Source: an uncultured Opitutia bacterium (GTDB lineage: Bacteria > Verrucomicrobiota > Verrucomicrobiia > Opitutales > Opitutaceae). From it: DNA of 64,000 bases. The position numbers and the translations under genes were made by a program. How positions within the stretch are numbered: position 1 is the stretch's first letter; every line of letters begins with the position of its first letter. The notes beneath the pieces were generated by a model, which was not told the origin of the DNA, did no database searches, and saw only the letters and a program-made list of their open reading frames with translations. The stretch lies in NCBI GenBank assembly GCA_903881475.1, contig CAIRTK010000037.1, positions 1 to 64,000 of the forward strand, in the 5' to 3' direction. Shown in pieces: positions 1 to 64,000 of this stretch.

Positions 1-324
<324 letters not shown>

Positions 325-350
325 GCTTTTTTCCACAGCTTCAACCTTCA

Positions 351-381
351 AGAGCGGGCCCACCGGCCCGCTCTTTTTTTT
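351..381 (+). terminator. Intrinsic terminator after hppA
   Basis: A perfect 10-bp stem, AGAGCGGGCC at 351-360 pairing with GGCCCGCTCT at 365-374, has a CACC loop and is followed by a run of eight T. This is a textbook rho-independent terminator for the pyrophosphatase gene. Confidence 0.95.
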
Positions 382-405
382 GGGCCGGTTGCCTCTCACC
401 ATTCA

Positions 406-561
406 GTGGCAGCCGAGATCGCGAGGCTGGGTTTGGGTTGAATCGCCAAGACGCCAAGGCGCAAAGTTGGATCATAAAGATAAACGTAGAACTTGGCTTC
501 GACCTTCGCCGCCTCGCGTCTTTGCGATTATCAAACTCAGCCTCCTCACGTCGGCTGCTAC
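406..561. repeat. Nested intergenic inverted repeats (GTAGCAGCCG type around AATCGCCAAGACG type)
   Basis: The outer arms at 406-429 and 538-561 are imperfect inverse copies starting GTGGCAGCCGA and GTAGCAGCCGA and ending GAGGCTG. Inside them lies a second pair, 441-466 and 504-529, with the word CGCCAAGA repeated about every 8 nt. The outer type recurs at 10767 and 24239, the inner type at 20063. No gene is seen between 382 and 650; this element fills most of the gap. Confidence 0.8.
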
Positions 562-650
562 AAGGCCCGACCCCACGGCAAAAAGGACTGACACTTTTCA
601 TGCGTCATGAATAGTTTCCCAGCACGGACCGCCGCGTCCGTTCTCACCCT

Positions 651-2405
651 ATGAAACTCCTCCGCCTGTGCTGTCTCCTCGTCCTGCAGTCCGCCACCGT
701 TTTCGCCGCCGGCCCCTCGTTTGACACCTGGGTCGACACCTTTGCCGCCGACTGGATGCGGGCCAATCCCCAGGCCGCCACGGCCCAGCAGTACTTCACC
801 GGCCCCGAGCAGGACACCCTCGACCGCCAGCTCACCCCCATCACCCCGGAAGCCCGCGCCGCCCGCGTCGCGCTGGCAAAGCGGGGTCTCGCGGAACTCA
901 AACAGTTCGACCGCGCCCAGCTCGACGCCAGCCAGCGGATCTCCGCCGCCTCGCTCGCCTGGCAGCTCGATGACATCGTCCGCAGCGAGCCCTTCAACGA
1001 CTACAACTTCGTCTTCCAGCAGTTCAGCGGCCTCCAGGTCGGCCTCGTCAATTTCCTGAGCCAGACCCATCCCGTCCGCAACCGGCGCGACATCGAGAAC
1101 TATCTGGTCCGGCTGGCCCTCGTGCCCGCGCAGATGGACGAAGGCATTGCCCAGGCCAAGGACCGCGCCGCCCGCGGATTCCTGCCGCCCAAGTTCATCC
1201 TGACCTCCACGATCGCCCAATTCGACCGCTTCCTCACCGGCGGACCCGAGAAGAACGTGCTGGTGACCTCGCTCGACGAACGCGCCGCCAAGCTCAAGGA
1301 CCTTCCCGCCGCGGATCGCGCCAAATTCACCGCCGACGCCGAGAAAATCGTCCGCGAGGGCGTCATCCCCGCGTTCCGCCGGGCCGAAGCCCTGCTGCAG
1401 TCCCAGCTTCCACTGGCGACCGATGAGGCCGGCCTCTCCCGTTTTCCGGGTGGCGACCAGGCCTACGCCAACGCCCTCCACCATCTGACGACCACCGACC
1501 TGACCGCCGCGGAGGTCCACGCTCTCGGCCTCAAGGAAGTCGCGCGCATCGAGGCCGAGATGGACGGCCTCCTCCGTCAGCTCGGCTACGCCACCGGCTC
1601 CATCAAGGAACGCATGGAAAAACTCGATGCCGACACGCAACCGCCCGCCACGCCCGATCCGCGCCCCGCCCTGCTTGCCCGGTACGATGAAATCCTGCGC
1701 GATGCGGAAAAACGCGCCGCCCTCATGTTCGACCTCCGCCCGAAGGCCCCGGTGGTGGTGAAGCGCGAGCCGCCGTTCACCGAAAAAAGCGCCGCCGCCC
1801 ACTACACGCCGCCCGCCAAGGATGGCTCGCGGCCCGGTATCTTCTGGGCGCCGCTCCCCGGCCCGACCTTCGAGATCAATGAAATGCGCACGCTGGTTTA
1901 CCACGAGGCCGTGCCCGGCCATCACTTCCAGATCGCCCTGCAGTACGAGATGACCAAACTGCCGCGCTTCCGCCGCGACAGCGTGTTCGGCTTCATCTCC
2001 GCCCATGGCGAGGGCTGGGCGCTTTACGCCGAGAATCTCGCCGCCGAGTCCGGCTGGTATGACGGCGACCTGCGGGGCCACCTCGGCCAGCTGAACGACG
2101 AGCTGTTCCGCGCCCGCCGCCTCGTGGTGGACACCGGTCTCCACACAATGCACTGGACCCGCCAGCAGGCCATCGCCTACGGCATCAAGCCCTCCGAGGT
2201 GGAGCGCTACGTCGTCTGGCCCGGCCAGGCCTGCTCCTACAAGATCGGCATGCTCAAGATCCTCGAGCTGCGCGCGAAGGCCCGGACCGCCCTGGGCGAC
2301 AAGTTCTCGCTGAAGGAATTCCACAACGTCGTCCTGCGCGCCGGCAACGTGCCGCTCGCCGTGCTCGAACAGGTCATTGACGACTATATCGCCGCGACCC
2401 GCTGA
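651..2405 (+). CDS. DUF885 family protein, probable secreted metallopeptidase
   Basis: 584 residues, beginning with a clear signal peptide (hydrophobic residues 5-20, cleavage likely near the AAG at 19-22), so the product is probably periplasmic or outer-membrane associated. The DUF885 hallmark HEAVPGHH is at about residues 418-425, with GEGWALYAE about 40 residues on; together these resemble a zinc-peptidase HExxH-plus-Glu arrangement. Length and motif spacing suit the family. The substrate is unknown and the peptidase role is inferred from the motif. The gene stands alone between the repeat region and a convergent LysR gene. Confidence 0.9.
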   Translation: MKLLRLCCLLVLQSATVFAAGPSFDTWVDTFAADWMRANPQAATAQQYFTGPEQDTLDRQLTPITPEARAARVALAKRGLAELKQFDRAQLDASQRISAASLAWQLDDIVRSEPFNDYNFVFQQFSGLQVGLVNFLSQTHPVRNRRDIENYLVRLALVPAQMDEGIAQAKDRAARGFLPPKFILTSTIAQFDRFLTGGPEKNVLVTSLDERAAKLKDLPAADRAKFTADAEKIVREGVIPAFRRAEALLQSQLPLATDEAGLSRFPGGDQAYANALHHLTTTDLTAAEVHALGLKEVARIEAEMDGLLRQLGYATGSIKERMEKLDADTQPPATPDPRPALLARYDEILRDAEKRAALMFDLRPKAPVVVKREPPFTEKSAAAHYTPPAKDGSRPGIFWAPLPGPTFEINEMRTLVYHEAVPGHHFQIALQYEMTKLPRFRRDSVFGFISAHGEGWALYAENLAAESGWYDGDLRGHLGQLNDELFRARRLVVDTGLHTMHWTRQQAIAYGIKPSEVERYVVWPGQACSYKIGMLKILELRAKARTALGDKFSLKEFHNVVLRAGNVPLAVLEQVIDDYIAATR

Positions 2406-2423
2406 CGTCGGAAACCCGCGGGC

Positions 2424-3326
2424 TCACGCCAGCTTGTCCCCGCAGGCCAGGCCGGGCCACTGCTGCGCGACGTACCGCTGCGATTCCTCCAGCAACGCGC
2501 GGATGCGCGGCGTGGGCTCGCCGTTCCAGAGCGCGGCGATCTCGACGGCCTCGAAATCATCGAGCGGCAGCACCCGCACCCGGGGATGCCGCACGACTTC
2601 CGCGGCATTCACGCTCAGCCCGATGCCGTAGCCGTTGGCGACGTAGCGCGTGACCAGGTCCATCGAACTCGCCTCGATGGACTGCGGCCAGTCCACCTGC
2701 CGTTGCTGCAGCCCCTTGCGGAATAGCCGGCTCATCGCCTCGGTGTGCGGCAGGCAGATGAGCGGCTCCTCGATCCCGCCGCGGGCCCAGAGGTCGGCCG
2801 CGGACTTAATCCGCGACTGCCGGGGCACCAGCAGCACCAGCGGCATGCGGAGCAACCGGAGACAGCGCAGCCGCGCCGGCGGCTTGGCGTCAAGCGGGGT
2901 AATCGCGACATCGATCTCACGGTCGAGGAGCCATTTTTCCATCTCGGGCTGAAAGCCCGAGCGCAGTCCCAGCCGCAGCTTCGGCTCATGCCGGCGCAGC
3001 CGTTCGACCACCGCCGGCAGATAATCCCGCAACACCAGCTCCGAGGCACCGATGCGCAGGAGCGGCGCGGACTGTTTGCGCAGCCGTGCCGCCATGGCAT
3101 CGAGGTTCTCAAAGAACGGCCGGATGAATTCGAAGAGCTGTTCACCCGTCGCGGTGAGCTTGAACGGGCTCCGCTCGAAGAGCTTCGCGCCCAGGTCCTG
3201 CTCCAGCAGGAGGATCTGGCTGCTGACCGCCGGCTGCTGGATGCCATACGGCATGCTGCGCACCGCGCGGCTGATCCCGCCATGCCGGGCGACGTAGTAG
3301 AACAGTTCCAAATGGTGGATGTTCAT
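2424..3326 (-). CDS. LysR-family transcriptional regulator
   Basis: 300 residues from the ATG at 3326, which places the winged helix-turn-helix at residues 4-62 (MNIHHLELFYYVARHGGISR, then QQPAVSSQILLLEQDLG), as is usual for LysR proteins. The rest is a periplasmic-binding-protein-like effector domain. A longer open frame to 3530 would add about 68 residues with no LysR similarity, so I reject it. It is divergent from the lplT-aas pair, and LysR proteins often control the divergent neighbour. The effector is not visible from sequence. Confidence 0.92.
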   Translation of the reverse strand: MNIHHLELFYYVARHGGISRAVRSMPYGIQQPAVSSQILLLEQDLGAKLFERSPFKLTATGEQLFEFIRPFFENLDAMAARLRKQSAPLLRIGASELVLRDYLPAVVERLRRHEPKLRLGLRSGFQPEMEKWLLDREIDVAITPLDAKPPARLRCLRLLRMPLVLLVPRQSRIKSAADLWARGGIEEPLICLPHTEAMSRLFRKGLQQRQVDWPQSIEASSMDLVTRYVANGYGIGLSVNAAEVVRHPRVRVLPLDDFEAVEIAALWNGEPTPRIRALLEESQRYVAQQWPGLACGDKLA

Positions 3327-3582
3327 GGTCAGGTCCCGACGCTGCAAGGGGGCCGGCGGGAGGCAATGTAGTTTCAGGCGGCGGATCCGCGGGATGGCCT
3401 TGCCCTCCTTGCCCCTCTCCATCGTGGGTTTACCAGCCGGCAGGCCGGCCCATACTTTGCCTTGTTCGCGATGAAATAGCCGCCAGCGTTGGGTCATTGC
3501 CCCACTGAATGGATCCATTCGGTTTATCAATTAACGGTCCGGCCGCTGACCCGCTATGCTGGCCCGCGAAATCCACCCACTG

Positions 3583-4839
3583 ATGAAGTCGAACCGTAAC
3601 TATCCCCTCCTGCTCGCCGGCCAGTTTCTCAGCGCGCTCGGCGACAACGCCATCCTCGCCGTCATCGTCGGCCAGCTCACCTACCTGCAGAAGGCGGGCA
3701 CCATCACCGCGACCGAGCTGCGCACCCGGAACACGGTCTACACAAGCCTGCTCTTCGTACCCTACGTGCTGCTCGCACCACTCGCCGGCTATCTGAACGA
3801 CCGCTACGCGAAGACCAAGTGGCTCGTCGGCGGCAACGCCCTCAAGCTGGCCGGCACCGCGGTCTGCGCGCTCAGCGTCGGATACGGGCCGACCTGGCAG
3901 GGCGTCGGCTACTTCATCGTCGGCATCGGCGCGTGCTTCTACGGCCCGGCCAAATACGGCATCCTGCCCGAGATCCTCCCGCGCAACAGGCTCGTGAAGG
4001 CCAACGGCATGGTCGAGCTGCTCACACTCGTCGCCATCCTTGGCGGGGCGATCGCGGGCTCCGTGCTGGCCGACACCTTCAAGGACCGGGTGCTGGTTTC
4101 CTACACCGTCGTCACCGGCATCTTCGGCGCGGCCCTGCTGCTGAATTTCCTCATGGCCACCACGCCGCACAAGCCGGACATCCGGCTCTCGGCCAGCGTC
4201 GCCGCCTTCGGCGGGCACCTCCGCGACCTGCTCACCGCGCCGCGCCTCTGCCGCGTGCTCATCGGCACCGCACTGTTCTGGGTTTGCGGCGCCGCCATGA
4301 AGATCAATTTCCAGCCCTGGGGCCTCGACGTGCTCCACCTGCCCGACAACACCCAGATCGCCCTGCTCGGCCTGTGGCTCAGCGTCGGCGTCATGGGCGG
4401 CAGCATCCTCGCGGGCCAGCTCCACCAGGTCGGCGACCTGCGCCGCACACAGGCCTACGGCTTCGCCCTGGCCGCCATGCTGGCCCTGCTTTATTCCGTC
4501 AACTCGCTCGCCTTCTGGCTCCACCCGGTCGTGCAGGCCGGGCCGCTTCGCCTGGTCGTGCCGGTCGTGCTGCTCCTGGTCGCCACCGGCGTCACGGCCG
4601 GCCTCTTCCTCATCCCCCTCAATGCCGCGCTGCAGGCCGAGTCCGATCCCGAGAAACTCGGCAAGACCATCGCCGTGCAGAATCTCGGTGACAACCTCGG
4701 CATGCTGACCGCCGGCGTCTACGTGTTCGCCAGCGTGAAGGCCGGGCTCAGCTCCAGCGGCGTGTTCCTCGGCCTCGCCATCGGCGTCACCACCCTCGTG
4801 GCCTGGCTGCGGTTCGCCGGCCGGAAGTCCTCCGCCTGA
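3583..4839 (+). CDS. lplT: MFS-type lysophospholipid transporter, LplT-like
   Basis: About 418 residues with some 11-12 hydrophobic helices. The N-terminus MKSNRNYPLLLAGQFLSALG followed by DNA is the LplT/MFS signature. LplT flips lysophosphatidylethanolamine and related lysolipids inward across the inner membrane. The Aas homologue starts 13 bases after the stop, the same functional pairing as in enterobacteria, which supports the call. An in-frame ATG at 3556 would add nine residues; I chose 3583 because it starts right at the conserved region. Neither start has a clear ribosome site. Confidence 0.85.
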   Translation: MKSNRNYPLLLAGQFLSALGDNAILAVIVGQLTYLQKAGTITATELRTRNTVYTSLLFVPYVLLAPLAGYLNDRYAKTKWLVGGNALKLAGTAVCALSVGYGPTWQGVGYFIVGIGACFYGPAKYGILPEILPRNRLVKANGMVELLTLVAILGGAIAGSVLADTFKDRVLVSYTVVTGIFGAALLLNFLMATTPHKPDIRLSASVAAFGGHLRDLLTAPRLCRVLIGTALFWVCGAAMKINFQPWGLDVLHLPDNTQIALLGLWLSVGVMGGSILAGQLHQVGDLRRTQAYGFALAAMLALLYSVNSLAFWLHPVVQAGPLRLVVPVVLLLVATGVTAGLFLIPLNAALQAESDPEKLGKTIAVQNLGDNLGMLTAGVYVFASVKAGLSSSGVFLGLAIGVTTLVAWLRFAGRKSSA

Positions 4840-4852
4840 TCCCTACCCCCCG

Positions 4853-6991
4853 ATGAAAACCCTGCTCCGCCTGCTCGTCCGGCTCTGCTTCCGGTTCCGC
4901 GCCTACGGGATCGAGGCGCTCTCCACCCCCGGCCCGGTGCTGCTCGTGCCCAACCACGTCTCCTGGCTCGACTGGCTTTACCTCGGCGTGCTGCTCGATG
5001 ACGACTGGAAGTTTGTCACTTCCTCGACCACCGCCCGGACCAGCTGGATTCACCGGAAGATGATGGTCAACCGCCGCACCTTCCCCATCGACAATTCCTC
5101 GCCCTACGCCGTGCGCGACATGGCGGATTACCTGGAAAAGGGCGGCCGGCTCGTGCTGTTTGCCGAGGGTCGGATCACCCTCACGGGCAGCCTGATGAAG
5201 GTCTTCGACGGCACGGGGTTCCTCATCCGCAAGACCAACGCCAAGGTCATCACCTGCTATCTGCGCGGCGCCAGCCGGAGCCGCTTCGTGAAGCATGCGG
5301 GCTGGCGCCGCTGGTTTCCGCGGGTGTCGGCCCACTTCAGCGCACCGCTGCCCGCGCCGGTTTTTCCGGATGTTTCCAACACGCTGGCCCGGCAGAAGGT
5401 CACCGGCTGGCTGCGCGACCGCATGGTCTTGCAGCAGTTCGACGTCGAGATGGAGCACGGTCCGCGCCATGTCCTGGCCGCCATCGCCGAGACCGCCGCC
5501 AACATCCCCGGCCGCATCGCCCTGGAGGATGTCACCTTCCAGCCGCTGACCTACCGCCGCCTGCTGGTCGGGGTCGACCTGCTGGCGCGCGAGTGGCGCC
5601 GGCGACTCGGCCCGGGAATCGGCGAACGCGTCGGCGTGCTTCTGCCGAATGTGAACGGCCAGCCGCTCACCCTGCTCAGCCTGTGGGCCGCGCAAAAGGT
5701 GCCGGCGATGCTTAATTTCTCCACGGGCATCCCCGTCATGCTGCAGTGCGCCCAGCTCGCGGACCTGACGCACATCATCACGTCCCGCCAGTTCCTGGAA
5801 AAGGCCCGCCTCAATCCTGCCCCGCTGGAGGAAGCAGGGATCAAGCTCATCCACCTGGAGGACATTCGCCCGGGCATTTCCGGCTTCGCGAAATTCACCG
5901 CCCTACTGCGGCAGTCCCTGGCCCCCGGCGCCGCACTCCGCGACACCCCGCTCTCGCCGGACGAGACCGCCGTGATCCTGTTCACCAGCGGATCGGAAGG
6001 CATGCCGAAGGGCGTCGCCCTTACCCACCACAACCTGCTCGCCAATGTCCGGCAGGCCATTGCCGTGATCGATGTCACGGATGACGACCGCTTCTTCAAC
6101 GCCCTGCCGCTGTTCCACAGCTTCGGCCTGCTGGGCGGCACGCTGTTCCCGCTGATCCGCGGGTGCTACACGTTTCTCTATCCGTCGCCGCTGCACTACC
6201 GGGTCGTGCCCACCCTGGTCTACGACCGCGCCTGCACCGTGCTGCTGGGCACCAACACCTTTCTCAACGGCTATGCGCGCAAGGCCCATCCCTACGACTT
6301 CACCACCCTGCGCTACCTCATCGCAGGAGCGGAGAAGGTGCAGACCGCCACACTCGAGACCTGGGCGCGCAGGTTCGGCGTGCGCATCCTCGAGGGCTAC
6401 GGCGCCACCGAATGCAGCCCGATCATCAGCCTCAACACCCGCATGGACCCAAGCGTCGGTTCCGCCGGCCGGCTGGTGCCCGGACTCGAGCACCGGCTCG
6501 AGCCGGTCGAGGGCGTCGAGGATGGCGGCCGGCTGTTCGTGCGCGGCCCGAATGTCATGAAGGGCTACCTCAATGCCGACGCCGACCAGAAATTCCAGGC
6601 GCTCGGCGGCTGGTATGACACCGGCGACATCGTGCATGTGGACGACAACGGCTTCCTCCACATCCGCGGCCGGATGAAACGCTTCGCGAAGGTCAGCGGC
6701 GAAATGGTCAGCCTGACCGCGGTCGAGGACGCCCTCGCCGGTGCCTTTCCCCAGTTTGGCCTCCGCTGCCAGGTGGCGGTGATCGCCCGGCCCGACGAGG
6801 ACAAGGGCGAGAAACTCATCGCCGTCACCAACGAGGGCCGCCTGCAGCTCGCCGACGTTCGCGCCGCCATCCGGGCCAAGGGCCTGAGCAATCTCTGCGC
6901 CCCGCGCGAGCTCAAGGTCGTCAATTCCATCCCCAAGCTCGGCACCGGCAAAACCAATCACCGCGAATTGGAGAAACTGATCGCCGCCTGA
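4853..6991 (+). CDS. aas: Bifunctional 2-acylglycerophosphoethanolamine acyltransferase / acyl-ACP synthetase
   Basis: 712 residues, close to the 719 of E. coli Aas. The N-terminal third is a PlsC-type acyltransferase with the HX4D motif NHVSWLDWL (His35, Asp40). The remainder is an AMP-forming acyl-ligase with P-loop FTSGSEGMPKG at 377-387, an EGYGATECSP motif and the late YDTGD motif. It activates a fatty acid on ACP and transfers it to imported lysophospholipid, so with LplT it forms a phospholipid repair cycle at the inner membrane. It is co-directional and 13 nt downstream of lplT, almost certainly in one operon. Confidence 0.92.
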   Translation: MKTLLRLLVRLCFRFRAYGIEALSTPGPVLLVPNHVSWLDWLYLGVLLDDDWKFVTSSTTARTSWIHRKMMVNRRTFPIDNSSPYAVRDMADYLEKGGRLVLFAEGRITLTGSLMKVFDGTGFLIRKTNAKVITCYLRGASRSRFVKHAGWRRWFPRVSAHFSAPLPAPVFPDVSNTLARQKVTGWLRDRMVLQQFDVEMEHGPRHVLAAIAETAANIPGRIALEDVTFQPLTYRRLLVGVDLLAREWRRRLGPGIGERVGVLLPNVNGQPLTLLSLWAAQKVPAMLNFSTGIPVMLQCAQLADLTHIITSRQFLEKARLNPAPLEEAGIKLIHLEDIRPGISGFAKFTALLRQSLAPGAALRDTPLSPDETAVILFTSGSEGMPKGVALTHHNLLANVRQAIAVIDVTDDDRFFNALPLFHSFGLLGGTLFPLIRGCYTFLYPSPLHYRVVPTLVYDRACTVLLGTNTFLNGYARKAHPYDFTTLRYLIAGAEKVQTATLETWARRFGVRILEGYGATECSPIISLNTRMDPSVGSAGRLVPGLEHRLEPVEGVEDGGRLFVRGPNVMKGYLNADADQKFQALGGWYDTGDIVHVDDNGFLHIRGRMKRFAKVSGEMVSLTAVEDALAGAFPQFGLRCQVAVIARPDEDKGEKLIAVTNEGRLQLADVRAAIRAKGLSNLCAPRELKVVNSIPKLGTGKTNHRELEKLIAA

Positions 6992-7010
6992 GCGCAGCCG
7001 GCTTGACCGG

Positions 7011-8078
7011 TCACGCCTTGCGCGCGTGCCACGCTTTGAGCACGGCAGCTTCGCGCTCAGCCGTGATCCCCGATTTCAGCTTTGCCCGGCGCGCCTCCGG
7101 CTGGGCATTGAACCAAGCCAGCGTGTCCGCGGCCGTCACCGCCAGCGGACGAAACGTCAGCCCGGCCTTCACCGCCTTCGCGGAATTCACGCGCATGAAT
7201 CCCGCGAAGGCGCCGGTGCCCGGCACCCAGGCGGGCAGATCGCTCCATATCGCGACGTGCTGCGCCTCCAAAAACGGGGTGTCCGTGAATGTGAGGGTCG
7301 CGCCCGCCGTGGTCACAGCCCGGATGCCCTCCAGCATCGCGCCCACCGTGAGCCCGTGCTCCGGACCCGCGACATTGAAAATGCCCAGCGTCCTCTGCTC
7401 CGCCACGCGGATCGTCCATTCGGCCAGGTCACGCGCATCAATGATCTGCACCGGGTCTGCGGCTGGCGGCGCCAGAGCCTCGCCACCGCGCGCCAGCCGC
7501 ACCGGCCAATAAGTAAAGCGATCCGTCTCGTCACCCGGCCCGACGATCAACGTCGGCCGGATGACGGTCGTGCAGCCGGGGAACTGCTTTTCCGCCTCCT
7601 GCTCGCACACCGCCTTCAGCGGGCCGTACAGGCTCATGTCCGCCTGCAGCGTCGCGCGCGTTTCAGCCATGGCATCGCGCCCGGCATAGGCGGCGACCGG
7701 CGCCGCTTCGTCCTGCCCCGGTTGGCTTTTGTCCGCCAAAACTGAAATCGTCGATATGAACACATAGTGCTGCACCCTTCCCGCCAGCACGCGGCCCGCA
7801 TCGCGCACCCAGCCCGGCAGACTCGTCGGATTGTCGATGCACACGTCCCACTCCCGGCCCAGCAGGGCCTTCAGGTCGCCCGTGTCCCGGTCACCGGTGA
7901 GCACCTCCACCCCCGCCGGCCCGCCCAACGGCCGCCGGCCACGGTTGAACAGCGTGACCGCATGCCCGCGCGCCAGCGCATAGCTGACCTGATGCGGCCC
8001 CGTGAACCCGGTACCGCCTAGGATCAGGATCCGCAAGGGACGCGCCGCGCGGCCAACAATAGATGGGCGATCAGCCAT
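7011..8078 (-). CDS. NAD-dependent epimerase/dehydratase family protein (extended SDR)
   Basis: 355 residues from the ATG at 8078. The Rossmann signature LILGGTGFTGPH lies near residue 19, followed by LFNRGRRP, which suggests NADP preference because of the arginines after beta-2. The rest follows the NAD-dependent epimerase fold, but the canonical YxxxK is not obvious: the equivalent stretch reads YGPLKAVCE, which keeps Tyr and Lys four apart. The substrate is unknown. An upstream in-frame start at 8114 is possible. It converges on aas with a 19-base gap. Confidence 0.85.
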   Translation of the reverse strand: MADRPSIVGRAARPLRILILGGTGFTGPHQVSYALARGHAVTLFNRGRRPLGGPAGVEVLTGDRDTGDLKALLGREWDVCIDNPTSLPGWVRDAGRVLAGRVQHYVFISTISVLADKSQPGQDEAAPVAAYAGRDAMAETRATLQADMSLYGPLKAVCEQEAEKQFPGCTTVIRPTLIVGPGDETDRFTYWPVRLARGGEALAPPAADPVQIIDARDLAEWTIRVAEQRTLGIFNVAGPEHGLTVGAMLEGIRAVTTAGATLTFTDTPFLEAQHVAIWSDLPAWVPGTGAFAGFMRVNSAKAVKAGLTFRPLAVTAADTLAWFNAQPEARRAKLKSGITAEREAAVLKAWHARKA

Positions 8079-8118
8079 GGGGCCAGCTTGGGCTGTTCGC
8101 ACGGGTTCATCCAAACCA

Positions 8119-8298
8119 TTTAACCACGGATTTCACGGATGACACGGATGGGGAATCCCAAACCATCGATCCTTTTTACAGGAGGCAACTGAGGAAACCC
8201 AGAGAGCCGATTCTCTCTGCTCCGTTCCCTCCGTTTCCTCCTCTAAAATGCCCGGGGATTGCTGCCCGGATCTCCGATCCGTGAAATCCGTGGTCAAA
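8119..8298. repeat. Nested intergenic inverted repeats (TTAACCACGGATTTC type around TTTTACAGGAGG type)
   Basis: The outer arms at 8119-8149 and 8270-8298 read TTTAACCACGGATTTCACGG and its near inverse. The left arm holds three CACGGAT words exactly 9 nt apart. Within the loop, 8173-8206 pairs with 8213-8249 (TTTTTACAGGAGG against TTTTAGAGGAGG, with AAC and GGAG words about every 9 nt). One family therefore sits inside another. It occupies most of the spacer between the epimerase and aminotransferase genes. Confidence 0.82.
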
Positions 8299-8353
8299 GT
8301 ATCTGGAGTCCTTGTCGGACTATCATCCCGTCATCCGGCCGCCGAAGTGAAAC

Positions 8354-9496
8354 TCACCCCAGCACCTTCCGCAGCGCCGCCCGCGCCAGTTCGTTCTCCT
8401 CCGGCAGCCCGATCGAAATGCGCGCCCAGTCGAGCATCGGCGGAAATGGCCGCGCAATCACCACGCTCTCCGCCAGCATCCCGGCATAGACTTCCTTGTG
8501 CGGCCGGCCCGTCTGGAAAAACACGAAGTTGGTCTGCGACACCGCGTACCGCTTGCCCAGCTGATCGAGCAGCGCGAGCAGCTTCGCCCGTTCCGCGACA
8601 ATCTTGGCCCGCGTCGCGGCCACGTAGCCCGCATCCCTCAGGCTGGCCACCGCCCCGGCGATGCCCGGTCCCGTCAGCGTGCCCAGCCCGTAGTTGCGCA
8701 GCTCGGCGGCGAACTTGGCGTTCGTGACGCCATAACCGATGCGCAGGCCGGCCAGGCCGTACACCTTGGAAAAGGTCCGCGCCACCATTAGGTTGCGGTG
8801 CTCGTTCACGAGTCCGACCACTGTGCGGCCGGCATAGTCGTCGGCCACGTCGAGATACGCCTCGTCCACGAACACGAACGTCTTCTGCGAGACGCTCTTC
8901 ACGAATTCCTTCAGCGCCGCGGAATCAACCGCCGTGCTGGTCGGGTTGTGCGGGTTGGCGATGTACACGACCGAGGTCTGCGCAGTGACCTTCGCCGCCA
9001 TCGCGTCCAGGTCGCTCTCCAGCTTCGCATTGAGCGGCACCGGCACGGCCTTGCCTCCGGCGGTTTCCGCGGCCCGCACCAGCTGCACGTAACCCGGCGA
9101 GGCATGGATCACCTCGCCCTTCAGGAGCCCGAAAAACATGCCGACGGTCTCGAGGATTTCGCCGGAACCGACGCCCAGCACGATCTGCTCGGGGGCGACG
9201 CCTTCCTTTTTCGCGATCAGCCCGATCAGTTCGTTCAGCTCCCCAAAGGGATAGCGCGGCGCCTTCCCCGAAGTCAGGTTGTGCAGCATCGCCTCGAGCG
9301 CCGCAGGCGAGGGGCCAAAGGGATTCTCGTTGAGCGAGAGCCGCGCCTTTGCCGGCGTCGCCGCGGCCAGCCGCTCGGCCGAGACCTGGGCCCGCATCTC
9401 GTCGTTCAGGAACCGGGACGACAGCGTGAGCCCCGCGAGGGCGGCTCCACTGGAAATGAGCCACTGGCGGCGGCTGAGGGGATTGGTGACAGGCAT
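8354..9496 (-). CDS. Tat-signal PLP-dependent aminotransferase (HisC-like fold)
   Basis: 380 residues. The N-terminus has SRRQWLISSGAALAGL at residues 8-23, a good twin-arginine signal, then a class I/II aminotransferase domain with LSLNENPFGPSP, GVGSGEILE, NPHNPTS and the lysine motif FSKVYGLAGLRIGYG, whose Lys should bind PLP. The fold and motifs match histidinol-phosphate aminotransferase relatives, but the export signal argues against a role in histidine synthesis. Tat export fits a protein that binds its cofactor before export. The periplasmic substrate is unknown. It stands alone. Confidence 0.88.
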   Translation of the reverse strand: MPVTNPLSRRQWLISSGAALAGLTLSSRFLNDEMRAQVSAERLAAATPAKARLSLNENPFGPSPAALEAMLHNLTSGKAPRYPFGELNELIGLIAKKEGVAPEQIVLGVGSGEILETVGMFFGLLKGEVIHASPGYVQLVRAAETAGGKAVPVPLNAKLESDLDAMAAKVTAQTSVVYIANPHNPTSTAVDSAALKEFVKSVSQKTFVFVDEAYLDVADDYAGRTVVGLVNEHRNLMVARTFSKVYGLAGLRIGYGVTNAKFAAELRNYGLGTLTGPGIAGAVASLRDAGYVAATRAKIVAERAKLLALLDQLGKRYAVSQTNFVFFQTGRPHKEVYAGMLAESVVIARPFPPMLDWARISIGLPEENELARAALRKVLG

Positions 9497-9657
9497 AAAC
9501 GGTGGGGTTGGATGTTCTATGAAAGCTCAAGGCGTGCCGCCCGCGCTCGGTTGCATGCTCTTTCTATGGCTGCCCAAACTCTCCACGCAAGCGGGCAACT
9601 CGTTTCCTTGACCGGGCATTTGCTCCTCCGCCCCACTCCTGCCATGGTCCCGCCTCC

Positions 9658-9692
9658 TTTCCGCGCTTCCGTTCTTCTGCGCTTCCGCGATA
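9658..9692. repeat. Single arm of a dispersed repeat (CCGCGCTTCC type)
   Basis: The stretch resembles the right arm of the inverted repeat at 22272-22297 (CTTCCGCGAT ending). I find no good left arm nearby, so it may be a decayed copy. Otherwise I see nothing in the 217-base spacer 9497-9713. Confidence 0.4.
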
Positions 9693-9713
9693 AAATCCTC
9701 CCACTCCCTCCCC

Positions 9714-10703
9714 ATGAAATTCCGTCCCTTCGGTAAATCCGGCTTCAATTGCTCCGAGATCGGCTTCGGCGCCTGGGCCATCGGCGGTGCCTGGGGCGCA
9801 CAGGCCGACGCCGATTCCCTCGCCGCGCTGCACCGCGCCCTCGACCTCGGCTGCAACTTCATCGACACCGCCGCCGGCTACGGCAACGGCCGCAGCGAGC
9901 GCCTCATCGCCCAGGTCCTGCGCGAGCGTGCGGCCGCCGGTAAAAGGGAAACGGTCTTCGTCGCCACCAAGACCCCGCCCGCGCCCGGCATCTGGCCGCC
10001 TTCGCCCTATTGCCGCGCCGACGAGCGCTACGCCGAGGCCTACGTCCGCGAAAATGTCGCCGAGCGCCTCCGCTATCTGGGAACCCAGCGGCTTGATCTT
10101 CTCCAGCTCCACACATGGACGCGTGCCTGGAACCGCGACCCGACGCCCTTCAAGCTCCTCCGTCAGCTCCAGCGCGAGGGCCTGCTTGGGCTCATCGGCG
10201 TCTCCACTCCCGAGCACGACCAGAATTCCGTCATCGACCTGATGCGCGGCGGCTGGGTCGATTCCGTCCAGGTCATCTACAATCTTTTCGAGCAGGAACC
10301 CGCCGCCGAGCTGCTCGATGTCGCCCGGGAATGCGGTGTCGGGATCATCGTGCGCGTCGCCTTCGACGAAGGCGTGCTTACCGGCAAGTTCACCGCGGAC
10401 ACCAAATTCGAGCCCGATGACTTTCGGAACAATTATTTCGCCGGCGACCGCCTCGCCCGCGCCGTCCGCCGCACCGAGGGGATCCGCCAGGACTTGTCCG
10501 GCTCCGGCCTCACCCTCGCCCAGGCCGCGCTCAAGTTCGTCCTCGCCCATCCCGCGGTCTCGACCGTCATCCCCGGCATCCGCAATGTCGCCCAGGCCGA
10601 CGCCAACTGCGCCGTGAGCTACCTCCCCGCGATGCCGCCCGCCCTCCTCCAGAAGCTCTACCGCCACAACTGGCGCCGGTCCTTCTGGTACGGAGGAAAG
10701 TAG
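9714..10703 (+). CDS. Aldo/keto reductase
   Basis: 329 residues with the full aldo/keto reductase (TIM barrel) pattern: MKFRPFGKSGFNCSEIGFG at the start, FIDTAAGYGNGRSE carrying the catalytic Asp and Tyr, VFVATKTPP carrying the Lys and LLQLHTW carrying the His. The late NADPH-binding region is TVIPGIRNVAQADAN. It is a cytoplasmic NADPH-dependent oxidoreductase of unknown substrate, similar to the stand-alone enzymes common in sugar metabolism. No operon partner is evident. Confidence 0.92.
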   Translation: MKFRPFGKSGFNCSEIGFGAWAIGGAWGAQADADSLAALHRALDLGCNFIDTAAGYGNGRSERLIAQVLRERAAAGKRETVFVATKTPPAPGIWPPSPYCRADERYAEAYVRENVAERLRYLGTQRLDLLQLHTWTRAWNRDPTPFKLLRQLQREGLLGLIGVSTPEHDQNSVIDLMRGGWVDSVQVIYNLFEQEPAAELLDVARECGVGIIVRVAFDEGVLTGKFTADTKFEPDDFRNNYFAGDRLARAVRRTEGIRQDLSGSGLTLAQAALKFVLAHPAVSTVIPGIRNVAQADANCAVSYLPAMPPALLQKLYRHNWRRSFWYGGK

Positions 10704-10722
10704 CCGGGCGCCGCGCCCGGCT
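10702..10722. terminator. Hairpin just after the aldo/keto reductase stop
   Basis: AGCCGGGCG at 10702-10710 pairs perfectly with CGCCCGGCT at 10714-10722 across a CCG loop. The stem overlaps the stop codon. There is no T run, so it may act as a processing or stability hairpin rather than a strict intrinsic terminator. Confidence 0.5.
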
Positions 10723-10766
10723 GGGAGCCGGGAGATCGAAGATGGGAGATGGAGAACCGCGACCAA

Positions 10767-10967
10767 GTAGCAGCCGCCGTAAGGAGGCTGGTCCGGATCT
10801 CGGAAAGGCCGAACATCCAACCTTCAACGCTGAACCTCGAACGTCGAAGCCCCGAGCAGAGCCGGAAGACAGGGATGGAACTTCGACGTTGGACGTTCGA
10901 AGTTGAGCGTTCGATGTTCGCACAATCCGGCATCCGTCGGAGACAGCCTCGTCACCTCGGCTGCTAC
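10767..10967. repeat. Nested intergenic inverted repeats (GTAGCAGCCG type around GAACATCCAACC type)
   Basis: The outer arms at 10767-10790 and 10944-10967 (GTAGCAGCCG to GAGGCTG) match the outer element at 406-561. Inside, 10811-10849 pairs with 10881-10919; each arm begins GAACATC and ends ACGTCGAAG. An unpaired stretch of GGAGATCG-like words lies at 10730-10752. Together these explain nearly the whole 302-base gap before the next gene. Confidence 0.82.
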
Positions 10968-11005
10968 GGATCCGGCCCGCGCTTTTCCTTGGCGAGGACG
11001 GCGCT

Positions 11006-11392
11006 TTGCCCGAGTCTGACGCCGTGCCTCTCCTGCTCCTCGCCGCGCCGCTCTTTCTCGCCTTCGAGCTCTGGCAGCTCGTGATGAGCGAGCGCTATGT
11101 CGGCATCAAGCAGATCGCCCGGAATGGCGACCCGCGGAAACTCGGGCTCAGCGAGATCACGGCGTTTTTCTGGAGCTCCGCGATCATCATCTACTGGGCC
11201 TGGATGCTGGGCCTGATGCTCACCCCTTTCACCCGCGTGCACGGTCTGATCCTGCTCATCGTTTCAGTCGCCGGGTTTTCCGTGCGCCGCAACTGCGGCA
11301 TCAAGTGGGTGCTCGTCACCCTCACCCTCGAGGGCGCCATCCGGATCGGCCTCCTCGTCTCCCTCCTCGGTACTGCGTGGCACCGCCTGTAA
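11006..11392 (+). CDS. Small integral membrane protein of unknown function
   Basis: 128 residues with about four predicted membrane helices (roughly 6-24, 50-70, 76-95 and 105-122) joined by a loop with ERYVGIKQIARNGDPRK. I do not recognise a family. The start is a TTG at 11006 with a GGCGAGGA sequence about 8 bases upstream; a GTG at 11024 is an alternative that would leave only the hydrophobic start. Coding bias and clean helices support a real gene. Confidence 0.65.
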   Translation: MPESDAVPLLLLAAPLFLAFELWQLVMSERYVGIKQIARNGDPRKLGLSEITAFFWSSAIIIYWAWMLGLMLTPFTRVHGLILLIVSVAGFSVRRNCGIKWVLVTLTLEGAIRIGLLVSLLGTAWHRL

Positions 11393-11496
11393 CGGCGGCA
11401 CTCGATTCAAGAAGGAAGATTCAAAATTCAAGAGTCGGTCAATCCATCCGACCGCACGCGGGCTTCCTTCTTGGTTCTTTCTTCTTCATTCCCGAC

Positions 11497-11973
11497 ATGC
11501 CCTTCCCGGAAATCACCCGCCTCTCGCCCAACTGCGACACCACGGTGCCCCACGAGCAGCTCGGCGTGGTCTTCCACCACAGCGTCATCCCGTTCGACGA
11601 GACCATCGCGCTGATGACCGATCCCGCGCGCAAGGTCAGCTATCATTGCCTGATCGCGCCCGACGGCACGCGCTGCACCCTCGTGCCCGACGACCACATC
11701 GCCTGGCACGCCGGCGTGTCCTCGTTCCAAGGCCGCGCCGGCTGCAACGCCTTTCTCCTCGGCCTGTCCTTCGCCGGCGACACCTACGCCGCGCCGCTGA
11801 CCGACGCCCAACTCGCCTCCGCCCTCGAATGGCTCGCCCCGCGCTGGATCCACCACGGTTGGGCCCTCGACCGCATGACCGACCACCGCCAAGTCGCCCC
11901 CGGCCGGAAAAACGACCTCAATCCCGTCGAGTGGGATCGCTTGGTGGCCACGCTCAAAGCAAAATTCAAATAA
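11497..11973 (+). CDS. N-acetylmuramoyl-L-alanine amidase, AmpD/amidase_2 type
   Basis: 158 residues from the ATG at 11497. The fold is amidase_2: the first zinc His is in VVFHHSVIP, the Tyr-His region in VSYHCLIAPDG, and the last ligands are in DHRQVAPGRKNDLNP. It should cleave the bond between MurNAc and L-alanine of the peptide stem. No signal peptide is seen, which points to cytoplasmic recycling of anhydro-muropeptides as in AmpD rather than hydrolysis of the sacculus. The open frame extends upstream to 11305 but only into repeat-like spacer DNA. Confidence 0.87.
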   Translation: MPFPEITRLSPNCDTTVPHEQLGVVFHHSVIPFDETIALMTDPARKVSYHCLIAPDGTRCTLVPDDHIAWHAGVSSFQGRAGCNAFLLGLSFAGDTYAAPLTDAQLASALEWLAPRWIHHGWALDRMTDHRQVAPGRKNDLNPVEWDRLVATLKAKFK

Positions 11974-11987
11974 TCATCCGGCCGGAC

Positions 11988-12066
11988 TTTACAGGAGGTA
12001 ACGGAGTCAACTGAGATTTGAGACGCTGGTCCCTGTTTTCTCCGCTCTCTCCGCTGCTTCCTGAAA
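11988..12066. repeat. Inverted repeat, TTTACAGGAGG type
   Basis: TTTACAGGAGGTAACGGAG at 11988 is mirrored by 12037-12066. The left arm repeats GGAGNNAAC with a 9-nt period. It lies exactly between two convergent genes, where a bidirectional terminator would be expected. Confidence 0.75.
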
Positions 12067-12078
12067 GAAACAGGCCGC

Positions 12079-12360
12079 TCAGGTATTGAACCGGCGGGTC
12101 TCCGACTTCGACGCCGGTTCGGCGAACGACTGCGCGAAAAACTCCTGCGCTGCGCCCATCAGCTTGGAATACTTGCCATAGTCCCCCGCCCAAGAATTCG
12201 GCAGGCAGATCCGCTTGATCACCCCTTTTCCGATCTTGTCCGGCGCCTCGCGGTCGGGCGCAAGTTCCAGCGAAAACCGCGGGTCGCTCGCATGCACCAC
12301 ATAGTGCCGCGAACCGCTCTGCTCCTCCCGCTCGATGCGCAGAAAATGGGCAAAACTCAT
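12079..12360 (-). CDS. Small conserved-looking protein of unknown function
   Basis: 93 residues from the ATG at 12360. It starts MSFAHFLRIEREEQSGSRHY and contains mixed strands followed by a helix with EFFAQSF. I do not recognise a named family. The alternating pattern with positive charges is loosely like small nucleic-acid-binding domains, which is only a guess. The longer open frame to 12654 crosses the start of the divergent gene and is rejected. Confidence 0.6.
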   Translation of the reverse strand: MSFAHFLRIEREEQSGSRHYVVHASDPRFSLELAPDREAPDKIGKGVIKRICLPNSWAGDYGKYSKLMGAAQEFFAQSFAEPASKSETRRFNT

Positions 12361-12484
12361 TGGCGGACCCCACGCATGACAGCCCGGAGCCCGAACGCGA
12401 AACAAAACCCGCCCCCTTCCCGCAATCCGTGATTGAAAAACCCCCGCCCGCGTCGCACACACTTTCCGCGCCCGCCGGCGCCCC

Positions 12485-14026
12485 ATGATGTCCTCCTCAT
12501 CGTCCCCGAAACTGCCCAAGTGGATTTTCTTCCTCACCGACGCGATCCTGCTCTTCACGGCGTGGTTCATCGCCAGCCGCAGCTCCGGTCCGTTGTCGTC
12601 CCACGCCATTTTCGCCATCACCGCCTGCGTCATCGTCGGCGCCATCCTCGGCACGATTCCCCTCCTGCTGCATTATGAGCGGGAGAAAAACGAGACTCTC
12701 GACGACCGCCAGCGCGCCCTCGAGGCGCTCGCCCTCACCCTCACCACCGCCGCCGACCAGATCAGCATCGCCGCGAAGGGTCTCCACGAGATCGCCGAGC
12801 TCACCCAGAAAAACCTGAAGCAGACCGAGCAGCTGCCACAGAAACTGCAGGACAAGGTCGCCGAGTTCCAGGCCCAGCTCGGCAGCGCCCGCGATGAGGA
12901 ACGCGACGAGATGAAGACCGAGCTCGCCGCCCTCCGCGCCGCCGAGAGCCAGCGCCTCGAGTCCACCGTCGAAAGGATCCAGAAAGCCGCCACCGAGCTG
13001 GCCAAGCTCGAGGCAACCACGCAAAAAACCCTCTCTACTGCGCAGGCCGCGCTCGCGAAAACGCCCGAAACCCTCGCGGCCGCCACGACGGCGGCCCTTG
13101 CTGAGATCGACGCCAAGCTCGCTGCCCGCACCGCCACCGCCCTCGCCAGCATCGCCGAGACGGCCGCCAAACTTCCGGCGGGCACTCCGTCCGCGGACGA
13201 TCCGGGTCCGCCCGGCGGCGTGGAACGGCGCAAAAACCCTGCCCGCCGGGCCGCCGACATCGGCCAGCACATCACGCCCATCGTGCCAGCGACGATCGCG
13301 CCTTTCGCCGGGCACATCGTCTCCACCGGCCCCGCCTCCGGCGAGTCCGTGGAGCAATCCAACCCGAAGCTCGCAACCTCAGGTACCGCCGAGGTCTGTG
13401 ACCACATCGCACCCATCGTTCCACCCACCTCCGCCCCCTTCGCCGGCCACATCATCTCGATCAGCCCGGCCCCCGCCGAACCCGCCCCGGTCACGCCACC
13501 GGCTGAACCGGTCATTGCTCCCGAGCCCCAGAGCGAACCACCCGCATCCACGGTGGCTTCCGAGCCTGTACCCTCTCCCGATGCTCCCGCCGTCACGGAC
13601 GAGGCCAAGCCCGCCAAAAAGCGCGCCCCCCGCAAACCCAAGCCGGTGGAAGGCGCGGAGACCGCGCTCGACCTCGGGATCGTCGAGCCCGCTGCCGCCC
13701 CGGCCGCAGCCGACGAGTTCAGCCAGGTCGCTCCCGACGAGGCCGCAGCGAAGGTTATTTCCTCCGACGGTTCGACCCGCCTGCTCGTCACCGCCTACAT
13801 CGGCATCGGCAATCGTCTGTTCGTTCGCGGCGAGGGTCCCGGCCTGAGCTGGGACAAAGGCGTCCCGCTCCAGTTTGTCTCGATCGGCAAATGGCGCTGG
13901 GAAAGCGCCGACGCCACCGCGCCGGTGAAATATAAGCTCTACAAGAACGACGAGACCGAGTGCACCAGCCTCGGCACCCAGTCAATCGATCCCGCCCACC
14001 AGCAGGAAGTCACGGCAACGTTCTAG
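12485..14026 (+). CDS. Membrane-anchored coiled-coil protein with an internal repeat and a C-terminal beta domain
   Basis: 513 residues. Two membrane helices (about 13-31 and 39-61) are followed by a long Ala/Glu/Lys coiled coil (about 65-235). A Pro/Ala-rich linker holds two copies of a motif, HITPIVPATIAPFAGHI near 261 and HIAPIVPPTSAPFAGHI near 306, 45 residues apart. A basic stretch (KPAKKRAPRKPKP) precedes a globular end of about 90 residues with RLFVRGEGPGLSWDKGVPL, which looks like a small beta-sandwich related to carbohydrate-binding modules. The function is unknown. The layout suggests an inner-membrane scaffold. Confidence 0.75.
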   Translation: MMSSSSSPKLPKWIFFLTDAILLFTAWFIASRSSGPLSSHAIFAITACVIVGAILGTIPLLLHYEREKNETLDDRQRALEALALTLTTAADQISIAAKGLHEIAELTQKNLKQTEQLPQKLQDKVAEFQAQLGSARDEERDEMKTELAALRAAESQRLESTVERIQKAATELAKLEATTQKTLSTAQAALAKTPETLAAATTAALAEIDAKLAARTATALASIAETAAKLPAGTPSADDPGPPGGVERRKNPARRAADIGQHITPIVPATIAPFAGHIVSTGPASGESVEQSNPKLATSGTAEVCDHIAPIVPPTSAPFAGHIISISPAPAEPAPVTPPAEPVIAPEPQSEPPASTVASEPVPSPDAPAVTDEAKPAKKRAPRKPKPVEGAETALDLGIVEPAAAPAAADEFSQVAPDEAAAKVISSDGSTRLLVTAYIGIGNRLFVRGEGPGLSWDKGVPLQFVSIGKWRWESADATAPVKYKLYKNDETECTSLGTQSIDPAHQQEVTATF

Positions 14027-14047
14027 GGTGTGACTTCACACCCGATT

Positions 14048-14136
14048 GTCATTCTGAACGAAGTGAAGAACCCAATTGGACATGATTGAAGTCTGCGGCG
14101 GAATCACACTGGATTCTGCGCTGCGCTCAGAATGAC
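14048..14136. repeat. Inverted repeat, GTCATTCTGAGCGCAGCG type
   Basis: GTCATTCTGAACGAAGTG at 14048 is mirrored by 14110-14136, which reads GTCATTCTGAGCGCAGCG on the other strand. A second copy is at 45131-45223. From memory, very similar words occur in many unrelated bacterial genomes; I could not check this. Confidence 0.78.
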
Positions 14137-14187
14137 AAACGTTGTGACAGTGGGTTAGAAGACACGCCCTACACTATTGGGCGAGAT

Positions 14188-14844
14188 ATGGACCACGCGA
14201 CGCGCACGATCGAGACCTACGACCAAATTGCGACCGACTACCATGTGATCGCAACTCCGGAACACCGCGCTTGGCTGGAAGATTCCATGCGTGAGTTCTA
14301 CTCGCGATTGCCGGGGAAGTCCGTGCTTGTGGCCGGTTGCGGCGAGGGCCGAGATTCACGCTATCTCCAGACGCTTGGCACGCATGCCACATCCTTCGAC
14401 CTTTCGGAAGGGATGCTTTCACTCGCTCGCGCCTCCGACCCTGTGGGAAAGTATCTTCATCTGGATCTGCGCCACACGCAGAAGATTGAGCAGACATTCG
14501 ACGGGATTTGGGCGTGCGCCTGCCTCTATCACCTGACCAAACCGGAATTCCGGATCTGCCTTCAAGACTTTCACCGGAGACTCAATCCGGGCGGAGTATT
14601 GTTCCTTAATCTCAAGCTTGGAGCAGGTGAACACTTTATCGAGATTCCTCGCGACGGTTACCCGGGCGGCGCTGCGGCCAAAGAGAAATTAAGCGGCAGC
14701 CGCTTTTATGCGTTTTATACGCGCAACGAATTGTCGGAGTATTTTGTGAATTACTCGGTCGAAATGGAGCGGCGCGATCTCCTAAAAGAAGGCGATGGCG
14801 CGATGGAATTCTGGCTCAGAAAGTGTTTGAAAGGGACATCGTGA
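14188..14844 (+). CDS. Class I SAM-dependent methyltransferase
   Basis: 218 residues from the ATG at 14188. Motif I is VLVAGCGEGRDSRYL, the acidic residue after it is in SFDLSEGML, and motif IV is FDGIWACACLYHL. LNPGGVLFLNLK is the usual strand after motif V. The substrate is unknown; the LYH motif is typical of tellurite-resistance-like or ubiquinone-type methyltransferases. GC content is visibly lower than in neighbouring genes, especially near 14700-14770. Extending the frame to 14086 would include the preceding inverted repeat, so I did not. Confidence 0.85.
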   Translation: MDHATRTIETYDQIATDYHVIATPEHRAWLEDSMREFYSRLPGKSVLVAGCGEGRDSRYLQTLGTHATSFDLSEGMLSLARASDPVGKYLHLDLRHTQKIEQTFDGIWACACLYHLTKPEFRICLQDFHRRLNPGGVLFLNLKLGAGEHFIEIPRDGYPGGAAAKEKLSGSRFYAFYTRNELSEYFVNYSVEMERRDLLKEGDGAMEFWLRKCLKGTS

Positions 14845-14921
14845 CTCTTGACCGATCTTCATAGGGCGAGCCTCACAACCAAGTCTTGCCGATTCTCACG
14901 ACAGGTCGGCTCTATCACCTC

Positions 14922-15281
14922 ATGAAACTCTCCGGACCAAAACTATTACTCCACGCCGAGGGACTCGCGGTACTCGTTGCAGCCTGCATCGTATACCACG
15001 AAGTAGCTGCCTCGTGGGGCCTGTTTGCCGCGCTGTTTCTGGCGCCGGACCTGTTGATGGTCGGCTATCTCTTTGGGAAGAAAGTCGGGGCCCCTCTTTA
15101 CAACGCCGGCCATACCTACACCGCTCCCTTTCTGCTTTGGCTCGTTGTTTACTTCGCGCATCAGCCTTCCCTCTTTCCCCTCTGTCTGATCTGGGCCGCC
15201 CACATCGGCTTCGATCGCCTGCTCGGCTACGGACTGAAATACGAATCCGGTTTCAAGGATACTCACCTCAGCCGCGTTTAG
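14922..15281 (+). CDS. DUF4260 family membrane protein
   Basis: 119 residues with three to four membrane helices and the family pattern APDLLMVGYLFGKKVG, YNAGHTYTAP and HIGFDRLLGYGLKY followed by GFKDTHL. The family is found in many bacteria and has no known function. The ATG at 14922 starts just before the first conserved residues. Like the methyltransferase before it, the gene is less GC-rich than the region, which suggests the two arrived together. Confidence 0.85.
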   Translation: MKLSGPKLLLHAEGLAVLVAACIVYHEVAASWGLFAALFLAPDLLMVGYLFGKKVGAPLYNAGHTYTAPFLLWLVVYFAHQPSLFPLCLIWAAHIGFDRLLGYGLKYESGFKDTHLSRV

Positions 15282-15294
15282 GGAGACGGACAAT

Positions 15295-15353
15295 GCGGGC
15301 ACGGGACGTGCCCGCCCACCCTGTCCTTCGCAGCTTGGCGCCTTTGCGATTCA
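15295..15353. repeat. GCGGGCACGGGACGTGCCCGC hairpin plus a single repeat arm
   Basis: A 9-bp stem with GGA loop occupies 15295-15315. The same hairpin recurs at 27048 and 61320. It is followed at about 15323-15353 by a lone arm resembling the inner repeat at 504-529 (TTTGCGATTCAA). The two sit directly after the DUF4260 stop. Confidence 0.72.
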
Positions 15354-15377
15354 ACTCCCCGCTTCTTACGGCGCGGC

Positions 15378-15581
15378 TCAGTAATGCGGCGGCCGTTCGT
15401 CGGCCGGCGGCTTGTCACCCTCGCCAGCGCCCGACCCGCCCGACCGCTCGCGCAGCGTGCGGAGCTCCTGGCGCAGTTTCGCCAGCGTATCGCCCAGCTC
15501 GAGCATCACCTTGTCCTGCTCGGTCACATGGCGCTCAAGGTACGCGATCTTCTCCTCCAGCCGTTGCAGCCGCTCGTTCAT
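15378..15581 (-). CDS. slyX: SlyX family protein
   Basis: 67 residues forming one coiled coil (MNERLQRLEEKIAYLERHVT onward) and ending in RPPHY, the typical SlyX tail with PPHY. The family is widespread but its role is unknown. Its ATG overlaps the stop of the upstream response regulator by four bases, so the two are translationally coupled. Confidence 0.88.
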   Translation of the reverse strand: MNERLQRLEEKIAYLERHVTEQDKVMLELGDTLAKLRQELRTLRERSGGSGAGEGDKPPADERPPHY

Positions 15582-16153
15582 TGAGACGCATCCTTCATTT
15601 TTTCAATCTGCGGGATCACCACGCGCTGGTAGCAGTCCGGGCAGACCGAGTGGCTGAACTCGCTGCCCGTGCGCTCGTTGATGTAACCCTCGATCTGCTG
15701 CCAGTAGTTCTGGTCGTCGCGGATTTTTTTGCAGTAGGAGCAGATCGGCATCATCTCCTCGAGCTGGCGGACCTGCGTGGCGTAACGCAGGATGCGCTCC
15801 GCCACCCGCAACCGGTTCCACAGTTCGTCAAAGTCCAGCGGCTTCGTGAGGAAATCGTCCACGCCCGCGTCCGCCGCCGCCTGCTGGTTCTCGCCAGTCG
15901 CATCGCGCGCCGTCAGCAGGATGAAATACGTGTACTCCGCCCCGACGTTCGCACGGATCTTCCGGCACAGCTCCAGCCCGTCCATCCGCGGCATCGACCA
16001 GTCGCTCACTACCACGCGGACCGGCTCGTGGGCCAGCCGCTTCCAGGCTTCCTCGCCATTCTGGACCTCGATCACCTCGTGCCCGAGCTTCCGCAGGGCC
16101 TGACGCAACACCGCCCGGGACACCGCATCATCTTCGACGGCGAGGATTTTCAC
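15578..16153 (-). CDS. Response regulator with C-terminal zinc-ribbon-like domain
   Basis: 191 residues from a GTG at 16153. Residues 1-120 are a receiver domain with acidic pair EDD at 7-9, phosphoacceptor Asp51 in VSDWSMPRMDG and Lys104 in FLTKP. A helix linker leads to CSYCKKIRDDQNYWQQIE, with Cys138 and Cys141, and then CPDCY with Cys171 and Cys174, which together look like a four-Cys metal site. This C-terminal module is often found on stand-alone receivers; its output is unknown. No histidine kinase is nearby. The ATGA overlap couples it to slyX. Confidence 0.9.
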   Translation of the reverse strand: MKILAVEDDAVSRAVLRQALRKLGHEVIEVQNGEEAWKRLAHEPVRVVVSDWSMPRMDGLELCRKIRANVGAEYTYFILLTARDATGENQQAAADAGVDDFLTKPLDFDELWNRLRVAERILRYATQVRQLEEMMPICSYCKKIRDDQNYWQQIEGYINERTGSEFSHSVCPDCYQRVVIPQIEKMKDASQ

Positions 16154-16243
16154 GCCTAAAGCGTGAGCCGCGATTCCACCATGGCGCAACGTGGAAATCC
16201 GGGCCTATGCCCAAAGCCAACAGGAGCACACCATCGAGCCATC

Positions 16244-16322
16244 TTACCGAAGGCAACAGAGGCAACCGGGAACCGCCTCGATGAAAAGGCATCCTCCGTT
16301 CCTTCCGTTAACTCCTATAAAA
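16244..16322. repeat. Inverted repeat, TTTACAGGAGG type (diverged)
   Basis: TTACCGAAGGCAACAGAGG at 16244 is partly mirrored by 16291-16322, which reads TTTTATAGGAGTTAACGG on the other strand. It belongs to the family at 8173 and 11988. It separates the two response regulator genes. Confidence 0.62.
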
Positions 16323-16338
16323 CGCATTGCGGGTTGGG

Positions 16339-16710
16339 TCACACTCCGGCGGGCAGGCAGCGGGTAAAGTGCTCCATCAGCTCCTCCCAGGTGAAGGGCT
16401 TCTCCACCACTGCCAGCGCTCCGGCTTTTTGGGCCAGGATCGCAATCTCCGGCGACGGCCGGCCGGTCATCAGGAGGACCGGAAGATGGCGCCGCACCGG
16501 GTCGCGCTTCAACGCCTCGCACACCGCCAGCCCGCCCATTCGCGGCATTTCCACGTCCAACAGAACCAGATCCACCCACTGCGCTTCCGCCAGTTTCAAG
16601 CCGGCCTCGCCATCGTGAGCCACGGTCACCGAGTGACCGAATCCCGGCAGGCCCAACTCCAGGGCAGAGCGGATGGAGGCATTGTCATCGATCACCAAGA
16701 TACGGGCCAT
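16339..16710 (-). CDS. Single-domain response regulator
   Basis: 123 residues from the ATG at 16710, just a CheY-like receiver: acidic pair IDDN at 7-10, phosphoacceptor Asp52 in LLDVEMPRMGG, Thr in LLMTGRPS and Lys in VVEKPF. There is no output domain, so it must act through protein contacts. It lies 16 bases downstream of a small basic protein gene on the same strand. Confidence 0.9.
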   Translation of the reverse strand: MARILVIDDNASIRSALELGLPGFGHSVTVAHDGEAGLKLAEAQWVDLVLLDVEMPRMGGLAVCEALKRDPVRRHLPVLLMTGRPSPEIAILAQKAGALAVVEKPFTWEELMEHFTRCLPAGV

Positions 16711-16726
16711 GGGGCACCTCTGCCGG

Positions 16727-16933
16727 CTACTTGGCCGTGGCTTTCTCCGCCGCCAGCACCGTGCGCAGACTCCCGGCCACGTCGCGACACGCCCGCCGGG
16801 CCTCGGCCGTGACCTGGAGCCGCTCCATTTTCCGGCAGATCGCCAGCAGGGCGGCCAGGATGCGCTTCCGGTGGGCACGGGAGGCGTCTTTTCCCCGGCG
16901 GGACCGGCTCGGAGTTCGCCTCGGCTTTGTCAT
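16727..16933 (-). CDS. Small basic helical protein of unknown function
   Basis: 68 residues from the ATG at 16933. The N-terminus MTKPRRTPSRSRRGKDASRA is very basic and is followed by helices with RILAALLAICRKMERLQ. No family is recognised. The charge suggests binding to nucleic acid or a partner. Position and spacing suggest co-transcription with the receiver gene 16 bases downstream, so it may be that receiver's partner. Confidence 0.55.
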   Translation of the reverse strand: MTKPRRTPSRSRRGKDASRAHRKRILAALLAICRKMERLQVTAEARRACRDVAGSLRTVLAAEKATAK

Positions 16934-17096
16934 TTTTACACTGTTTGTAGTCGTCACAATTTTTGTCAACCCCAAGCCCCTTGCCCCGGTGAAATGCCAG
17001 CCAGTGGCTGATTCATGCCCCGCCCGGTGGTCATAGCCGGCCTGCACACAATAAATGGACTCGCTGGACTGAGCGCGCTGCGGCCGCTCCACGCGT

Positions 17097-17132
17097 TGAC
17101 TTTTTCCGCCACCCTCTCGCTACTCGCGGAGG
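17097..17132 (+). promoter_or_regulatory. Possible promoter giving a near-leaderless XRE mRNA
   Basis: TTGACT at 17097-17102 and TACTCG at 17121-17126 are 18 bases apart. Transcription would start about at the ATG at 17133. A GGAGG at 17128-17132 is too close to that ATG to be its ribosome site. Weak evidence. Confidence 0.25.
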
Positions 17133-17615
17133 ATGCATTACACTCAGCTTTTCCGGAGCCTGCGGGAAGCCAAGGGCCTGACGCTTGAGGAGCTCGCGCG
17201 CCTCACCCGCCGGCACCGCAACACCGTCGTCAACGTCGAGTCGGGCCGACCGGTGAAGTTCAAGACCCTCGCGGAACTGATGCTGAAGATGGGCTATCCC
17301 GCCGGTTCCCCGGAAATGAAAAGCATCGCGCTGCTCTGGCTCGAGGCCGTGAGCGGCCTGCCCTTTTCCCGCGCCGAAACCGAGACCGCGGCGAAGAAGG
17401 CGATCGCGACCTACCGCTCCAGCGCCCAGCAGGCCGCCAAGCGCCTCGACGAGGCAATCCGTCAGGCCGGCCTCACCGCGGAGCAGATCAACCTGCTCGT
17501 CTTTGCGGTCCGGCATCCCGTGGTGCTGTCGATGCTCGACAGCATCCGCGACCTCGCCACCAGTCTCGCCTCCGACAGCGCCACACCGCAGCTCAAGGCC
17601 GCCGAGGACCGGTAA
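17133..17615 (+). CDS. XRE-family DNA-binding protein
   Basis: 160 residues. Residues 5-55 form a helix-turn-helix of Cro/C1 type (LREAKGLTLEELARLTRRHR followed by NTVVNVESG). The remainder is helical with no recognised domain. The first part could bind DNA as a dimer. Neither target nor signal can be told. A 9-bp hairpin lies immediately after the stop. Confidence 0.85.
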   Translation: MHYTQLFRSLREAKGLTLEELARLTRRHRNTVVNVESGRPVKFKTLAELMLKMGYPAGSPEMKSIALLWLEAVSGLPFSRAETETAAKKAIATYRSSAQQAAKRLDEAIRQAGLTAEQINLLVFAVRHPVVLSMLDSIRDLATSLASDSATPQLKAAEDR

Positions 17616-17634
17616 GTTGCGCGCCGCGCGCAAC
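17616..17634. terminator. Hairpin after the XRE gene
   Basis: GTTGCGCGC at 17616-17624 pairs perfectly with GCGCGCAAC at 17626-17634 around a single C. It starts at the base after the stop codon. No T run follows. Confidence 0.5.
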
Positions 17635-17636
17635 GG

Positions 17637-17781
17637 AGTTCGCCGTTGGGAGATCGGAGATCGAAATTACCCCGGGCACCTATCCGGTACGCTGCGCGTC
17701 GCAGGCCGTGCCACGCGATGACCGGAGCGCAACGCACCCGGCCAAACCGAACTCCGATCCTCGAATTGCGATCGCCGAACT
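17637..17781. repeat. Imperfect inverted repeat, GGAGATCG type
   Basis: 17637-17668 (AGTTCGCCGTTGGGAGATCG) and 17750-17781 are imperfect inverse copies rich in GATCG words. Similar words without a partner occur near 10730 and 45088. It fills the gap between the XRE gene and the convergent DUF255 gene. Confidence 0.55.
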
Positions 17782-17784
17782 GCG

Positions 17785-20049
17785 TCATGCGCGCAGCGCG
17801 CGACGCAGTTCCTCCGGCTCCGTCACCGGCGCCTGGCAGGTGAAATGTTCGCAGACATAAGCTGTGGCGCGCCCGCCCAGCGGCTTCATCTCCGCCAGCC
17901 ACGGAGCCCGCCCCGCCAGCCACGCCCGATCCTGCTCGCTGCGCACCGCGAGCACCACCCGCCGGGGCCCGAGCCGCTCATGCAGCACCGCCCCCAGCGC
18001 GCGAAAATCCTCCCGGTCCGGCTCGCCGGCGAGCACCACCTGCCGCGGCGGCTCCAGCGCCAGGGCCACCGCGCACAACATCGCCGGCATCGCGTGCGGC
18101 GTGCCGCTCCACTGCGGACGAAAGGCTTCGATCGTCCGCAGGGCCCGCCGGCCCAAGGCCTCGTCGTTCAGCATCGCCGACAGCCGCAACAGGTTCATCG
18201 CCGCGACGGAACTGGGCGCCGGCTCCGCGCCGTCGTAGTCTTCCTTCAGCCGGAGCACGATCGAAGCGTCGCCTTCCGGCGAATTGAAATAGCCGCCGCC
18301 ACTGCCCGGCGCCGGTCGAAGGGGCGCCTCATCCCAGAACCGGGCATCCATCGTCGCCTGCAACCGCTCGGCCCACTGCAGCCAGCGCAGTTCAAACGAG
18401 GCCTCGTACAGGTCGAGCAACCCCTGGATGAAATAGGCGTAGTCCTCCGCAAATCCCTCCGCGGCGCCCCGCCCTTCACGCCAGCTGCGGAACAGCACGC
18501 CGCGCGCCTCGTCGTATAGCTCGCGCCGCACAAATTCGGACGCCCGGACCGCGGCTTGAAGGTAGGGCGCAACCGCTGGGCGCGCCGAGTCCGACGGACG
18601 GCCCGGCGATCCGTCCCTACCCTCGGACAACCGCAATACTTGGTGGCCCTTCGCCAGGGCGGAAATCATCAGCCCGTTGTTCGCCGTGACGATCTTGTCG
18701 TCCAGCAACGGCCGAGGACGCCGGGCCCGCACTTCCCGCAGCATGGCCAGAGCCGCCAGCAGCCGGTCGCTCGCCTGCTCCGGCGTGAGACCGAACCGCG
18801 CCGCCGTCTCACCCAGCAACCGGCGCTGCGCGAGGATGTTCATCCCCGTAAATTCCCCGTGCGGATCCCGCGCCGCCTCCACGTTGCCCGCCTCCAGTAC
18901 CCCAAAGTGTGCCTCAAAAAAAGCCGCGCCCTCTCCCAGCACCGCTCGCAACTCCGCCGCCCCCCAAACATAAAACGCCCCCTCGACCTGCTCCGCATGT
19001 CCGTCCCCGCTCCCTTCGCCTTTCTCCCCGCTCCCGCGTGCCGTCTCCGGCGGCACGCTATCCGCATCCTCCGCCGTATAAAACCCGCCCGCCGGGCTGG
19101 TCAGGTCGCGCCGCACATAGTCGAAGATATCGCGCGCCATCCAGGCATACCGCTCGTCACCCGTCGCCTGCCGTGCCTCCAGGCAGTTGATCGCGATCTG
19201 CGCCTGGTCGTAGAGCATTTTCTCGAAGTGCGGCACAAACCACGCCTCGTCCACCGAGTAGCGGTGATACCCGCCGCCGATGTGGTCGTGGATCCCGCCA
19301 GCCGCCATGGCGCGCAGCGTCGCCCCCGCCAGCTTCACCGCCTCGGCGCCGGATTCGCTCGCCACGCCCTGGATTGCCGCGCAGCGGAACAGGAAATCGA
19401 GGTTCGACGCCCGCGGAAATTTTGGCGCGCTGCCAAACCCGCCGTGCGCCGGGTCGAACGCCTCGAAGTAATACTGGAAGCACTTCTCAAACGCCGTGCC
19501 GCCCGCGATCGTGAGGTCGTCCGCCGACGGTTCCGGCGTTTTATCCAAATAATGCTCCCGCAGCACCGCGATCGCGCGGTCGCCCTCGGCGACCAGCTTC
19601 GCGCGCTCCTCGCGCCAGCCGCGCGCAATGGTACGCAGGATCGAGGGAAAACCCGCCCGCCCGTGCCGGTCTTCCGGCGGGAAATACGTGCCGCCGTAAA
19701 AGGGCTTCAGTTCCGGCGTCAGCCACGCGCTCAGCGGCCAGCCGCCATGGCCGGTCATCGCCTGCACATAGGTCATGTAGACCTTGTCCACATCCGGCCG
19801 CTCCTCGCGGTCCACCTTGATCGACACAAAATGCTCGTTGAGGATCGCGGCTGTCTCCGCGTTCTCAAAGGACTCGTGCGCCATCACGTGACACCAGTGG
19901 CAGGTCGAGTAGCCGATACTCAGGAAGATCGGCTTCTGCTCCGCCCGCGCCTGCGCAAACGCCGCCGCGCCCCACGGCAGCCAGTGCACGGGATTTTCCG
20001 CATGCTGCAGCAGATAAGGCGATTTCTCGTGGGCGAGGGCGTTGGACAT
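17785..20049 (-). CDS. DUF255 thioredoxin-like / N-acylglucosamine-epimerase-like protein (SSP411/YyaL family)
   Basis: 754 residues from the ATG at 20049. The N-terminal thioredoxin-like domain opens with [20 protein letters not shown] and has the CHWCHVM motif (Cys50, Cys53). An (alpha/alpha)6-barrel domain follows. Family members are cytosolic and their function is not settled. A run near residues 472-496 ([18 protein letters not shown]) looks like translated repeat DNA inserted in the barrel; see the repeat entry at 18561. Otherwise the length is typical for the family. Confidence 0.9.
18561..18632. repeat. Intergenic-type repeat embedded in frame in the DUF255 gene
   Basis: GGTAGGGCG at 18561-18569 faces GTCCCTACC at 18624-18632, with GACGGACGGCCCGGCGATCC between. 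The GGTAGGG...CCCTACC edges match the spacer elements at 40800, 36727 and 59986. The length is a multiple of three, so the gene stays open across it. Confidence 0.55.
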
Positions 20050-20062
20050 GGGTGAAGAGTGG

Positions 20063-20141
20063 AAGCGCAAAGACGCCAAGGTGCAAAGCGCAGAAGCGAA
20101 AAACCTTCGCTCCGTCTTCGCGGCTTCGCCTCTTCGCGTTT
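20063..20141. repeat. Inverted repeat, GCGCAAAGACGCCAAGG type
   Basis: 20063-20100 and 20106-20141 form a long imperfect stem with a five-base loop. It shares AAAGACGCCAAGG with the inner repeat at 441-529. It lies between the deoxyhypusine-synthase-like stop and the DUF255 start. Confidence 0.78.
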
Positions 20142-20147
20142 AACCCC

Positions 20148-21194
20148 TCACTTCCCCAGCACCCACGAAAAGATCAGCGGGGCCACGATCGTCGCGTCGC
20201 TCTCCACGATGAACTTCGGCGTCTTCGCGCCGAGCTTGCCCCACGTGATCTTCTCGTTGGGCACCGCGCCGGAATAGCTGCCGTAACTCGTCGTCGAATC
20301 GCTGATCTGCGCGAAGTAGCCCCACAGCGGCACGCCCGTGCGCTGCAGGTCCTGGTGCAGCATGGGCACGACGCAGATCGGAAAATCACCCGCGATGCCG
20401 CCGCCGATCTGGAAGAACCCGATGCTACCCTCGCCGTTGCGCAGGAGCTTCGCCGTCTTCGTGTACCACTCCGCCAGCACGGCCATGTACTCGATGCCGG
20501 TGCGGACGGTGTGGACGTTTTTGATTTCCCCGGTGATGACCCGGCCGGCGTACATGTTGCCCAGCGTCGCGTCCTCCCAGCCCGGGACGATCATCGGCAG
20601 ATTCTTCTCGCAGGCGGCCAGCATCCACGAGTTCTTCGGGTCAATCTGGTAGCTCGGCTTCAGTTTTCCGCCGCGAAGAATCTTGTACATGAACTCGTGC
20701 GGGAAATAGCGCTCCCCGGCCCGGTCCGCCTTCGTCCACTCGTCGGCCACCACGGCCTCGATGCGGCGCATCGCCTCCATCTCGGGAATGCAGGTGTCCG
20801 TCACGCGGTTCATGTGCCGGTCCAGCAGGTCCTGTTCGTCCGCCGCGGTGAGGTGCCGGTAATGCGGCACCCGCTCGTAGTAGTCATGCGCGACAAGGTT
20901 GAAGATGTCCTCCTCCAGGTTCGCGCCCGTGCAGACGATGGCATGGACCTTGTCCTTTCGGATCATCTCCGCGAGCGAGATGCCCAGCTCGGCGGTCGAC
21001 ATGGCGCCGGCGAGCGTAACCAGCATCTTGCCGCCGGCGGCGAGGTGCGTCTCGTAGCCCTTCGCAGCGTCCAGCAGCGCGGCGGCGTTGAAGTGGCGGT
21101 AGTGCTGGGCAATGAATTTGGAAACCGGGCCTTTTTTGGCCGCGAGGGCGGCGTTGACCGCCTCCGGCTTCACTTTGGCTTTCTTGGCTTTCAT
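20148..21194 (-). CDS. Deoxyhypusine synthase-like protein
   Basis: 348 residues of the deoxyhypusine synthase superfamily: LAGAMSTAELGISLAEMI, CTGANLEED, and near the end SGAVPNEKITWGKLG, in which Lys320 aligns with the Schiff-base lysine of the eukaryotic enzyme. In eukaryotes and archaea this enzyme modifies eIF5A with spermidine. Bacteria lack that pathway, and characterised bacterial relatives work on polyamines, for example making homospermidine. A polyamine role is therefore likely but not shown. No polyamine gene is adjacent. Confidence 0.88.
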   Translation of the reverse strand: MKAKKAKVKPEAVNAALAAKKGPVSKFIAQHYRHFNAAALLDAAKGYETHLAAGGKMLVTLAGAMSTAELGISLAEMIRKDKVHAIVCTGANLEEDIFNLVAHDYYERVPHYRHLTAADEQDLLDRHMNRVTDTCIPEMEAMRRIEAVVADEWTKADRAGERYFPHEFMYKILRGGKLKPSYQIDPKNSWMLAACEKNLPMIVPGWEDATLGNMYAGRVITGEIKNVHTVRTGIEYMAVLAEWYTKTAKLLRNGEGSIGFFQIGGGIAGDFPICVVPMLHQDLQRTGVPLWGYFAQISDSTTSYGSYSGAVPNEKITWGKLGAKTPKFIVESDATIVAPLIFSWVLGK

Positions 21195-21283
21195 AAAGGG
21201 GAAGCCTAGCAGCGGGCCTTTCCACTGGACACAAAAAACCGTCGCAACCGGGGGTTCCGTCGTCTTTTGTCGTTGGTTACCCG

Positions 21284-22195
21284 ATGTTTGCTTCGTTTCT
21301 AGCCGCCTTCTTCTTCGCCCTCAATGCCACCTGCGCCAGCCACAGCGTGCGGGCTCTGGGCGCCCTGCGCGCGAACCTCGGCCGGCTCATCGTCGCCGCC
21401 GTCATCCTGGGCCTGTTCGCCCATACCATCGGCCACGGTTTCGCCAGCGCCAGCCTCGGTTGGTTCCTATTGAGCGGGCTCATCGGGATGGGTCTGGGCG
21501 ACCTCGGTGTGTACGGCGCGCTGCCGCTGCTGGGCTCGCGACTGACCGTCCTCATGACGCAATGCCTCGCCGCCCCGATCGCCGCTCTCGGCGAGTGGCT
21601 CTGGCTCGGCACCAAGCTCACGACGCTCCAAATCACGTGGGGCAGCGTGATCCTGGTCGGCGTCGCCGTGGCCGTCATGCCAAGCAAGTCCAATCCGCCC
21701 AAAGTGCACGTCCGGCCCATTGGCTTTCTCTTCGGGTTCGTGGCCGCCGCCGGCCAGGGCTTCGGCGCGCTCGTCAGCCGCAAGGGCGTCACCGTCGCCA
21801 CCGCCGCCGGCGAGCACGTGGCCAACGCCACCTTCGGCCTCACCGCCACGTACCACCGCATCCTCGCGGGGTTGGTCTTCATCTCGCTCTGGTTCCTCGT
21901 GCTGCACCTGCTCCGCCGCCTCCCGCCCACACCCGTCGTCGCCCCGGCAGTCCGCCGCACGAGTCCGCGCTGGGTGCTCGCCAACGCCCTCGCCGGCCCG
22001 GTCGCAGGCGTCGGTTGCTATCAATGGGCGCTCGCCACCACGCCCAGCGGGCTCGTCCTGCCCATCGCCGCCACCACGCCGCTGCTGGCGATCCCCATCG
22101 CGTTCTGGCTCGAGGGCGACCGCCCCACCCGCCGCTCCATCGTCGGCGCCGTCATCGCCGTCGCCGGTTGCATTGCGCTCACGCTGAACCGCTGA
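21284..22195 (+). CDS. EamA/DMT-superfamily transporter
   Basis: 303 residues with about ten membrane helices in two homologous halves, each a five-helix EamA repeat (first half about 1-127, second from about 145). The second half ends GAVIAVAGCIALTLNR. These inner-membrane proteins export metabolites such as amino acids or purines; the substrate here is unknown. The start ATG at 21284 follows a short spacer from the divergent deoxyhypusine-synthase-like gene. Confidence 0.87.
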   Translation: MFASFLAAFFFALNATCASHSVRALGALRANLGRLIVAAVILGLFAHTIGHGFASASLGWFLLSGLIGMGLGDLGVYGALPLLGSRLTVLMTQCLAAPIAALGEWLWLGTKLTTLQITWGSVILVGVAVAVMPSKSNPPKVHVRPIGFLFGFVAAAGQGFGALVSRKGVTVATAAGEHVANATFGLTATYHRILAGLVFISLWFLVLHLLRRLPPTPVVAPAVRRTSPRWVLANALAGPVAGVGCYQWALATTPSGLVLPIAATTPLLAIPIAFWLEGDRPTRRSIVGAVIAVAGCIALTLNR

Positions 22196-22201
22196 GTTTC
22201 C

Positions 22202-22297
22202 ATCGCGGAGGCACCGAAGGAGGGAAAGACAGAGTAAGGCCGTTGGAGAAAAGGGGCGGTTTTCCGCCGCATTTCCGCTGCTCCGCGCTTCCGCGAT
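22202..22297. repeat. Inverted repeat, ATCGCGGAGG type
   Basis: ATCGCGGAGGCACCGAAGG at 22202 pairs imperfectly with 22272-22297 (CTTCCGCGAT end). It directly follows the EamA stop. A single matching arm is at 9658-9692. Confidence 0.7.
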
Positions 22298-22356
22298 CCC
22301 TTTTGGCGTTCGTGCATTGACGCCGGCCGCGGCATCCCGTGTGCTGGGTGGTTTCG

Positions 22357-24234
22357 ATGCTTACCATCGCCGACATTGCCAAGTCCTACGGCACCCGCGA
22401 ACTCTTCCGCGACGTGTCCTTGTTCGTCGCGCGCACCGACCGCTACGGCCTCGTCGGCCCCAATGGCGCGGGCAAATCCACCCTGTTCAACCTCATCCTT
22501 GGCGAGGAATCCCCTGACGAGGGCACCATCGAGTGGGAACGCGGTGCGGACTTCGGCTTTCTCCCCCAGGAAAGTGCGCCGGTCGGCGACGAGACCATCC
22601 TCCAGATCGCAACCGCCGGCAAGAAGCTCGCCCCGGAAAACGACGACGACTGGGACATCGACTGGACCCTCGAGCCCCGCGCCAAGAAAATCCTCGCCGG
22701 CCTCGGCTTCCGCGAAGGCGACCATGACAAGCTCGCCAAGACGTTTTCCGGCGGCTGGGTGATGCGCGCCCACCTCGCCCGGCTGCTCGTCAGCGAGCCC
22801 GCGCTCCTGATCCTCGACGAGCCGACCAACCACCTCGATCTCGAGGCCCTGCTCTGGTTCCAAGACTACCTCACACGCTACCCGGGCGGCCTGCTCCTCG
22901 TCTCCCACGACCGCGCCTTCCTCAACGCCCTCTGTACCGGCATCCTCGAGCTGCGCTACGGCACGCTCAACCGCTACACCGGCAACTACGACGACTACAT
23001 GCTGGAAAAGGAGGCCCGGAAGGAGCAGCAGGCCGCCGCCTTCAAGAACCAGCAGCGCGAGATCGCCCACCTCCAGAAATTCGTCGACCGCTTCGGCGCC
23101 AAGGCCTCGATGGCCTCGCGCGCGAAGTCCAAGGAAAAGCAGATCGAGCGCCTCCAGGAGGTCGCCGTCGAGGAGCCGACCGAGGATCTGAAGCGCGTGA
23201 ACTTCCGCTTCCCGCCGACCCCGCGCTCCGGCCTGCGCGTCATCTCGCTCAAGAAGGTCCAGCAGGCCTACGGCGACCACGTCGTCTACCGCGACCTCAA
23301 CTTCGAGGCCGAGCGCGGCCAGCGCATCGTGCTCGTCGGCCCCAACGGCGCGGGCAAGTCCACCCTACTCAAGATCCTCGCCGACGTAATCCCCATCCAG
23401 GGCGGCACGCGCGAACTCGGCAGCAACGTCTTCCCGGGCTACTTCGCGCAGAACCGCGCCGACAACCTCAAGCTCGACGCCACCGTGATGGACAACGTCA
23501 TGGAGCTGCGCACCGCGCAGAACGACCTCACCGAGCAGCAGGCGCGCACCATCCTCGGCGCGTTCCTGTTCCGGAAGGACGATGTCTTCAAGAAGGCCTC
23601 CGTGCTGTCCGGCGGCGAGAAGTCCCGGCTCGCGCTCGCCCGCCTCCTGGTCGATCCGCCGAATCTGCTCCTGATGGACGAGCCCACGACCCACCTCGAC
23701 ATCGCGTCGATCGACGCGCTCGTCCTCGCGCTCAAGCAGTACCAGGGCACGTTCATCTTCATCAGCCACGACGTGTACTTCATCCGTGCCCTCGCGACGA
23801 CCGTGCTGCACGTCCACTCGGGCCGGCTCACCCCCTACGCCGGCGACTATGACTACTATCTCGACAAGTCCAAGGCCTCCAACGCCCGCGCCGCACTGAC
23901 CGCCGGGTTCACGGACGCCCGCCCGAAGCAGGACAATGCGGGACCGGTGCCCTCACCTGTCACGAACGCCTCCCCGGCGTCCGTGAAGCGCGCCACGCCC
24001 AACGAGATCAAGAAACTCCACACCGAGGTTCACCGCCTGGAGGAGGAGGTCTCCAAGCTGGAGGCCAAGCAGAACGAACTCACCGCCGCACTGGAAGCGC
24101 CCGAAACCTACGCCGACAAGGGCAAGTTCCACCATCTCAACCACGAGCTCAGCACCCTGGTGGACCAGCTCAGCGCCGCCACCGCCGCCTGGGAAAAGGC
24201 CGCCGAAAAACTGGCCGAGGCCGAGAAAGGCTAA
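22357..24234 (+). CDS. ABC-F family ATPase
   Basis: 625 residues with two ABC domains and no membrane helices. Walker A is GPNGAGKST at about 34-42 and again at about 331; signatures are FSGGWVMRAHLARLL and LSGGEKSRLALARLL; Walker B regions are LLILDEPTNHLDL and LLLMDEPTTHLDI. The linker between domains and the C-terminal coiled coil (about 550-625) are typical of the Uup/EttA group, which act on ribosomes. Which subfamily it belongs to cannot be settled by eye. ATG 22357 is preferred over a GTG 18 bases upstream. Confidence 0.92.
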   Translation: MLTIADIAKSYGTRELFRDVSLFVARTDRYGLVGPNGAGKSTLFNLILGEESPDEGTIEWERGADFGFLPQESAPVGDETILQIATAGKKLAPENDDDWDIDWTLEPRAKKILAGLGFREGDHDKLAKTFSGGWVMRAHLARLLVSEPALLILDEPTNHLDLEALLWFQDYLTRYPGGLLLVSHDRAFLNALCTGILELRYGTLNRYTGNYDDYMLEKEARKEQQAAAFKNQQREIAHLQKFVDRFGAKASMASRAKSKEKQIERLQEVAVEEPTEDLKRVNFRFPPTPRSGLRVISLKKVQQAYGDHVVYRDLNFEAERGQRIVLVGPNGAGKSTLLKILADVIPIQGGTRELGSNVFPGYFAQNRADNLKLDATVMDNVMELRTAQNDLTEQQARTILGAFLFRKDDVFKKASVLSGGEKSRLALARLLVDPPNLLLMDEPTTHLDIASIDALVLALKQYQGTFIFISHDVYFIRALATTVLHVHSGRLTPYAGDYDYYLDKSKASNARAALTAGFTDARPKQDNAGPVPSPVTNASPASVKRATPNEIKKLHTEVHRLEEEVSKLEAKQNELTAALEAPETYADKGKFHHLNHELSTLVDQLSAATAAWEKAAEKLAEAEKG

Positions 24235-24238
24235 AGAC

Positions 24239-24313
24239 CGGTAGCAGCCGACGTCTGGAGGCTGAGAGCGATCGTCCGTGCCATGTCGGACGCCTTGTGT
24301 CGGCGGCTACCGG
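24239..24313. repeat. Inverted repeat, GTAGCAGCCGACG type
   Basis: CGGTAGCAGCCGACG at 24239 is mirrored by GTCGGCGGCTACCGG at 24299-24313. It starts five bases after the ABC-F stop, between convergent genes. It belongs to the family at 406 and 10767 but has a short loop without an inner repeat. Confidence 0.75.
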
Positions 24314-24341
24314 CCATCGCGTGATTCCGTCCTTCCGCGAT

Positions 24342-25658
24342 CTATCCGATCACTTCGTCGATCAGCTTCGGCGCGACTCCGGCCGTGTCCCCGATCACGA
24401 TCGCCTTGGCCAGCATCGCCTGCGCCTCTGCCAGTGCCGACTCGTCATTGGCGTGAATCACACCAAACGGCGCTCCAGCCTCGATGCGCTCGCCCACCTT
24501 CGCCAACTCGCTCACGCCCACGGCGTGGTCAACCGGGTCCGCCGCCTTCGCCCGGCCCGCCCCCAGCCGCAGCGCCGCGAGCGCCACGCCCATGGCATCC
24601 ACGCTTTGCACGAATCCCGCCCGGGCCGCCACCAGCGGCACCTTCAGCCTCGCCTGCGGCAGACGGCCCGGCTTGTCGACAACCCGCCCGTCGCCGCCCT
24701 GCCCGCTCACCATCGCGCGAAATTTTTCCAGCGCCGTGCCCTGCGCAATGCTCGCCTCAAGCTGCGCCCGGGCCGCCGCCTTGGTTTTTGCCACGCCGGC
24801 CAGCAGCAGCATCTGCTCTCCAATGGCGTAGGTGACCTCCATCGTGTCCACCGGACCCCGGCCCTTCAGGCAGTCGATGGACTCGGCCACTTCCAGCGCG
24901 TTTCCAACCGTCCGACCGAGCGGCTGCTCCATCGCCGTCATCACCGCCCGCGTCGGCTTGCCCATCGCCGTGGCCGCCGCCACCAGGGCGAGCGCCAGTT
25001 CGCGCGCCTTCACCTTCTCCGGCATGAAGGCGCCTCGGCCGAACTTCACGTCGAGCACCAGCACGTCGATGCCCTCCGCCAGTTTTTTGGAAAGGATGCT
25101 CGCACAGATGAGGGGGATGCTCTCCACCGTTCCGGTCACGTCGCGCAGCGCATAAAGTTTCTTGTCGGCCGGCGCGAGTTCCGCGGTCTGGCCGATCAGC
25201 GCGAGGCCGGACTTTTCCAGCTGCGCCCGGTACTCAGCGAGGGAGAGATTCACCCGGAAGCCGGGAATCGACTCCAACTTGTCGAGCGTGCCCCCGGTGT
25301 GCCCGAGCCCGCGGCCGGAAATCATCGGCACCGCCACACCGCAGGCGGCGATCATCGGGGCGAGATGCAGCGAGACCTTGTCGCCCACCCCACCGGTCGA
25401 GTGCTTGTCGGCCTTGGGCTTCCGCAGGCCGGATAGGTCCGCGACGATGCCCGAATGCATCATCGCCGAGGTCAGCCCGGCCGTTTCCTCCGGGGTCATG
25501 CCCCGGAGGAAAATCGCCATGAGCAGGGCCGACAGTTGGTAGTCGGCCCAGGAGCCATCCGTCGCCCCGCGCACGAATGACTGGATCTCCGCCGGCGTCA
25601 GCGCTCCGCCATCCCGCTTCCGGGCGATGATCTGCTGGGGAAAAAGGGCCGGGCTCAT
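24342..25658 (-). CDS. deoA: Thymidine / pyrimidine-nucleoside phosphorylase
   Basis: 438 residues, the usual family length. The signature KHSTGGVGDKVSLHLAP begins near residue 84, and SGRGLGHTGGTLDKLES follows. It cleaves thymidine or deoxyuridine with phosphate to give the free base and deoxyribose-1-phosphate. It is the last gene of a tight three-gene operon (4-base gap to the ABM gene). deoC and aldehyde dehydrogenases lie about 3-6 kb away, so a deoxynucleoside breakdown route is likely. No phosphopentomutase is seen in the window. Confidence 0.94.
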   Translation of the reverse strand: MSPALFPQQIIARKRDGGALTPAEIQSFVRGATDGSWADYQLSALLMAIFLRGMTPEETAGLTSAMMHSGIVADLSGLRKPKADKHSTGGVGDKVSLHLAPMIAACGVAVPMISGRGLGHTGGTLDKLESIPGFRVNLSLAEYRAQLEKSGLALIGQTAELAPADKKLYALRDVTGTVESIPLICASILSKKLAEGIDVLVLDVKFGRGAFMPEKVKARELALALVAAATAMGKPTRAVMTAMEQPLGRTVGNALEVAESIDCLKGRGPVDTMEVTYAIGEQMLLLAGVAKTKAAARAQLEASIAQGTALEKFRAMVSGQGGDGRVVDKPGRLPQARLKVPLVAARAGFVQSVDAMGVALAALRLGAGRAKAADPVDHAVGVSELAKVGERIEAGAPFGVIHANDESALAEAQAMLAKAIVIGDTAGVAPKLIDEVIG

Positions 25659-25662
25659 GCGG

Positions 25663-25998
25663 TCATTCCTTCCCGTAAGCTCGCTCCACTTTCGCCACGC
25701 GCACCGTGTAGTCGGCGTACCAGGCCTGCCGGCCGCCGCGCTGGGCCTTTTGATGCTCGGCGTCGCGCTTCCAGCCCTGGATGGAGGCCTCGTCGCGCCA
25801 GTAGCTCACGGTGATACCGGTGCCATCGGTCCCGCGAGTGCTTTCAATGCCGAGGAACCCCTCCTGCTTCGATCCCAGTTCCACCATGCGCTCGGCCATC
25901 GCCTCATAGCCGGCATCGCCCGGCGTGCGCCGCGAGGTGAAGATGACCGCATAATAAGGCGGCTCGGGGGTGCGGGCCGGTCCGGGGGAGGTGCTCAT
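25663..25998 (-). CDS. Antibiotic biosynthesis monooxygenase (ABM) domain protein
   Basis: 111 residues with the ferredoxin-like ABM pattern: YYAVIFTSRRT, AERMVELGSKQEGFLGIEST and ITVSYWRDEASIQGWKRDAE followed by H. The domain is often a small dimeric oxygenase or dehydrogenase of unknown substrate. It overlaps the upstream methyltransferase-like gene by four bases and lies four bases before deoA, so all three are probably co-translated. Confidence 0.87.
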   Translation of the reverse strand: MSTSPGPARTPEPPYYAVIFTSRRTPGDAGYEAMAERMVELGSKQEGFLGIESTRGTDGTGITVSYWRDEASIQGWKRDAEHQKAQRGGRQAWYADYTVRVAKVERAYGKE

Positions 25999-26708
25999 GA
26001 CAACATCCTTTTCAATCGCAGCGTCGTGCCGGTGCCGATGAAAAACTCATAGTCCACCGCCATGATTTCGCTGTCGATCCCGCCGGCCGCCAGGTTGGCC
26101 CGCAGCCGGTCCAGCCCCGGCCAGGGCTGCCCGTCCAATCCGCACAGGGGATGAATGCGCACCTCCTCCGCGCTGACCCGCACCAGTTCGCGGCAGGCCG
26201 CCGCGTGCCAGTCGAAATCAAAGCGCCCGGCATAGAGAAACAGCAGGTGCGCACAGAGCACGAGGCCGAAGGCCCGGTCGGCGAACGGCAGGTGCGGCAG
26301 CGCCGCGCCGACGTACCGGCCGTGCACAAAATAGTCCGCGTAATCGGCGAGAAACCGCGCGGCCGCGGCCCGCCGGTCCGCCTCCGCCGCGTCGATCGAG
26401 GCAAAGGAATAAAAGCGCAGCAGGTGCGGCTTGGCCCTCATCTGCGCAAACATGCGCGCGTAGTCCATCTGCACGTGGGCCGCGAGGGCGTCGGGCGTGC
26501 AGCCATAAAGCGGGTCGGACGCGACGGCGCGGGCGCCGAGCCGGCTGGCTTCCGCGGTGAACGATGACGGCCCGGCGGCCACGTCCAGCACCGCCCGGTC
26601 GCGGAGGGAATCCGGCTCAAGGCGGAAGAACTGGCGGTATTCGGCCAGCGTGCGGCCAAAGAAGGAAACGGCAGGAAGATCGAGGGTGGAAATGGAAGGG
26701 GAATTCAT
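25995..26708 (-). CDS. SAM-dependent methyltransferase-like protein
   Basis: 237 residues from the ATG at 26708. Motif I is AVLDVAAGPSSFTAEASRLG, followed by AVASDPLYG; the FGLVLCAHLLFLY region fits motif IV. Similar proteins appear as class I methyltransferases, but the substrate is unknown. It is the first gene of the operon with the ABM protein and deoA. Upstream, on the same strand, are a terminator and a small Trp-containing open frame. Confidence 0.8.
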   Translation of the reverse strand: MNSPSISTLDLPAVSFFGRTLAEYRQFFRLEPDSLRDRAVLDVAAGPSSFTAEASRLGARAVASDPLYGCTPDALAAHVQMDYARMFAQMRAKPHLLRFYSFASIDAAEADRRAAAARFLADYADYFVHGRYVGAALPHLPFADRAFGLVLCAHLLFLYAGRFDFDWHAAACRELVRVSAEEVRIHPLCGLDGQPWPGLDRLRANLAAGGIDSEIMAVDYEFFIGTGTTLRLKRMLS

Positions 26709-26737
26709 GGCTGGCAGGGAGACGGACGGGTGGATCA

Positions 26738-26769
26738 ACAAAAAAACCCAACTCGGCGGGAGTTGGGTT
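26738..26769 (-). terminator. Intrinsic terminator upstream of the methyltransferase-ABM-deoA operon
   Basis: Read on the minus strand, AACCCAACT pairs with AGTTGGGTT across a 7-base loop and is followed by seven T. It ends 30 bases before the methyltransferase ATG. A second hairpin, GCGGGCGA pairing with TCGCCCGC at 26782-26799 and followed by four T, lies just upstream. Tandem hairpins before a gene suggest premature termination control. Confidence 0.85.
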
Positions 26770-26815
26770 CGGCGGGGAAAAGCGGGCGATTTCGCCCGCG
26801 CGCGCGTTCAGCGCG

Positions 26816-26908
26816 TCACCATCGCCGGTTCGATCCACGCCACCACGCCACGCCGGCGGCAGCCAAGCCGGCTGCCAGACCCTGCGTGCGTTGCGAAATC
26901 AAATTCAT
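26816..26908 (-). CDS. Putative 30-residue leader peptide rich in Trp
   Basis: An ATG at 26908 opens a 30-codon frame that ends at 26816, about 17 bases before the first of two hairpins. The end reads GVAWWRGSNRRW: three Trp codons, two in tandem, close to the stop. This is the layout of a transcription-attenuation leader peptide. No ribosome site is seen and the downstream genes are not known Trp genes, so the call is tentative. Confidence 0.35.
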   Translation of the reverse strand: MNLISQRTQGLAAGLAAAGVAWWRGSNRRW

Positions 26909-27047
26909 AACGGCGTGATGCGTGCCGGCCCGGGCTGAGGCAAGCGGAAAACGGCAAAGGGTGGGCAGCCACGTCCCATGCCTGCCTGAGTCAGGCGCGG
27001 GACTCAGTTGAAAGCGCGCACCGACGAATGGACCGCGCGGCAAAAAT

Positions 27048-27068
27048 ACGGGCATGGGACATGCCCGC
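27048..27068. repeat. ACGGGCATGGGACATGCCCGC hairpin
   Basis: A near-copy of the hairpins at 15295 and 61320, with A/T in place of G/C at two paired positions, so the stem is kept by compensating changes. A degraded related stretch lies at 26968-27003. Nothing else is seen in the spacer 26909-27104. Confidence 0.7.
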
Positions 27069-27104
27069 TCACCCGTCTGAACAATTCAAAGATGCAACCC
27101 GGCC

Positions 27105-27650
27105 TTATTGCGGCCTCGGCTTGCTGCTGAAGACCGACTTCGCCATCGCAAAGGGCGCCTGCGTGAAACGCGCCAATGCGGACGATTTTCCCTGCTCGGC
27201 CATGCTGGCCTCAAGCGCGGCATGCAGCTCCTCCTCCCGCTGGGTCACGCGCGCATCGCGCAGGGCGAGGGCTTCTTCCCGGCGTTTCAGGACGGCCATG
27301 GCCTCCTTGAGGTTGAGTCGGTCGTCCCGCAGGTGGGCCTGTTCGGCCTCGAGCAGCTCGCGGGCGCGGATCAATTTGTCCCACGCGCTCTTCAACACCG
27401 GATCGCCTTCGACCGGCATCCGGCCGGCTGTCGCCGGAGCGGCGGGCCCGCCCGGACTGGGGTTGGCATCGATCTGTTCCTGCCAGGCACGGAGGCGGGC
27501 TTCATAGTCGCGGAGATTGGCCTCGCGGAGGCGCAGGGCTTCGATGTCGGCGTCCATCCGGCGGCGCTCCTCGAGCGGCAGCGGGTGGGAAGAATGGGAG
27601 GGCAGCTTCAACTCGGGCTTCGCGGCGGGAAATGCGATCGTGGTGTTCAT
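27105..27650 (-). CDS. Coiled-coil protein of unknown function
   Basis: 181 residues from the ATG at 27650. After a flexible start rich in Pro and Ser, two charged helical stretches follow: DADIEALRLREANLRDYEAR at about 32-51 and AWDKLIRARELLEAEQAHLR onward. A Pro/Gly linker separates them. The C-terminus is basic (SVFSSKPRPQ). It is a soluble coiled coil with no recognised family. It is divergent from the DUF1905 gene. Confidence 0.7.
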   Translation of the reverse strand: MNTTIAFPAAKPELKLPSHSSHPLPLEERRRMDADIEALRLREANLRDYEARLRAWQEQIDANPSPGGPAAPATAGRMPVEGDPVLKSAWDKLIRARELLEAEQAHLRDDRLNLKEAMAVLKRREEALALRDARVTQREEELHAALEASMAEQGKSSALARFTQAPFAMAKSVFSSKPRPQ

Positions 27651-27821
27651 GGGCGGGTGCGGTGATTCCATCACAGGCCGACACTACAACGTCCCCTGCC
27701 CATGGGCGCAAACTTTGGACGAGCGGCAATTGCAAGGGACGAGGCCCGGTTTGGAAGGGACGATTTGCGGGCTGGCGACGGGCGCTTGCCTCGGAAAACC
27801 GCGGGCTTAAATCTGCCGGCC

Positions 27822-28292
27822 GTGCCCACCTTCACCGCCCGCATCGGGAAAAACTGGATCATGCGCTGCGTCATCGTGCCGGTGTCCGTGATGAAAGAGC
27901 TCGGCGGCGGCGCCCGCATCTCCGTCCTCGCCGCATATGCCGGGGAAAGGCACCTCACCACCGTCATGCCGGCGGGGCGCGGACGCGGGCGGCTGACCGT
28001 GCTGGCGGACACTCTTCGCGCCGCCCGCCTCGACGTCGGCGACCGGATCGAGGTCACCCTCACCCGCTCGCTCGATCCGCGCGAACCCATCGTGCCCGCG
28101 GACTTGCAGCGCGCGCTGCAGTTCCGCCCGGCCGCCCGGGAGGCGTTCGAGCAGGGCCCCGCCTCGCTCCGCCGGGCGTTCGTGAACTTCATCGAGCAGG
28201 CCCGCCGGGCCGAAACCCGCCAGGCCTACATCGAGGTCACGCTCGAGCGCCTCACCGAACGCGCCCAGCGCCAAGCCAAGCGGAAATCTTAA
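27822..28292 (+). CDS. DUF1905 / YdeI-like protein
   Basis: 156 residues from a GTG at 27822. The N-terminal half is the small beta-barrel DUF1905 (FTARIGKNWIMRCVIVPVSV, then LDVGDRIEVTLTRS). The C-terminal half is the YdeI/OmpD-associated helical module (AREAFEQGPASLRRAFVNFI, then RQAYIEVTLERL). The function is not established. The frame is open to 27702, but the conserved part begins right after the GTG. The TAA stop lies inside the left arm of an inverted repeat. Confidence 0.85.
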   Translation: MPTFTARIGKNWIMRCVIVPVSVMKELGGGARISVLAAYAGERHLTTVMPAGRGRGRLTVLADTLRAARLDVGDRIEVTLTRSLDPREPIVPADLQRALQFRPAAREAFEQGPASLRRAFVNFIEQARRAETRQAYIEVTLERLTERAQRQAKRKS

Positions 28293-28382
28293 CCGCCAAG
28301 AACACGAAGCTCACGAAGGAGCGATTCAACCCGTCCCTGATTGGTTTCTGGCTTCGTGCCCTTTGCGCCCTTCGTGGTTAAC
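28289..28382. repeat. Inverted repeat, TTAACCGCCAAGAACACGAAG type
   Basis: 28289-28320 begins TTAACC and 28352-28382 ends GGTTAAC; both arms carry CACGAAG words. The element fills the gap between two convergent genes, supplies the TAA of the DUF1905 gene and abuts the stop of the other gene. A bidirectional 3'-end role is plausible. Confidence 0.8.
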
Positions 28383-29258
28383 TCACGCCCCGATCGGGTG
28401 CCAGGTCGTCTTGAACTCCAGCGTATCGCGGATCGCCTCGAGGCTTTGCGCACGGTCGGCGAACCAATCCGTCTTTGCCTCGGCCTTCAGTAGGTGCGTG
28501 CGCTTCACGCTTTCCGCGGCACCCAGCTTGAGCGCCTTGCGCTCGTCGGCCGTGGCCACGCCGCTGATGGCGCGGAGGTGGGTGTGCGTGGCAAACGTCG
28601 GCACGACTTCCCGGCGGAACCCGGTCAGCAGGTTGACCACCCCGCCGGGCAGGTCGCTCGTCGCCAGCATTTCCCCGAGGAGGATCGCGGCGTAGGGTTG
28701 CGTCTCCGAGGCCAGGGCGACCACGGTGTTGCCGCTCACGATGGCCGGGGCGAGCAGCGAGACCAGCCCCAGCAGCGGCGCCGCATCGGGCGCAATCACG
28801 CCAATCACGCCCATCGGCTCCGTGACCGTGAAATTGAAATAAGGCGCGGCCACGGGATTCACGTTGCCCAGCACCTGCTCATACTTGTCCGCCCAGCCGG
28901 CGTAGTAGATGAGCCGGTCGATCGTCGCGGCCACTTCGCGGGCTGCGGCGCGAGCGCGGGCGGGCGACGGGGCACCCAGCGTGATGGCCGCCGTCATCTC
29001 GGCCGCACGCGCCTCGAGCATCTCGCCGAGCCGGTAAAGAATCTGGCCGCGGTTGTACGCCGTGCGCTTCGCCCAGCCGGGACCGGCCTTGGCCGCGGCT
29101 TCGACGGCGTTGCGCAGGTCCTTGCGCGTGCACTGCGGGATGTTCGCAAAGAAGTCGCCGGCGGCATCCCGGATCGGAAAGACCCGCGCGCTCTCCGAGC
29201 GGATGAATGCGCCGCCGACATAAACCTTCGGGGTCTTGGTGATGGGTAAACGGGACAT
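28383..29258 (-). CDS. Truncated aldehyde dehydrogenase-like protein (ALDH16 second-domain-like)
   Basis: 291 residues from the ATG at 29258. It matches the N-terminal, NAD-binding part of aldehyde dehydrogenases (KVYVGGAFIRSESARVFPI, then YAGWADKYEQ and NFTVTEPMGVIGVIAPDAAP), but it ends before the catalytic Cys region, so it is unlikely to be active alone. ALDH16 proteins have a full domain followed by such a truncated domain. Here the full enzyme is 35 bases upstream on the same strand; the two lengths sum to 793, close to ALDH16. It is probably a non-catalytic partner subunit. Confidence 0.82.
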   Translation of the reverse strand: MSRLPITKTPKVYVGGAFIRSESARVFPIRDAAGDFFANIPQCTRKDLRNAVEAAAKAGPGWAKRTAYNRGQILYRLGEMLEARAAEMTAAITLGAPSPARARAAAREVAATIDRLIYYAGWADKYEQVLGNVNPVAAPYFNFTVTEPMGVIGVIAPDAAPLLGLVSLLAPAIVSGNTVVALASETQPYAAILLGEMLATSDLPGGVVNLLTGFRREVVPTFATHTHLRAISGVATADERKALKLGAAESVKRTHLLKAEAKTDWFADRAQSLEAIRDTLEFKTTWHPIGA

Positions 29259-29293
29259 GGTGCTTTGGGTTTTGGGTCCTCGTGGATTGGCAA

Positions 29294-30802
29294 TCAAAGC
29301 AGCCGGCAGTAATCCAGCAGGCCTTGCCGGCCGCCTTCGCGGCCGAAGCCGCTCTCCTTGTAGCCGCCGAACGGCGAGGTCGGGTCGAATTTGTTGTAGG
29401 TGTTGGCCCAGACGACGCCGGCCTTCAGCTCCGTGGACATCTTCAGGATCCGCGAGCCTTTGTCGGTCCACACGCCGGCACTGAGGCCATAGGCGGTGTT
29501 GTTGGCCTTCTCGACCGCCTCCTCGGGCGTGCGGAAGGTGAGGATCGAAAGCACCGGGCCGAAGATCTCCTCACGCGCGATGCGGTGGCTCATCGACACC
29601 CCGGTAAAAATCGTCGGCGGGAAATACCAGCCCTTCGCCGGCAGCGTGCAGGCGGGCTGGAACAGCCCGGCGCCTTCCTTCACGCCGCTTTTCACCAGCG
29701 CAGTGATCCGGGCAAGCTGCTCCTTCGAGTTGATCGCGCCGATGTCCGTGTTCTTGTCGAGCGGGTCGCCCACCCGCAGCACCTTCATCCGCTGCTTGAG
29801 TTTCGCGATGACGCGGTCCGCCACCGGCTCGTGCACCAGCAGACGCGAGCCGGCGCAGCAGACGTGCCCCTGGTTGAAGAAAATGCCGTTGATGATGCCC
29901 TCGACCGCCTGGTCGAGCGGCGCGTCATCGAAGATGATGTTCGCGGCCTTCCCGCCGAGTTCCATCGTCATCTTCTTGTCCGTCCCCGCGAGCGAACGCA
30001 TGATGATCTTGCCGACCTCCGTCGAGCCGGTGAACGCAACCTTCGCCGGAATCGGGTGGCCCATCACCGCCGCGCCGGTTTCGCCCGCGCCAGTCACAAT
30101 GTTCACCACGCCGGGCGGCAGGTCCGCATCCTGGATGATCTCGGCCAGCTTGAGCGCCGTGATCGAGGTGGTCTCCGCCGGCTTCAGGACGACGCAGTTG
30201 CCCATCGCCAGCGCCGGCGCGAGCTTCCACGCGCACATCAGCAGGGGAAAATTCCACGGGATGACCTGCCCCACCACGCCCAGCGGCGCGATCCGGCGGC
30301 CCGGCGCCACGTAGTCGAGCTTGTCCGCCCAGCCGGCATGGTAGAAAAAATGCGCCGCCGCCATCGGCACGTCGAAGTCGCGCGACTCTTTGATCGGCTT
30401 GCCGCCGTCCATCGTCTCGGCGACGGCAAACTCACGGGCCCGGTCCTGGAGCAGCCGCGCGATCCGGAAAAGGTATTTGGCGCGCTCCGCCCCCGGCATT
30501 TTGCCCCACGTGGTGTCGAACGCCTTTTGCGCCGCGCGGTACGCGGCCTCCACGTCTGCCGGCCCCGCCACCGCGATCTCGGCGAGCTTCCGCTCGTTGG
30601 CCGGATTGATGGAATTGAAATATCGGCCCGACTTCGGCGCGGTGAACCGGCCGTTGATGAAAAGCTCGTAGCGCGCCTTCAGCTTCGGATCCGCCGTCTC
30701 GGGCGCGGGATCGTAGGTCCAGAGGTCGCCAAAGATGAGCTCGGGCGCAGGCCGGCCCTGGCGGCGGGCGGAAAGCTTGGAGATAGTTTTGAGAGAAGCC
30801 AT
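29294..30802 (-). CDS. Aldehyde dehydrogenase
   Basis: 502 residues with all key motifs: VIPWNFPLLMCAWKLAPALA, the GSTEVGKII cofactor loop, MELGGKAANI with the general-base Glu, and the catalytic Cys in NQGHVCCAGSRL. It should oxidise an aldehyde with NAD(P)+. With deoC upstream (99 bases) and the truncated partner downstream, the likely substrate is acetaldehyde released by deoxyribose-phosphate aldolase; that is inference from context. Confidence 0.92.
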   Translation of the reverse strand: MASLKTISKLSARRQGRPAPELIFGDLWTYDPAPETADPKLKARYELFINGRFTAPKSGRYFNSINPANERKLAEIAVAGPADVEAAYRAAQKAFDTTWGKMPGAERAKYLFRIARLLQDRAREFAVAETMDGGKPIKESRDFDVPMAAAHFFYHAGWADKLDYVAPGRRIAPLGVVGQVIPWNFPLLMCAWKLAPALAMGNCVVLKPAETTSITALKLAEIIQDADLPPGVVNIVTGAGETGAAVMGHPIPAKVAFTGSTEVGKIIMRSLAGTDKKMTMELGGKAANIIFDDAPLDQAVEGIINGIFFNQGHVCCAGSRLLVHEPVADRVIAKLKQRMKVLRVGDPLDKNTDIGAINSKEQLARITALVKSGVKEGAGLFQPACTLPAKGWYFPPTIFTGVSMSHRIAREEIFGPVLSILTFRTPEEAVEKANNTAYGLSAGVWTDKGSRILKMSTELKAGVVWANTYNKFDPTSPFGGYKESGFGREGGRQGLLDYCRLL

Positions 30803-30809
30803 TTGGGAG

Positions 30810-30900
30810 GCTCGCGAATCATGCCAATTTGCGCGAATTCGAGCGGGGAAATCAGGATTTAATCAGATTGGATTCGCGTCCATTCGCGTGATTCGCGGGC
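30810..30900. repeat. Inverted repeat, GCTCGCGAATCATG type
   Basis: 30810-30842 and 30867-30900 are inverse copies sharing CGCGAATCANGC and GCGAAT words. It lies between deoC and the aldehyde dehydrogenase gene, which are co-directional, so it could cause processing or partial termination within that operon. Confidence 0.72.
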
Positions 30901-30901
30901 A

Positions 30902-31840
30902 TCAGTAACTTTCAGCGGCTTCGCTGAAATAATAGGGCGCCTGGTAGGCACCGGTCCGCTCCTTCTCGATCTGGCGGAGCAGGTCGTTGAGCAGCGAGCT
31001 CGCCCCGAAGCGGTAGCGTTTGTTGTTCAGCCAGGCGTCACCCAGCGTTTCCTTCACCGCGATCAGGAACTGCAGCGCCTGCTTGGCCGAGCGGATGCCG
31101 CCGGCCGGCTTCATCGCGATGGCCATGCCGGTATCGAGGTAGAAATCGCGGATCGCCTCGAGCATCACCTGGTTGTTGCCCAGCGTGGCGTTGAGCGTGG
31201 TCTTGCCCGTGCTGGTCTTGATGAAGTCACCCGGCCGCAGGACGCCCATGGCCAGGAAGGAGGCGGCCCGGATCTTGTCGTACGTCTCCAGCTCGCTCAC
31301 CTCGAGGATGACCTTGAGTGTCGCCGGGCCGCACGCGGCCAACACCGCGGCGATCTCGTCCTGCACCCGGGCAAACTCGCCCGCGAGAAACGCCCCGCGG
31401 TTGATGACCATGTCGATCTCGTCGGCCCCGTCCGCCACGGCCGCGCGCACCTCGGCCAGCCGCGTCATCAGCGCCGTCTGCCCCGAGGGAAACGCCGTCG
31501 CCACCGAGGCGATCCGCACCTTCGCGCCCGGCCCGAGCGCCCGGCGCGCATGCCGCACCATGGAAGGATAAACGCAGACCGCGGCGACCGGCGGCACTGT
31601 CGAGTCGTCCGACGGATGCACCGCCTTCTGGCACAGCGAGGCGACCTTGCCGGGCGTGTCCTTGCCCTCGAGCGTAGTAAGATCGACCATCGTCACCGCC
31701 ATCCTCAGTCCCCAGAGCTTGGCGGATTTCTTGATGCTCCGGGTCGTATATTTGGCGACACGTTCCTCGATGCCGACGGCGTCGACCGGGCCGACTTCGT
31801 CGAACAGCCGGCGGAAGGACGCTGACGGGCCTGCGTTCAT
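30902..31840 (-). CDS. deoC: Deoxyribose-phosphate aldolase
   Basis: 312 residues from the ATG at 31840. The catalytic set is visible: Asp in DEIDMVINRGAF, the Schiff-base Lys in DFIKTSTGKTTLN and the second Lys in AIAMKPAGGIRSA. It splits deoxyribose-5-phosphate into glyceraldehyde-3-phosphate and acetaldehyde. It is longer than E. coli DeoC (about 260) through added N- and C-terminal segments, as in eukaryotic-type enzymes. An ATG at 31855 is equally possible. The frame further upstream overlaps a divergent gene and is rejected. Confidence 0.93.
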   Translation of the reverse strand: MNAGPSASFRRLFDEVGPVDAVGIEERVAKYTTRSIKKSAKLWGLRMAVTMVDLTTLEGKDTPGKVASLCQKAVHPSDDSTVPPVAAVCVYPSMVRHARRALGPGAKVRIASVATAFPSGQTALMTRLAEVRAAVADGADEIDMVINRGAFLAGEFARVQDEIAAVLAACGPATLKVILEVSELETYDKIRAASFLAMGVLRPGDFIKTSTGKTTLNATLGNNQVMLEAIRDFYLDTGMAIAMKPAGGIRSAKQALQFLIAVKETLGDAWLNNKRYRFGASSLLNDLLRQIEKERTGAYQAPYYFSEAAESY

Positions 31841-31946
31841 GAGGTCGCCGACCATGCCGCCGGACCGCCGGGAAAACAACGGAAAACTCGCCGGGAACCG
31901 CGCATGCGGCTTGCGCGGCCTCCGCCCCGGGGATTTGTTGTCCGGC

Positions 31947-32345
31947 ATGACCGCGCCCGCTTCCCCTGCCCCCGCCGCGCCCAGCGGCGACGTCGTCATC
32001 CGGACCATTGCGATGCCGGCCGACACCAATAACAACGGCGACATCTTCGGCGGCTGGCTCGTCTCCCAGATGGACATCGGCGGCGCCATCCTCGCCCGCA
32101 GCACCGCCCTCAGCCGCGTGACCACCGTGGCCATCGACGCGATTTCCTTCCTCCGGCCCGTGGTGGTCGGTGACATTGTCACGTGCTACGCCCAGCTGCT
32201 CTCCATCGGCCGCACCTCGATGAAAATTTCCATCGAGGCCTGGGTCCACCGTTATGCGGCCAGCCAGCAGCAGCAGGTCACCCGCGGGTGCTTCACGTAC
32301 GTGGCCCTCGACAGCGAAGGCAAACCCCACCCTGTCAAACGCTGA
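31947..32345 (+). CDS. Acyl-CoA thioesterase, YciA-like hotdog protein
   Basis: 132 residues from the ATG at 31947. The hotdog core has TIAMPADTNNNGDIFGGWLV with the catalytic-type Asn-x-x-Gly-Asp, and then TTVAIDAISFLRPVVVGD. It hydrolyses acyl-CoA to free acid and CoA in the cytosol, probably as a hexamer. It is divergent from deoC and seven bases before the next gene. Confidence 0.9.
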   Translation: MTAPASPAPAAPSGDVVIRTIAMPADTNNNGDIFGGWLVSQMDIGGAILARSTALSRVTTVAIDAISFLRPVVVGDIVTCYAQLLSIGRTSMKISIEAWVHRYAASQQQQVTRGCFTYVALDSEGKPHPVKR

Positions 32346-32351
32346 CCCGCC

Positions 32352-32810
32352 ATGCGCCGCCTTGTCTGCCTCATAGGGTTTGGCCTCCTCGCCGCCCTAC
32401 CGCTCCGGGCGGCCTCGCTGGAGGAGGACGTGCGCGCTGCGGACGCCTCCCGCGTGCTGGCGACGATTGCCGGCAATGTCACCCGGCTCGAGCCCCTGCT
32501 CTCCAACGCGCTCCTCTACATGCACGCCGACGGCCGCGTGCAGTCCAAGGCCGAGTTCCTCAACGCGGTCAAAACCGCCCAGATCAAGTATGAGTCCTAC
32601 AATTATGCCGATGTGAAGGTGACGCGGGTGACGGACGACGTGGCGTACATGAGCGGCCGCGCCCGCCTGCGGGCCACCGCCGGCGCGCTGCATGTCGAGT
32701 TCACCCTGTCGTTTCTTTCGGTCTGGCGGCGCGAAGACGGCGCCTGGCGGCTGCTGGCCTACCAATCCGCCAAGCTGTCCGAGCCGGCCGTCGTGCCGCC
32801 GAACAAGTAG
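32352..32810 (+). CDS. Secreted NTF2-like / DUF4440 protein
   Basis: 152 residues. A signal peptide covers residues 1-21 (LVCLIGFGLLAALPLRA). The rest is a SnoaL/NTF2-type fold: helix with ALLYMHADGRVQSKAEFLNA, strands with DDVAYMSGRARLR and the final WRREDGAWRLLAYQSAKL. Such domains may bind small ligands or act as enzymes; the role is unknown. It is in tandem with the thioesterase. The TAG stop lies inside the following inverted repeat. Confidence 0.85.
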   Translation: MRRLVCLIGFGLLAALPLRAASLEEDVRAADASRVLATIAGNVTRLEPLLSNALLYMHADGRVQSKAEFLNAVKTAQIKYESYNYADVKVTRVTDDVAYMSGRARLRATAGALHVEFTLSFLSVWRREDGAWRLLAYQSAKLSEPAVVPPNK

Positions 32811-32863
32811 CGCAGGCATCCTGCCTGCTTTCTGATTCGATGCAGGCTGAAAGCCTGCGCTAC
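32807..32863. repeat. Inverted repeat, GTAGCGCAGGC type
   Basis: GTAGCGCAGGCATCCTGCC at 32807 is mirrored by 32841-32863 ending GCCTGCGCTAC. It spans the gap between convergent genes, includes the TAG of one and ends one base before the stop of the other. Confidence 0.82.
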
Positions 32864-32864
32864 G

Positions 32865-34181
32865 TCACAGCCTCACGTCCGCGAACACCGCCGGGTTCCC
32901 CAGCACGGCGCGCCCCAGGATCGCCGGATATTCGCCATAGCCGCGCGGACCCGTCCAGTCCACCCGCGCCACCTGGAGGGGATGATAGCGCTCATGCCAG
33001 AAACCGCCGTCCCTCAGGCCCATCTGGCAGACCTTCACCACGGATTCGCGCAGACGTTTCGTCTCCCCGCGCTTCACGCATGCCTGCCACTCGAGAAACC
33101 ACACCCGGCCCATCGCCGCAACGTCGTAGAGCTGGCCGACGGCGATCTTGAAGCCGACATCCTCGTGGGACTCGAAAAACTCCCATTCCTGATACGTGAA
33201 CGGCTTCGACACCGTCTGTGTCGGCATGTCGCCATGCCAGAATGCCGGCTCGCCCATCATCCTCGGCCAGAGCGCATCCGCCTGCACCGGCGTCGCCACG
33301 TCATAGGCCACCGCCGCCCAGTTCACATCCGACAGGCCGTGCAGGTCGATCACGCCGCGCTCCGGGTGCACGTACTCCGCAAAATGGTCGCCCCGCCAGA
33401 ATACCTCGCGGAACCGCGCGGCCAGTGTGGCCGCCTCGGCGCTCCACCGCGTTGCCGCCGCCGCGCGGCCGAGGGCGGCGTTCAGTCGTGTGCACTGGTT
33501 GAACACGTGGACCACGTAGCACTGCGCCACGCCGTCCCATTGGTGCCGCGGCGGCATCTCCGTATAAAAACCGGCGCCGGCGATGAGTCCGTTTTCACTC
33601 TTCCGAGAGAGCAGGTACTTCGCCGCCCGATCCAGCGACGCGAGCTTGGACTCCAGCCAGGCCTTGTCGCCTGTGGCGGTGAAAAACTCCGCGCCGAGCA
33701 AGACATAGCTGACCGCCGCCAGTGTGCCGAGCGGGTTGATCTTCGCGATCCAGTGGCTGCACGATCCGATCCACTTCCGCGCGGTGTAGCCCGGGCGCTT
33801 GGAATCGTAGATGAACACGTCCTCCGGATAACGCATGCCCTTGTTGTAGGTCGTCAGGTGATCCGGCGGCGTGTCGGCCGAAACGATCGCATAGGGAATG
33901 TTGCCGTCCGCCCGCTGCGACGCCTGCACGTAGTCGAAATAATCCCGCACGAGCTGTGTCCGGCCCAGCAGCAGGTAGGCGCCCGCCATCTGCCACGAGT
34001 CGAGTCCCGGCCACGTGTTCTCCTGCCCGAACCAGTGGCCGTCGGCCACGATGGTGAAATGCCCGGGATAGGCCTTCTCCGTCGCCGCCGGTTCGAGCGT
34101 CTGCTTGATCGCCGCGGTCACGCCCTGGCGAATGAGCGTCGCTGCATCGACGGGCGGGGACACAGGGGCGGTTTCAGCCAT
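32865..34181 (-). CDS. Six-hairpin glycosidase-like protein
   Basis: 438 residues from the ATG at 34181 with no signal peptide. Repeating helical hairpins and motifs such as FGQENTWPGLDSWQMAGAYL, ADGNIPYAI, GAGFYTEMPPRHQWDG and YEGYPA-like GYGEYPAIL suit an (alpha/alpha)6-barrel glycoside hydrolase, near the rhamnosidase/trehalase-type enzymes. The exact family and substrate cannot be set by eye. It is probably cytoplasmic, acting on imported oligosaccharides. Confidence 0.75.
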   Translation of the reverse strand: MAETAPVSPPVDAATLIRQGVTAAIKQTLEPAATEKAYPGHFTIVADGHWFGQENTWPGLDSWQMAGAYLLLGRTQLVRDYFDYVQASQRADGNIPYAIVSADTPPDHLTTYNKGMRYPEDVFIYDSKRPGYTARKWIGSCSHWIAKINPLGTLAAVSYVLLGAEFFTATGDKAWLESKLASLDRAAKYLLSRKSENGLIAGAGFYTEMPPRHQWDGVAQCYVVHVFNQCTRLNAALGRAAAATRWSAEAATLAARFREVFWRGDHFAEYVHPERGVIDLHGLSDVNWAAVAYDVATPVQADALWPRMMGEPAFWHGDMPTQTVSKPFTYQEWEFFESHEDVGFKIAVGQLYDVAAMGRVWFLEWQACVKRGETKRLRESVVKVCQMGLRDGGFWHERYHPLQVARVDWTGPRGYGEYPAILGRAVLGNPAVFADVRL

Positions 34182-34265
34182 GACGAATGAGGGGTAGGAC
34201 GGAAAACGCCGGAGCTTGCCCGCCGACGTTCGAACAGCAAGTCGGTTCAAATCCCCGTTATCCGG

Positions 34266-34351
34266 CTCACGCAGAGGCGCGGAGAACGCAGGGGGTTTTG
34301 GCCCGGATCGTTCGGTTGAATCTCTCCGCGAGCTCTGCGTCTCCGCGTGGG
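34266..34351. repeat. Inverted repeat, CTCACGCAGAGGCGCGGAG type
   Basis: 34266-34294 and 34322-34351 are inverse copies rich in ACGCAGAG and CGCGGAGA words, about 8-9 nt apart. It lies between two minus-strand genes. Confidence 0.77.
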
Positions 34352-34392
34352 AACTTTTCCGTCATCAGCTCCAGGCTTGTTTGAGAAAGACC

Positions 34393-34968
34393 CTAGGTCA
34401 GCAAGTCCTCCGGATCGGGACGCGTCTTGACCGGCACCACCACCGGCGGCGGCCGCAGCCGCGCCTCGACCGCCTGCTTCACCACGTCGGTGCGACGCCG
34501 GTAATAGCGGGCCATGCCGCCCTGGTAGATCAGCGTGACCAGCGCGACCGACCCGTAGAGGCCGTAGAAAGCGAGCCGGATCATGGGCAGGATCGAAGCC
34601 ATATCGACCCCCGCCTCGGCCAGCTGGGCGCGCATCTCGGAGGTCAGCGGACCCAGGGCCGATTCCGAGTCGAAGCTCGCGAGCCGCGAGACGCAATAAA
34701 CCAGAATCACCCCGAGCACGATCCACTGGCTGCGCACCAACCGGCGCATCCCCTCTTCCGCCTCGCCGCGAACCAGGTGTTTGCGGCCGGACAGTTCCAT
34801 CCCGCCGCCGTACGCCACCAGCCCGCCCACCACCACGCCAACCAGATCCCAGGAGAGCAGCGAAAACAGCGCCCCCAGACCTGCGATGATCACGACGCTG
34901 AGCCCGTTCAGCTTCGCGATCCGCAGCACGCGGACCAGCGTTTCCTCGGGTAACGGCGGCGGTTTCAT
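34393..34968 (-). CDS. Integral membrane protein of unknown function
   Basis: 191 residues with four likely membrane helices (about 20-38, 40-58, 80-96 and 130-150), a cytosolic basic loop (GRKHLVRGEAEEGMRRL) and a C-terminus rich in Pro and Arg. No family recognised. It follows the DoxX gene on the same strand by 61 bases and may belong to its operon. Confidence 0.7.
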   Translation of the reverse strand: MKPPPLPEETLVRVLRIAKLNGLSVVIIAGLGALFSLLSWDLVGVVVGGLVAYGGGMELSGRKHLVRGEAEEGMRRLVRSQWIVLGVILVYCVSRLASFDSESALGPLTSEMRAQLAEAGVDMASILPMIRLAFYGLYGSVALVTLIYQGGMARYYRRRTDVVKQAVEARLRPPPVVVPVKTRPDPEDLLT

Positions 34969-35029
34969 TGGGCAGCAGCGTGGACACCGGAAAATGCCGG
35001 GCGAGCCCTTTTCATCCGGGCCCGCGCCT

Positions 35030-35428
35030 TCACGGCTTCGCTTCCGCGATCCCTCCGTCCCGTTTCAGCGCCACCCACCAGACCCACGCGATAAACAGCG
35101 CCTGAAACGGCAGCCGCAGCCAGAGCGTGAGCGGCGCAACCGCCAGGCCGGGCATTTTACCCTGCAGCGCGACCTGCACGTTCGCCGGAAAGACCGCCAC
35201 CAGCAGGGCGATCAGACCCCACCCGGCCAGCCGTCGCACGGAAGCAATCATGAGCCCGAGCCCGCCAAGGATCTCCGCCGCGCCCGCGATGGCGTTGAGC
35301 GCCGCGGGGCATGGCAGCCAGGGCGGCATCATGCCGTAATAGATTGCCGGCGTCCGGAAGTGATTCGCCCCCGCGATAACGAAGAATACCGCCAGCAGCC
35401 CGCGCAGGAACGCATTCAGCCGGTTCAT
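35030..35428 (-). CDS. DoxX-like membrane protein
   Basis: 132 residues from the ATG at 35428 with four membrane helices. The pattern VFFVIAGANHFRTPAIYYG, then GAAEILGGLGLM and FPANVQVAL is characteristic of DoxX/MauE-like proteins. Some members take part in thiosulfate-quinone or redox reactions, but no such partner is present. The start overlaps the stop of the upstream gene by four bases. Confidence 0.88.
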   Translation of the reverse strand: MNRLNAFLRGLLAVFFVIAGANHFRTPAIYYGMMPPWLPCPAALNAIAGAAEILGGLGLMIASVRRLAGWGLIALLVAVFPANVQVALQGKMPGLAVAPLTLWLRLPFQALFIAWVWWVALKRDGGIAEAKP

Positions 35429-36645
35429 ATGACCTGGGTCCGTGCTGCCGCGCCGCCGAAGAGTTCCTTGAGCACACTCCACGCCCGGCGCAGCCCGGCG
35501 TCCTTCACACCGCCGCCCAGCAGGTAGGCCCGCGCCACCACGTCCTCATGGCCGTGGTAGCGGGGCGCCAGCAGGAAAAGCGTGCCGGTCGCCTCGCCGC
35601 CGATGCTCGAGAAGAACAGGCCCTTGCCCACGGCGAGCTGCGCCTTGTCCCCCGGCACCGCGGCGCGTCGCTCCGTCAGCACCAGCCACGGACGGTAATA
35701 AAATTCCAGCGTACCCCCCGAGCGTAGCACCAGCCGGCCCGAGGTGCGCGGCGACACGCCGGGCAGGTTGGCCCCGGCAAACACCCGGTTGTCGTTCTCC
35801 GCCGGCGAAAACCGCAGCCGCCGCACGGTGAGAAAATCCCAGCAAAACACCCAGCCGAACACCATCAGCCGGAACGCCCAGCCCGCAAGCAGGTAGGCGA
35901 TGACCATCACCAGCAGCGAAAGCGCGGCGCCCACCCAGGGGTTGATCAGGGCCGTCAAGGTCAGTACGACAAGCAGCGCCGTGCGCAGCACTTTCAGCGC
36001 CGCATCGATGGCACCCCAGGGGCTGAGCAGGACCAGCACGGACACCGCGTGCGCGGCCATCCAGACGACCGCAAACACCGCGAGTCCGGCCGGCACGGCC
36101 AGGATGTTCAGCAGCCACGCCCCGTCGATCATACCGGGGGAGAGCAGGGCGAAGCCGTGCGCCACCAGCCCATGACCCGCCGCGGCCGGCTGCCCGCCCG
36201 CCACCGATCGGGAGAGTTCGTCGATCACCAACGGAATCACTGCGCCCGCCGCGACCAGCCCGCTCACCTTGTTCTCGACGGTTTCGAGCATGTCCAGCGG
36301 CTTCTTGAACCCCGGCGGCAGCACCGTGCCCAGGCTGTCCTTCGCCGCGCACAGGCCGACCACGACGAGGGCCGGCAGCCAGAAACTCATGTGCGCATAC
36401 CACGGCAGCTTCGTCCTTTCGGCCTCAGTCCCGGCCTCCGCCCATTGGTAGGCCCCATACACACCCGTGCCGAGCAGCGGCGAGATCGCGATGCCCGTCA
36501 CGGTCGAAATCGTCGCCGCCAGCGCGACGCCCGGCGAGCGGTCATCCGCGGATCCAGCGGGCGCCACCGCCGTGGCGGCGAGCAGCGGGGTAATTGTCAC
36601 GGTCAACGCGGCCAGGATCAGAAACAACGGGGCGAATCGTCTCAT
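35425..36645 (-). CDS. Polytopic membrane protein of unknown function
   Basis: 406 residues from the ATG at 36645. A signal-like helix (residues 4-24) is followed by about six membrane helices up to residue 280 and then a soluble stretch with RLVLRSGGTLEFYYRPWLVL. I recognise no family; related proteins seem to be annotated only as hypothetical. It is translationally coupled to the DoxX-like gene, so a joint membrane role is likely. Confidence 0.75.
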   Translation of the reverse strand: MRRFAPLFLILAALTVTITPLLAATAVAPAGSADDRSPGVALAATISTVTGIAISPLLGTGVYGAYQWAEAGTEAERTKLPWYAHMSFWLPALVVVGLCAAKDSLGTVLPPGFKKPLDMLETVENKVSGLVAAGAVIPLVIDELSRSVAGGQPAAAGHGLVAHGFALLSPGMIDGAWLLNILAVPAGLAVFAVVWMAAHAVSVLVLLSPWGAIDAALKVLRTALLVVLTLTALINPWVGAALSLLVMVIAYLLAGWAFRLMVFGWVFCWDFLTVRRLRFSPAENDNRVFAGANLPGVSPRTSGRLVLRSGGTLEFYYRPWLVLTERRAAVPGDKAQLAVGKGLFFSSIGGEATGTLFLLAPRYHGHEDVVARAYLLGGGVKDAGLRRAWSVLKELFGGAAARTQVI

Positions 36646-36726
36646 GCTGGCGCAGTCTGCCGCCGGCACCCTGCGCCGCAAGGAGAAGGAACGCGTAAAG
36701 GGGCATCGCTACTCTCTCGGCTTAAA

Positions 36727-36808
36727 GGTGGGGCGCGTTATCCCTAACGCGCCGTTTGAGGTCGGTCGGAGCCAAACGCGGCGGGTTAGGGATAACCCGC
36801 CCTACCCC
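36727..36808. repeat. Paired palindromes, GGCGCGTTA / GGCGGGTTA type
   Basis: 36732-36753 is GGCGCGTTA-TCCC-TAACGCGCC and 36780-36801 is GGCGGGTTA-GGGA-TAACCCGCC. They are mirror relatives flanked by GGTGGGG and CTACCCC, so the whole unit is also an inverted repeat. It belongs with the elements at 40800 and 59956. Confidence 0.78.
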
Positions 36809-36882
36809 CAATCAAGCGGATACCGGGAGCAGGATCGAACCCTTCTCCTTTCTCCATCCCGCCGCAGGGCGGCGGGATGCGG

Positions 36883-38895
36883 TCACCGCCGCTCGCGCTC
36901 GAGGTTCAGCCACGCGACTTCCTTCGGCGTGAGCGTCACCCCGAGGCAGCCGAGCGAATCCGCCGTCTCGCTGATCTGTCGCGGGCCGATCAGCGCGAAC
37001 GTCGGGAACGCCTGGGTGAGCACATAGGCGGCCGCGATGTTGATCGGCGACACGCCCTTGGCCTTCGCCAGCTCGATCGCGCGGTCGCGGCGCGCGAAAT
37101 TGTCGTCCGAGTACCAGCAGCGCACCAGTTCGCTGTCCGACAGTTTGTCGCGGCCGGCCCGCGGCGTGAAGAAGCCGCGCGCCTGGCTCGACCAGGCGAA
37201 CAGCGGCGTCTGCGTCTTCTTGAGCCATTTGCGCGAGACCGGGTCGCTCGCGGCAATGCAGCCGGCCCACGGGGCCTCGACCATGCGCGCGAGGCTGAAA
37301 TTATTGCTCAGGATGCCGAAGCCCTGCAGGCCCTTGCGCTTGGCGTAGCGGTTGGCCGCGCTCATCCGCTCGATCGTCCAGTTGGAACCGCCGAACACCT
37401 TGATGCGGCCCGCGCGCACGTGCTCGTTCAGCACGTCCACGAACTCGCCGACCGGTATTTCCGGGTTGTCTCGGTGCATCAGGTAGATGTCCACGTAGTT
37501 CGTCTGCAGGCGTTCCAGCGTGATGAACAGCTGCTTCGTCAGCCATTCCGGCGTGCAAAACGGCGTGTGCGAACCCTTGCCAATGACCACCAGCTCGTCG
37601 CGGTTGCCGCGGTTCTTCATCCACTGGCCGAGCAGGCCTTCCATCAGGCCGTCCCAGTAGACAAAGGCCGTGTCAAAGGTGGTGCCGCCGCGCTGCACGT
37701 AGTCGTCCCAGACCGCCGCACCATAGGGCATGTTCAGCTGACTGTCGCAGCCGATAACCAGGCGCGAGACGGGTTTGGCCAGGCCCGGGACCGTGCCATA
37801 CGTCATCGGCGCATCGGCGCGGCGCACCAGCGGGCGGCGCGCATGGGTGTGGAGGAAGTTTTTCGGCTTTTCCGACTCATACACGAGGCCGATCGCCACA
37901 CGCCACGCGTCGAGCGCCGCGAGGTTGCCGAGCGTGTCGGCGACGGACATCTGCGGCACGTCGCGCGCGCCGGCGGCCAGCGCGGTGGCAAACGCGTCGG
38001 CTTCGAGGCCGTAGAGATGATCAGGTGTCGTGACCGTGATCTCCTCGGGCTGCGCGCCGGCCTTGTGGAGCGTGAAGGTGCACGGGGTGTTTTCCCCGGC
38101 CGGGATCCACGGCGACGGCACGTAAATCCAACCGTCGCTGCCATAGATGCGCGCGGAGTTGTCCTGCGAAAGGCCCACCCCGGTGGCGACCTGCGCGACG
38201 ATGCCATTGGCGAACTTGAGGGTCGCGGCCGCGTAGACATCGACGCCCGTCTGCGGATGCAGGTGGCCGGCGCCGGACACCGCGACCGGGTTGAGGAAGG
38301 CTTCGCCGGAGGCGGCGCCGGCGATGAGGCGGGAGAACGAAACCGGGTAGCAGCCGACATCCAGGATGCCACCGCCGCCCTGCGCGTTGTTCCAGAGGCG
38401 CGACTCGGGATTAAAACCGGCGTTGAAGCTGAACGTGGCCTGGATGAGCTTCACCTCGCCGATCGCCCCGCTCTTCACGAGCTCGACCAGCTTCGCCGTC
38501 TGCGGATGGCAGCGGTACATGAACGCCTCCATGAGCAGCACGTTGTGCTCGCGGCAGACCTGCGCGGCGACGGTCGCCTCGGGGTGGTTGAGGCCGAGCG
38601 GCTTCTCGCAGAGCACGTGCTTGCCCGCCTCGGCGGCGCGGATGATCCACTCGAGATGCTGCGGGTGCGGCGTGGCAATGTAGACCGCCTGCACCCCCGG
38701 GTCGGCCAGCAGCGCCTCATAGCTGCCGTGCGCGCGCGGGATTTTAAATTCCGCAGCGAATTTGTCCGCGGCGGCCTGCGTGCGGCTGCCAACGGCGGCC
38801 ACGCGGCCGAGTTTGGAGCGGGCGACGCCCGTGGCGAAAATGCCGGCGATGCGGCCCGTGCTCAGGATGCCCCAGTTCAGGGAGGAGGTGCTCAT
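36883..38895 (-). CDS. Fused Gfo/Idh/MocA oxidoreductase and aldo/keto reductase
   Basis: 670 residues. Residues 1-340 form a Gfo/Idh/MocA enzyme: WGILSTGRIAGIFA at the NAD(P) site and VLCEKPLGLNHPEA with the EKP motif. Residues 355-670 form an aldo/keto reductase: TFDTAFVYWDG with Asp and Tyr, VVIGKGSH with Lys and YLMHRDNP with His. Both halves keep their catalytic residues. Such a fusion could pass a keto-sugar between two active sites or recycle cofactor; that is inference. It is divergent from an AraC gene. Confidence 0.9.
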   Translation of the reverse strand: MSTSSLNWGILSTGRIAGIFATGVARSKLGRVAAVGSRTQAAADKFAAEFKIPRAHGSYEALLADPGVQAVYIATPHPQHLEWIIRAAEAGKHVLCEKPLGLNHPEATVAAQVCREHNVLLMEAFMYRCHPQTAKLVELVKSGAIGEVKLIQATFSFNAGFNPESRLWNNAQGGGGILDVGCYPVSFSRLIAGAASGEAFLNPVAVSGAGHLHPQTGVDVYAAATLKFANGIVAQVATGVGLSQDNSARIYGSDGWIYVPSPWIPAGENTPCTFTLHKAGAQPEEITVTTPDHLYGLEADAFATALAAGARDVPQMSVADTLGNLAALDAWRVAIGLVYESEKPKNFLHTHARRPLVRRADAPMTYGTVPGLAKPVSRLVIGCDSQLNMPYGAAVWDDYVQRGGTTFDTAFVYWDGLMEGLLGQWMKNRGNRDELVVIGKGSHTPFCTPEWLTKQLFITLERLQTNYVDIYLMHRDNPEIPVGEFVDVLNEHVRAGRIKVFGGSNWTIERMSAANRYAKRKGLQGFGILSNNFSLARMVEAPWAGCIAASDPVSRKWLKKTQTPLFAWSSQARGFFTPRAGRDKLSDSELVRCWYSDDNFARRDRAIELAKAKGVSPINIAAAYVLTQAFPTFALIGPRQISETADSLGCLGVTLTPKEVAWLNLERERR

Positions 38896-39024
38896 GGAGA
38901 AATTAAGCTGAAGGATTGGGTGATAACTTGCCGCACGCTGGCACTTTTTCCACCGGCAAACAAGCAGTCGGACGCCTCTTTCATTGTATTAATAGAAGAT
39001 TTCCTGACCATTCACGGCGATTTT

Positions 39025-39822
39025 ATGAGTTCCGTTCAATTCTGGCAGCACCCGGCCAGTCTCAAGCTCTCCATGGTGCAGTCGCGCCCGCTGCCGTCGT
39101 CGGCGCATTTCCGCCATCATGATCACTCGTTCTACGAGATCGGGTTCGTCCTCAGCGGACGCTGCCGATGGGTCTTCGCGCGCCGGCCGCAGCGGGTCCG
39201 GGCGGGCGAATTCATCCTCGTGCCACCGGGTCACGCTCACCACGAAGTGATCGAGCCGGGCGAACGTGCCCGGCTCGCCTGGGTCGGGTTTGACCTGGCC
39301 GGCGCCGGCCTGACTGCCCCGGCCTGGAGCCTGCGGCGGGTTTCCGCCGGACCTTGGGCGCTGGAACTCGCGCGGCTGCTCGAGACGGTGTTTGTCGAAA
39401 ATCAGTCCGCCGACCTTGGCAGTCGTGAGCGCCGCCAGCTGGCCCTGCAGGAGATCCTCATCCTGGTCTGCCGCGCCGCCGGCCAGCCCGCTGGGCGCAG
39501 GCCGCGCGCGCCCGAGAAGCGTTCCGCCCGCGTCGCCCGCTCCGCCGCGCATTATCTCACTGAAAACCTGGACCGCCCGCTCAGCGTGCAGGCGGTGGCA
39601 CGCTACCATTCGCTCGGAGCGCCGCATTTCTCGGTCGTGTTCCGTCGTCACCATGGCGTGACACCGCGCGAGTTCCTGCACCGCTCCCGGCTCGTCAAGG
39701 AGATCGCCGCCATCTGCGGCTACTCCGACGCCGCGCATTTCTGCCGGCGCTTCAAGACCGCCACCGGCCTGACGCCGAAACAATTCCGCCTCCGCCAGCG
39801 CAACCGCTCACAACCCGGATAA
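39025..39822 (+). CDS. AraC-family transcriptional regulator
   Basis: 265 residues from the ATG at 39025. An N-terminal cupin sensor (FRHHDHSFYEIGFVLSGRCR, then GEFILVPPGHAHH) is followed by two helix-turn-helix units (VQAVARYHSLGAPHFSVVFR and IAAICGYSDAAHFCRRFK). It likely senses a sugar or derivative and controls the divergent fused oxidoreductase gene. The frame is open upstream to 36877, but that part is antisense to the other gene and is not coding. Confidence 0.92.
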   Translation: MSSVQFWQHPASLKLSMVQSRPLPSSAHFRHHDHSFYEIGFVLSGRCRWVFARRPQRVRAGEFILVPPGHAHHEVIEPGERARLAWVGFDLAGAGLTAPAWSLRRVSAGPWALELARLLETVFVENQSADLGSRERRQLALQEILILVCRAAGQPAGRRPRAPEKRSARVARSAAHYLTENLDRPLSVQAVARYHSLGAPHFSVVFRRHHGVTPREFLHRSRLVKEIAAICGYSDAAHFCRRFKTATGLTPKQFRLRQRNRSQPG

Positions 39823-39885
39823 ATCTGGAACTCAGGAACTCTGGAAACGGAGGTGGCTTGTTCCAGAGTTCTTGAGTTCCAGATT
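39822..39885. repeat. Inverted repeat, AATCTGGAACTCAGGAACTC type
   Basis: AATCTGGAACTCAGGAACTC at 39822 is almost perfectly mirrored by 39861-39885. Each arm repeats GGAACTCN with an 8-nt period. It begins at the last base of the AraC stop. A second copy is at 44331-44438. Confidence 0.85.
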
Positions 39886-39961
39886 CAATCCCCGTGCCTG
39901 CAAACGCCGTCCAGCTCCGGGAAGCTTTGCCAAGCGTCCGCCAAGCCGTGAGTCTTGTCCC

Positions 39962-40756
39962 ATGCTGCTGACCAAGGCCGAACTTCAACGCCTGCGTTCG
40001 CTCCGCGAGAAGAAGCACCGCGAGGCGCTCGGCCTGTTCGTCGTCGAGGGCGAAAAGGTCGTCACCGAGCTGCTCGCCGCCGGGTTCGCATTTGAGGAAA
40101 TTTATTTCACCCCGGACTGGGCGGGGAATAAATCCGATGTGGGGCGGATGCCCTTACCCGCCATCGGCTCGATGCGGGATGAGGGCACCCCGCCCACACT
40201 CCATCGCGAAATCACCGCCGGTGAAATGGCCCGCGCCAGCCACTTCCCCACGCCCTCGGCCGTGCTCGCCGTCGGCCGGATCACCCGCACCCCGCTCGCC
40301 CCGGATGCGCCCAACCACGGCCTCACCCTCGCGCTCGATGGCGTGCAGGACGCCGGCAACGTCGGCACGCTCCTGCGCATCGCCGACTGGTTCGCCTTCG
40401 ACCGCGTCGTCCTCTCGTCCGACTCCGCCGACCTCTTTCACCAGAAGGTGATCAACGCCAGCATGGGCTCCTTTGCCCGCGTCCACGCCCACACGGCCGA
40501 CCTCGCCACCCTGCTCACCGCGACCAAGGTTCCCGTGCTCGGCTGCGACCTCACCGGCGGCGACGTCCATGCGCTCCCCGCCCTGCGCGACGCCGTCATT
40601 GTGATCGGGAGCGAAGGCTCCGGCCTCTCCCCCGCGGTACGGGCGTTTGTCACCCATTATGTGACAATCCCGCGGTTTGGCGGGGCGGAATCGCTCAACG
40701 CCGGCATCGCCGCCGCCATCGTGTGCGACAATCTCCGCCGTGTGCTCGGCCGGTAA
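39962..40756 (+). CDS. TrmH/SpoU-family RNA methyltransferase
   Basis: 264 residues from the ATG at 39962. An N-terminal substrate-binding domain (LREKKHREALGLFVVEGEK) precedes the knotted SPOUT domain: LDGVQDAGNVGTLLRIADWF, VIGSEGSGLS and IPRFGGAESLNAGIAAAIV. It should 2'-O-methylate a nucleotide in rRNA or tRNA using SAM. The exact site is unknown. It appears to stand alone. Confidence 0.92.
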   Translation: MLLTKAELQRLRSLREKKHREALGLFVVEGEKVVTELLAAGFAFEEIYFTPDWAGNKSDVGRMPLPAIGSMRDEGTPPTLHREITAGEMARASHFPTPSAVLAVGRITRTPLAPDAPNHGLTLALDGVQDAGNVGTLLRIADWFAFDRVVLSSDSADLFHQKVINASMGSFARVHAHTADLATLLTATKVPVLGCDLTGGDVHALPALRDAVIVIGSEGSGLSPAVRAFVTHYVTIPRFGGAESLNAGIAAAIVCDNLRRVLGR

Positions 40757-40799
40757 GGATGGCGAGGAGATGGAACGCATTGCCTCCAATGCCCTAATT

Positions 40800-40950
40800 G
40801 TAGGGCGGGGTCGCTGACCCCGCCAAACCGCTGCAAACCTTCCCGCGAATTTTACTGATCGACACGTATACTTCAGGTCATCCGCGCATATCTGCGTAAT
40901 CCGCGGAAATGTATCCTCGGGATCCGGCGGGATCAGCGATCCCGCCCTAC
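40800..40950. repeat. Nested repeats, GTAGGGCGGGGTC type around a TTCCGCGGATTACG type
   Basis: The outer arms GTAGGGCGGGGTCGCTGACC at 40800 and its counterpart 40926-40950 are themselves palindromic. Between them 40840-40865 pairs weakly with 40876-40908 (TTCCCGCGAATTTTAC against TTCCGCGGATTACG). It fills the gap between the RNA methyltransferase and LapA genes. Confidence 0.75.
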
Positions 40951-40971
40951 ATCAATCCGCCGCAGTCAGCC

Positions 40972-41211
40972 TCAGTCCTTGCCGGCCTTCTTCTTGCCGC
41001 CGCCGATGTGCAGCGCCATCCCGGCGAACACGCCGATGGCAAACACGCCAAAAAAGATCAGCGCCGCCGAGGCGCGGATCGGGGTCTTCGCCGTCGTGCC
41101 GGCGATGGGGAAATTGAAATTGATCGGGTCGGGGTTGTTCATGCCCACATAAAGCATGACAAACAGCAGCGCGAGAAAGCAGATCGTCTTGAGGATGGCC
41201 TTGAAGCTCAT
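40972..41211 (-). CDS. LapA-domain small membrane protein
   Basis: 79 residues with two membrane helices. NNPDPINFNFPIAG between them, then GVFAIGVFAGMAL and a Lys-rich tail, match the LapA/DUF1049 family, which in E. coli works with LapB in regulating lipopolysaccharide synthesis. LapB is not in the window. Confidence 0.85.
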   Translation of the reverse strand: MSFKAILKTICFLALLFVMLYVGMNNPDPINFNFPIAGTTAKTPIRASAALIFFGVFAIGVFAGMALHIGGGKKKAGKD

Positions 41212-41275
41212 GGTGGAGGGATAGCCCCGCCGGGTTGGCGGTGCAATTTGATTGTGCAGAGCAGCGCGGCGGGAA

Positions 41276-41385
41276 GTTCGAAGGTTGAAGTTCTAAATCC
41301 GAAGCCAAACCGGCGAGGGGCCAGGTTCTGCGCTGCCGGATTGATCCGGATTCCGAGTTTCGGATTTCGAGCTTCAACCTTCGAA
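41276..41385. repeat. Inverted repeat, GTTCGAAGGTTGAAG type
   Basis: 41276-41304 and 41359-41385 share GTTCGAAGGTTGAAG and AAATCCGAA. It belongs to the same family as the inner repeat at 10811-10919. It lies just after the AraC stop and before LapA. Confidence 0.82.
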
Positions 41386-41387
41386 CT

Positions 41388-42203
41388 TCAACGTTGCCAG
41401 GCCTTCGTCCGCAGGGCCCGCGGCGACACTCCGAACAGCTCCCGTACCCAGCGGGAAAAATGAAACGGCGTCTGGAATCCGCAGCGGAACGCCACCTCGC
41501 CCACTGTCAGCCCCGTCTCGCGCAGGAGCTGCGCCCCGCGCCGCGTGCGCGCCTCCCACACGTGCCGGATCGGCGTCGTCCCGAGATGACGGCGAAACAG
41601 CTTCACGAGCTGCGCCGGCGACACCCCCGCTTCCCGGGCCAGCGCCGGCAGGTCGACCGCCTGATGGCCGTCCTGCCCGATCCATTCCAGCGCCCGCCGC
41701 AGGGCATCGGGTTCATCCGGTTCAGTCTCCGCCGTGCGGGCGCCCGCAAACAGGTACTCCTGCAGCGTCGCCAGCCCGAGCGACTCCACCAGTCCCGGCG
41801 CCTGCTCGCCCACTGTGCGCGGCAGCGACAACCCCAGCTCCATGAGTTGCTCGAAGCGGCGCGTGACCGGCAGCACGTCCGGCGCCGTCTCGCAGCTCTG
41901 GGCCAGTTCCCCCGTCACCATCGAGGGATGCACCGCACACCACGTGTGGTGGGTCTTCCGCCGCTCCGAGAGACGGAACAGTTCGCGCCGGCCCGGCCGG
42001 AACAGCCCGACCTGCCCCGCCGCCACCCGCACCTCCCGGCCCGCCACGTCCACCCACGCATCGCCCTCGATCAGCACGACCAGCTGGTAATCCAGCTGCA
42101 CCCGCGGACCGCAGGTTCCGCCCGGCTCGTACACCACGTCTCCGAACTGCACCCGGGCCGACCGAGCCAGCCGTAGTCTTTTGGGTATGTTTTGGAGAGC
42201 CAT
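41388..42203 (-). CDS. AraC-family transcriptional regulator
   Basis: 271 residues from the ATG at 42203. The N-terminal half is a cupin-like sensor (YQLVVLIEGDAWVDVAGREV). The C-terminal half has the two helix-turn-helix units VDLPALAREAGVSPAQLVKL and VGEVAFRCGFQTPFHFSRWV. It is divergent from the first PhyH-like gene with only 47 bases between starts, so it probably regulates that gene. Confidence 0.92.
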   Translation of the reverse strand: MALQNIPKRLRLARSARVQFGDVVYEPGGTCGPRVQLDYQLVVLIEGDAWVDVAGREVRVAAGQVGLFRPGRRELFRLSERRKTHHTWCAVHPSMVTGELAQSCETAPDVLPVTRRFEQLMELGLSLPRTVGEQAPGLVESLGLATLQEYLFAGARTAETEPDEPDALRRALEWIGQDGHQAVDLPALAREAGVSPAQLVKLFRRHLGTTPIRHVWEARTRRGAQLLRETGLTVGEVAFRCGFQTPFHFSRWVRELFGVSPRALRTKAWQR

Positions 42204-42204
42204 A

Positions 42205-42232
42205 TTGCTACACAAAATTGCGAAAGTATGCT
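42205..42232 (+). promoter_or_regulatory. Possible promoter of the PhyH-like gene
   Basis: TTGCTA at 42205-42210 and TATGCT at 42227-42232 have a 16-base spacer in the AT-rich gap between divergent AraC and PhyH genes. The gap is the only place for promoters of both genes. Weak consensus. Confidence 0.35.
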
Positions 42233-42250
42233 AATAGGTATGAACGCCGC

Positions 42251-43300
42251 ATGAATTACGCAACCCTTGAGACTCCCCCCGCCGCCCCGCCGTCCCTCGT
42301 CATCGACACCGGCGGCTTCGCCGGCACGCGCCAGAGCACCTTCCCCAGGGTGCGCCCGCCGGGCTATTTCTCCCCGGATGCCGATCCGGCGGCGATCAAG
42401 GCGTTTTATCAGACCAACGGCTATTTCGTGCTCGAGAACGGGTTCACGCCCGCCGAGATCGAGGCGCTCAAGCGCGAGACCACGCTCATCTGCCGCGGTG
42501 ACCGCGGCGAACTGCCTGACCACCCGAAGGCCGACGCCGCCGAGCCCGACGCGTCCGTGCTGTCGCGCTTCCTCTGCATCCATTTCCCGCACAAGTGCTC
42601 CGACGTGATGCGCGCCGCCATCCACAATGTTCCGACGGTCAGGGCGCTCACCACCATCATCGGGCCCAACGTGAAGTGCATGCAGTCGATGCTCTTCATC
42701 AAATCTTCCGGCAAGCCCGGTCAGGCCTGGCACCAGGACGAGGACTACATCGCCACCCGCGACCGCTCGCTGGTCGGCGCCTGGATCGCGGTGGACCGCG
42801 CCACGACGGAAAACGGCTGCCTCTGGGTGATGCCCGGCTCACACCGCGCCGGCATCCTCTGGGAACAGCAATGGCACGGCGACCGCCGCTTCGACTGCGC
42901 CTCGCAGTCGGTCGGTTTTCCCTACACGGACGACCAGTCCATCCCCGTCGAGGTCGAGGCCGGCTCCGTGGTCTTCTTCAACGGCTACCTGCTCCACCGC
43001 TCGATGCCGAACCAGGCACCGGCCGGCACCTACCGCCGCTCGCTGGTCAACCATTACATGAGCTGCGAGTCGCACCTCCCGTGGGGCAAGCTGGCCGAGA
43101 ACGAGCACATCGCGCACTTCGATTTCCGCGACGTCATCATCGTCGCCGGCCAGGATCCGTACGCGTGGAAAGGCTACTCCGATCTCAACCGCCCGAGCGT
43201 CCGCCCCAGCGGCCAGGGCGGCTGCGCCAAATGGGGTGGCGAGAGTCTGAAGTACAAGGACGAGGTGGCTGGCGCGGCGGCTGCGAGCGCCAAGCCTTAG
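42251..43300 (+). CDS. Phytanoyl-CoA dioxygenase family protein
   Basis: 349 residues from the ATG at 42251. The iron-binding HxD is in WHQDEDY (His161, Asp163), the distal His is His249 in LLHRS, and an Arg for 2-oxoglutarate lies in YRRSLVNHY. It should be a cytosolic Fe(II)/2-oxoglutarate-dependent hydroxylase. Planctomycetes and Verrucomicrobia carry many relatives with unknown substrates. It is divergent from the AraC regulator and followed by a second dioxygenase. Confidence 0.9.
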   Translation: MNYATLETPPAAPPSLVIDTGGFAGTRQSTFPRVRPPGYFSPDADPAAIKAFYQTNGYFVLENGFTPAEIEALKRETTLICRGDRGELPDHPKADAAEPDASVLSRFLCIHFPHKCSDVMRAAIHNVPTVRALTTIIGPNVKCMQSMLFIKSSGKPGQAWHQDEDYIATRDRSLVGAWIAVDRATTENGCLWVMPGSHRAGILWEQQWHGDRRFDCASQSVGFPYTDDQSIPVEVEAGSVVFFNGYLLHRSMPNQAPAGTYRRSLVNHYMSCESHLPWGKLAENEHIAHFDFRDVIIVAGQDPYAWKGYSDLNRPSVRPSGQGGCAKWGGESLKYKDEVAGAAAASAKP

Positions 43301-43492
43301 GCTTTAAGCAATAGGCGCCAAGTAATCGGCGGGTGGAACCCGTTGCCCTCAACCCGTTGGCTGGGCTGGTTGGTGTGCCTGGCCAACCAGCGCCTTGGGG
43401 ACAAGTCGCTCCACCTTAAATGTTCGCATGTTCCCGCCGCTTCGCTGTTGCCGAAGCGGGAAATCTGCGCGGAGCATGGCGCGGTTTTCCCC

Positions 43493-44308
43493 ATGAGCAC
43501 TCCCTCCCGCACCCAACAGCGCGCGTTCTTCGAGACCTTCGGCTTCCTCAAGCTCCCCGGCCTGCTCAAGGCCGAGGCCGGCCGGATCATCGCCGACTTC
43601 GAGTCGGTCTTCGTCACCCACGGCCTGAAGCATGACGGCACCCAGCGCACCTCCGTGGTCCCGTTCGTCGACCAGAACGCCGGGCTCTGCGCGTTGCTCG
43701 ACCATCCGGGCATCCTCGAGGCTGTCGGCAACCTGCTCGGCCCCGACTTCAACTACGTCGGCAGCGACGGCAACTACTACACCGGCGAGACCACCTGGCA
43801 CCGCGACAGCAATTACCAGAGCAACAGCTACCTCAAGCTGGCCCTCTACCTCGACCCCGTGACGAAGGACACCGGCTGCCTGCGCGTCATCCCCGGCTCG
43901 CACACTGAGGCCGGTCTCGCCGCGTGGGGCGACGTGCAGCTCCGCTCCGCCGAGGTTAACTGGGGGGTGCACCAGCGCGAGCTGCCCGCGTACCCGATCG
44001 AGAGCCAGCCCGGCGACGTGCTGCTGTTCAACCACCGCACGCTGCACGCCTCGTTTGGGGGCGGCACCCGCCGGCGCATGTTCACCATGAATCTCGGCCG
44101 CCGCGCCAAGACCTCCCCCGAAATCGACGACCTGATCTCGTACTGCGACTGGCACATGCTGGGCCACGGTTCCGGCCAGCCCTACGGGAAGATCATGCTC
44201 GAGACCGCCTCCCCCGCCCGGAAAGTCCACCTGACCCAGCCCTTCGATGTCTGGAACGCCAGCCTCGAGCACCACCGGATCCGCAAAGCCCAGGGCGCCA
44301 CGATGTGA
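43493..44308 (+). CDS. Phytanoyl-CoA dioxygenase family protein
   Basis: 271 residues from the ATG at 43493. Iron ligands are His103 and Asp105 in TTWHRDSNYQ and His185 in LHASFGGGTRRRM, whose Arg residues may bind 2-oxoglutarate. It shares only the fold and motifs with the 349-residue neighbour, so they are not a recent duplication. The 192-base gap between them holds no clear element. They may act on related substrates under AraC control. Confidence 0.9.
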   Translation: MSTPSRTQQRAFFETFGFLKLPGLLKAEAGRIIADFESVFVTHGLKHDGTQRTSVVPFVDQNAGLCALLDHPGILEAVGNLLGPDFNYVGSDGNYYTGETTWHRDSNYQSNSYLKLALYLDPVTKDTGCLRVIPGSHTEAGLAAWGDVQLRSAEVNWGVHQRELPAYPIESQPGDVLLFNHRTLHASFGGGTRRRMFTMNLGRRAKTSPEIDDLISYCDWHMLGHGSGQPYGKIMLETASPARKVHLTQPFDVWNASLEHHRIRKAQGATM

Positions 44309-44330
44309 GCTGGGAAGCCGGCTGACTTGG

Positions 44331-44438
44331 TTTTATCCTGAACCCAGGAACCCTGGGCCAATCCCCAAACCAGATGAATTGATCCAAGGCCGGAATTCAG
44401 CGGGTCGATTCCAGAGTTCCTGAGTTCCAGATAAAATC
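44331..44438. repeat. Inverted repeat, GGAACTCAGGAACTC type
   Basis: TTTTATCCTGAACCCAGGAA at 44331 is mirrored by 44408-44438, ending TTCCAGATAAAA. It is the second copy of the family at 39822 with a longer loop. It lies between convergent genes and ends three bases before the stop of the next gene. Confidence 0.82.
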
Positions 44439-44441
44439 AGC

Positions 44442-45077
44442 CTACTTCCAGAGGGTGAAATTCCATGTCAGCACCACGTAGCCGAGCAGGTGGTGCGGGG
44501 AGCCATTCGTGCGGTACAGCGCCGGGTTGATCGAGAGCGTCGGTGTGATGTTCCAGGTCACGCCCACCGTGGCGGAGTTCGCCGCGCCCGATTGGAAATC
44601 CATGGAAAACTGCAGCTTCGACGAGAGCACATGCCGGTACCCCAGCAGGATCTCCGCCCGATGATCGACGTCGATTGTCCCGATGATGAAACTGTCCGAC
44701 TCCGCATAGTAGCCGTATTCGATCTCCGGCTGGGGCTGGCCGCCCAGGGTCGACCAGTTGAGCGCGCCGACCGTCAGCAGGTTGGGCCCCTGCTGCACGA
44801 GGTTGAACTCCGTGCTGAAGAACCCCTCGTTCGGCTTGAGCCCCTGAAACCACGCGGCCTCAAACCGCGGCGTGATCCCCAGTTCCAGCTGCAGCTGCTG
44901 GCTGTTGCCGATGAGCGTGTGCTGCGCCTGCGCACTCAGCCCCAGGACTCCCGTCGGCTGGATGTCCGGCGTCACGATCTGGTTCAACCCCACGATCGTG
45001 GCGCGGACAACAGGGATTGAGCTGACCAGGAGCAGCACCGCAATCCAGCAGCGCGGATGGAAGGTGGATGACTTCAT
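44442..45077 (-). CDS. Probable outer-membrane beta-barrel protein of unknown function
   Basis: 211 residues from the ATG at 45077. A signal peptide covers about 1-26. The rest alternates polar and hydrophobic residues in about ten short strands with aromatic ends (TPRFEAAWFQGL, LQLELGITP, LGYVVLTWNFTLW). It resembles small outer-membrane barrels, although it ends in Lys rather than an aromatic residue. The function is unknown. It lies downstream of the ABC operon on the same strand. Confidence 0.7.
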   Translation of the reverse strand: MKSSTFHPRCWIAVLLLVSSIPVVRATIVGLNQIVTPDIQPTGVLGLSAQAQHTLIGNSQQLQLELGITPRFEAAWFQGLKPNEGFFSTEFNLVQQGPNLLTVGALNWSTLGGQPQPEIEYGYYAESDSFIIGTIDVDHRAEILLGYRHVLSSKLQFSMDFQSGAANSATVGVTWNITPTLSINPALYRTNGSPHHLLGYVVLTWNFTLWK

Positions 45078-45130
45078 CGGAATGTAAGATCGGCGATCGG
45101 AGATTGGCTGGAGCACGGGCCTTCTCGCTC

Positions 45131-45223
45131 GGTCATTTTGGGCGCAGGGAAGAATCCGTTTGGATGGAATCGAAGCCCTCGGCGGACTCTCGCTGGACTC
45201 TTCGCTGCGCTCGGAATGGCAAC
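45131..45223. repeat. Inverted repeat, CATTCTGAGCGCAGCG type (diverged)
   Basis: GGTCATTTTGGGCGCAGGGA at 45131 is mirrored by 45195-45223, which reads GCCATTCCGAGCGCAGCGAA on the other strand. It is the second copy of the family at 14048. Unpaired GATCGGAGAT-like words lie at about 45088. Confidence 0.7.
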
Positions 45224-45245
45224 CCGGGGTTGAGAGCCTGCCGCC

Positions 45246-46571
45246 TCAGGCCGGCGGCGGCGGGTCCTCGTGCTGATAGAGCTTGATGACGTGCCGGCGC
45301 TGGTCGTGGCTGATGAGCCCGGCATAGCGGCCCCAGCTCAGTAGCGTCCGGAACAGCGGACGGGGCTTCTCATGCGGCAGCGCCGTGTGCAGCTCGCGCA
45401 GCAGTTCCTCGTCCGGCAGGCAATGCTCGGGCTGGACGCGGATCAGCCGCACCAGCAGCTCGAAGATCTTCAGCTGCATCAGCCGCCCACGGATGATCTC
45501 GCGCTGGGCCTCGGTCGAAGCCGCCACGAGCTCCCGGCCCAGCGCCGTCAGCCGCACTTCCTGCCCGGGCGTCTCGATGAACCCGAGCAGCTCGGAGGCC
45601 TTGACCACGCGGATGATCGCGCCGAATTCCTTGCCGAGCCGCTCCGCGATCTCGAAGACGTCGTATTCGGCGTCGCCCAGCAGCGACAGCAGGCCGAGCA
45701 CCTCGCCCGGCGTGACATACGGCAGTGAAACCGGCGCGATCCGGCGGCGGGTACCTCCCGCCTCCGTCGTCACGACCTTCGTCACCTCGCCGGCATCCGG
45801 CAGGTTGGTGCGGGTCAGGATGGCATGGAGTTTTTCCACGATGGCGCGGAACCCCGGGGCATCGGGATCGCGCGGATAAGGCAGGTCCACCGGGACGACC
45901 ACGTCCACCCGGCCGGGTTGCGCGGCCATGACCACGATGCGGGTCGCGAAGTAAACGGCCTCCACGATGTTGTGCGTGACCATCACCATCGTGCGCAGCG
46001 GATGCTCGGGGCTGGCCAGCAGCCGGCCGATTTCGTTGCGGAGCGTCTCGGCGGTGAGGACATCCAAGGCGCTGAACGGCTCGTCCATGCAGAGCACCTC
46101 GGGCTCGGCGATCAGCGCGCGGGCGATGCCGACGCGCTGCTTCATGCCGCCGGACAGCTCGCGCGGGTAGGCCTGCTCGTAGGCGCCGAGCCCGACGGTC
46201 GCGAGGACCTTCCCCAGCCGCGCCTCCTGCTCCTCCGCCGGCAGCCGGCCGACCGGCAGCAGGACGTTCTGCCGCACGGTGAGCCAGGGAAACAGGGCAA
46301 AATTCTGGAAGACCATCGCCACCCCGGGCGACACGCCGTGCAGCGGGATGCCGCGGTACATCACCTCGCCGCGGGTGGGCTGGATCAGCCCGGCCATGAT
46401 GCGGACCAGGGTGGATTTGCCGCAGCCCGACGGGCCGAGCAGCACAACCACGTCGCGCTCCGCCACCGTCAGGTTGACGTCGCTCAGCACGAGTTCGTTT
46501 TCGGGACTGCCGGCCGCGTACTCGTGGCAGACGCTGCGGAGTTCAATGAGGGTGATGGGGGATTCGGGCAT
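45246..46571 (-). CDS. ABC transporter ATPase (nitrate/sulfonate/taurine type) with C-terminal AAA-associated domain
   Basis: 441 residues. Walker [10 protein letters not shown], signature [16 protein letters not shown] and Walker [13 protein letters not shown] lie in residues 1-240. The C-terminal 180 residues form the AAA-associated helical domain ([20 protein letters not shown]) found on some ATPases of this group, which may have a regulatory role. It pairs with the duplicated permease three bases upstream. No binding protein is encoded nearby. Confidence 0.92.
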
Positions 46572-46574
46572 GGC

Positions 46575-48311
46575 TCAGGTGAGGAAGCGGCAGCGTTCGT
46601 TGGCAAAGACCTGGAGACGTTTCCACAGGGAGCGGTTGATCCCGACGACCACCAGCGCCATGACCAGCACCGCGGCGGCCAGCCGCGGAAAATTGCCGTC
46701 ATTGGTCGCGCGGCTGATGTAGGCGCCGAGCCCCGTGGCCTGATAGAGTTTGTCGCCGATCTGGACGTACTCGGAAACGATCGTGGCATTCCACGCCCCG
46801 CCGGCCGCGGTGATCCAGCCGGTGACCAGCCCGGGAAACACCGCCGGCAGCAGGAATTTCCGCCAGCGCCGCCAGCCCGAGAGCCGCAGCACCTCGGCGC
46901 AGCTCACGATGTCGTTGGGGATCGCGGAGGCCGCGGCGGCGACGTTGAAGAGGATGTACCACTGCGTGCCCATCATGATCAGGGGCACCGAGCCCCACTG
47001 GAGGCTGCCGCCGGTCTTCAGCACGAGGAGCAGGATCCAGGGATAGATCATGGGCGCCGGAAAAGAGGCCACGAACTGGATGAAGGGCTGCAACCGGCTC
47101 GAGAGTTTCGGGTTCAGGCCGATCCAGACGCCCAGTGGCACGGTCCAGAGCGTGCCGAGGCCGACGGCAGCGAGCACCCGCAGAAAGCTGAGCCCGGTAT
47201 TGCTCAGGATGTCCAGCCAGTCGGCCAGGTTGACGCGCATCAGGAGCGAGGCCAGCTCCACCGCACCCCAGACCATGGAACCCACCAATCCCGCCAACAC
47301 CAGGTAATAGATTCCGCGCGCCGTGCGGCCGGACGATTCGGCGGCGGTGGCGGCGACCGGGACGCTGGCCGGCGGCGGACCGGGCACCGCGGCCAGCGGC
47401 GCCAACCACAGCCCGATGCGGTGAGTGGCCGCCTGCATCGCCCGCGAGCGGGCCAGCCACCGTTGCCAGCCCGGCTGGTCGATCCGCCCGGACCCGAAGT
47501 CGTCCATCTTGAATTTGCGCGACCACACCACCAGCGGCCACCACACCAGGCGATCGACCACCAGGATGACGACGCCCATCGCCAGGACCCCGAGCAGCTG
47601 CGCCCGCACGTCGCCGCGCTCGATCGCCACGCTCATGTAGGAACCGATGCCCGGCACCCGGAAGTCCTGGTCGCCCAGCTTGAAGGCCTCCGTGATGCTG
47701 AGGAAAAACCAGCCGCCCGCCATCGAGACCATGCTGTTGTACAGCAGGCCCTGCGCCCCGAAGGGCAGCTCGATCTTCAGAAAACGGTGCCACCATTTGA
47801 ACCCATAGAGCCGGCCGAGCATCCGGTAATCGCCCGGCACGCCGCAGAGCGAGTCGTAATAGCTGAAGGCCATGTTCCAGACCTGGCCCGTGAAAATCAT
47901 AATCACGCACGACAGTTCCAGCCCGGTGTTGCTGTGCGGAAACAGCGCCACGAGGGCCAGCACCAACCCCGGCAGGAAGCCGAGGACCGGCACGCTTTGC
48001 AGCACGTCCAGCGCCGGCAGGATGTAGCGGCGCGCCCGCACGTCGTAGAACGCCCAGGACGCCACCACGAGCGTGAAGAGCAGCGAGAAGAAATAGGCGA
48101 TCCAGCCGCGGGCCAGGGAGAACAGCGCATACACCGGCAGCGCCCGGGCCGACAGGTCGATCTCGACGGTCTGGTGCAGCGGCTGCCGCCATTGCGCCAC
48201 CACCTCCACCCCGCCCAGCAGCAGCGCGGCCACCCCGAGCACCACCAGCGCCTCGAACCAAATGGCCGGACGTTCTCGCTCGGGGCGGGATAGCGTGGCG
48301 GTCATGCTCAT
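46575..48311 (-). CDS. ABC transporter permease with two fused transmembrane domains
   Basis: 578 residues and about 12 membrane helices. Two homologous permease halves (about 1-280 and 310-578) resemble the nitrate/taurine/sulfonate type, so one chain would make the full channel. It starts 17 bases after the NicO-like gene and is followed by the ATPase gene, so the three are likely one operon. Because no periplasmic binding protein is present, the direction and substrate of transport are uncertain. Confidence 0.9.
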   Translation of the reverse strand: MSMTATLSRPERERPAIWFEALVVLGVAALLLGGVEVVAQWRQPLHQTVEIDLSARALPVYALFSLARGWIAYFFSLLFTLVVASWAFYDVRARRYILPALDVLQSVPVLGFLPGLVLALVALFPHSNTGLELSCVIMIFTGQVWNMAFSYYDSLCGVPGDYRMLGRLYGFKWWHRFLKIELPFGAQGLLYNSMVSMAGGWFFLSITEAFKLGDQDFRVPGIGSYMSVAIERGDVRAQLLGVLAMGVVILVVDRLVWWPLVVWSRKFKMDDFGSGRIDQPGWQRWLARSRAMQAATHRIGLWLAPLAAVPGPPPASVPVAATAAESSGRTARGIYYLVLAGLVGSMVWGAVELASLLMRVNLADWLDILSNTGLSFLRVLAAVGLGTLWTVPLGVWIGLNPKLSSRLQPFIQFVASFPAPMIYPWILLLVLKTGGSLQWGSVPLIMMGTQWYILFNVAAAASAIPNDIVSCAEVLRLSGWRRWRKFLLPAVFPGLVTGWITAAGGAWNATIVSEYVQIGDKLYQATGLGAYISRATNDGNFPRLAAAVLVMALVVVGINRSLWKRLQVFANERCRFLT

Positions 48312-48330
48312 GGGAGGGGAAATTGGCCGG

Positions 48331-49413
48331 TCAGATAAGGTGGTAGGCCCCGCGGGCCATGAGCACCACGCCGAGCAGGGTCAGGAGGCTGGAGGAAAGA
48401 TATGGCGCATTGCGAGCCAGAGCGCTGAAATGCCCGGACTTTTTTTCGAGGCGGCTGGCGCCCCAGGCGGCCACCACGCCCACCGTCACCAGCGTCACCG
48501 CCAGTCCCAGGCTGAACGCCGCCACCAGCGCAAACCCCAGGGTGAGTTTCTTCAGCTGGAGACAAAGTAGCAGCACCGAGAATGCGGCCGGGCACGGCAT
48601 CAGACCTCCCGTCAGGCCAAACAGGATGATCTGGGCCGTCGTCACCGGCCGGCTGCCGTCAAACCGCCGCCGGATGTCGGCCGCGTGCGCCGCGGCATGG
48701 GCATCCAGCTCCTCGCCGTCCGCGGTTCCATGCCCGTGCGCGCATTCGTGAAATTCCACCTCCCCGGAAAAATCGCTCCCGGTGCCATGCACGGAGACCT
48801 CCGCCGTGAACTCGTGCGGCTCCGGAATGGTTTCCCGGCTCTCCCATTCGCCACCGGTGTACTCGAGTTTGAACACCTCCGCCGGTTCTTCCGCGCGGCG
48901 CAACGCAACCGTCACGGCCCCGGCCCGGGCGTCCGCCGGCACCCCGACCCGCCAGCGGGCCGGGCCGTCGCCTTCCTCGATCTTCAGGTCAATCCCGCCC
49001 CAGGGACTCGCCAAAGAGCGGCTTTCCCCATGGGCGTGATCATGATCATGGTCATGATGGCCGTGTCCGGCGCGGTCCCGCCGGATCCGCCACAGCGTCC
49101 ACAGCGCCAGCCCGATCACCACCGCGCCCGTGCCGAGCTGCAGGTAGGGCTCCGTCGTCTCGACATTCCACTGGCTGCCATAATGGAGGGCGAGACCCAC
49201 CAGCCCCCAGATGATGAGCGTGTGCGACACCGCCGCCGCCAGCCCGAGCAGGAACGCCTGCGCCGCCGTGCCGCGGACGGCGACAATGAAGGCCGCCATC
49301 ATGGTCTTGGAGTGCCCCGGCTCCAGCCCGTGCAGCGCGCCCAGCAGGACCGCCGCGGGCACGTAGAGCCAGCCGACCGCGGTCTCGGGGGGCGGGATAA
49401 ATGCCAGGTTCAT
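48331..49413 (-). CDS. NicO/RcnA-type metal efflux protein with an extra soluble domain
   Basis: 360 residues. The first helices carry HGLEPGHSKTMMAAFIVAVR, the NicO/RcnA signature for nickel/cobalt transport. A His-rich loop GHGHHDHDHDHAHGES at about 117-132 and then an inserted beta-rich domain of about 100 residues (to about 235) separate the two membrane halves. Standard RcnA has only the His-rich loop. It should export Ni or Co from the cytosol. It is divergent from an RcnR/CsoR-type repressor. Confidence 0.88.
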   Translation of the reverse strand: MNLAFIPPPETAVGWLYVPAAVLLGALHGLEPGHSKTMMAAFIVAVRGTAAQAFLLGLAAAVSHTLIIWGLVGLALHYGSQWNVETTEPYLQLGTGAVVIGLALWTLWRIRRDRAGHGHHDHDHDHAHGESRSLASPWGGIDLKIEEGDGPARWRVGVPADARAGAVTVALRRAEEPAEVFKLEYTGGEWESRETIPEPHEFTAEVSVHGTGSDFSGEVEFHECAHGHGTADGEELDAHAAAHAADIRRRFDGSRPVTTAQIILFGLTGGLMPCPAAFSVLLLCLQLKKLTLGFALVAAFSLGLAVTLVTVGVVAAWGASRLEKKSGHFSALARNAPYLSSSLLTLLGVVLMARGAYHLI

Positions 49414-49419
49414 TTGAGG

Positions 49420-49446
49420 ACTATACCCCCTCCCCCCATGTTACGG
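49420..49446. promoter_or_regulatory. Probable operator for the RcnR/CsoR-like repressor
   Basis: ACTATACCCCCTCCCCCCAT at 49420 is a C-tract (G-tract on the other strand) flanked by AT-rich ends. RcnR and CsoR proteins bind G-tract sites of this form. It lies only six bases before the NicO-like start, between the divergent repressor and exporter genes. Confidence 0.6.
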
Positions 49447-49499
49447 CAAACCCAAAAATTGCGTTTGTGTGACGGGCGGGTGACGGTAATGTCACGTTC

Positions 49500-49784
49500 A
49501 TGTCCCACGACCCGCCCCACCCCGACGCGGAGCGCCGCGCCCTGCAGCTCCGGCTGCGCCGGGTGGCCGGCCAGCTCAAGGGCATCGAGGCGATGCTCGA
49601 CCGCGAGTGTGGCTGCGCCGAGATTCTCAACCAGCTGGTGTCGGCCCGGCGCGCGCTCAAGTCGCTGTCGGAAAAAATCATCCAGCAGCACCTGCACCAC
49701 AGCATCCGGCAGGCCGCCCGCGAGGATTCCGGCCGCCGCGCCCTGCGCGAGCTGGTCGAGGTGCTCGAGCGCTACGTCGAGTGA
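49500..49784 (+). CDS. Metal-sensing repressor of the RcnR/CsoR family
   Basis: 94 residues, all-helical, with the family pattern RLRRVAGQLKGIEAMLDREC and then ILNQLVSARRALKSLSEKII. Likely metal ligands are His3 (MSH start, as in RcnR), Cys39 and His64; His66/His67 sit near the RcnR fourth ligand, which is shifted. RcnR-type sensing of Ni or Co fits the NicO neighbour. A formaldehyde or copper sensor of the same fold is less likely because of His3 and context. Confidence 0.9.
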   Translation: MSHDPPHPDAERRALQLRLRRVAGQLKGIEAMLDRECGCAEILNQLVSARRALKSLSEKIIQQHLHHSIRQAAREDSGRRALRELVEVLERYVE

Positions 49785-49984
49785 GGCCCTCCGGCATCCG
49801 GCCGATGACGCCAGAAGGCTGAAAGAACCGCCTGGGCAACGGGCTGCGCGACGGATTACAACCTCGCCGGCCCGCGTTTCCAGGAGCATATCTGCTTCCG
49901 CCAGCTCAAGGTCGGTTCCCCTGCCACCGGGCCCGCCCCGTCCTGAACCCCGGGACCCGGCCCGGTCGCGCTTCACCCTACCCC
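49785..49984. other. Spacer with a coding-like remnant
   Basis: No full gene is seen here. One frame at about 49846-49945 reads ATDYNLAGPRFQEHICFRQL and ends at a stop. It looks more protein-like than chance GC-rich sequence, but no start precedes it and I recognise no family. It may be the eroded end of a lost gene. Confidence 0.2.
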
Positions 49985-51754
49985 ATGATGAATTCCCGCC
50001 GCGACTTTCTCCGCTCCACTGCACTCGGTGCGACCGCCGTCACGGTACTGCCACGGTTGCTGGCCAATCCGGACTCCCTTCCCGCCACCGCGCCCGCCGC
50101 GGTGGACGGCACAGCGAAATCCGTACTGCTCCGCAACCACCGCAATCTCTTCAACGGCGACACCTGCGTCTATTTCTACAACCCCGAGCGCTGGCAGCCG
50201 GAAGGCGGTCCGTTTTCCGCCCGAGCCATCCACCGCTATGTCGGGAACCTGCGGGACAATGGCATCGACACCTTCCTCATCAATGCCAACGCCTCGAAAG
50301 CCTGGTATCCCAGCAAGACCCTGCCGACCATCATCGACGGCTACCGCCGCGGCGACCGCGAGTTCTTCCGCGGTCACGCCATCTGCGCCGGATTCACGCA
50401 GCCGGCAGACGTCGAGGCGTACCTCGACACCACCGTCCAGTTCTTCAACCGCTACCTTGACCTGGTCGAGGCCGGGACCGACTGGCTCGCTGAAACCTCC
50501 GTGGCCTGCCGGCGCCATGGCGTGGCGCCCTGGGTCAGCATCCGCATGAACGACCTGCACGGTCATCGCAATTTCACCGGCAGCTTCTTCAACCACCCGT
50601 TGCTCAAGCGCCCGGAAATGCGGCTGCATCACAGCACGTATCCGTCCATGGCTGGCGACCCCACCTATCGCGAAGGCCTCGATTACGGCCGCAAGGAAGT
50701 CCGAGACGCGATGTTCGCGCAGATCCGCGAGGTGGTGGAGGACTATGACTTCGACGGCCTCGAGCTCGACTGGTGGCGCAACCCGCTGTGCTGCGAACCG
50801 AAGGCCGACGACGCCACCGTGGCGATGATGACCGACTGGTTCCGTTCCGTGCGCGCCCTGACCCGACAGCGCGCGGCGAAAAACGGCCGCCCCTATTATT
50901 TCGGCCTGCGCATTCCCGGCCGGCTCGAAACGCTGCGGAGCATCGGGATCGATGTCGCGACGCTCGCCCGCGAGGGCACGCTTGATTTCATCTGCCCGTC
51001 CGGCTTCTGGCGCACCACGTGGGACATGCCGCACGACGATCTGCGCCGGCAGGTCGGGGATCACTCGGCGATTTACGGCGTCATCGAGGACGGCGCGAAC
51101 GCCCTCCCCACCCTGGCGCCGTCGCTCAAGGTGACGCGCGAAATCCGCTATCTCTCCGCCAGCCGCGAGATGCTGCATGCGAATGCCGCCGGCAAGCTCG
51201 TGCTGGGAGCGGACGGCATCGAGTGGTTCAACTTCTACTGCACGGACCAGGCCCGGATCCCGGGGCTGGTCTCGGACTACACGTTTCTGTGCGACATCCA
51301 CCGCCTCGAATTCCTCCGCGGCCGGCCGAAGCACTACGCCTTCGCCGACCGCGGTTTTGCCGGCCTGGCGCAGCCGCCCTTCGAGGCGCCAGCCCAAGTG
51401 CCGGTGGTCCTTGAGCACACCTGGCGCCAGTCGTTCCGGCTGCCCATGTGCGCGGAACCGGGGGATCGCGGACTCACGCTGGTTGTGCAGGTCGTGCTGA
51501 AGAAATCCGATCCCGCCGGCGACCTGCCCGTGGCTTTCAATTCCAGCTGGCCTTCCGCCGTGCGCACCGCGACCGACCGCTTGCTCTTCCCCTGCGGCTC
51601 GCTGACGCACCACACGCCGGATCATGTCGCGTACAATTACAGTTTCCCCGTTTCCCTCGTCCGCGACGGCTGGAACGAAGTCGTCGTTGAGAACGGCGCC
51701 GGCCAGCCGGTCACAGTCGTCAGCCTGGAGCTGGCCGTCATGGCGACCGGCTGA
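49985..51754 (+). CDS. Tat-exported TIM-barrel protein, glycoside-hydrolase-like
   Basis: 589 residues. The Tat signal is NSRRDFLRSTALGATAVTVL. The body has an (alpha/beta)8 pattern: YFYNPERWQPEGGPFS, APWVSIRMNDLHG and, typical of an active-site strand, YDFDGLELDWWRNP, whose Glu and Asp could be catalytic. The last 150 residues are a beta domain. It resembles bacterial families related to glycoside hydrolases whose substrates are unknown. With the neighbouring genes it suggests breakdown of extracellular polysaccharide. Confidence 0.82.
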   Translation: MMNSRRDFLRSTALGATAVTVLPRLLANPDSLPATAPAAVDGTAKSVLLRNHRNLFNGDTCVYFYNPERWQPEGGPFSARAIHRYVGNLRDNGIDTFLINANASKAWYPSKTLPTIIDGYRRGDREFFRGHAICAGFTQPADVEAYLDTTVQFFNRYLDLVEAGTDWLAETSVACRRHGVAPWVSIRMNDLHGHRNFTGSFFNHPLLKRPEMRLHHSTYPSMAGDPTYREGLDYGRKEVRDAMFAQIREVVEDYDFDGLELDWWRNPLCCEPKADDATVAMMTDWFRSVRALTRQRAAKNGRPYYFGLRIPGRLETLRSIGIDVATLAREGTLDFICPSGFWRTTWDMPHDDLRRQVGDHSAIYGVIEDGANALPTLAPSLKVTREIRYLSASREMLHANAAGKLVLGADGIEWFNFYCTDQARIPGLVSDYTFLCDIHRLEFLRGRPKHYAFADRGFAGLAQPPFEAPAQVPVVLEHTWRQSFRLPMCAEPGDRGLTLVVQVVLKKSDPAGDLPVAFNSSWPSAVRTATDRLLFPCGSLTHHTPDHVAYNYSFPVSLVRDGWNEVVVENGAGQPVTVVSLELAVMATG

Positions 51755-51832
51755 AATGTAAACTGGCCCGGCGGTCTTCAGCGGGAATTAGCCCTCGCCC
51801 GCCACCGGTCATCTGCGTTATTTCAGCGGGGC

Positions 51833-52657
51833 ATGGGAGAACTTGCCCCTGGTTCTCGGTCCTTCGCCTTGTGCCTGCTTGCCCTGACGGCCGCGGGCAT
51901 GGCCGCCGCGGCCGGCCCGCGCGCCGGCTGGAAGGAACTCTCGCTGCTGAACGCAAACGAGGCCCGCGACCTATTTGCCGCCGCGACGGAAGCCGACCCC
52001 GCCAGCCGGGAGGCCCGCTTGGGCGCGGCGATCTCGCTTCTCAGCGTCCAGCCGCGGACCGACGGGAATATCGCCACGGCCACCCAATTGCTCGAGGCCC
52101 TGCGCGCCGAAAGCCCGAACGACGAGGAGGGCATCGGCGCCACGTACTACCTCGCACGCATCCAGCAGCTGCATAGCTCCGCTCCCGATCGACCGGCCGC
52201 CGTGGCCGCCTATCGCGAGCTGCTGGCCGCCCACCCGGGCAATCACTATGCCGAGATGGCCGCGCCCAAGCTCGCGGTGCTCCTGCTTTACGACGATGTC
52301 CCGCGGGACGAATGGGAGCGCCGGGTGGCCGAGATCGAGACCCTGATCCCTCGCCTGACCGCGACCGAAGCCGTGCGCGACACCCGTCTCGTGCTCGCCG
52401 GCGCACTGATCCGGCTGCGGCGCGATCACGCCCGGGCCTATCCGCTCGTCACCGCCTGCCTCGAGGCCAACCTCGTGACCCGCCTCCCGCATCTCAACGC
52501 CCTGCTGCTGCAGGCCGCCGAGTCCGCCCGTCAGCTGGGCAACACCCCCGCGGCCATCACCTACTACCGGCGATTCCTCGGGGAATTCCCGCGCGACATC
52601 CGGGCCGATGAAGTCCACCGCCGGCTCGAAACCCTGGAGCAAAAGCCCCGGCCATGA
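51833..52657 (+). CDS. Secreted TPR-like helical repeat protein
   Basis: 274 residues with a signal peptide (about 1-27). Helical hairpins repeat through the protein (EARDLFAAATEADPASREAR, YLARIQQLHSS, AAVAAYRELLAAHPGNHYAE, AAITYYRRFLGEFPRDIRAD), as in tetratricopeptide repeats, which bind other proteins. Its last four bases overlap the start of the solute-binding-protein gene, so it probably forms a complex with that product. Confidence 0.82.
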   Translation: MGELAPGSRSFALCLLALTAAGMAAAAGPRAGWKELSLLNANEARDLFAAATEADPASREARLGAAISLLSVQPRTDGNIATATQLLEALRAESPNDEEGIGATYYLARIQQLHSSAPDRPAAVAAYRELLAAHPGNHYAEMAAPKLAVLLLYDDVPRDEWERRVAEIETLIPRLTATEAVRDTRLVLAGALIRLRRDHARAYPLVTACLEANLVTRLPHLNALLLQAAESARQLGNTPAAITYYRRFLGEFPRDIRADEVHRRLETLEQKPRP

Positions 52658-54240
52658 TCCGCGCACGCTGGTTCCGACGCCTCGGATGGACCCTGCTGGC
52701 CGCCGTCTTCTTGCTGGCGGGCTGGCGGCTGGCCCGGCGCACCCTGCGCGAAAATGACGCGAACCAAATCACCCTGCGCTTCGCCCACTGGCAGTTGGAA
52801 GGCACCACCCGCCAGGCATTCGACGCACTCGTCCGCGACTATGAGGCGCTCCATCCCAACGTCCGGATCGAACAGCTCGCCATCCCGCTGTCGGTCTATC
52901 CCAGCTGGGGCACGACCCATGTGATCGGCGGCGCCGCGCCCGACCTGGTCGAGCTCGGCCGGACCCTGGGCGGCCGGCGCATCTACCCCTACTTCCTGTC
53001 CATCACGGAGGAGATCAGCCGGCCCAACCCCTATAACGCCGGCACCCCGCTCGCCGGTGTGGCTTGGCGCAACACCTTCCTCGATGGCATGGAGGCGGGG
53101 TTCGATCCCCAGTCATTCGACTGCTACGGGGCGTCGATCTTCAGCAATACCCCGCGGGTGTATTACAATGTGGATCTGCTGCGGGAAATCACCGGCCAAT
53201 CCGAGCCACCCCGCACGTTCGGGCAATTCACCGCGCTCTGCCGGCAGGTCCGGGCCTTTGCCTCGCGCACCGGCCGGTCCGTCCTGCCGTTTGCCGGCTC
53301 CAGGATCAACGCCCCGCTCATGATGGACGACCTGGCCAGCGGCCAGCTCCAGCGGCTGGCCAGCGAACTTAATCCCGGGGTTTATTTCCCGGTCAACTAC
53401 GGCGATTTCTATCTCGCCTACCTGAACCATGAGTGGTCGCTGGATGAACCGGCCCTGCGCGGCGCCATTGAGCTCATGCGGCGCGTCGGTGAGGAAATGC
53501 CGCCGAATTTCATGCAGTACGGCCGGGACGACGCCCTGTTCGACTTTGTCCAGGGGCGCGCGCTGATGATGACGGCCTACGGGCAGGATGCCACCGGCAT
53601 CGTCAGCCAGGCCCCTTTCACCGTCCGAGTCTTCAAGAGTCCTGAGCCCCGGCCGGGTGATCCTGAGTTTGGAGCCAACATGATCGGGCCCAATGCCGAG
53701 CAATCGGGCTCATACGGCGCCTTCGGCATCACGCGGATGTCCCCGCACCCGCGGGCGGCGCTGGATTTCCTCCAATTCATCACCAGTGCCGCGGCGGATC
53801 AAAAATTCGTGCGGATCAGCGGCTTTCTGCCGGTCATCGTGGGCGTCAACGCGCAGGGCCTGACCCGGGACTTCATGCCCGATGGCCGGGGCTTTCCGCC
53901 CGGCCCCACTTTCCTGTTCTCCACCACCGGCCAGGTGATCCTGCGGCAGGAGTATCTCCTGTTTGGCCCGGGCGCCGACAAGGCGGCCTTCCTGACGGCC
54001 TTGCGGCGCGAACTGCCCGCCGCCATGCGCGAGGAAGTATCGGGCGGGCTGAACAACCTCACCCAGACGCTCAGGCTCAATGACACCTCCATCGAGGCCG
54101 TGCATCAGCTTCAGCGCGCGGAGCCCGGCAACGCGGCCCTCCGGCGCAAATACCAGGGCATGGTCGAGACCCAGAACGAGCAGGAGGCTAGTGCCTATTA
54201 CACCGCGCTGCGCCTGCGCCAGGCCGCCCGTCTGCCCTGA
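52654..54240 (+). CDS. ABC sugar-type extracellular solute-binding protein
   Basis: 528 residues. An N-terminal hydrophobic stretch (about 10-28) without a lipobox suggests a membrane anchor. The fold is type 1 sugar-binding: ITLRFAHWQLEGTTRQAFDA, ALVRDYEALHPNVRIE, RVYYNVDLLREI and FDFVQGRALMMTAYGQ. No permease or ATPase lies nearby, so it may work with distant subunits or serve as a sensor. The C-terminal 90 residues after the binding domain are extra and helical. Translational coupling to the TPR gene is clear. Confidence 0.88.
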   Translation: MIRARWFRRLGWTLLAAVFLLAGWRLARRTLRENDANQITLRFAHWQLEGTTRQAFDALVRDYEALHPNVRIEQLAIPLSVYPSWGTTHVIGGAAPDLVELGRTLGGRRIYPYFLSITEEISRPNPYNAGTPLAGVAWRNTFLDGMEAGFDPQSFDCYGASIFSNTPRVYYNVDLLREITGQSEPPRTFGQFTALCRQVRAFASRTGRSVLPFAGSRINAPLMMDDLASGQLQRLASELNPGVYFPVNYGDFYLAYLNHEWSLDEPALRGAIELMRRVGEEMPPNFMQYGRDDALFDFVQGRALMMTAYGQDATGIVSQAPFTVRVFKSPEPRPGDPEFGANMIGPNAEQSGSYGAFGITRMSPHPRAALDFLQFITSAAADQKFVRISGFLPVIVGVNAQGLTRDFMPDGRGFPPGPTFLFSTTGQVILRQEYLLFGPGADKAAFLTALRRELPAAMREEVSGGLNNLTQTLRLNDTSIEAVHQLQRAEPGNAALRRKYQGMVETQNEQEASAYYTALRLRQAARLP

Positions 54241-54264
54241 TTCTCTCTTCCGCTTCCCCACTCC

Positions 54265-56172
54265 ATGTTCAACGACCCCTGCACACCCCGCTCCCTCCTC
54301 ACCCGCGCGATGGACGGCACCACCCTCCGGCCCCTGCTGGTCGAGCCCGCCGACTTTCACCCGCAGCCCACGCTCGCCGACCGCGCCGCGTGGAACCGTC
54401 TGCCGCCGGCTCTCCGCCACGCCCTTATCGCCGCCGGCGAGACCCGCCTGGGCGAGCCGTGGGAACTCCTCCGCGCCACCGTGCAACTCGGGTTCGTGCG
54501 CACCGGCAACCGCGCCGATTTCGAGGCGCCCCATGCGGCCCGCCGCCACCGGCTTGGCGAACTGGTCCTTGCCGAGTGCGTCGAGAACCGCGGCCGCTTC
54601 CTCGACGCCATCGCCGACGGCCTCTGGCTGATCTGCGAGGAAACCTACTGGGGCGGCGCCGCCCATCTGTTCATGCAGCGGCGCGGGCCCGGCCTGCCGG
54701 ACGTGACCGAGCCCACCTTCGACCTCGGCGTGGGCGAGACCGCGGCGCTGCTCGCATGGACCTGGTATCTGCTGGGCGACCGGCTCGACACCGTCAGCCC
54801 CTTCATCCGCGAGCGCGTGCGCTGGGAGCTCGAGCGCCGCGTGCTGACGCCCTGCCTCGACCGCGATGATTTCTGGTGGATGGGCTGGCACCGGGACAAC
54901 CGCCCCGTCAACAACTGGAACCCGTGGTGCTGCTCGGCCTGGCTCACCTGCATCCTGCTGCTCGAGACCGACCGTGACCGCCGCACCCGCGGAGTGCACA
55001 AGGTCATGCGCATCCTCGACATTTTCATCGACCACCAGCCGGCCGACGGCGGCTGCGACGAGGGCCCGAACTACTGGGCGCGCGCGGCAGGCAGTCTGTT
55101 CGAATGTCTCGATCTGCTGCACGCCGCCACCGCGGGCCGCATCGACATCTTCCATGAACCGCTCATCCGGGAAATGGGCCGCTTCGTGCAGCGCACCCAC
55201 GTGCACGGGCTTTGGTTTGTGAACTTCGCCGATTCCCCGGTCCGCCCCGGCACCGAGGCCGTCATCCTCCACCTTTACGGCCGCCGCATCGGCGACCCGG
55301 CCCTGGCGGCCTTCGGCTCGTGGCTCTTCCAGCAACGGCGGGACCTGCAGCTCGGCGGCTCGATCGGGCGCGTCCTGCCCCGGCTGTGGGCCGACGCCGA
55401 CCTCAACGATCCCGCGGCCCGGCCGCCGCTGTACCGCGACATCTGGCTGCCGGAATTGCAGATCATGACGGCCCGCGACCTCGCCGGCTCGAGCGGGGGA
55501 TTTTTCCTCGCCGCCAAGGGCGGCCACAACGAGGAGAGCCACAATCACAACGACCTCGGCTCCTTCCTGACTTACCTGGACGGCTGGCCGCTGCTCATCG
55601 ACATCGGCGTCGAGACCTACACCCGGAAAACCTTCACCCCCAAGCTGCGTTACGAGATCTGGACCATGCAGTCGCAGTGGCACAATCTGCCCACTGTCAA
55701 CGGCGAGCTGCAGCACGACGGCCGTGAGTTCGCCGCGCGGGATGTGCATTATGCCTGCAGCGACGAGGCCGCGACCCTGCAGCTCGACCTGGCCGGGGCT
55801 TGGCCGAAGTCCGCCGGCATCAGCCGGTGGATCCGCACCCTCCGTCTTGAGCGAGGACGGGCCGTGACCGTGACCGACGACTACCAGCTCACCGCCGCCC
55901 GCGCACCCACGGTGTTCAATTTCATCACCACGCGTCCCGTCGAGCTGGGCACGACTGGTCAGGTCCGCCTCGGCGCCTTCCCCGAGGCGCCTTCCAGCCG
56001 GGGCGCCGCCCTCGCCTATGATGCCGCCGCCTTTGTCGCCGAGGTCGACGACATCGAGGTCACCGATCCGTGGCTGCTGACCAACTGGAAGCGGATCTAC
56101 CGGATACGCCTCACCGAGCGTATTCCCGCCCCGCAGGCCCGCCACGAATTCTGTCTCACCGCCAGAGACTGA
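54265..56172 (+). CDS. Heparinase II/III family protein
   Basis: 635 residues. The N-terminal 370 residues are an (alpha/alpha)6 toroid (NRPVNNWNPWCCSAWLTCIL, GCDEGPNYWARAAGS). The C-terminal part is the heparinase II/III beta domain with NEESHNHNDLGSFLTYLDGW and then IDIGVETYT, which holds the His and Asp/Tyr typical of these polysaccharide lyases. There is no obvious signal peptide. It probably depolymerises uronic-acid-containing oligosaccharides. It is 24 bases after the binding-protein gene. Confidence 0.9.
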   Translation: MFNDPCTPRSLLTRAMDGTTLRPLLVEPADFHPQPTLADRAAWNRLPPALRHALIAAGETRLGEPWELLRATVQLGFVRTGNRADFEAPHAARRHRLGELVLAECVENRGRFLDAIADGLWLICEETYWGGAAHLFMQRRGPGLPDVTEPTFDLGVGETAALLAWTWYLLGDRLDTVSPFIRERVRWELERRVLTPCLDRDDFWWMGWHRDNRPVNNWNPWCCSAWLTCILLLETDRDRRTRGVHKVMRILDIFIDHQPADGGCDEGPNYWARAAGSLFECLDLLHAATAGRIDIFHEPLIREMGRFVQRTHVHGLWFVNFADSPVRPGTEAVILHLYGRRIGDPALAAFGSWLFQQRRDLQLGGSIGRVLPRLWADADLNDPAARPPLYRDIWLPELQIMTARDLAGSSGGFFLAAKGGHNEESHNHNDLGSFLTYLDGWPLLIDIGVETYTRKTFTPKLRYEIWTMQSQWHNLPTVNGELQHDGREFAARDVHYACSDEAATLQLDLAGAWPKSAGISRWIRTLRLERGRAVTVTDDYQLTAARAPTVFNFITTRPVELGTTGQVRLGAFPEAPSSRGAALAYDAAAFVAEVDDIEVTDPWLLTNWKRIYRIRLTERIPAPQARHEFCLTARD

Positions 56173-56182
56173 GTTTCCTGCC

Positions 56183-57175
56183 TCAGCCCTTCGCGGTCAG
56201 CTCGTCATAGGCCACGCTCAGGTTGCCCTGCAGGCGGTTGGGCAGCGGCGCGTGGAAATCGTCGAAGCCGGGGAAGTTCTCCAGCGCGACGATCTCGGAC
56301 TTGGCCTTCCCGGCCGCCATGCCCTTTTGCACGTGCGCCAGCAGCGCGCTGAAATAATCGTGCAGCACGAGCAGTTCCTCCCGCTTCACGGTGACGCCGA
56401 ACTTCGGGTTGCCGTGGCCGCAAATGAAAATCGCGTCGGCCGGATAGATTTTCACCACCTCTTCCAGCCGCGCCATCCAGCCGTGGATGCTCGCGCCCGC
56501 CGGCCGGTCGAGCACGGGATAGAGCCGGTTGAACCCCAGGTCACCCACATGGACGACGTTGGCCTTCTCGAAATGGACGACCACGTCGCCGCTCGTGTGG
56601 CCCGGGCCGTAATGCCGGGCGCTCACGATCTCGTCGCCAAAGTCGCGTCGCCAGCCATCGGTGAACGTGGTGTCGGGAAAGGTCTGCCTGCTGAAGTCGA
56701 ATCCGCCGCCCGGGCCGGCCGCCGCCATTTTCGCCGCCCGCTCGGCCGCCGCGACCATGAGCGGGGGCACGTTCGCGTGCGCCACGATGGTCCGGGTCGC
56801 AGGCTTGAAGATGCCATTGCCGCCCGTGTGGTCGAGATGGTGATGCGTGTCGATCACCGCATCCAGCACCCGGGTGCCGCGGTCCGGCAGTCCGGCCAGG
56901 CAGATGGCCGCCGTGTCGGGAAACTGCGTGTCGACGACCACGAGCGTGTCCTTCGTGGAGAGCCAGCCGATCGTGCCGCCCTTTCCGGTAAAGATCCCTA
57001 CGCCGCGCCGCAGCGGGCGGAACGCGGTGACCAGCGGGGTCGAGGGACCGGCCGGGGTGGCGACCGGCACCATCGGCTTGGATACGGCCGGAACCTGGGC
57101 GGAGAGTGAAGAGCGGGCCAGCAGGCCCGCGGAGGCGAGGAGCGACGAGCGGACAATGAAATCGCGGCGGTTCAT
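56183..57175 (-). CDS. Tat-exported metallo-beta-lactamase-fold hydrolase
   Basis: 330 residues from the ATG at 57175. The Tat signal is NRRDFIVRSSLLASAGLLAR. The zinc motif is DTHHHLDHTGGNG (HxHxDH), with later ligands in YGPGHTSGDVVVHFEK, HVGD and FICGHGNPKFG. These suit MBL-fold hydrolases of the SoxH or quinoprotein-relay type. It could be a lactonase, thioesterase or glyoxalase-like enzyme in the periplasm; the substrate is unknown. It converges with the heparinase gene. Confidence 0.9.
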   Translation of the reverse strand: MNRRDFIVRSSLLASAGLLARSSLSAQVPAVSKPMVPVATPAGPSTPLVTAFRPLRRGVGIFTGKGGTIGWLSTKDTLVVVDTQFPDTAAICLAGLPDRGTRVLDAVIDTHHHLDHTGGNGIFKPATRTIVAHANVPPLMVAAAERAAKMAAAGPGGGFDFSRQTFPDTTFTDGWRRDFGDEIVSARHYGPGHTSGDVVVHFEKANVVHVGDLGFNRLYPVLDRPAGASIHGWMARLEEVVKIYPADAIFICGHGNPKFGVTVKREELLVLHDYFSALLAHVQKGMAAGKAKSEIVALENFPGFDDFHAPLPNRLQGNLSVAYDELTAKG

Positions 57176-57183
57176 GCCCCGAC

Positions 57184-57382
57184 GGTTAACCACTAATGGA
57201 CGCTAATAAACGCTTATTCCGAGCCCTCCCTCCGGATTGGCGTCCCGGGCACGGTTCCAACAATTCCTGTAACCTTTCCGTCACCCGGCGGTTCTCCCTG
57301 CATCCAGCCATGCCTCCCTCCCCTCCCCGTGATTTCCGCCTATCCAGATATTCATGTCGAATCGGGTCCATTCGTGGTTAAC
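57184..57382. repeat. Inverted repeat, GTTAACCACTAATGGACGC type
   Basis: 57184-57213 (GGTTAACCACTAATGGACGC) pairs with 57350-57382, which ends GTCCATTCGTGGTTAAC. It shares the TTAACCAC edge with the elements at 8119 and 28289. Its right arm runs up to the probable start of the sigma factor gene. Confidence 0.75.
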
Positions 57383-57397
57383 TCCGCGCCTGACGCC

Positions 57398-57973
57398 GTG
57401 GACTCCGCGACCGACACCCTTTCCGACCATGAGCTGATGCTCGCCGTGCGCGACGGCGAGCTCGACGCGCTCGGCGAGCTCTTCGAGCGCCATCACGGGC
57501 CCCTGTATGGTTTCCTGGTGAAGCTCACGGGGCAGCGGACCGCCGCCGAGGACATCGCGCAGACCGTCTTCCAGCGGATGCTGAAATATCGGCACACCTA
57601 CCGCGACGACGGCAGCTTCACCGCCTGGATGTACCATCTCGGCCGCCGCTGCGCCGCCGACCATTTCCGCAAGAATAACGCCGCCCCCGCCGCCACCGAC
57701 CCCTCCCAGCTGCAGGATCACGCCGACGACACCCCGCATGCGGGGGACCGCGCCGCCACCCGCGACGATCACGCCCTGCTCCACTCCGCCCTCGGCCGGC
57801 TCGACCGCGATGACCGCGAGGTCCTGCTCCTCAGCCGCTTTCAGGAACTCTCGTTCGCCGAGATCGCCGCCATCCTCGAATGCTCCGTCGGGGCCGCCAA
57901 GGTCCGCGCCCACCGCGCCCTCCGCGAACTCCGCGACACCTATTTCCAACTGCAAAAGGAGAAACTCACATGA
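57398..57973 (+). CDS. ECF-type RNA polymerase sigma factor
   Basis: 191 residues from a GTG at 57398. Region 2 is ALGELFERHHGPLYGFLVKL, then AEDIAQTVFQRML and FTAWMYHLGRRCAADHFRK; region 4 is LDRDDREVLLLSRFQELSFA followed by EIAAILECSVGAAKVRAHRA. The frame is open to 57329, but that part translates the right arm of an inverted repeat. The stop overlaps the ATG of the zinc-finger anti-sigma gene. Confidence 0.88.
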   Translation: MDSATDTLSDHELMLAVRDGELDALGELFERHHGPLYGFLVKLTGQRTAAEDIAQTVFQRMLKYRHTYRDDGSFTAWMYHLGRRCAADHFRKNNAAPAATDPSQLQDHADDTPHAGDRAATRDDHALLHSALGRLDRDDREVLLLSRFQELSFAEIAAILECSVGAAKVRAHRALRELRDTYFQLQKEKLT

Positions 57974-58797
57974 ACTGCACCCACGCCCAGGAACGCTTCG
58001 CCGACGTGTTCGACGGCCGCCTGGCCGCGGCCGATACCGCCGAGGTCCGCGCGCACCTTGCCTCCTGCCCCGACTGCCAGCGGGAGTATTCCGCGCTCGC
58101 CCGGACCCTCGCCGCACTCGACGCCCTCCCTGACGCCCGGCCCGGCCCGGCGCTCCGCAAGAATTTCTACGCCATGCTGGAGGAGGAAAAAAACTCCGCT
58201 GCCAGCGTTGCCGCCGCCACGGCCCGCCACCGCCACCATGCACGCGTCTCCCTCTGGCGCTGGATCCTCGCGCCCGCGGCCGCCGGTGTGCTCGCCTTGG
58301 GCGGCTTCCTGCTCGGCACTCGCTTCGCCACTCCGGCCCCCGCCCCGGCGCCCGGCCTCGATCCCGCCACCGCCAGGATCATCGCCGATCTGCAGGCCCG
58401 GGTCGATTCCGTCGGCCAGCTCGTCGGCATGTCCCTGCTCCAGCAGCGCTCCACCAGCGAGCGCCTGCAGACCGTGCTCGCCACCCTCGACAAGAAGAAC
58501 CCAGACCAGAAGGTAATCTCCGATCTCATCGGCTTGCTCGCCCTTGACCCGAGCACCAACGTCCGGCTCTCCGCCCTCGACGCCCTCTACCCGCACGCCA
58601 ACCAGCCGATCGTCCGCTCCGGCGTGCTCGCCACGCTGCCCCGCGAGCAGAACCCGCTCGTGCTGGTCGCCATGATCGACTTCCTCGTCGCCGCCCGCGA
58701 CCGCGAGGCCGCGCCCGAGCTCGAGAAGATCGTGCGCAACGAGACCATCGACCAGGGCGTGCGGGAAGCCGCGAAGCGCGGCCTCGCCCAGCTCTGA
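57970..58797 (+). CDS. Anti-sigma factor with zinc finger and HEAT-like repeats
   Basis: 275 residues. MNCTHAQERFADVFDGRLAA and then HLASCPDCQ form the HxxxCxxC zinc anti-sigma domain (residues 1-45). A membrane helix lies at about 97-117. The periplasmic part contains helical repeats (LALDPSTNVRLSALDALYPH, NPLVLVAMIDFLVAARDREA) like HEAT repeats. It should hold the sigma factor at the membrane until a periplasmic signal. The ATGA overlap shows coupling to the sigma gene. Confidence 0.9.
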   Translation: MNCTHAQERFADVFDGRLAAADTAEVRAHLASCPDCQREYSALARTLAALDALPDARPGPALRKNFYAMLEEEKNSAASVAAATARHRHHARVSLWRWILAPAAAGVLALGGFLLGTRFATPAPAPAPGLDPATARIIADLQARVDSVGQLVGMSLLQQRSTSERLQTVLATLDKKNPDQKVISDLIGLLALDPSTNVRLSALDALYPHANQPIVRSGVLATLPREQNPLVLVAMIDFLVAARDREAAPELEKIVRNETIDQGVREAAKRGLAQL

Positions 58798-58873
58798 CCC
58801 TTTCCACCATCCCCGACCGGCAGCTGCGAACGAGCCCACCCGTCATTCCCTCAACCTCCGACTCCTCCCTCCC

Positions 58874-59950
58874 ATGAAAAATGCCCGTTTGTTTCCCGCG
58901 CTTCTCGCCGCCGCCGCGATGACTATCCTCCCGGTCACCGCCGCCCGCGCCGACGAGAACGAAACCTCGACCATCAAGTTCTCCGATCCCGCCCGGCCCG
59001 GCACGATCCGCATCAACATCGCCAATGGCGACCTCCATATCGTGGGCACCGATGCCACCGAGGTCAGCGTCCAAACCGATCTGAAACCGGAGGCGCCCTC
59101 CCTCCGCAAGGACGGCCTGCGCGTCCTCACGTCTTCGTCGAGTTACTCGCTCAGCGAGAGAAACAACGTCGTGACGCTCAGCTACGGCGCCGAGGCCTGG
59201 TCCGGCGGCAGCGGCGACTTCAAACTCACCCTCCCCCGCAGCACCGCCGTCATCATCACCAACAATTACGGCGGCGACATCAAGATCGCCGGCGTGAACG
59301 GCAATATCGAGATCAAGAGCCTCAACGGCGAGGTCGTCCTGAATGACATCGCCGGCGCCGCGCTCGTCGAGACGCTCAACGGCGAGATCAAGGCCACCGT
59401 GCGCGAGCTCGTCGAGGGGAAGCCCCTCTCCTTCACTTCCCTGAACGGCGAGGTCGCGCTCTACCTGCCCGCCGCCGCCAAGGCCAACGTGCGCCTCCGC
59501 ACGCACAACGGCTCCATTCTGACGGATTTCGACGAGAAGGCCCTGGTCACCAAGACCGAGTCCATCCGCACCAGCGGCCACAGCCGGGCCCCGCACGTGG
59601 TGATTGGCACCGATACCTCGATCAACGGCGTCAACTCGCCCGAGGTGCGTGAAGCGGTCCGCGAGGCCGTCCGCGCCAGCGCCGAGGCTGCGCACGAGGC
59701 CGCCGCCGCCATCAAGGAGGCCGCCATCGCCGCGCGGGACGCGGCCCGCGAGGCCCAACGCGAGACGGCCCGCGACGGCAAGGATGACGATGACGACGGC
59801 CCAGTCACGCCCATTGCGCCCATGGCTCCGCTGCCCCCGATGACCGGCGGCAAGATTGTCACCGGCACGCTCAACGGCGGCGGCCCCGAGATCCGCATCG
59901 CCACCATGAACGGCGACGTGACCCTCCGGAAGATCGAGGAGAAGAAGTAA
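58874..59950 (+). CDS. DUF4097 family secreted protein
   Basis: 358 residues with a signal peptide (about 1-26). Residues 30-230 form a right-handed parallel beta structure with repeated NGNIEIKSLNGEVVLNDI-like turns, typical of DUF4097. A charged Ala-rich helix (about 258-300) and an Asp run follow, then a last beta turn set (TLNGGGPEIRIATMNGDVTL). Proteins of this family often follow sigma/anti-sigma pairs and may be the target of that system. Confidence 0.88.
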   Translation: MKNARLFPALLAAAAMTILPVTAARADENETSTIKFSDPARPGTIRINIANGDLHIVGTDATEVSVQTDLKPEAPSLRKDGLRVLTSSSSYSLSERNNVVTLSYGAEAWSGGSGDFKLTLPRSTAVIITNNYGGDIKIAGVNGNIEIKSLNGEVVLNDIAGAALVETLNGEIKATVRELVEGKPLSFTSLNGEVALYLPAAAKANVRLRTHNGSILTDFDEKALVTKTESIRTSGHSRAPHVVIGTDTSINGVNSPEVREAVREAVRASAEAAHEAAAAIKEAAIAARDAAREAQRETARDGKDDDDDGPVTPIAPMAPLPPMTGGKIVTGTLNGGGPEIRIATMNGDVTLRKIEEKK

Positions 59951-59955
59951 TAGAG

Positions 59956-60054
59956 GGCGGGGTCGTTGACCCCGCCGGTTTGAAAGGTAGGGCGAATCCT
60001 CCGGATGAGCCGCGCTCAGTCTGCACCCGGCTCATCCGGAGGATTCGCCCTACC
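59956..60054. repeat. Palindrome GGCGGGGTCGTTGACCCCGCC and perfect 26-bp inverted repeat
   Basis: A 9-bp palindrome occupies 59956-59976. After it, 59986-60011 and 60029-60054 are perfect 26-base inverse copies starting GGTAGGGCGAATCC. This is the least diverged copy in the window. The outer edges match those at 40800 and 36727. Confidence 0.9.
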
Positions 60055-60115
60055 CGTTGGGTTCATTCCCGCCGCAAGCTTTGCCTTTTCTACGCGGCCT
60101 GTTTTCGTCGCCGGC

Positions 60116-61039
60116 GTGTCCGCACCCGCCGCCCATGAATACGCCGCTGCGCCGCGCATCTGCCGGAACTGTTCAGCGGCGCTCTCCGGCCCCTTCTGCG
60201 CGCAGTGCGGCCAGCAGGACATCGATTACCACCGGTCGTTTCATCATCTCTTCCACGATCTCCTCGAGAACGTCTTCCATTTCGAGGGAAAGTTTTTCGT
60301 CACCGTCGCCTGGCTGCTGACCAAACCCGGCCGCCTCACCTTGGAGTTCCTCGCCGGCCGCCGGGCCAGCCAGCTGAACCCGCTGCGGTTTTATATTTTC
60401 GTCAGCGTCCTGTTTTTTCTCGGGCTGTCGCTGCTGAATCACGGCCACCTGGTCGACTTTGACCGCCAGCAGGTCAACCGGCTCCAGGGTGAGCTCACCG
60501 GACCCACGGCAGGCGCGGCCGCGAAAACCGCCCCGCCGGGCAAGGTCCACACCAAGATCACCATCAACCGGGATTCCGCGCTGGGGCGCAGCCTCGTTGC
60601 CAAGCTCCAGTCGGGCGAACTGACCCTGAGCGACATCTGGGAAAAACTGGAACATCGCGTGCCCACCCTGCTGTTTCTCGGCGTCCCGCTCTTCGCGCTG
60701 CTCCTGAAGATCCTCTACCTGCGCTCCGGCCGTTTTTACGTGGAGCACCTCATCTTCTCGCTGCATTTGCACACCTGGGCCTTTCTCGTCTGCATGGTCG
60801 GCACCGGCTACTTGAAACTCGCCGGGCTCGGGCCCGACTGGCTGGAGACGCTCTGCGGTTGGGCGCTGGCCCTCTGGGGCCTGGGGTACCTTTTCCGCTC
60901 CTTCCGCGTAATCTATGGCGAGGGCCGCATCAGGACGGCCTGCAAGATCGGCCTGCTCGGCCTCGTCCACAGTTTCGCCCTGCTGTCCGTGGCGCTCCTG
61001 CTGTTGGCCGGCACGGTGGCGTGGCTCGCGGCGGAATAA
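60116..61039 (+). CDS. DUF3667 membrane protein with zinc ribbon
   Basis: 307 residues from a GTG at 60116. A CRNCSAALSGPFCAQCGQ zinc ribbon near residue 17 is followed by YHRSFHHLFHDLLENVFHFE and four or five membrane helices, the DUF3667 pattern. The function is unknown. The frame is open to 60005, but its first 20 codons translate the perfect inverted repeat, so an internal start is preferred. Confidence 0.83.
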   Translation: MSAPAAHEYAAAPRICRNCSAALSGPFCAQCGQQDIDYHRSFHHLFHDLLENVFHFEGKFFVTVAWLLTKPGRLTLEFLAGRRASQLNPLRFYIFVSVLFFLGLSLLNHGHLVDFDRQQVNRLQGELTGPTAGAAAKTAPPGKVHTKITINRDSALGRSLVAKLQSGELTLSDIWEKLEHRVPTLLFLGVPLFALLLKILYLRSGRFYVEHLIFSLHLHTWAFLVCMVGTGYLKLAGLGPDWLETLCGWALALWGLGYLFRSFRVIYGEGRIRTACKIGLLGLVHSFALLSVALLLLAGTVAWLAAE

Positions 61040-61194
61040 ACTTCACGGAACCGCGGGGCGGTTGCCGCGGACACACCGACGTCTTCCGGCTTATGCGGCA
61101 GCGGGGCGACTATTATGCTCTCCGGCCCGTATTTCTATTTACCTCAACGATACCACTGTGCTTGTCTGATTCTTTGGCCGATTAAAACCAGTCC

Positions 61195-61278
61195 ATGCTC
61201 GCTCCTGTCATAGTCATCGCGCTCCTTACCGCCCTCGTGGCCACCGACTCCGATTCCTCGGGCCGGGGCGATGCCTAG
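61195..61278 (+). CDS. Putative 27-residue hydrophobic peptide
   Basis: An ATG at 61195 opens MLAPVIVIALLTALVATDSD and then SSGRGDA before a TAG. It could be a small membrane peptide or, given its Ile, Val, Leu and Thr codons, a leader peptide. There is no clear ribosome site and no T-rich terminator follows, so confidence is low. Confidence 0.22.
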   Translation: MLAPVIVIALLTALVATDSDSSGRGDA

Positions 61279-61319
61279 TCGTTTGCCGGCCGTTGGTTGT
61301 GTTGAATGAACTGAGGTGG

Positions 61320-61376
61320 GCGGGCACGTCCCGTGCCCGCATTTCAGTGCGTGGGAGCCGGCGGAAGGAGGCTGAG
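61320..61376. repeat. GCGGGCACGTCCCGTGCCCGC hairpin and a lone arm
   Basis: 61320-61340 is the third copy of the hairpin at 15295 and 27048, in reverse orientation. At 61351-61376 GTGGGAGCCGGCGGAAGGAG plus GCTGAG resembles the left arm of the repeat at 10767, but its partner arm is missing. Confidence 0.7.
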
Positions 61377-61545
61377 GCGGTGCGCTTCAAAACCGTTGTG
61401 TCGCCCTCACAAACGCTGGGATGGGATCCTTTGGCTTCGCTTAGGACAGGCTGTGCCCGCCTTCCCGGCGACCGGCCATGCAAATCTGGCGAAGACGCGA
61501 CCTTGCACCCGGCGCCACTTTATTTTGCGCTGGAGCACCCACCCT

Positions 61546-62754
61546 GTGACTCCACCTCGTTTCCTGCGCGCCCTCTCCTCGCCCAACTATCGGCGGTATT
61601 TCATCGGCCAGTGCGTGTCATTAATGGGCAATTGGATGACGACCACGGCCGCACTGTGGCTCGTCTATCAGTTGTCGGGCAATCCGTGGCATGTCGGACT
61701 CGTCGGCTTTGCGAACCAGATTCCCGTGCTCATCCTCGCGCCGTTTGCCGGGGTCTGGGTTGACCGCCTCGACACGCTCCGGCTGGTGCGGCTCACGCAG
61801 GCGCTCTCCATGCTGCAATCCGCCGCGCTGGCCGGGCTGACCCTTGCCGGCCACATGACCGTGCCGTGGCTCGTCTCCCTCTGCCTGGTCCAGGGCGTGA
61901 TCAACGCCCTCGACTGGCCCGCCCGCCAGGCCCTCACCTATCCGCTCGCCGGCGACCCGGCGCTGTTGGAGAACGTCATCGTCCTCAATTCGATCACCTT
62001 CAATCTCGCGCGGCTGTTCGGCCCGGCGATCGCGGGGATGATCATCGCGGCGACCAACCCCGGCATCTGCTTCGCGGTCGACGCCCTCACCTACCTCGCG
62101 GTGCTCATCGCCCTGGCCGGGGTGAAGATTCCGCCCCGCCCCGCCCGCAGCACGGCGGCCCATCCGTTCGCGGACCTGCGCGAGGGCGTGCGGTATGCGC
62201 TGCACCATCCTACCATCCGGCGTGTCCTGCTCATGGTCCCGGTCATTGGCCTCGCCGGCTTCGCCCACAGTATCCTGGCGCCGGTCTTCGCGGGGAAAAT
62301 CTATCACGGTGATGCACGCACCTTCGGCTTCCTCCTGTCGGCCACCGGCATCGGCGCGCTGCTTGCGGGCCTGTCGCTGACGCTGCGCGCCTCGCCCGCC
62401 GGCCTCGAGCGGATCGTCGCGCTGGGCGCGACCATCGGCGGCGCCGGCCTGGCCGGCATGGCCGTCGCGCCTTCCTTTGCCTTCGCGCTGCCGTGCTTCG
62501 CGGCGGCGGGGGCCGGCGGCGTGCTGGTCATGGCGTCGGCCAACACCCTCCTGCAGGCCACCGTGGATCACGACAAGCGCGGACGGGTCATGGCCCTCTT
62601 CACCACCGGCCAGAGCATGTTCCCCCTCGGCAGCCTGCTCGCCGGTGCCGCCGCCTCGGCCTTCGGCGCACCCGCCACGATCGCCGTCTGCGGCGCGATC
62701 TGCCTCACGGCGGCCGGCGTGTTTTACCGCGGCACACCCCGGACCAACGCGTAG
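61546..62754 (+). CDS. MFS exporter, EntS-like
   Basis: 402 residues from a GTG at 61546, with 11-12 membrane helices. The start RFLRALSSPNYRRYFIGQCV, followed by SLMGNWMTTTAALWLVYQL, is typical of the MFS_3/EntS group that exports enterobactin or drugs; here the substrate is unknown. The conserved loop GVWVDRLDTLRLVRLTQ matches the MFS motif A region. The open frame upstream of 61546 has no homology and runs through repeat DNA. Confidence 0.88.
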   Translation: MTPPRFLRALSSPNYRRYFIGQCVSLMGNWMTTTAALWLVYQLSGNPWHVGLVGFANQIPVLILAPFAGVWVDRLDTLRLVRLTQALSMLQSAALAGLTLAGHMTVPWLVSLCLVQGVINALDWPARQALTYPLAGDPALLENVIVLNSITFNLARLFGPAIAGMIIAATNPGICFAVDALTYLAVLIALAGVKIPPRPARSTAAHPFADLREGVRYALHHPTIRRVLLMVPVIGLAGFAHSILAPVFAGKIYHGDARTFGFLLSATGIGALLAGLSLTLRASPAGLERIVALGATIGGAGLAGMAVAPSFAFALPCFAAAGAGGVLVMASANTLLQATVDHDKRGRVMALFTTGQSMFPLGSLLAGAAASAFGAPATIAVCGAICLTAAGVFYRGTPRTNA

Positions 62755-62864
62755 CCGTGCATCCGGATCCCAGGGCCCGCGCGTAACACCGACACTCTCG
62801 AACTCTCCGCCTTGCCAACGCACGCTTGCCTGCCGGCCAGATTCCCTTGCCATCCCGCCAGCCC

Positions 62865-64000
62865 ATGACGGCCTCCACCACTTCCCGCCTTTCACCGCTC
62901 CGCCGCGCGCTCGCGGCCTTTGTGCAATGGTTTGATTCCGACCATGCACCGGGCGGCGCGGACCAAATGCGCGCCGAGCCCGACCGCGTCGACTGGGTCC
63001 GCTGCATTCCGTTCATCATCCTGCACGCCGGCTGCCTCGGCGTCCTGTGGACGGGCTGGAGCCCGTTCGCCGTCGGGGCCGCGGTGGCGCTTTACTTCCT
63101 GCGGATGTTCGCCGTCACCGGCATTTATCACCGTTATTTCTCCCACCGGACCTACCACACCTCCCGCTTCGGCCAGTTCCTGCTCGCACTCTGGGGCGCG
63201 ACCGCCGTGCAGCGCGGCGCGCTGTGGTGGGCCTATCATCACCGCCACCACCACCAGCATTCCGACGACCCGGAGGACGCCCATTCCCCGCACGTCCACG
63301 GGTTCTGGTGGTCGCATCTCGGCTGGATCACGAGCCGCCGCAATTTCCCCACCGATTACTCGAAGATCCGCGACCTCGCAGCCTATCCCGAGCTCGTCTG
63401 GCTGAACCGCTTCGACACCGTCGTGCCGATCCTCTTCGCCACCGGACTCTGGGGCCTCGGCTGGCTCCTCGAGCTTTATGCGCCCGGCCTGCACACCACG
63501 CGCTGGCAGATGCTCTGGTGGGGCTTCTTTGTCAGCACCACCGCGCTGTTCCACGGCACCTCCTGCATCAATTCGCTTGCGCACCTGATGGGCCGCCGCC
63601 GGTTCCAGACCGACGACGACTCGCGCAACAGCTGGATCCTCACCTTCATCACCCTCGGCGAGGGCTGGCACAACAACCACCACCGCTACATGCACGCCAC
63701 GCGCCAGGGCTTCTATTGGTGGGAAATCGACCCGACCTACTACGGCCTGAGGCTGCTCGCCGCCACCGGCTTCATCCGCGACCTCAAACCCGTGCCGCGC
63801 TCCGTCATGGACGAGGCCGCCCGCGCCGACCTCGCGGGGTCGATCGCCGCCGCCGAGCGCGCCGCGCTCCTGCACCCCGAGTATTCCTCGTTCAAAAAGG
63901 TCGTGCCCGCCGCCGCCGCCTTGGCCATGGCCACCGTCAATACCGCCCACGTCATCGCGCCGCGCCGATCCACCGGCCCGGCGATCCGCCAGCAGGTCGG
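62865..64000 (+). CDS. Acyl-CoA delta-9-type fatty acid desaturase (partial at window end)
   Basis: The frame opens at the ATG at 62865 and is still open at the window end, giving 378 residues. All three His boxes of membrane desaturases are present: HRYFSH at about 89-94, HHRHHH at about 125-130 and HNNHH at about 269-273, with membrane helices between. It inserts a double bond into acyl chains using a di-iron centre and an electron donor. The C-terminus beyond residue 378 is not seen. Confidence 0.9.
   Translation, partial: MTASTTSRLSPLRRALAAFVQWFDSDHAPGGADQMRAEPDRVDWVRCIPFIILHAGCLGVLWTGWSPFAVGAAVALYFLRMFAVTGIYHRYFSHRTYHTSRFGQFLLALWGATAVQRGALWWAYHHRHHHQHSDDPEDAHSPHVHGFWWSHLGWITSRRNFPTDYSKIRDLAAYPELVWLNRFDTVVPILFATGLWGLGWLLELYAPGLHTTRWQMLWWGFFVSTTALFHGTSCINSLAHLMGRRRFQTDDDSRNSWILTFITLGEGWHNNHHRYMHATRQGFYWWEIDPTYYGLRLLAATGFIRDLKPVPRSVMDEAARADLAGSIAAAERAALLHPEYSSFKKVVPAAAALAMATVNTAHVIAPRRSTGPAIRQQV

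Follow-up and report, generated by a model that had tools for sequence, protein, structure and literature searches.

Palindromic Elements Nested in the Loops of REPINs and Other Palindromes and Probably Copied as Units in an Uncultured Opitutaceae Bacterium and a Sister Species

Introduction

GTAG-tagged REPs are on record for Opitutus terrae (the "O. terrae" of the source is taken to be this species) and RAYT associations of REPs have been described in the same work (PMC3733652). Hundreds of structures that combine degenerate GTAG-1 units with adjoining, unrelated stem-loops are reported from Pseudomonas putida and P. fluorescens (PMC3733652), and in A. variabilis (GTAG-15), T. roseum (GTAG-23), and H. 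neapolitanus (CGTC-1) a REP dimer lies in the middle of a palindrome and the pair recurs (PMC3733652). Elements of this kind also enter one another: REPIN clusters in Pseudomonas were formed by insertion into or beside REPINs (PMC3116915), pneumococcal BOX, RUP, and SPRITE repeats insert into one another (PMC3049150), and insertion sequences such as IS621, ISPpu9, and others enter REPs (PMC1525189). The transposase TnpA-REP acts on single-stranded REP (PMC8266576).

Here, a window of 64,000 nt (the whole stretch of DNA that was analysed) was studied together with the genome it belongs to and that of a sister species (G008). The outer repeat of two nests in the window, REP1, resembles the known REPIN or GTAG REP with its RAYT (the REPtron) in its 24-nt hairpin with a GTAG foot, its head-to-head pairs with loops of 15–28 nt, its approximately 100–160 copies, and a REP-flanked RAYT-like gene in the sister species; it differs in that the loop of a minority of pairs holds an entire second palindrome and that these filled pairs recur as such. 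REP1 is likened to the GTAG REPs of O. terrae by description only (PMC3733652). The GTAG-1 structures of Pseudomonas provide a precedent for a REP and another palindrome multiplying together, but by the description in that source the units adjoin, whereas here the palindrome lies in the loop between two REPs. The GTAG-15, GTAG-23, and CGTC-1 dimers within palindromes, as far as the source describes them, are matched by two combinations found here (H>REP1 and P>REP1, outer family first). Unlike these, the REPINs studied here take both positions, have several partners, and can be compared at orthologous sites, which helps to separate outer-only from composite states. The pneumococcal repeats and Pseudomonas REPIN clusters involve other families and are not known to include nested units that multiply as units. 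REP-targeting insertion sequences such as IS621 and ISPpu9 share the entry of a mobile element into a REP; they break the REP itself, whereas here short palindromes without genes lie between two REPs. Among the matches listed in a literature search of partial coverage, no title or abstract opening reported nested REPINs multiplying as units.

The two sister genomes line up outer-only, nested, and copied nested states, with a REP-flanked RAYT-like gene present in one and missing at the orthologous place in the other. They bear on the choice of targets and the emergence of new forms among REPINs and other tiny non-coding elements, and they open both the targeting of loops by single-strand transposases and the origin of composite mobile elements to experimental tests.

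Results and Discussion

Nested Palindromes within the Window

A sequence-only reading of the window had described repeat families nested one inside another at four sites. The nestings are present at all four and arms were located at each (table 1). The remark that the outer family at 406–561 also encloses a different inner family at 10767–10967 was confirmed, with REP1 enclosing family A at the first site (REP1>A) and family K at the second (REP1>K). The fourth nest (40800–40950) had been called weaker, which is true of its inner element but not of its outer arms, which are 92% complementary. A fifth, weaker nest was found around family N; it is nested in the sister species too, its outer arms being identified by scan in the sister and by alignment only in the window. 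The family letters are labels of this analysis and not published names.

Table 1. Positions of nested palindromes and of a single REP1 in the window
Feature	Position	Strand	Evidence
Site 1, outer left REP1 (GTGG-footed copy)	406..429	+	Site 1 arms 406-429/538-561
Site 1, inner palindrome, family A (CGCCAAGACGCCAAG...)	441..529, ends approximate	.	Whole composite aligns to sister C48
Site 1, outer right REP1 (GTAGCAGCCGACGTGAGGAGGCTG)	538..561	-	REP1 pattern match
Site 2, outer left REP1	10767..10790	+	REP1 pattern match
Site 2, inner palindrome, family K (ACGTTGGACGTTCGAAGTTG)	10810..10920; arms 10810-10849/10881-10920	.	Inverted-repeat scan, folding
Site 2, outer right REP1	10944..10967	-	REP1 pattern match
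Site 3, outer left arm, family D (TTTAACCACGGATTTCACGGAT)	8119..8140	+	Inverted-repeat scan
Site 3, inner palindrome, family E (TTTTACAGGAGGCAACTGAGG)	8174..8248; arms 8174-8198/8224-8248	.	Inverted-repeat scan, folding
Site 3, outer right arm, family D	8277..8298	-	Inverted-repeat scan
Site 4, outer left arm, family F, GTAG-tagged REP (GTAGGGCGGGGTCGCTGACCCCGCC)	40799..40824	+	
Site 4, inner palindrome, family G (CCGCGAATT...AATCCGCGG), weak	40840..40909, ends approximate	.	Composite aligns to sister C65:73495-73649
Site 4, outer right arm, family F	40926..40951	-	
Fifth, weaker nest: TAGGGTGTGACTTCACACCC ... GGGTTAGAAGACACGCCCTA around family N	about 14024..14171; N arms 14043-14074/14110-14141	.	
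REP1 with decayed partner, not nested	24241..24264	+	

Inverted repeats are more numerous in the spacers than in shuffled sequence. A total of 18 repeats with a score of at least 12 were found in the 37 non-coding spacers of the window, compared with a mean of 0.5 in dinucleotide shuffles, and two nested pairs (sites 2 and 3) compared with none in 20 such shuffles. Sites 1 and 4 fall outside this strict cut because at least one of the two repeats of each scores below 12. The 52 spacers of the sister contig C65 contained 35 inverted repeats (0.7 in shuffles) and five nested pairs (none in shuffles). Every composite in the window folds into one long hairpin (z = -5.2, -4.7, -6.5, and -5.8 for sites 1–4). 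The nests sit in short spacers between predicted genes, and 7,097 of the 64,000 bases (~11%) are non-coding according to rough gene calls that were made with a simple GC-frame score and not with a gene finder. A known structured RNA was rejected as an identity of these elements, as no Rfam covariance model matched within the window at gathering scores, and a tRNA-linked element was rejected because no tRNA was found in the window. The closest named records for one protein encoded in the window belong to Lacunisphaera, Opitutus, and Opitutia MAGs (81–83% identity over the best segment).

REP1 Forms REPINs with Empty and Filled Loops

The motif GTAGCAGCCG forms the foot of REP1, as we name a GTAG-tagged REP of 24 nt that occurs as GTAGCAGCCGACGTNAGGAGGCTG or as the subtype AGGTNACG. 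Its many copies share the features of this class of REPs, a GTAG (or GTGG) tag and a CAGCC...GGCTG hairpin. On its own, the 10-mer GTAGCAGCCG shows no enrichment in the genome of the window (74 matches, compared with 87 for its reversal); the pattern of 24 nt, GTAGCAGCCGNNGTNANGAGGCTG, at three mismatches or fewer was found 99 times in this genome and 158 times in G008, and the reversed pattern once in each.

REP1 pairs were surveyed at nearly all of the places listed, which comprise 50 of the 99 matches in the genome of the window and 100 of the 158 in G008. Among these places, 66 rows of head-to-head REP1 pairs and 68 single REP1s were identified. The loop between the paired REP1s is 15–28 nt long in 49 of the 66 rows and 93–207 nt long in 12, and the rest are artefacts or doubtful: two rows of length zero are artefacts of the fuzzy search, one of which hid the pair at 10767–10967 that was recovered from the pattern matches, and rows with loops of 38 and 41 nt look like mis-registered partners. 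The 49 short-loop rows, a few of which rest on a weak partner (up to six mismatches) and some of which are mutual orthologs, display the inverted REPs at a fixed short distance that characterize REPINs. The loop lengths thus form two classes: the empty REPIN is approximately 70 bp long, and the two REP1 pairs of the window, both of which fall in predicted spacers according to the rough gene calls, are filled REPINs.

Filled REPINs, with a second palindrome in the loop of 93–207 nt, occupy nine loci among the places listed when orthologs are merged. They contain four inner families, A (CGCAAAG), K (ACGTTGGACGTTCG), M (TTGGCCACAAAAAGGC), and F, the last of which is a GTAG REPIN itself. Two further candidates were left out of the nine, L190 (one of the 12 long-loop rows, with five mismatches in the partner) and L204 (six mismatches and a loop of 343 nt). 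At least 10 of the 68 single REP1 rows adjoin part of an A or K composite, indicating that some of the single REP1s are remnants of composites.

An inverted-repeat scan of the fetched DNA added the outer>inner pairs D>E, F>G, F>D, H>REP1, H>D, P>REP1, P>M, A>M, and G>Q, and an unnamed outer element around H. Low-scoring nests that resembled chance or coding sequence (L074 2117, L177, L211, and the outer element of L161 1381) were not counted. REPINs are thereby found as outer and as inner elements, family M in the loops of three outer families (REP1, A, and P), and REP1 in the loops of two (H and P). Four of the families (REP1, K, M, and H) were found outside nests too. Short motifs of seven families matched once in 24 named loci of relatives, where the reversed strings matched zero times, and a synteny search of 14 of these 24 loci found that none of the six examined covers the three tested window sites. 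Among congener loci at the REP1>A and REP1>M sites, which were anchored by one flank only, 15 of 20 (8/10 and 7/10, respectively) contained no inverted repeat at the score used.

Composites Recur as Units at Non-orthologous Loci

The explanation favored here, to which a probability of roughly two in three is assigned, is that an element occasionally enters the loop of another, the outer element being a REPIN, and that the composite is then copied and inherited as one unit. As part of this same reading, site 406–561 would be a copy of a REP1>A composite, 10767–10967 of REP1>K, 8119–8298 of D>E, and 40799–40951 of F>G. The main evidence comes from composites at unrelated positions. The REP1>A composite at 406–561 aligns over 156 of 156 nt, in inverted orientation, with a composite on the sister contig C48 (E = 2.8e-29), and overall six combinations (REP1>A, REP1>K, REP1>M, D>E, F>G, and A>M) recur from end to end at non-orthologous loci, the copies ending at the outer arms. 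Ten non-orthologous composite pairs are 69–85% identical (z = 17–26) with a similar order and length, and their 40-nt flanks display z values between -1.2 and 3.2. As 7 of the 20 flanks reach z ≥ 2.0, some of these composites (D>E, F>G, A>M, and one M pair) may be slightly alike past their outer arms.

Conserved families alone would produce part of the composite score and the stretches between outer and inner arms therefore carry more weight. Compared with the loops of empty REPINs (median z = 1.75, 90% point 3.5, 99% point 4.85), between-arm sequence is common to two of three K pairs (z = 4.8, which falls short of the 99% point, and 7.0), to two of three D>E pairs (z = 7.0 and 5.4), and to one of three M pairs (z = 8.4). 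The values of the remaining K pair (2.7), the remaining D>E pair (3.4), and F>G (3.9) do not leave the range of empty loops, and no sharing was found in the other two M pairs and in A (z = 0.8–1.2, the borders of A being set by hand). Taken as a comparison of sequences, these data suggest that most of the recurring nests arose when a composite, nested beforehand, was copied. The sequence-only reading, which had considered mobility by insertion, is supported on mobility and had missed the copying.

A different account would treat every nest as an independent insertion, with inner families that seek hairpin loops and a recurrence that reflects target preference. Family M in the loops of REP1, A, and P, and REP1 in those of H and P, are as expected under this account, as are the outer-only ortholog of H>REP1 described below and one M-in-REP1 locus whose between-arm stretches are unlike those of the other two. 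Against independent insertion, six combinations recur end to end, several of them share the between-arm stretch, and of the 17 sites that could be tested, 8 hold the nest in both species whereas at 7 it is absent or replaced. The end-to-end copies at non-orthologous loci led to its rejection as the main account and it is considered unlikely.

Nested Sites in the Sister Species

Between the genome of the window and G008, 17 nested sites have a readable ortholog. Not included in this number are W8119, which has no ortholog, and L156, L161, L071, L158, L160, L210, and the A>M copy in L220. Eight of the 17 sites are nested in both species (window 10767, window 14024, C65:18478, C1/C39, C48/C55, L182/L222, L165/L228, and, in part, L088/L225), seven are absent or replaced (window 40800, C65:15394, C65:73495, C65:79242, and the C51, C62, and C3 sites of the sister), one is truncated, and one is outer-only. 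Among the sites nested in both, the sister is without 21 nt of one inner arm at 10767, and in L225 an M element takes the place of the expected left D arm. At C51 and C62 the genome of the window carries a short stretch that is possibly a decayed left REP1. The truncated site is 406–561, of which the sister retains the left REP1 together with the initial bases of the inner repeat; the rest is gone. Site 8119–8298 has no ortholog in the sister as the stretch is missing from the syntenic contig. Four blocks of the window are missing from this contig (2392–7016, 7250–10461, 26386–27961, and 52961–60875).

The outer-only site is H>REP1. The H element of the sister holds a REPIN of 68 nt and the orthologous place on the contig of the window contains an H element of 133 nt without a REPIN. 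The right halves of the two H elements are clearly orthologous (score 54, null maximum 33) and the left halves are not significantly similar (23, null maximum 25). The difference supports, in this one instance, the insertion of a REPIN into a loop; as the left half is not significantly similar, the site may alternatively have been replaced. No target site duplication, a mark of classic DDE-type MITEs, was noticed by eye at this site or at the A>M absence site, neither of which is clean.

According to the sequence-only reading, an empty outer element in a relative would reveal insertion, and its boundary any target duplication, whereas inner and outer parts that always occur together would point to one composite element. 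The comparison provides something of each: an empty outer element was found at 1 of the 17 sites, with only the right half clearly orthologous and a target duplication not established, and inner and outer parts occur together at 8 of the 17 and are missing together at 7 more. The locus pair L082/L142 may represent a second case of an empty and a filled element, with an empty REPIN in the genome of the window, whereas the sister carries an F REPIN and half an A element after a decayed left arm; it was not counted because the right arm is gone.

Window positions 24235–24341, 17616–17784, 11893–12484, and 40757–40971 have different palindromic families from sister contig C65 between conserved genes. 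Orthologous spacers often differ in their palindromic family, as if exchanging one element for another.

Insertions in Loops and in Arms

A scan of 457 kb for half REP1s resulted in 195 full and 31 half matches. Inspection of the 31 halves by eye identified no convincing REP1 arm that is interrupted by a palindrome: seven had a candidate other half in range, of which four belonged to intact REP1s and three were chance-like. This result agrees with insertion into loops, the number of independent events being approximately four or five and decayed cases being expected to escape the scan. If REP1>A, REP1>K, REP1>M, and REP1>F are counted as separate events, four loop insertions and no arm insertion have a chance of ~0.01 under uniform insertion (a loop of 22 out of 70 nt), an estimate from which old arm insertions could be missing if they decayed past recognition. 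At L196/L146 both species have a missing or decayed arm, and different elements lie beside the other arm. Some loci have thus lost an arm, or had it replaced, next to another element, which indicates that loops are not the sole places affected. The preference for hairpin loops that had been proposed from the sequence is thus suggested rather than proven: one outer-only locus and the lack of an interrupted arm among the 31 halves favor it, and the small number of independent events and the arms lost at L196/L146 and L225 weigh against it.

The nests could also be passive, if small elements survive in spacers only, pile up there, and are recognized as nests when the outer arms happen to be intact. 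Spacers make up ~11% of the window, orthologous spacers often contain different elements, and at some loci one arm is gone and the other adjoins a different element, all of which would fit such a process. However, the arms represent two thirds of a REPIN and no convincing interrupted REP1 arm was found among the 31 halves, and a pile-up leaves the copied composites unexplained, making a passive origin very unlikely.

A stepwise growth of cruciforms had been named in the sequence-only reading as the alternative to mobility. In this case, template switching during replication would copy arm onto arm and add layers without any transposition; template switching is reported to create hairpins (PMC8794818) and the composites are long hairpins. 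Copying should keep the arms alike, and the variable base of REP1 agrees between the two arms in 29 out of 61 pairs compared with 26.3 expected (p = 0.27), indicating that the arms are generally not kept alike in this way. The same change in both arms was found in 2 of 13 ortholog comparisons (L070/L091, G to C; L084/L157, A and G), as growth by copying would predict, but REP1, K, M, and H also exist outside nests. Arm-to-arm copying was rejected as the main account based on the arm bases, and cruciform growth is regarded as the least probable of the alternatives.

A RAYT-like Gene Flanked by REP1 in the Sister Species

Matches to NF047646 (RAYT family) were found at 29 loci in 10 of the 12 genus genomes searched. 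A single one of the 29 loci contains REP1 (up to five mismatches) within the fetched stretch. At this locus, on contig C33 of G008, a REP1 pair lies on each side of the RAYT-like gene, which is the REP-flanked RAYT arrangement of REPIN systems. The encoded protein of 191 aa matches NF047646 with E = 9e-12 and 45 bits (cut-off 80 bits) and has no Pfam match; among solved structures, TnpA-REP (4er8, E = 0.017) is the one relative with E ≤ 0.1. An HxH and a Y are conserved in all four of the aligned RAYT-like proteins, which we take to be the HUH motif and the catalytic tyrosine of the TnpA-REP superfamily. The congener G011 encodes a RAYT that is 52% identical to the C33 protein and has a different GTAG repeat, GTAGCCACGAGCGTGAGCGAGTGG, on both sides. 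Each RAYT thus has a GTAG repeat of its own beside it, REP1 in G008 and GTAGCCACGAGCGTGAGCGAGTGG in G011, as expected for a matched transposase and REP.

The genome of the window contains other palindromes and no RAYT at the place orthologous to C33, and none of its four NF047646 matches has a REP1 within the fetched locus. The absence of the RAYT at this place makes current mobility in this genome doubtful, and REP1 may still be mobile in the sister and decaying in the genome of the window. Mobility itself, as considered in the sequence-only reading, is supported by the REPIN family, by the REP1-flanked RAYT-like gene of the sister, and by whole composites that are present in one ortholog and absent or replaced in the other. 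The place of the sister's RAYT is occupied in the genome of the window (L258 4230–4448, G000:C3) by a CACGGAGAGCACGGAG palindrome and an apparent half A element.

Two Y1 genes in the genome of the window (contigs C11 and C25) were rejected as partners of REP1 because other inverted repeats bound each of them. The C11 gene (L087 2481–3062, G000:C11) is a second RAYT gene with 90 bits, above the family cut-off, and at its ends are inverted copies of another REP family, GTGGGCGGGGTGCCCTCACCCCGC (~2573–2596 and 3065–3088). The first of these copies falls inside the longest open frame and similar repeats are found elsewhere on the sister contig. The C25 gene (L086 2838–3890, G000:C25) encodes a Y1 protein of 328 aa and is bounded by inverted repeats (GATGGGGTCAGCCCCTAACTTTTGTGG); together they look like an autonomous element of another kind.

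A Possible Route to Composite Elements

Under the favored reading of insertion followed by copying, the REP1 REPIN would be a non-autonomous element that is moved via single-stranded DNA by a RAYT (TnpA-REP) HUH/Y1 transposase, and families A, D, E, F, G, H, K, M, N, and P would be further small palindromic elements of these spacers. Now and then one element would join into the loop of another, as the single orthologous outer-only case suggests, the loop presumably being the landing site because it is the single-stranded part of a folded or extruded hairpin. Because the outer arms remain recognizable, the nested composite would keep working ends, continue to move, and be copied and inherited as a longer unit. 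The mover is probably an ordinary REP-type transposase; we infer that the RAYT moves the composites and that families without a GTAG tag move similarly. A much broader proposal, that single-strand (HUH/Y1) transposition generally lands in the loops of extruded hairpins, so that unrelated palindromic families, with or without a GTAG tag, nest there and growing composites multiply as new mobile units, is tentative and rather doubtful. If true, landing in loops would act as a ratchet that makes new elements out of old ones.

Two further observations concern related elements. In the spacer of a congener that is orthologous to the REP1>M site (L096, G007), a palindrome of CAAACGCCAAACGG words encloses an H element, and in the same spacer of another (L095, G003) there are empty REPINs of a REP1-like family (GTAGCAGCCGCCGTCAGGCGGCTG); the two represent a possible further comparison of an empty and a filled state. 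Within the window, a palindrome at 59986–60054 with arms of 34 nt that are 91% complementary and 1 nt apart (GGTAGGGCGAATCCTCCGGATGAGCC...) is a tight GTAG REPIN of a further family.
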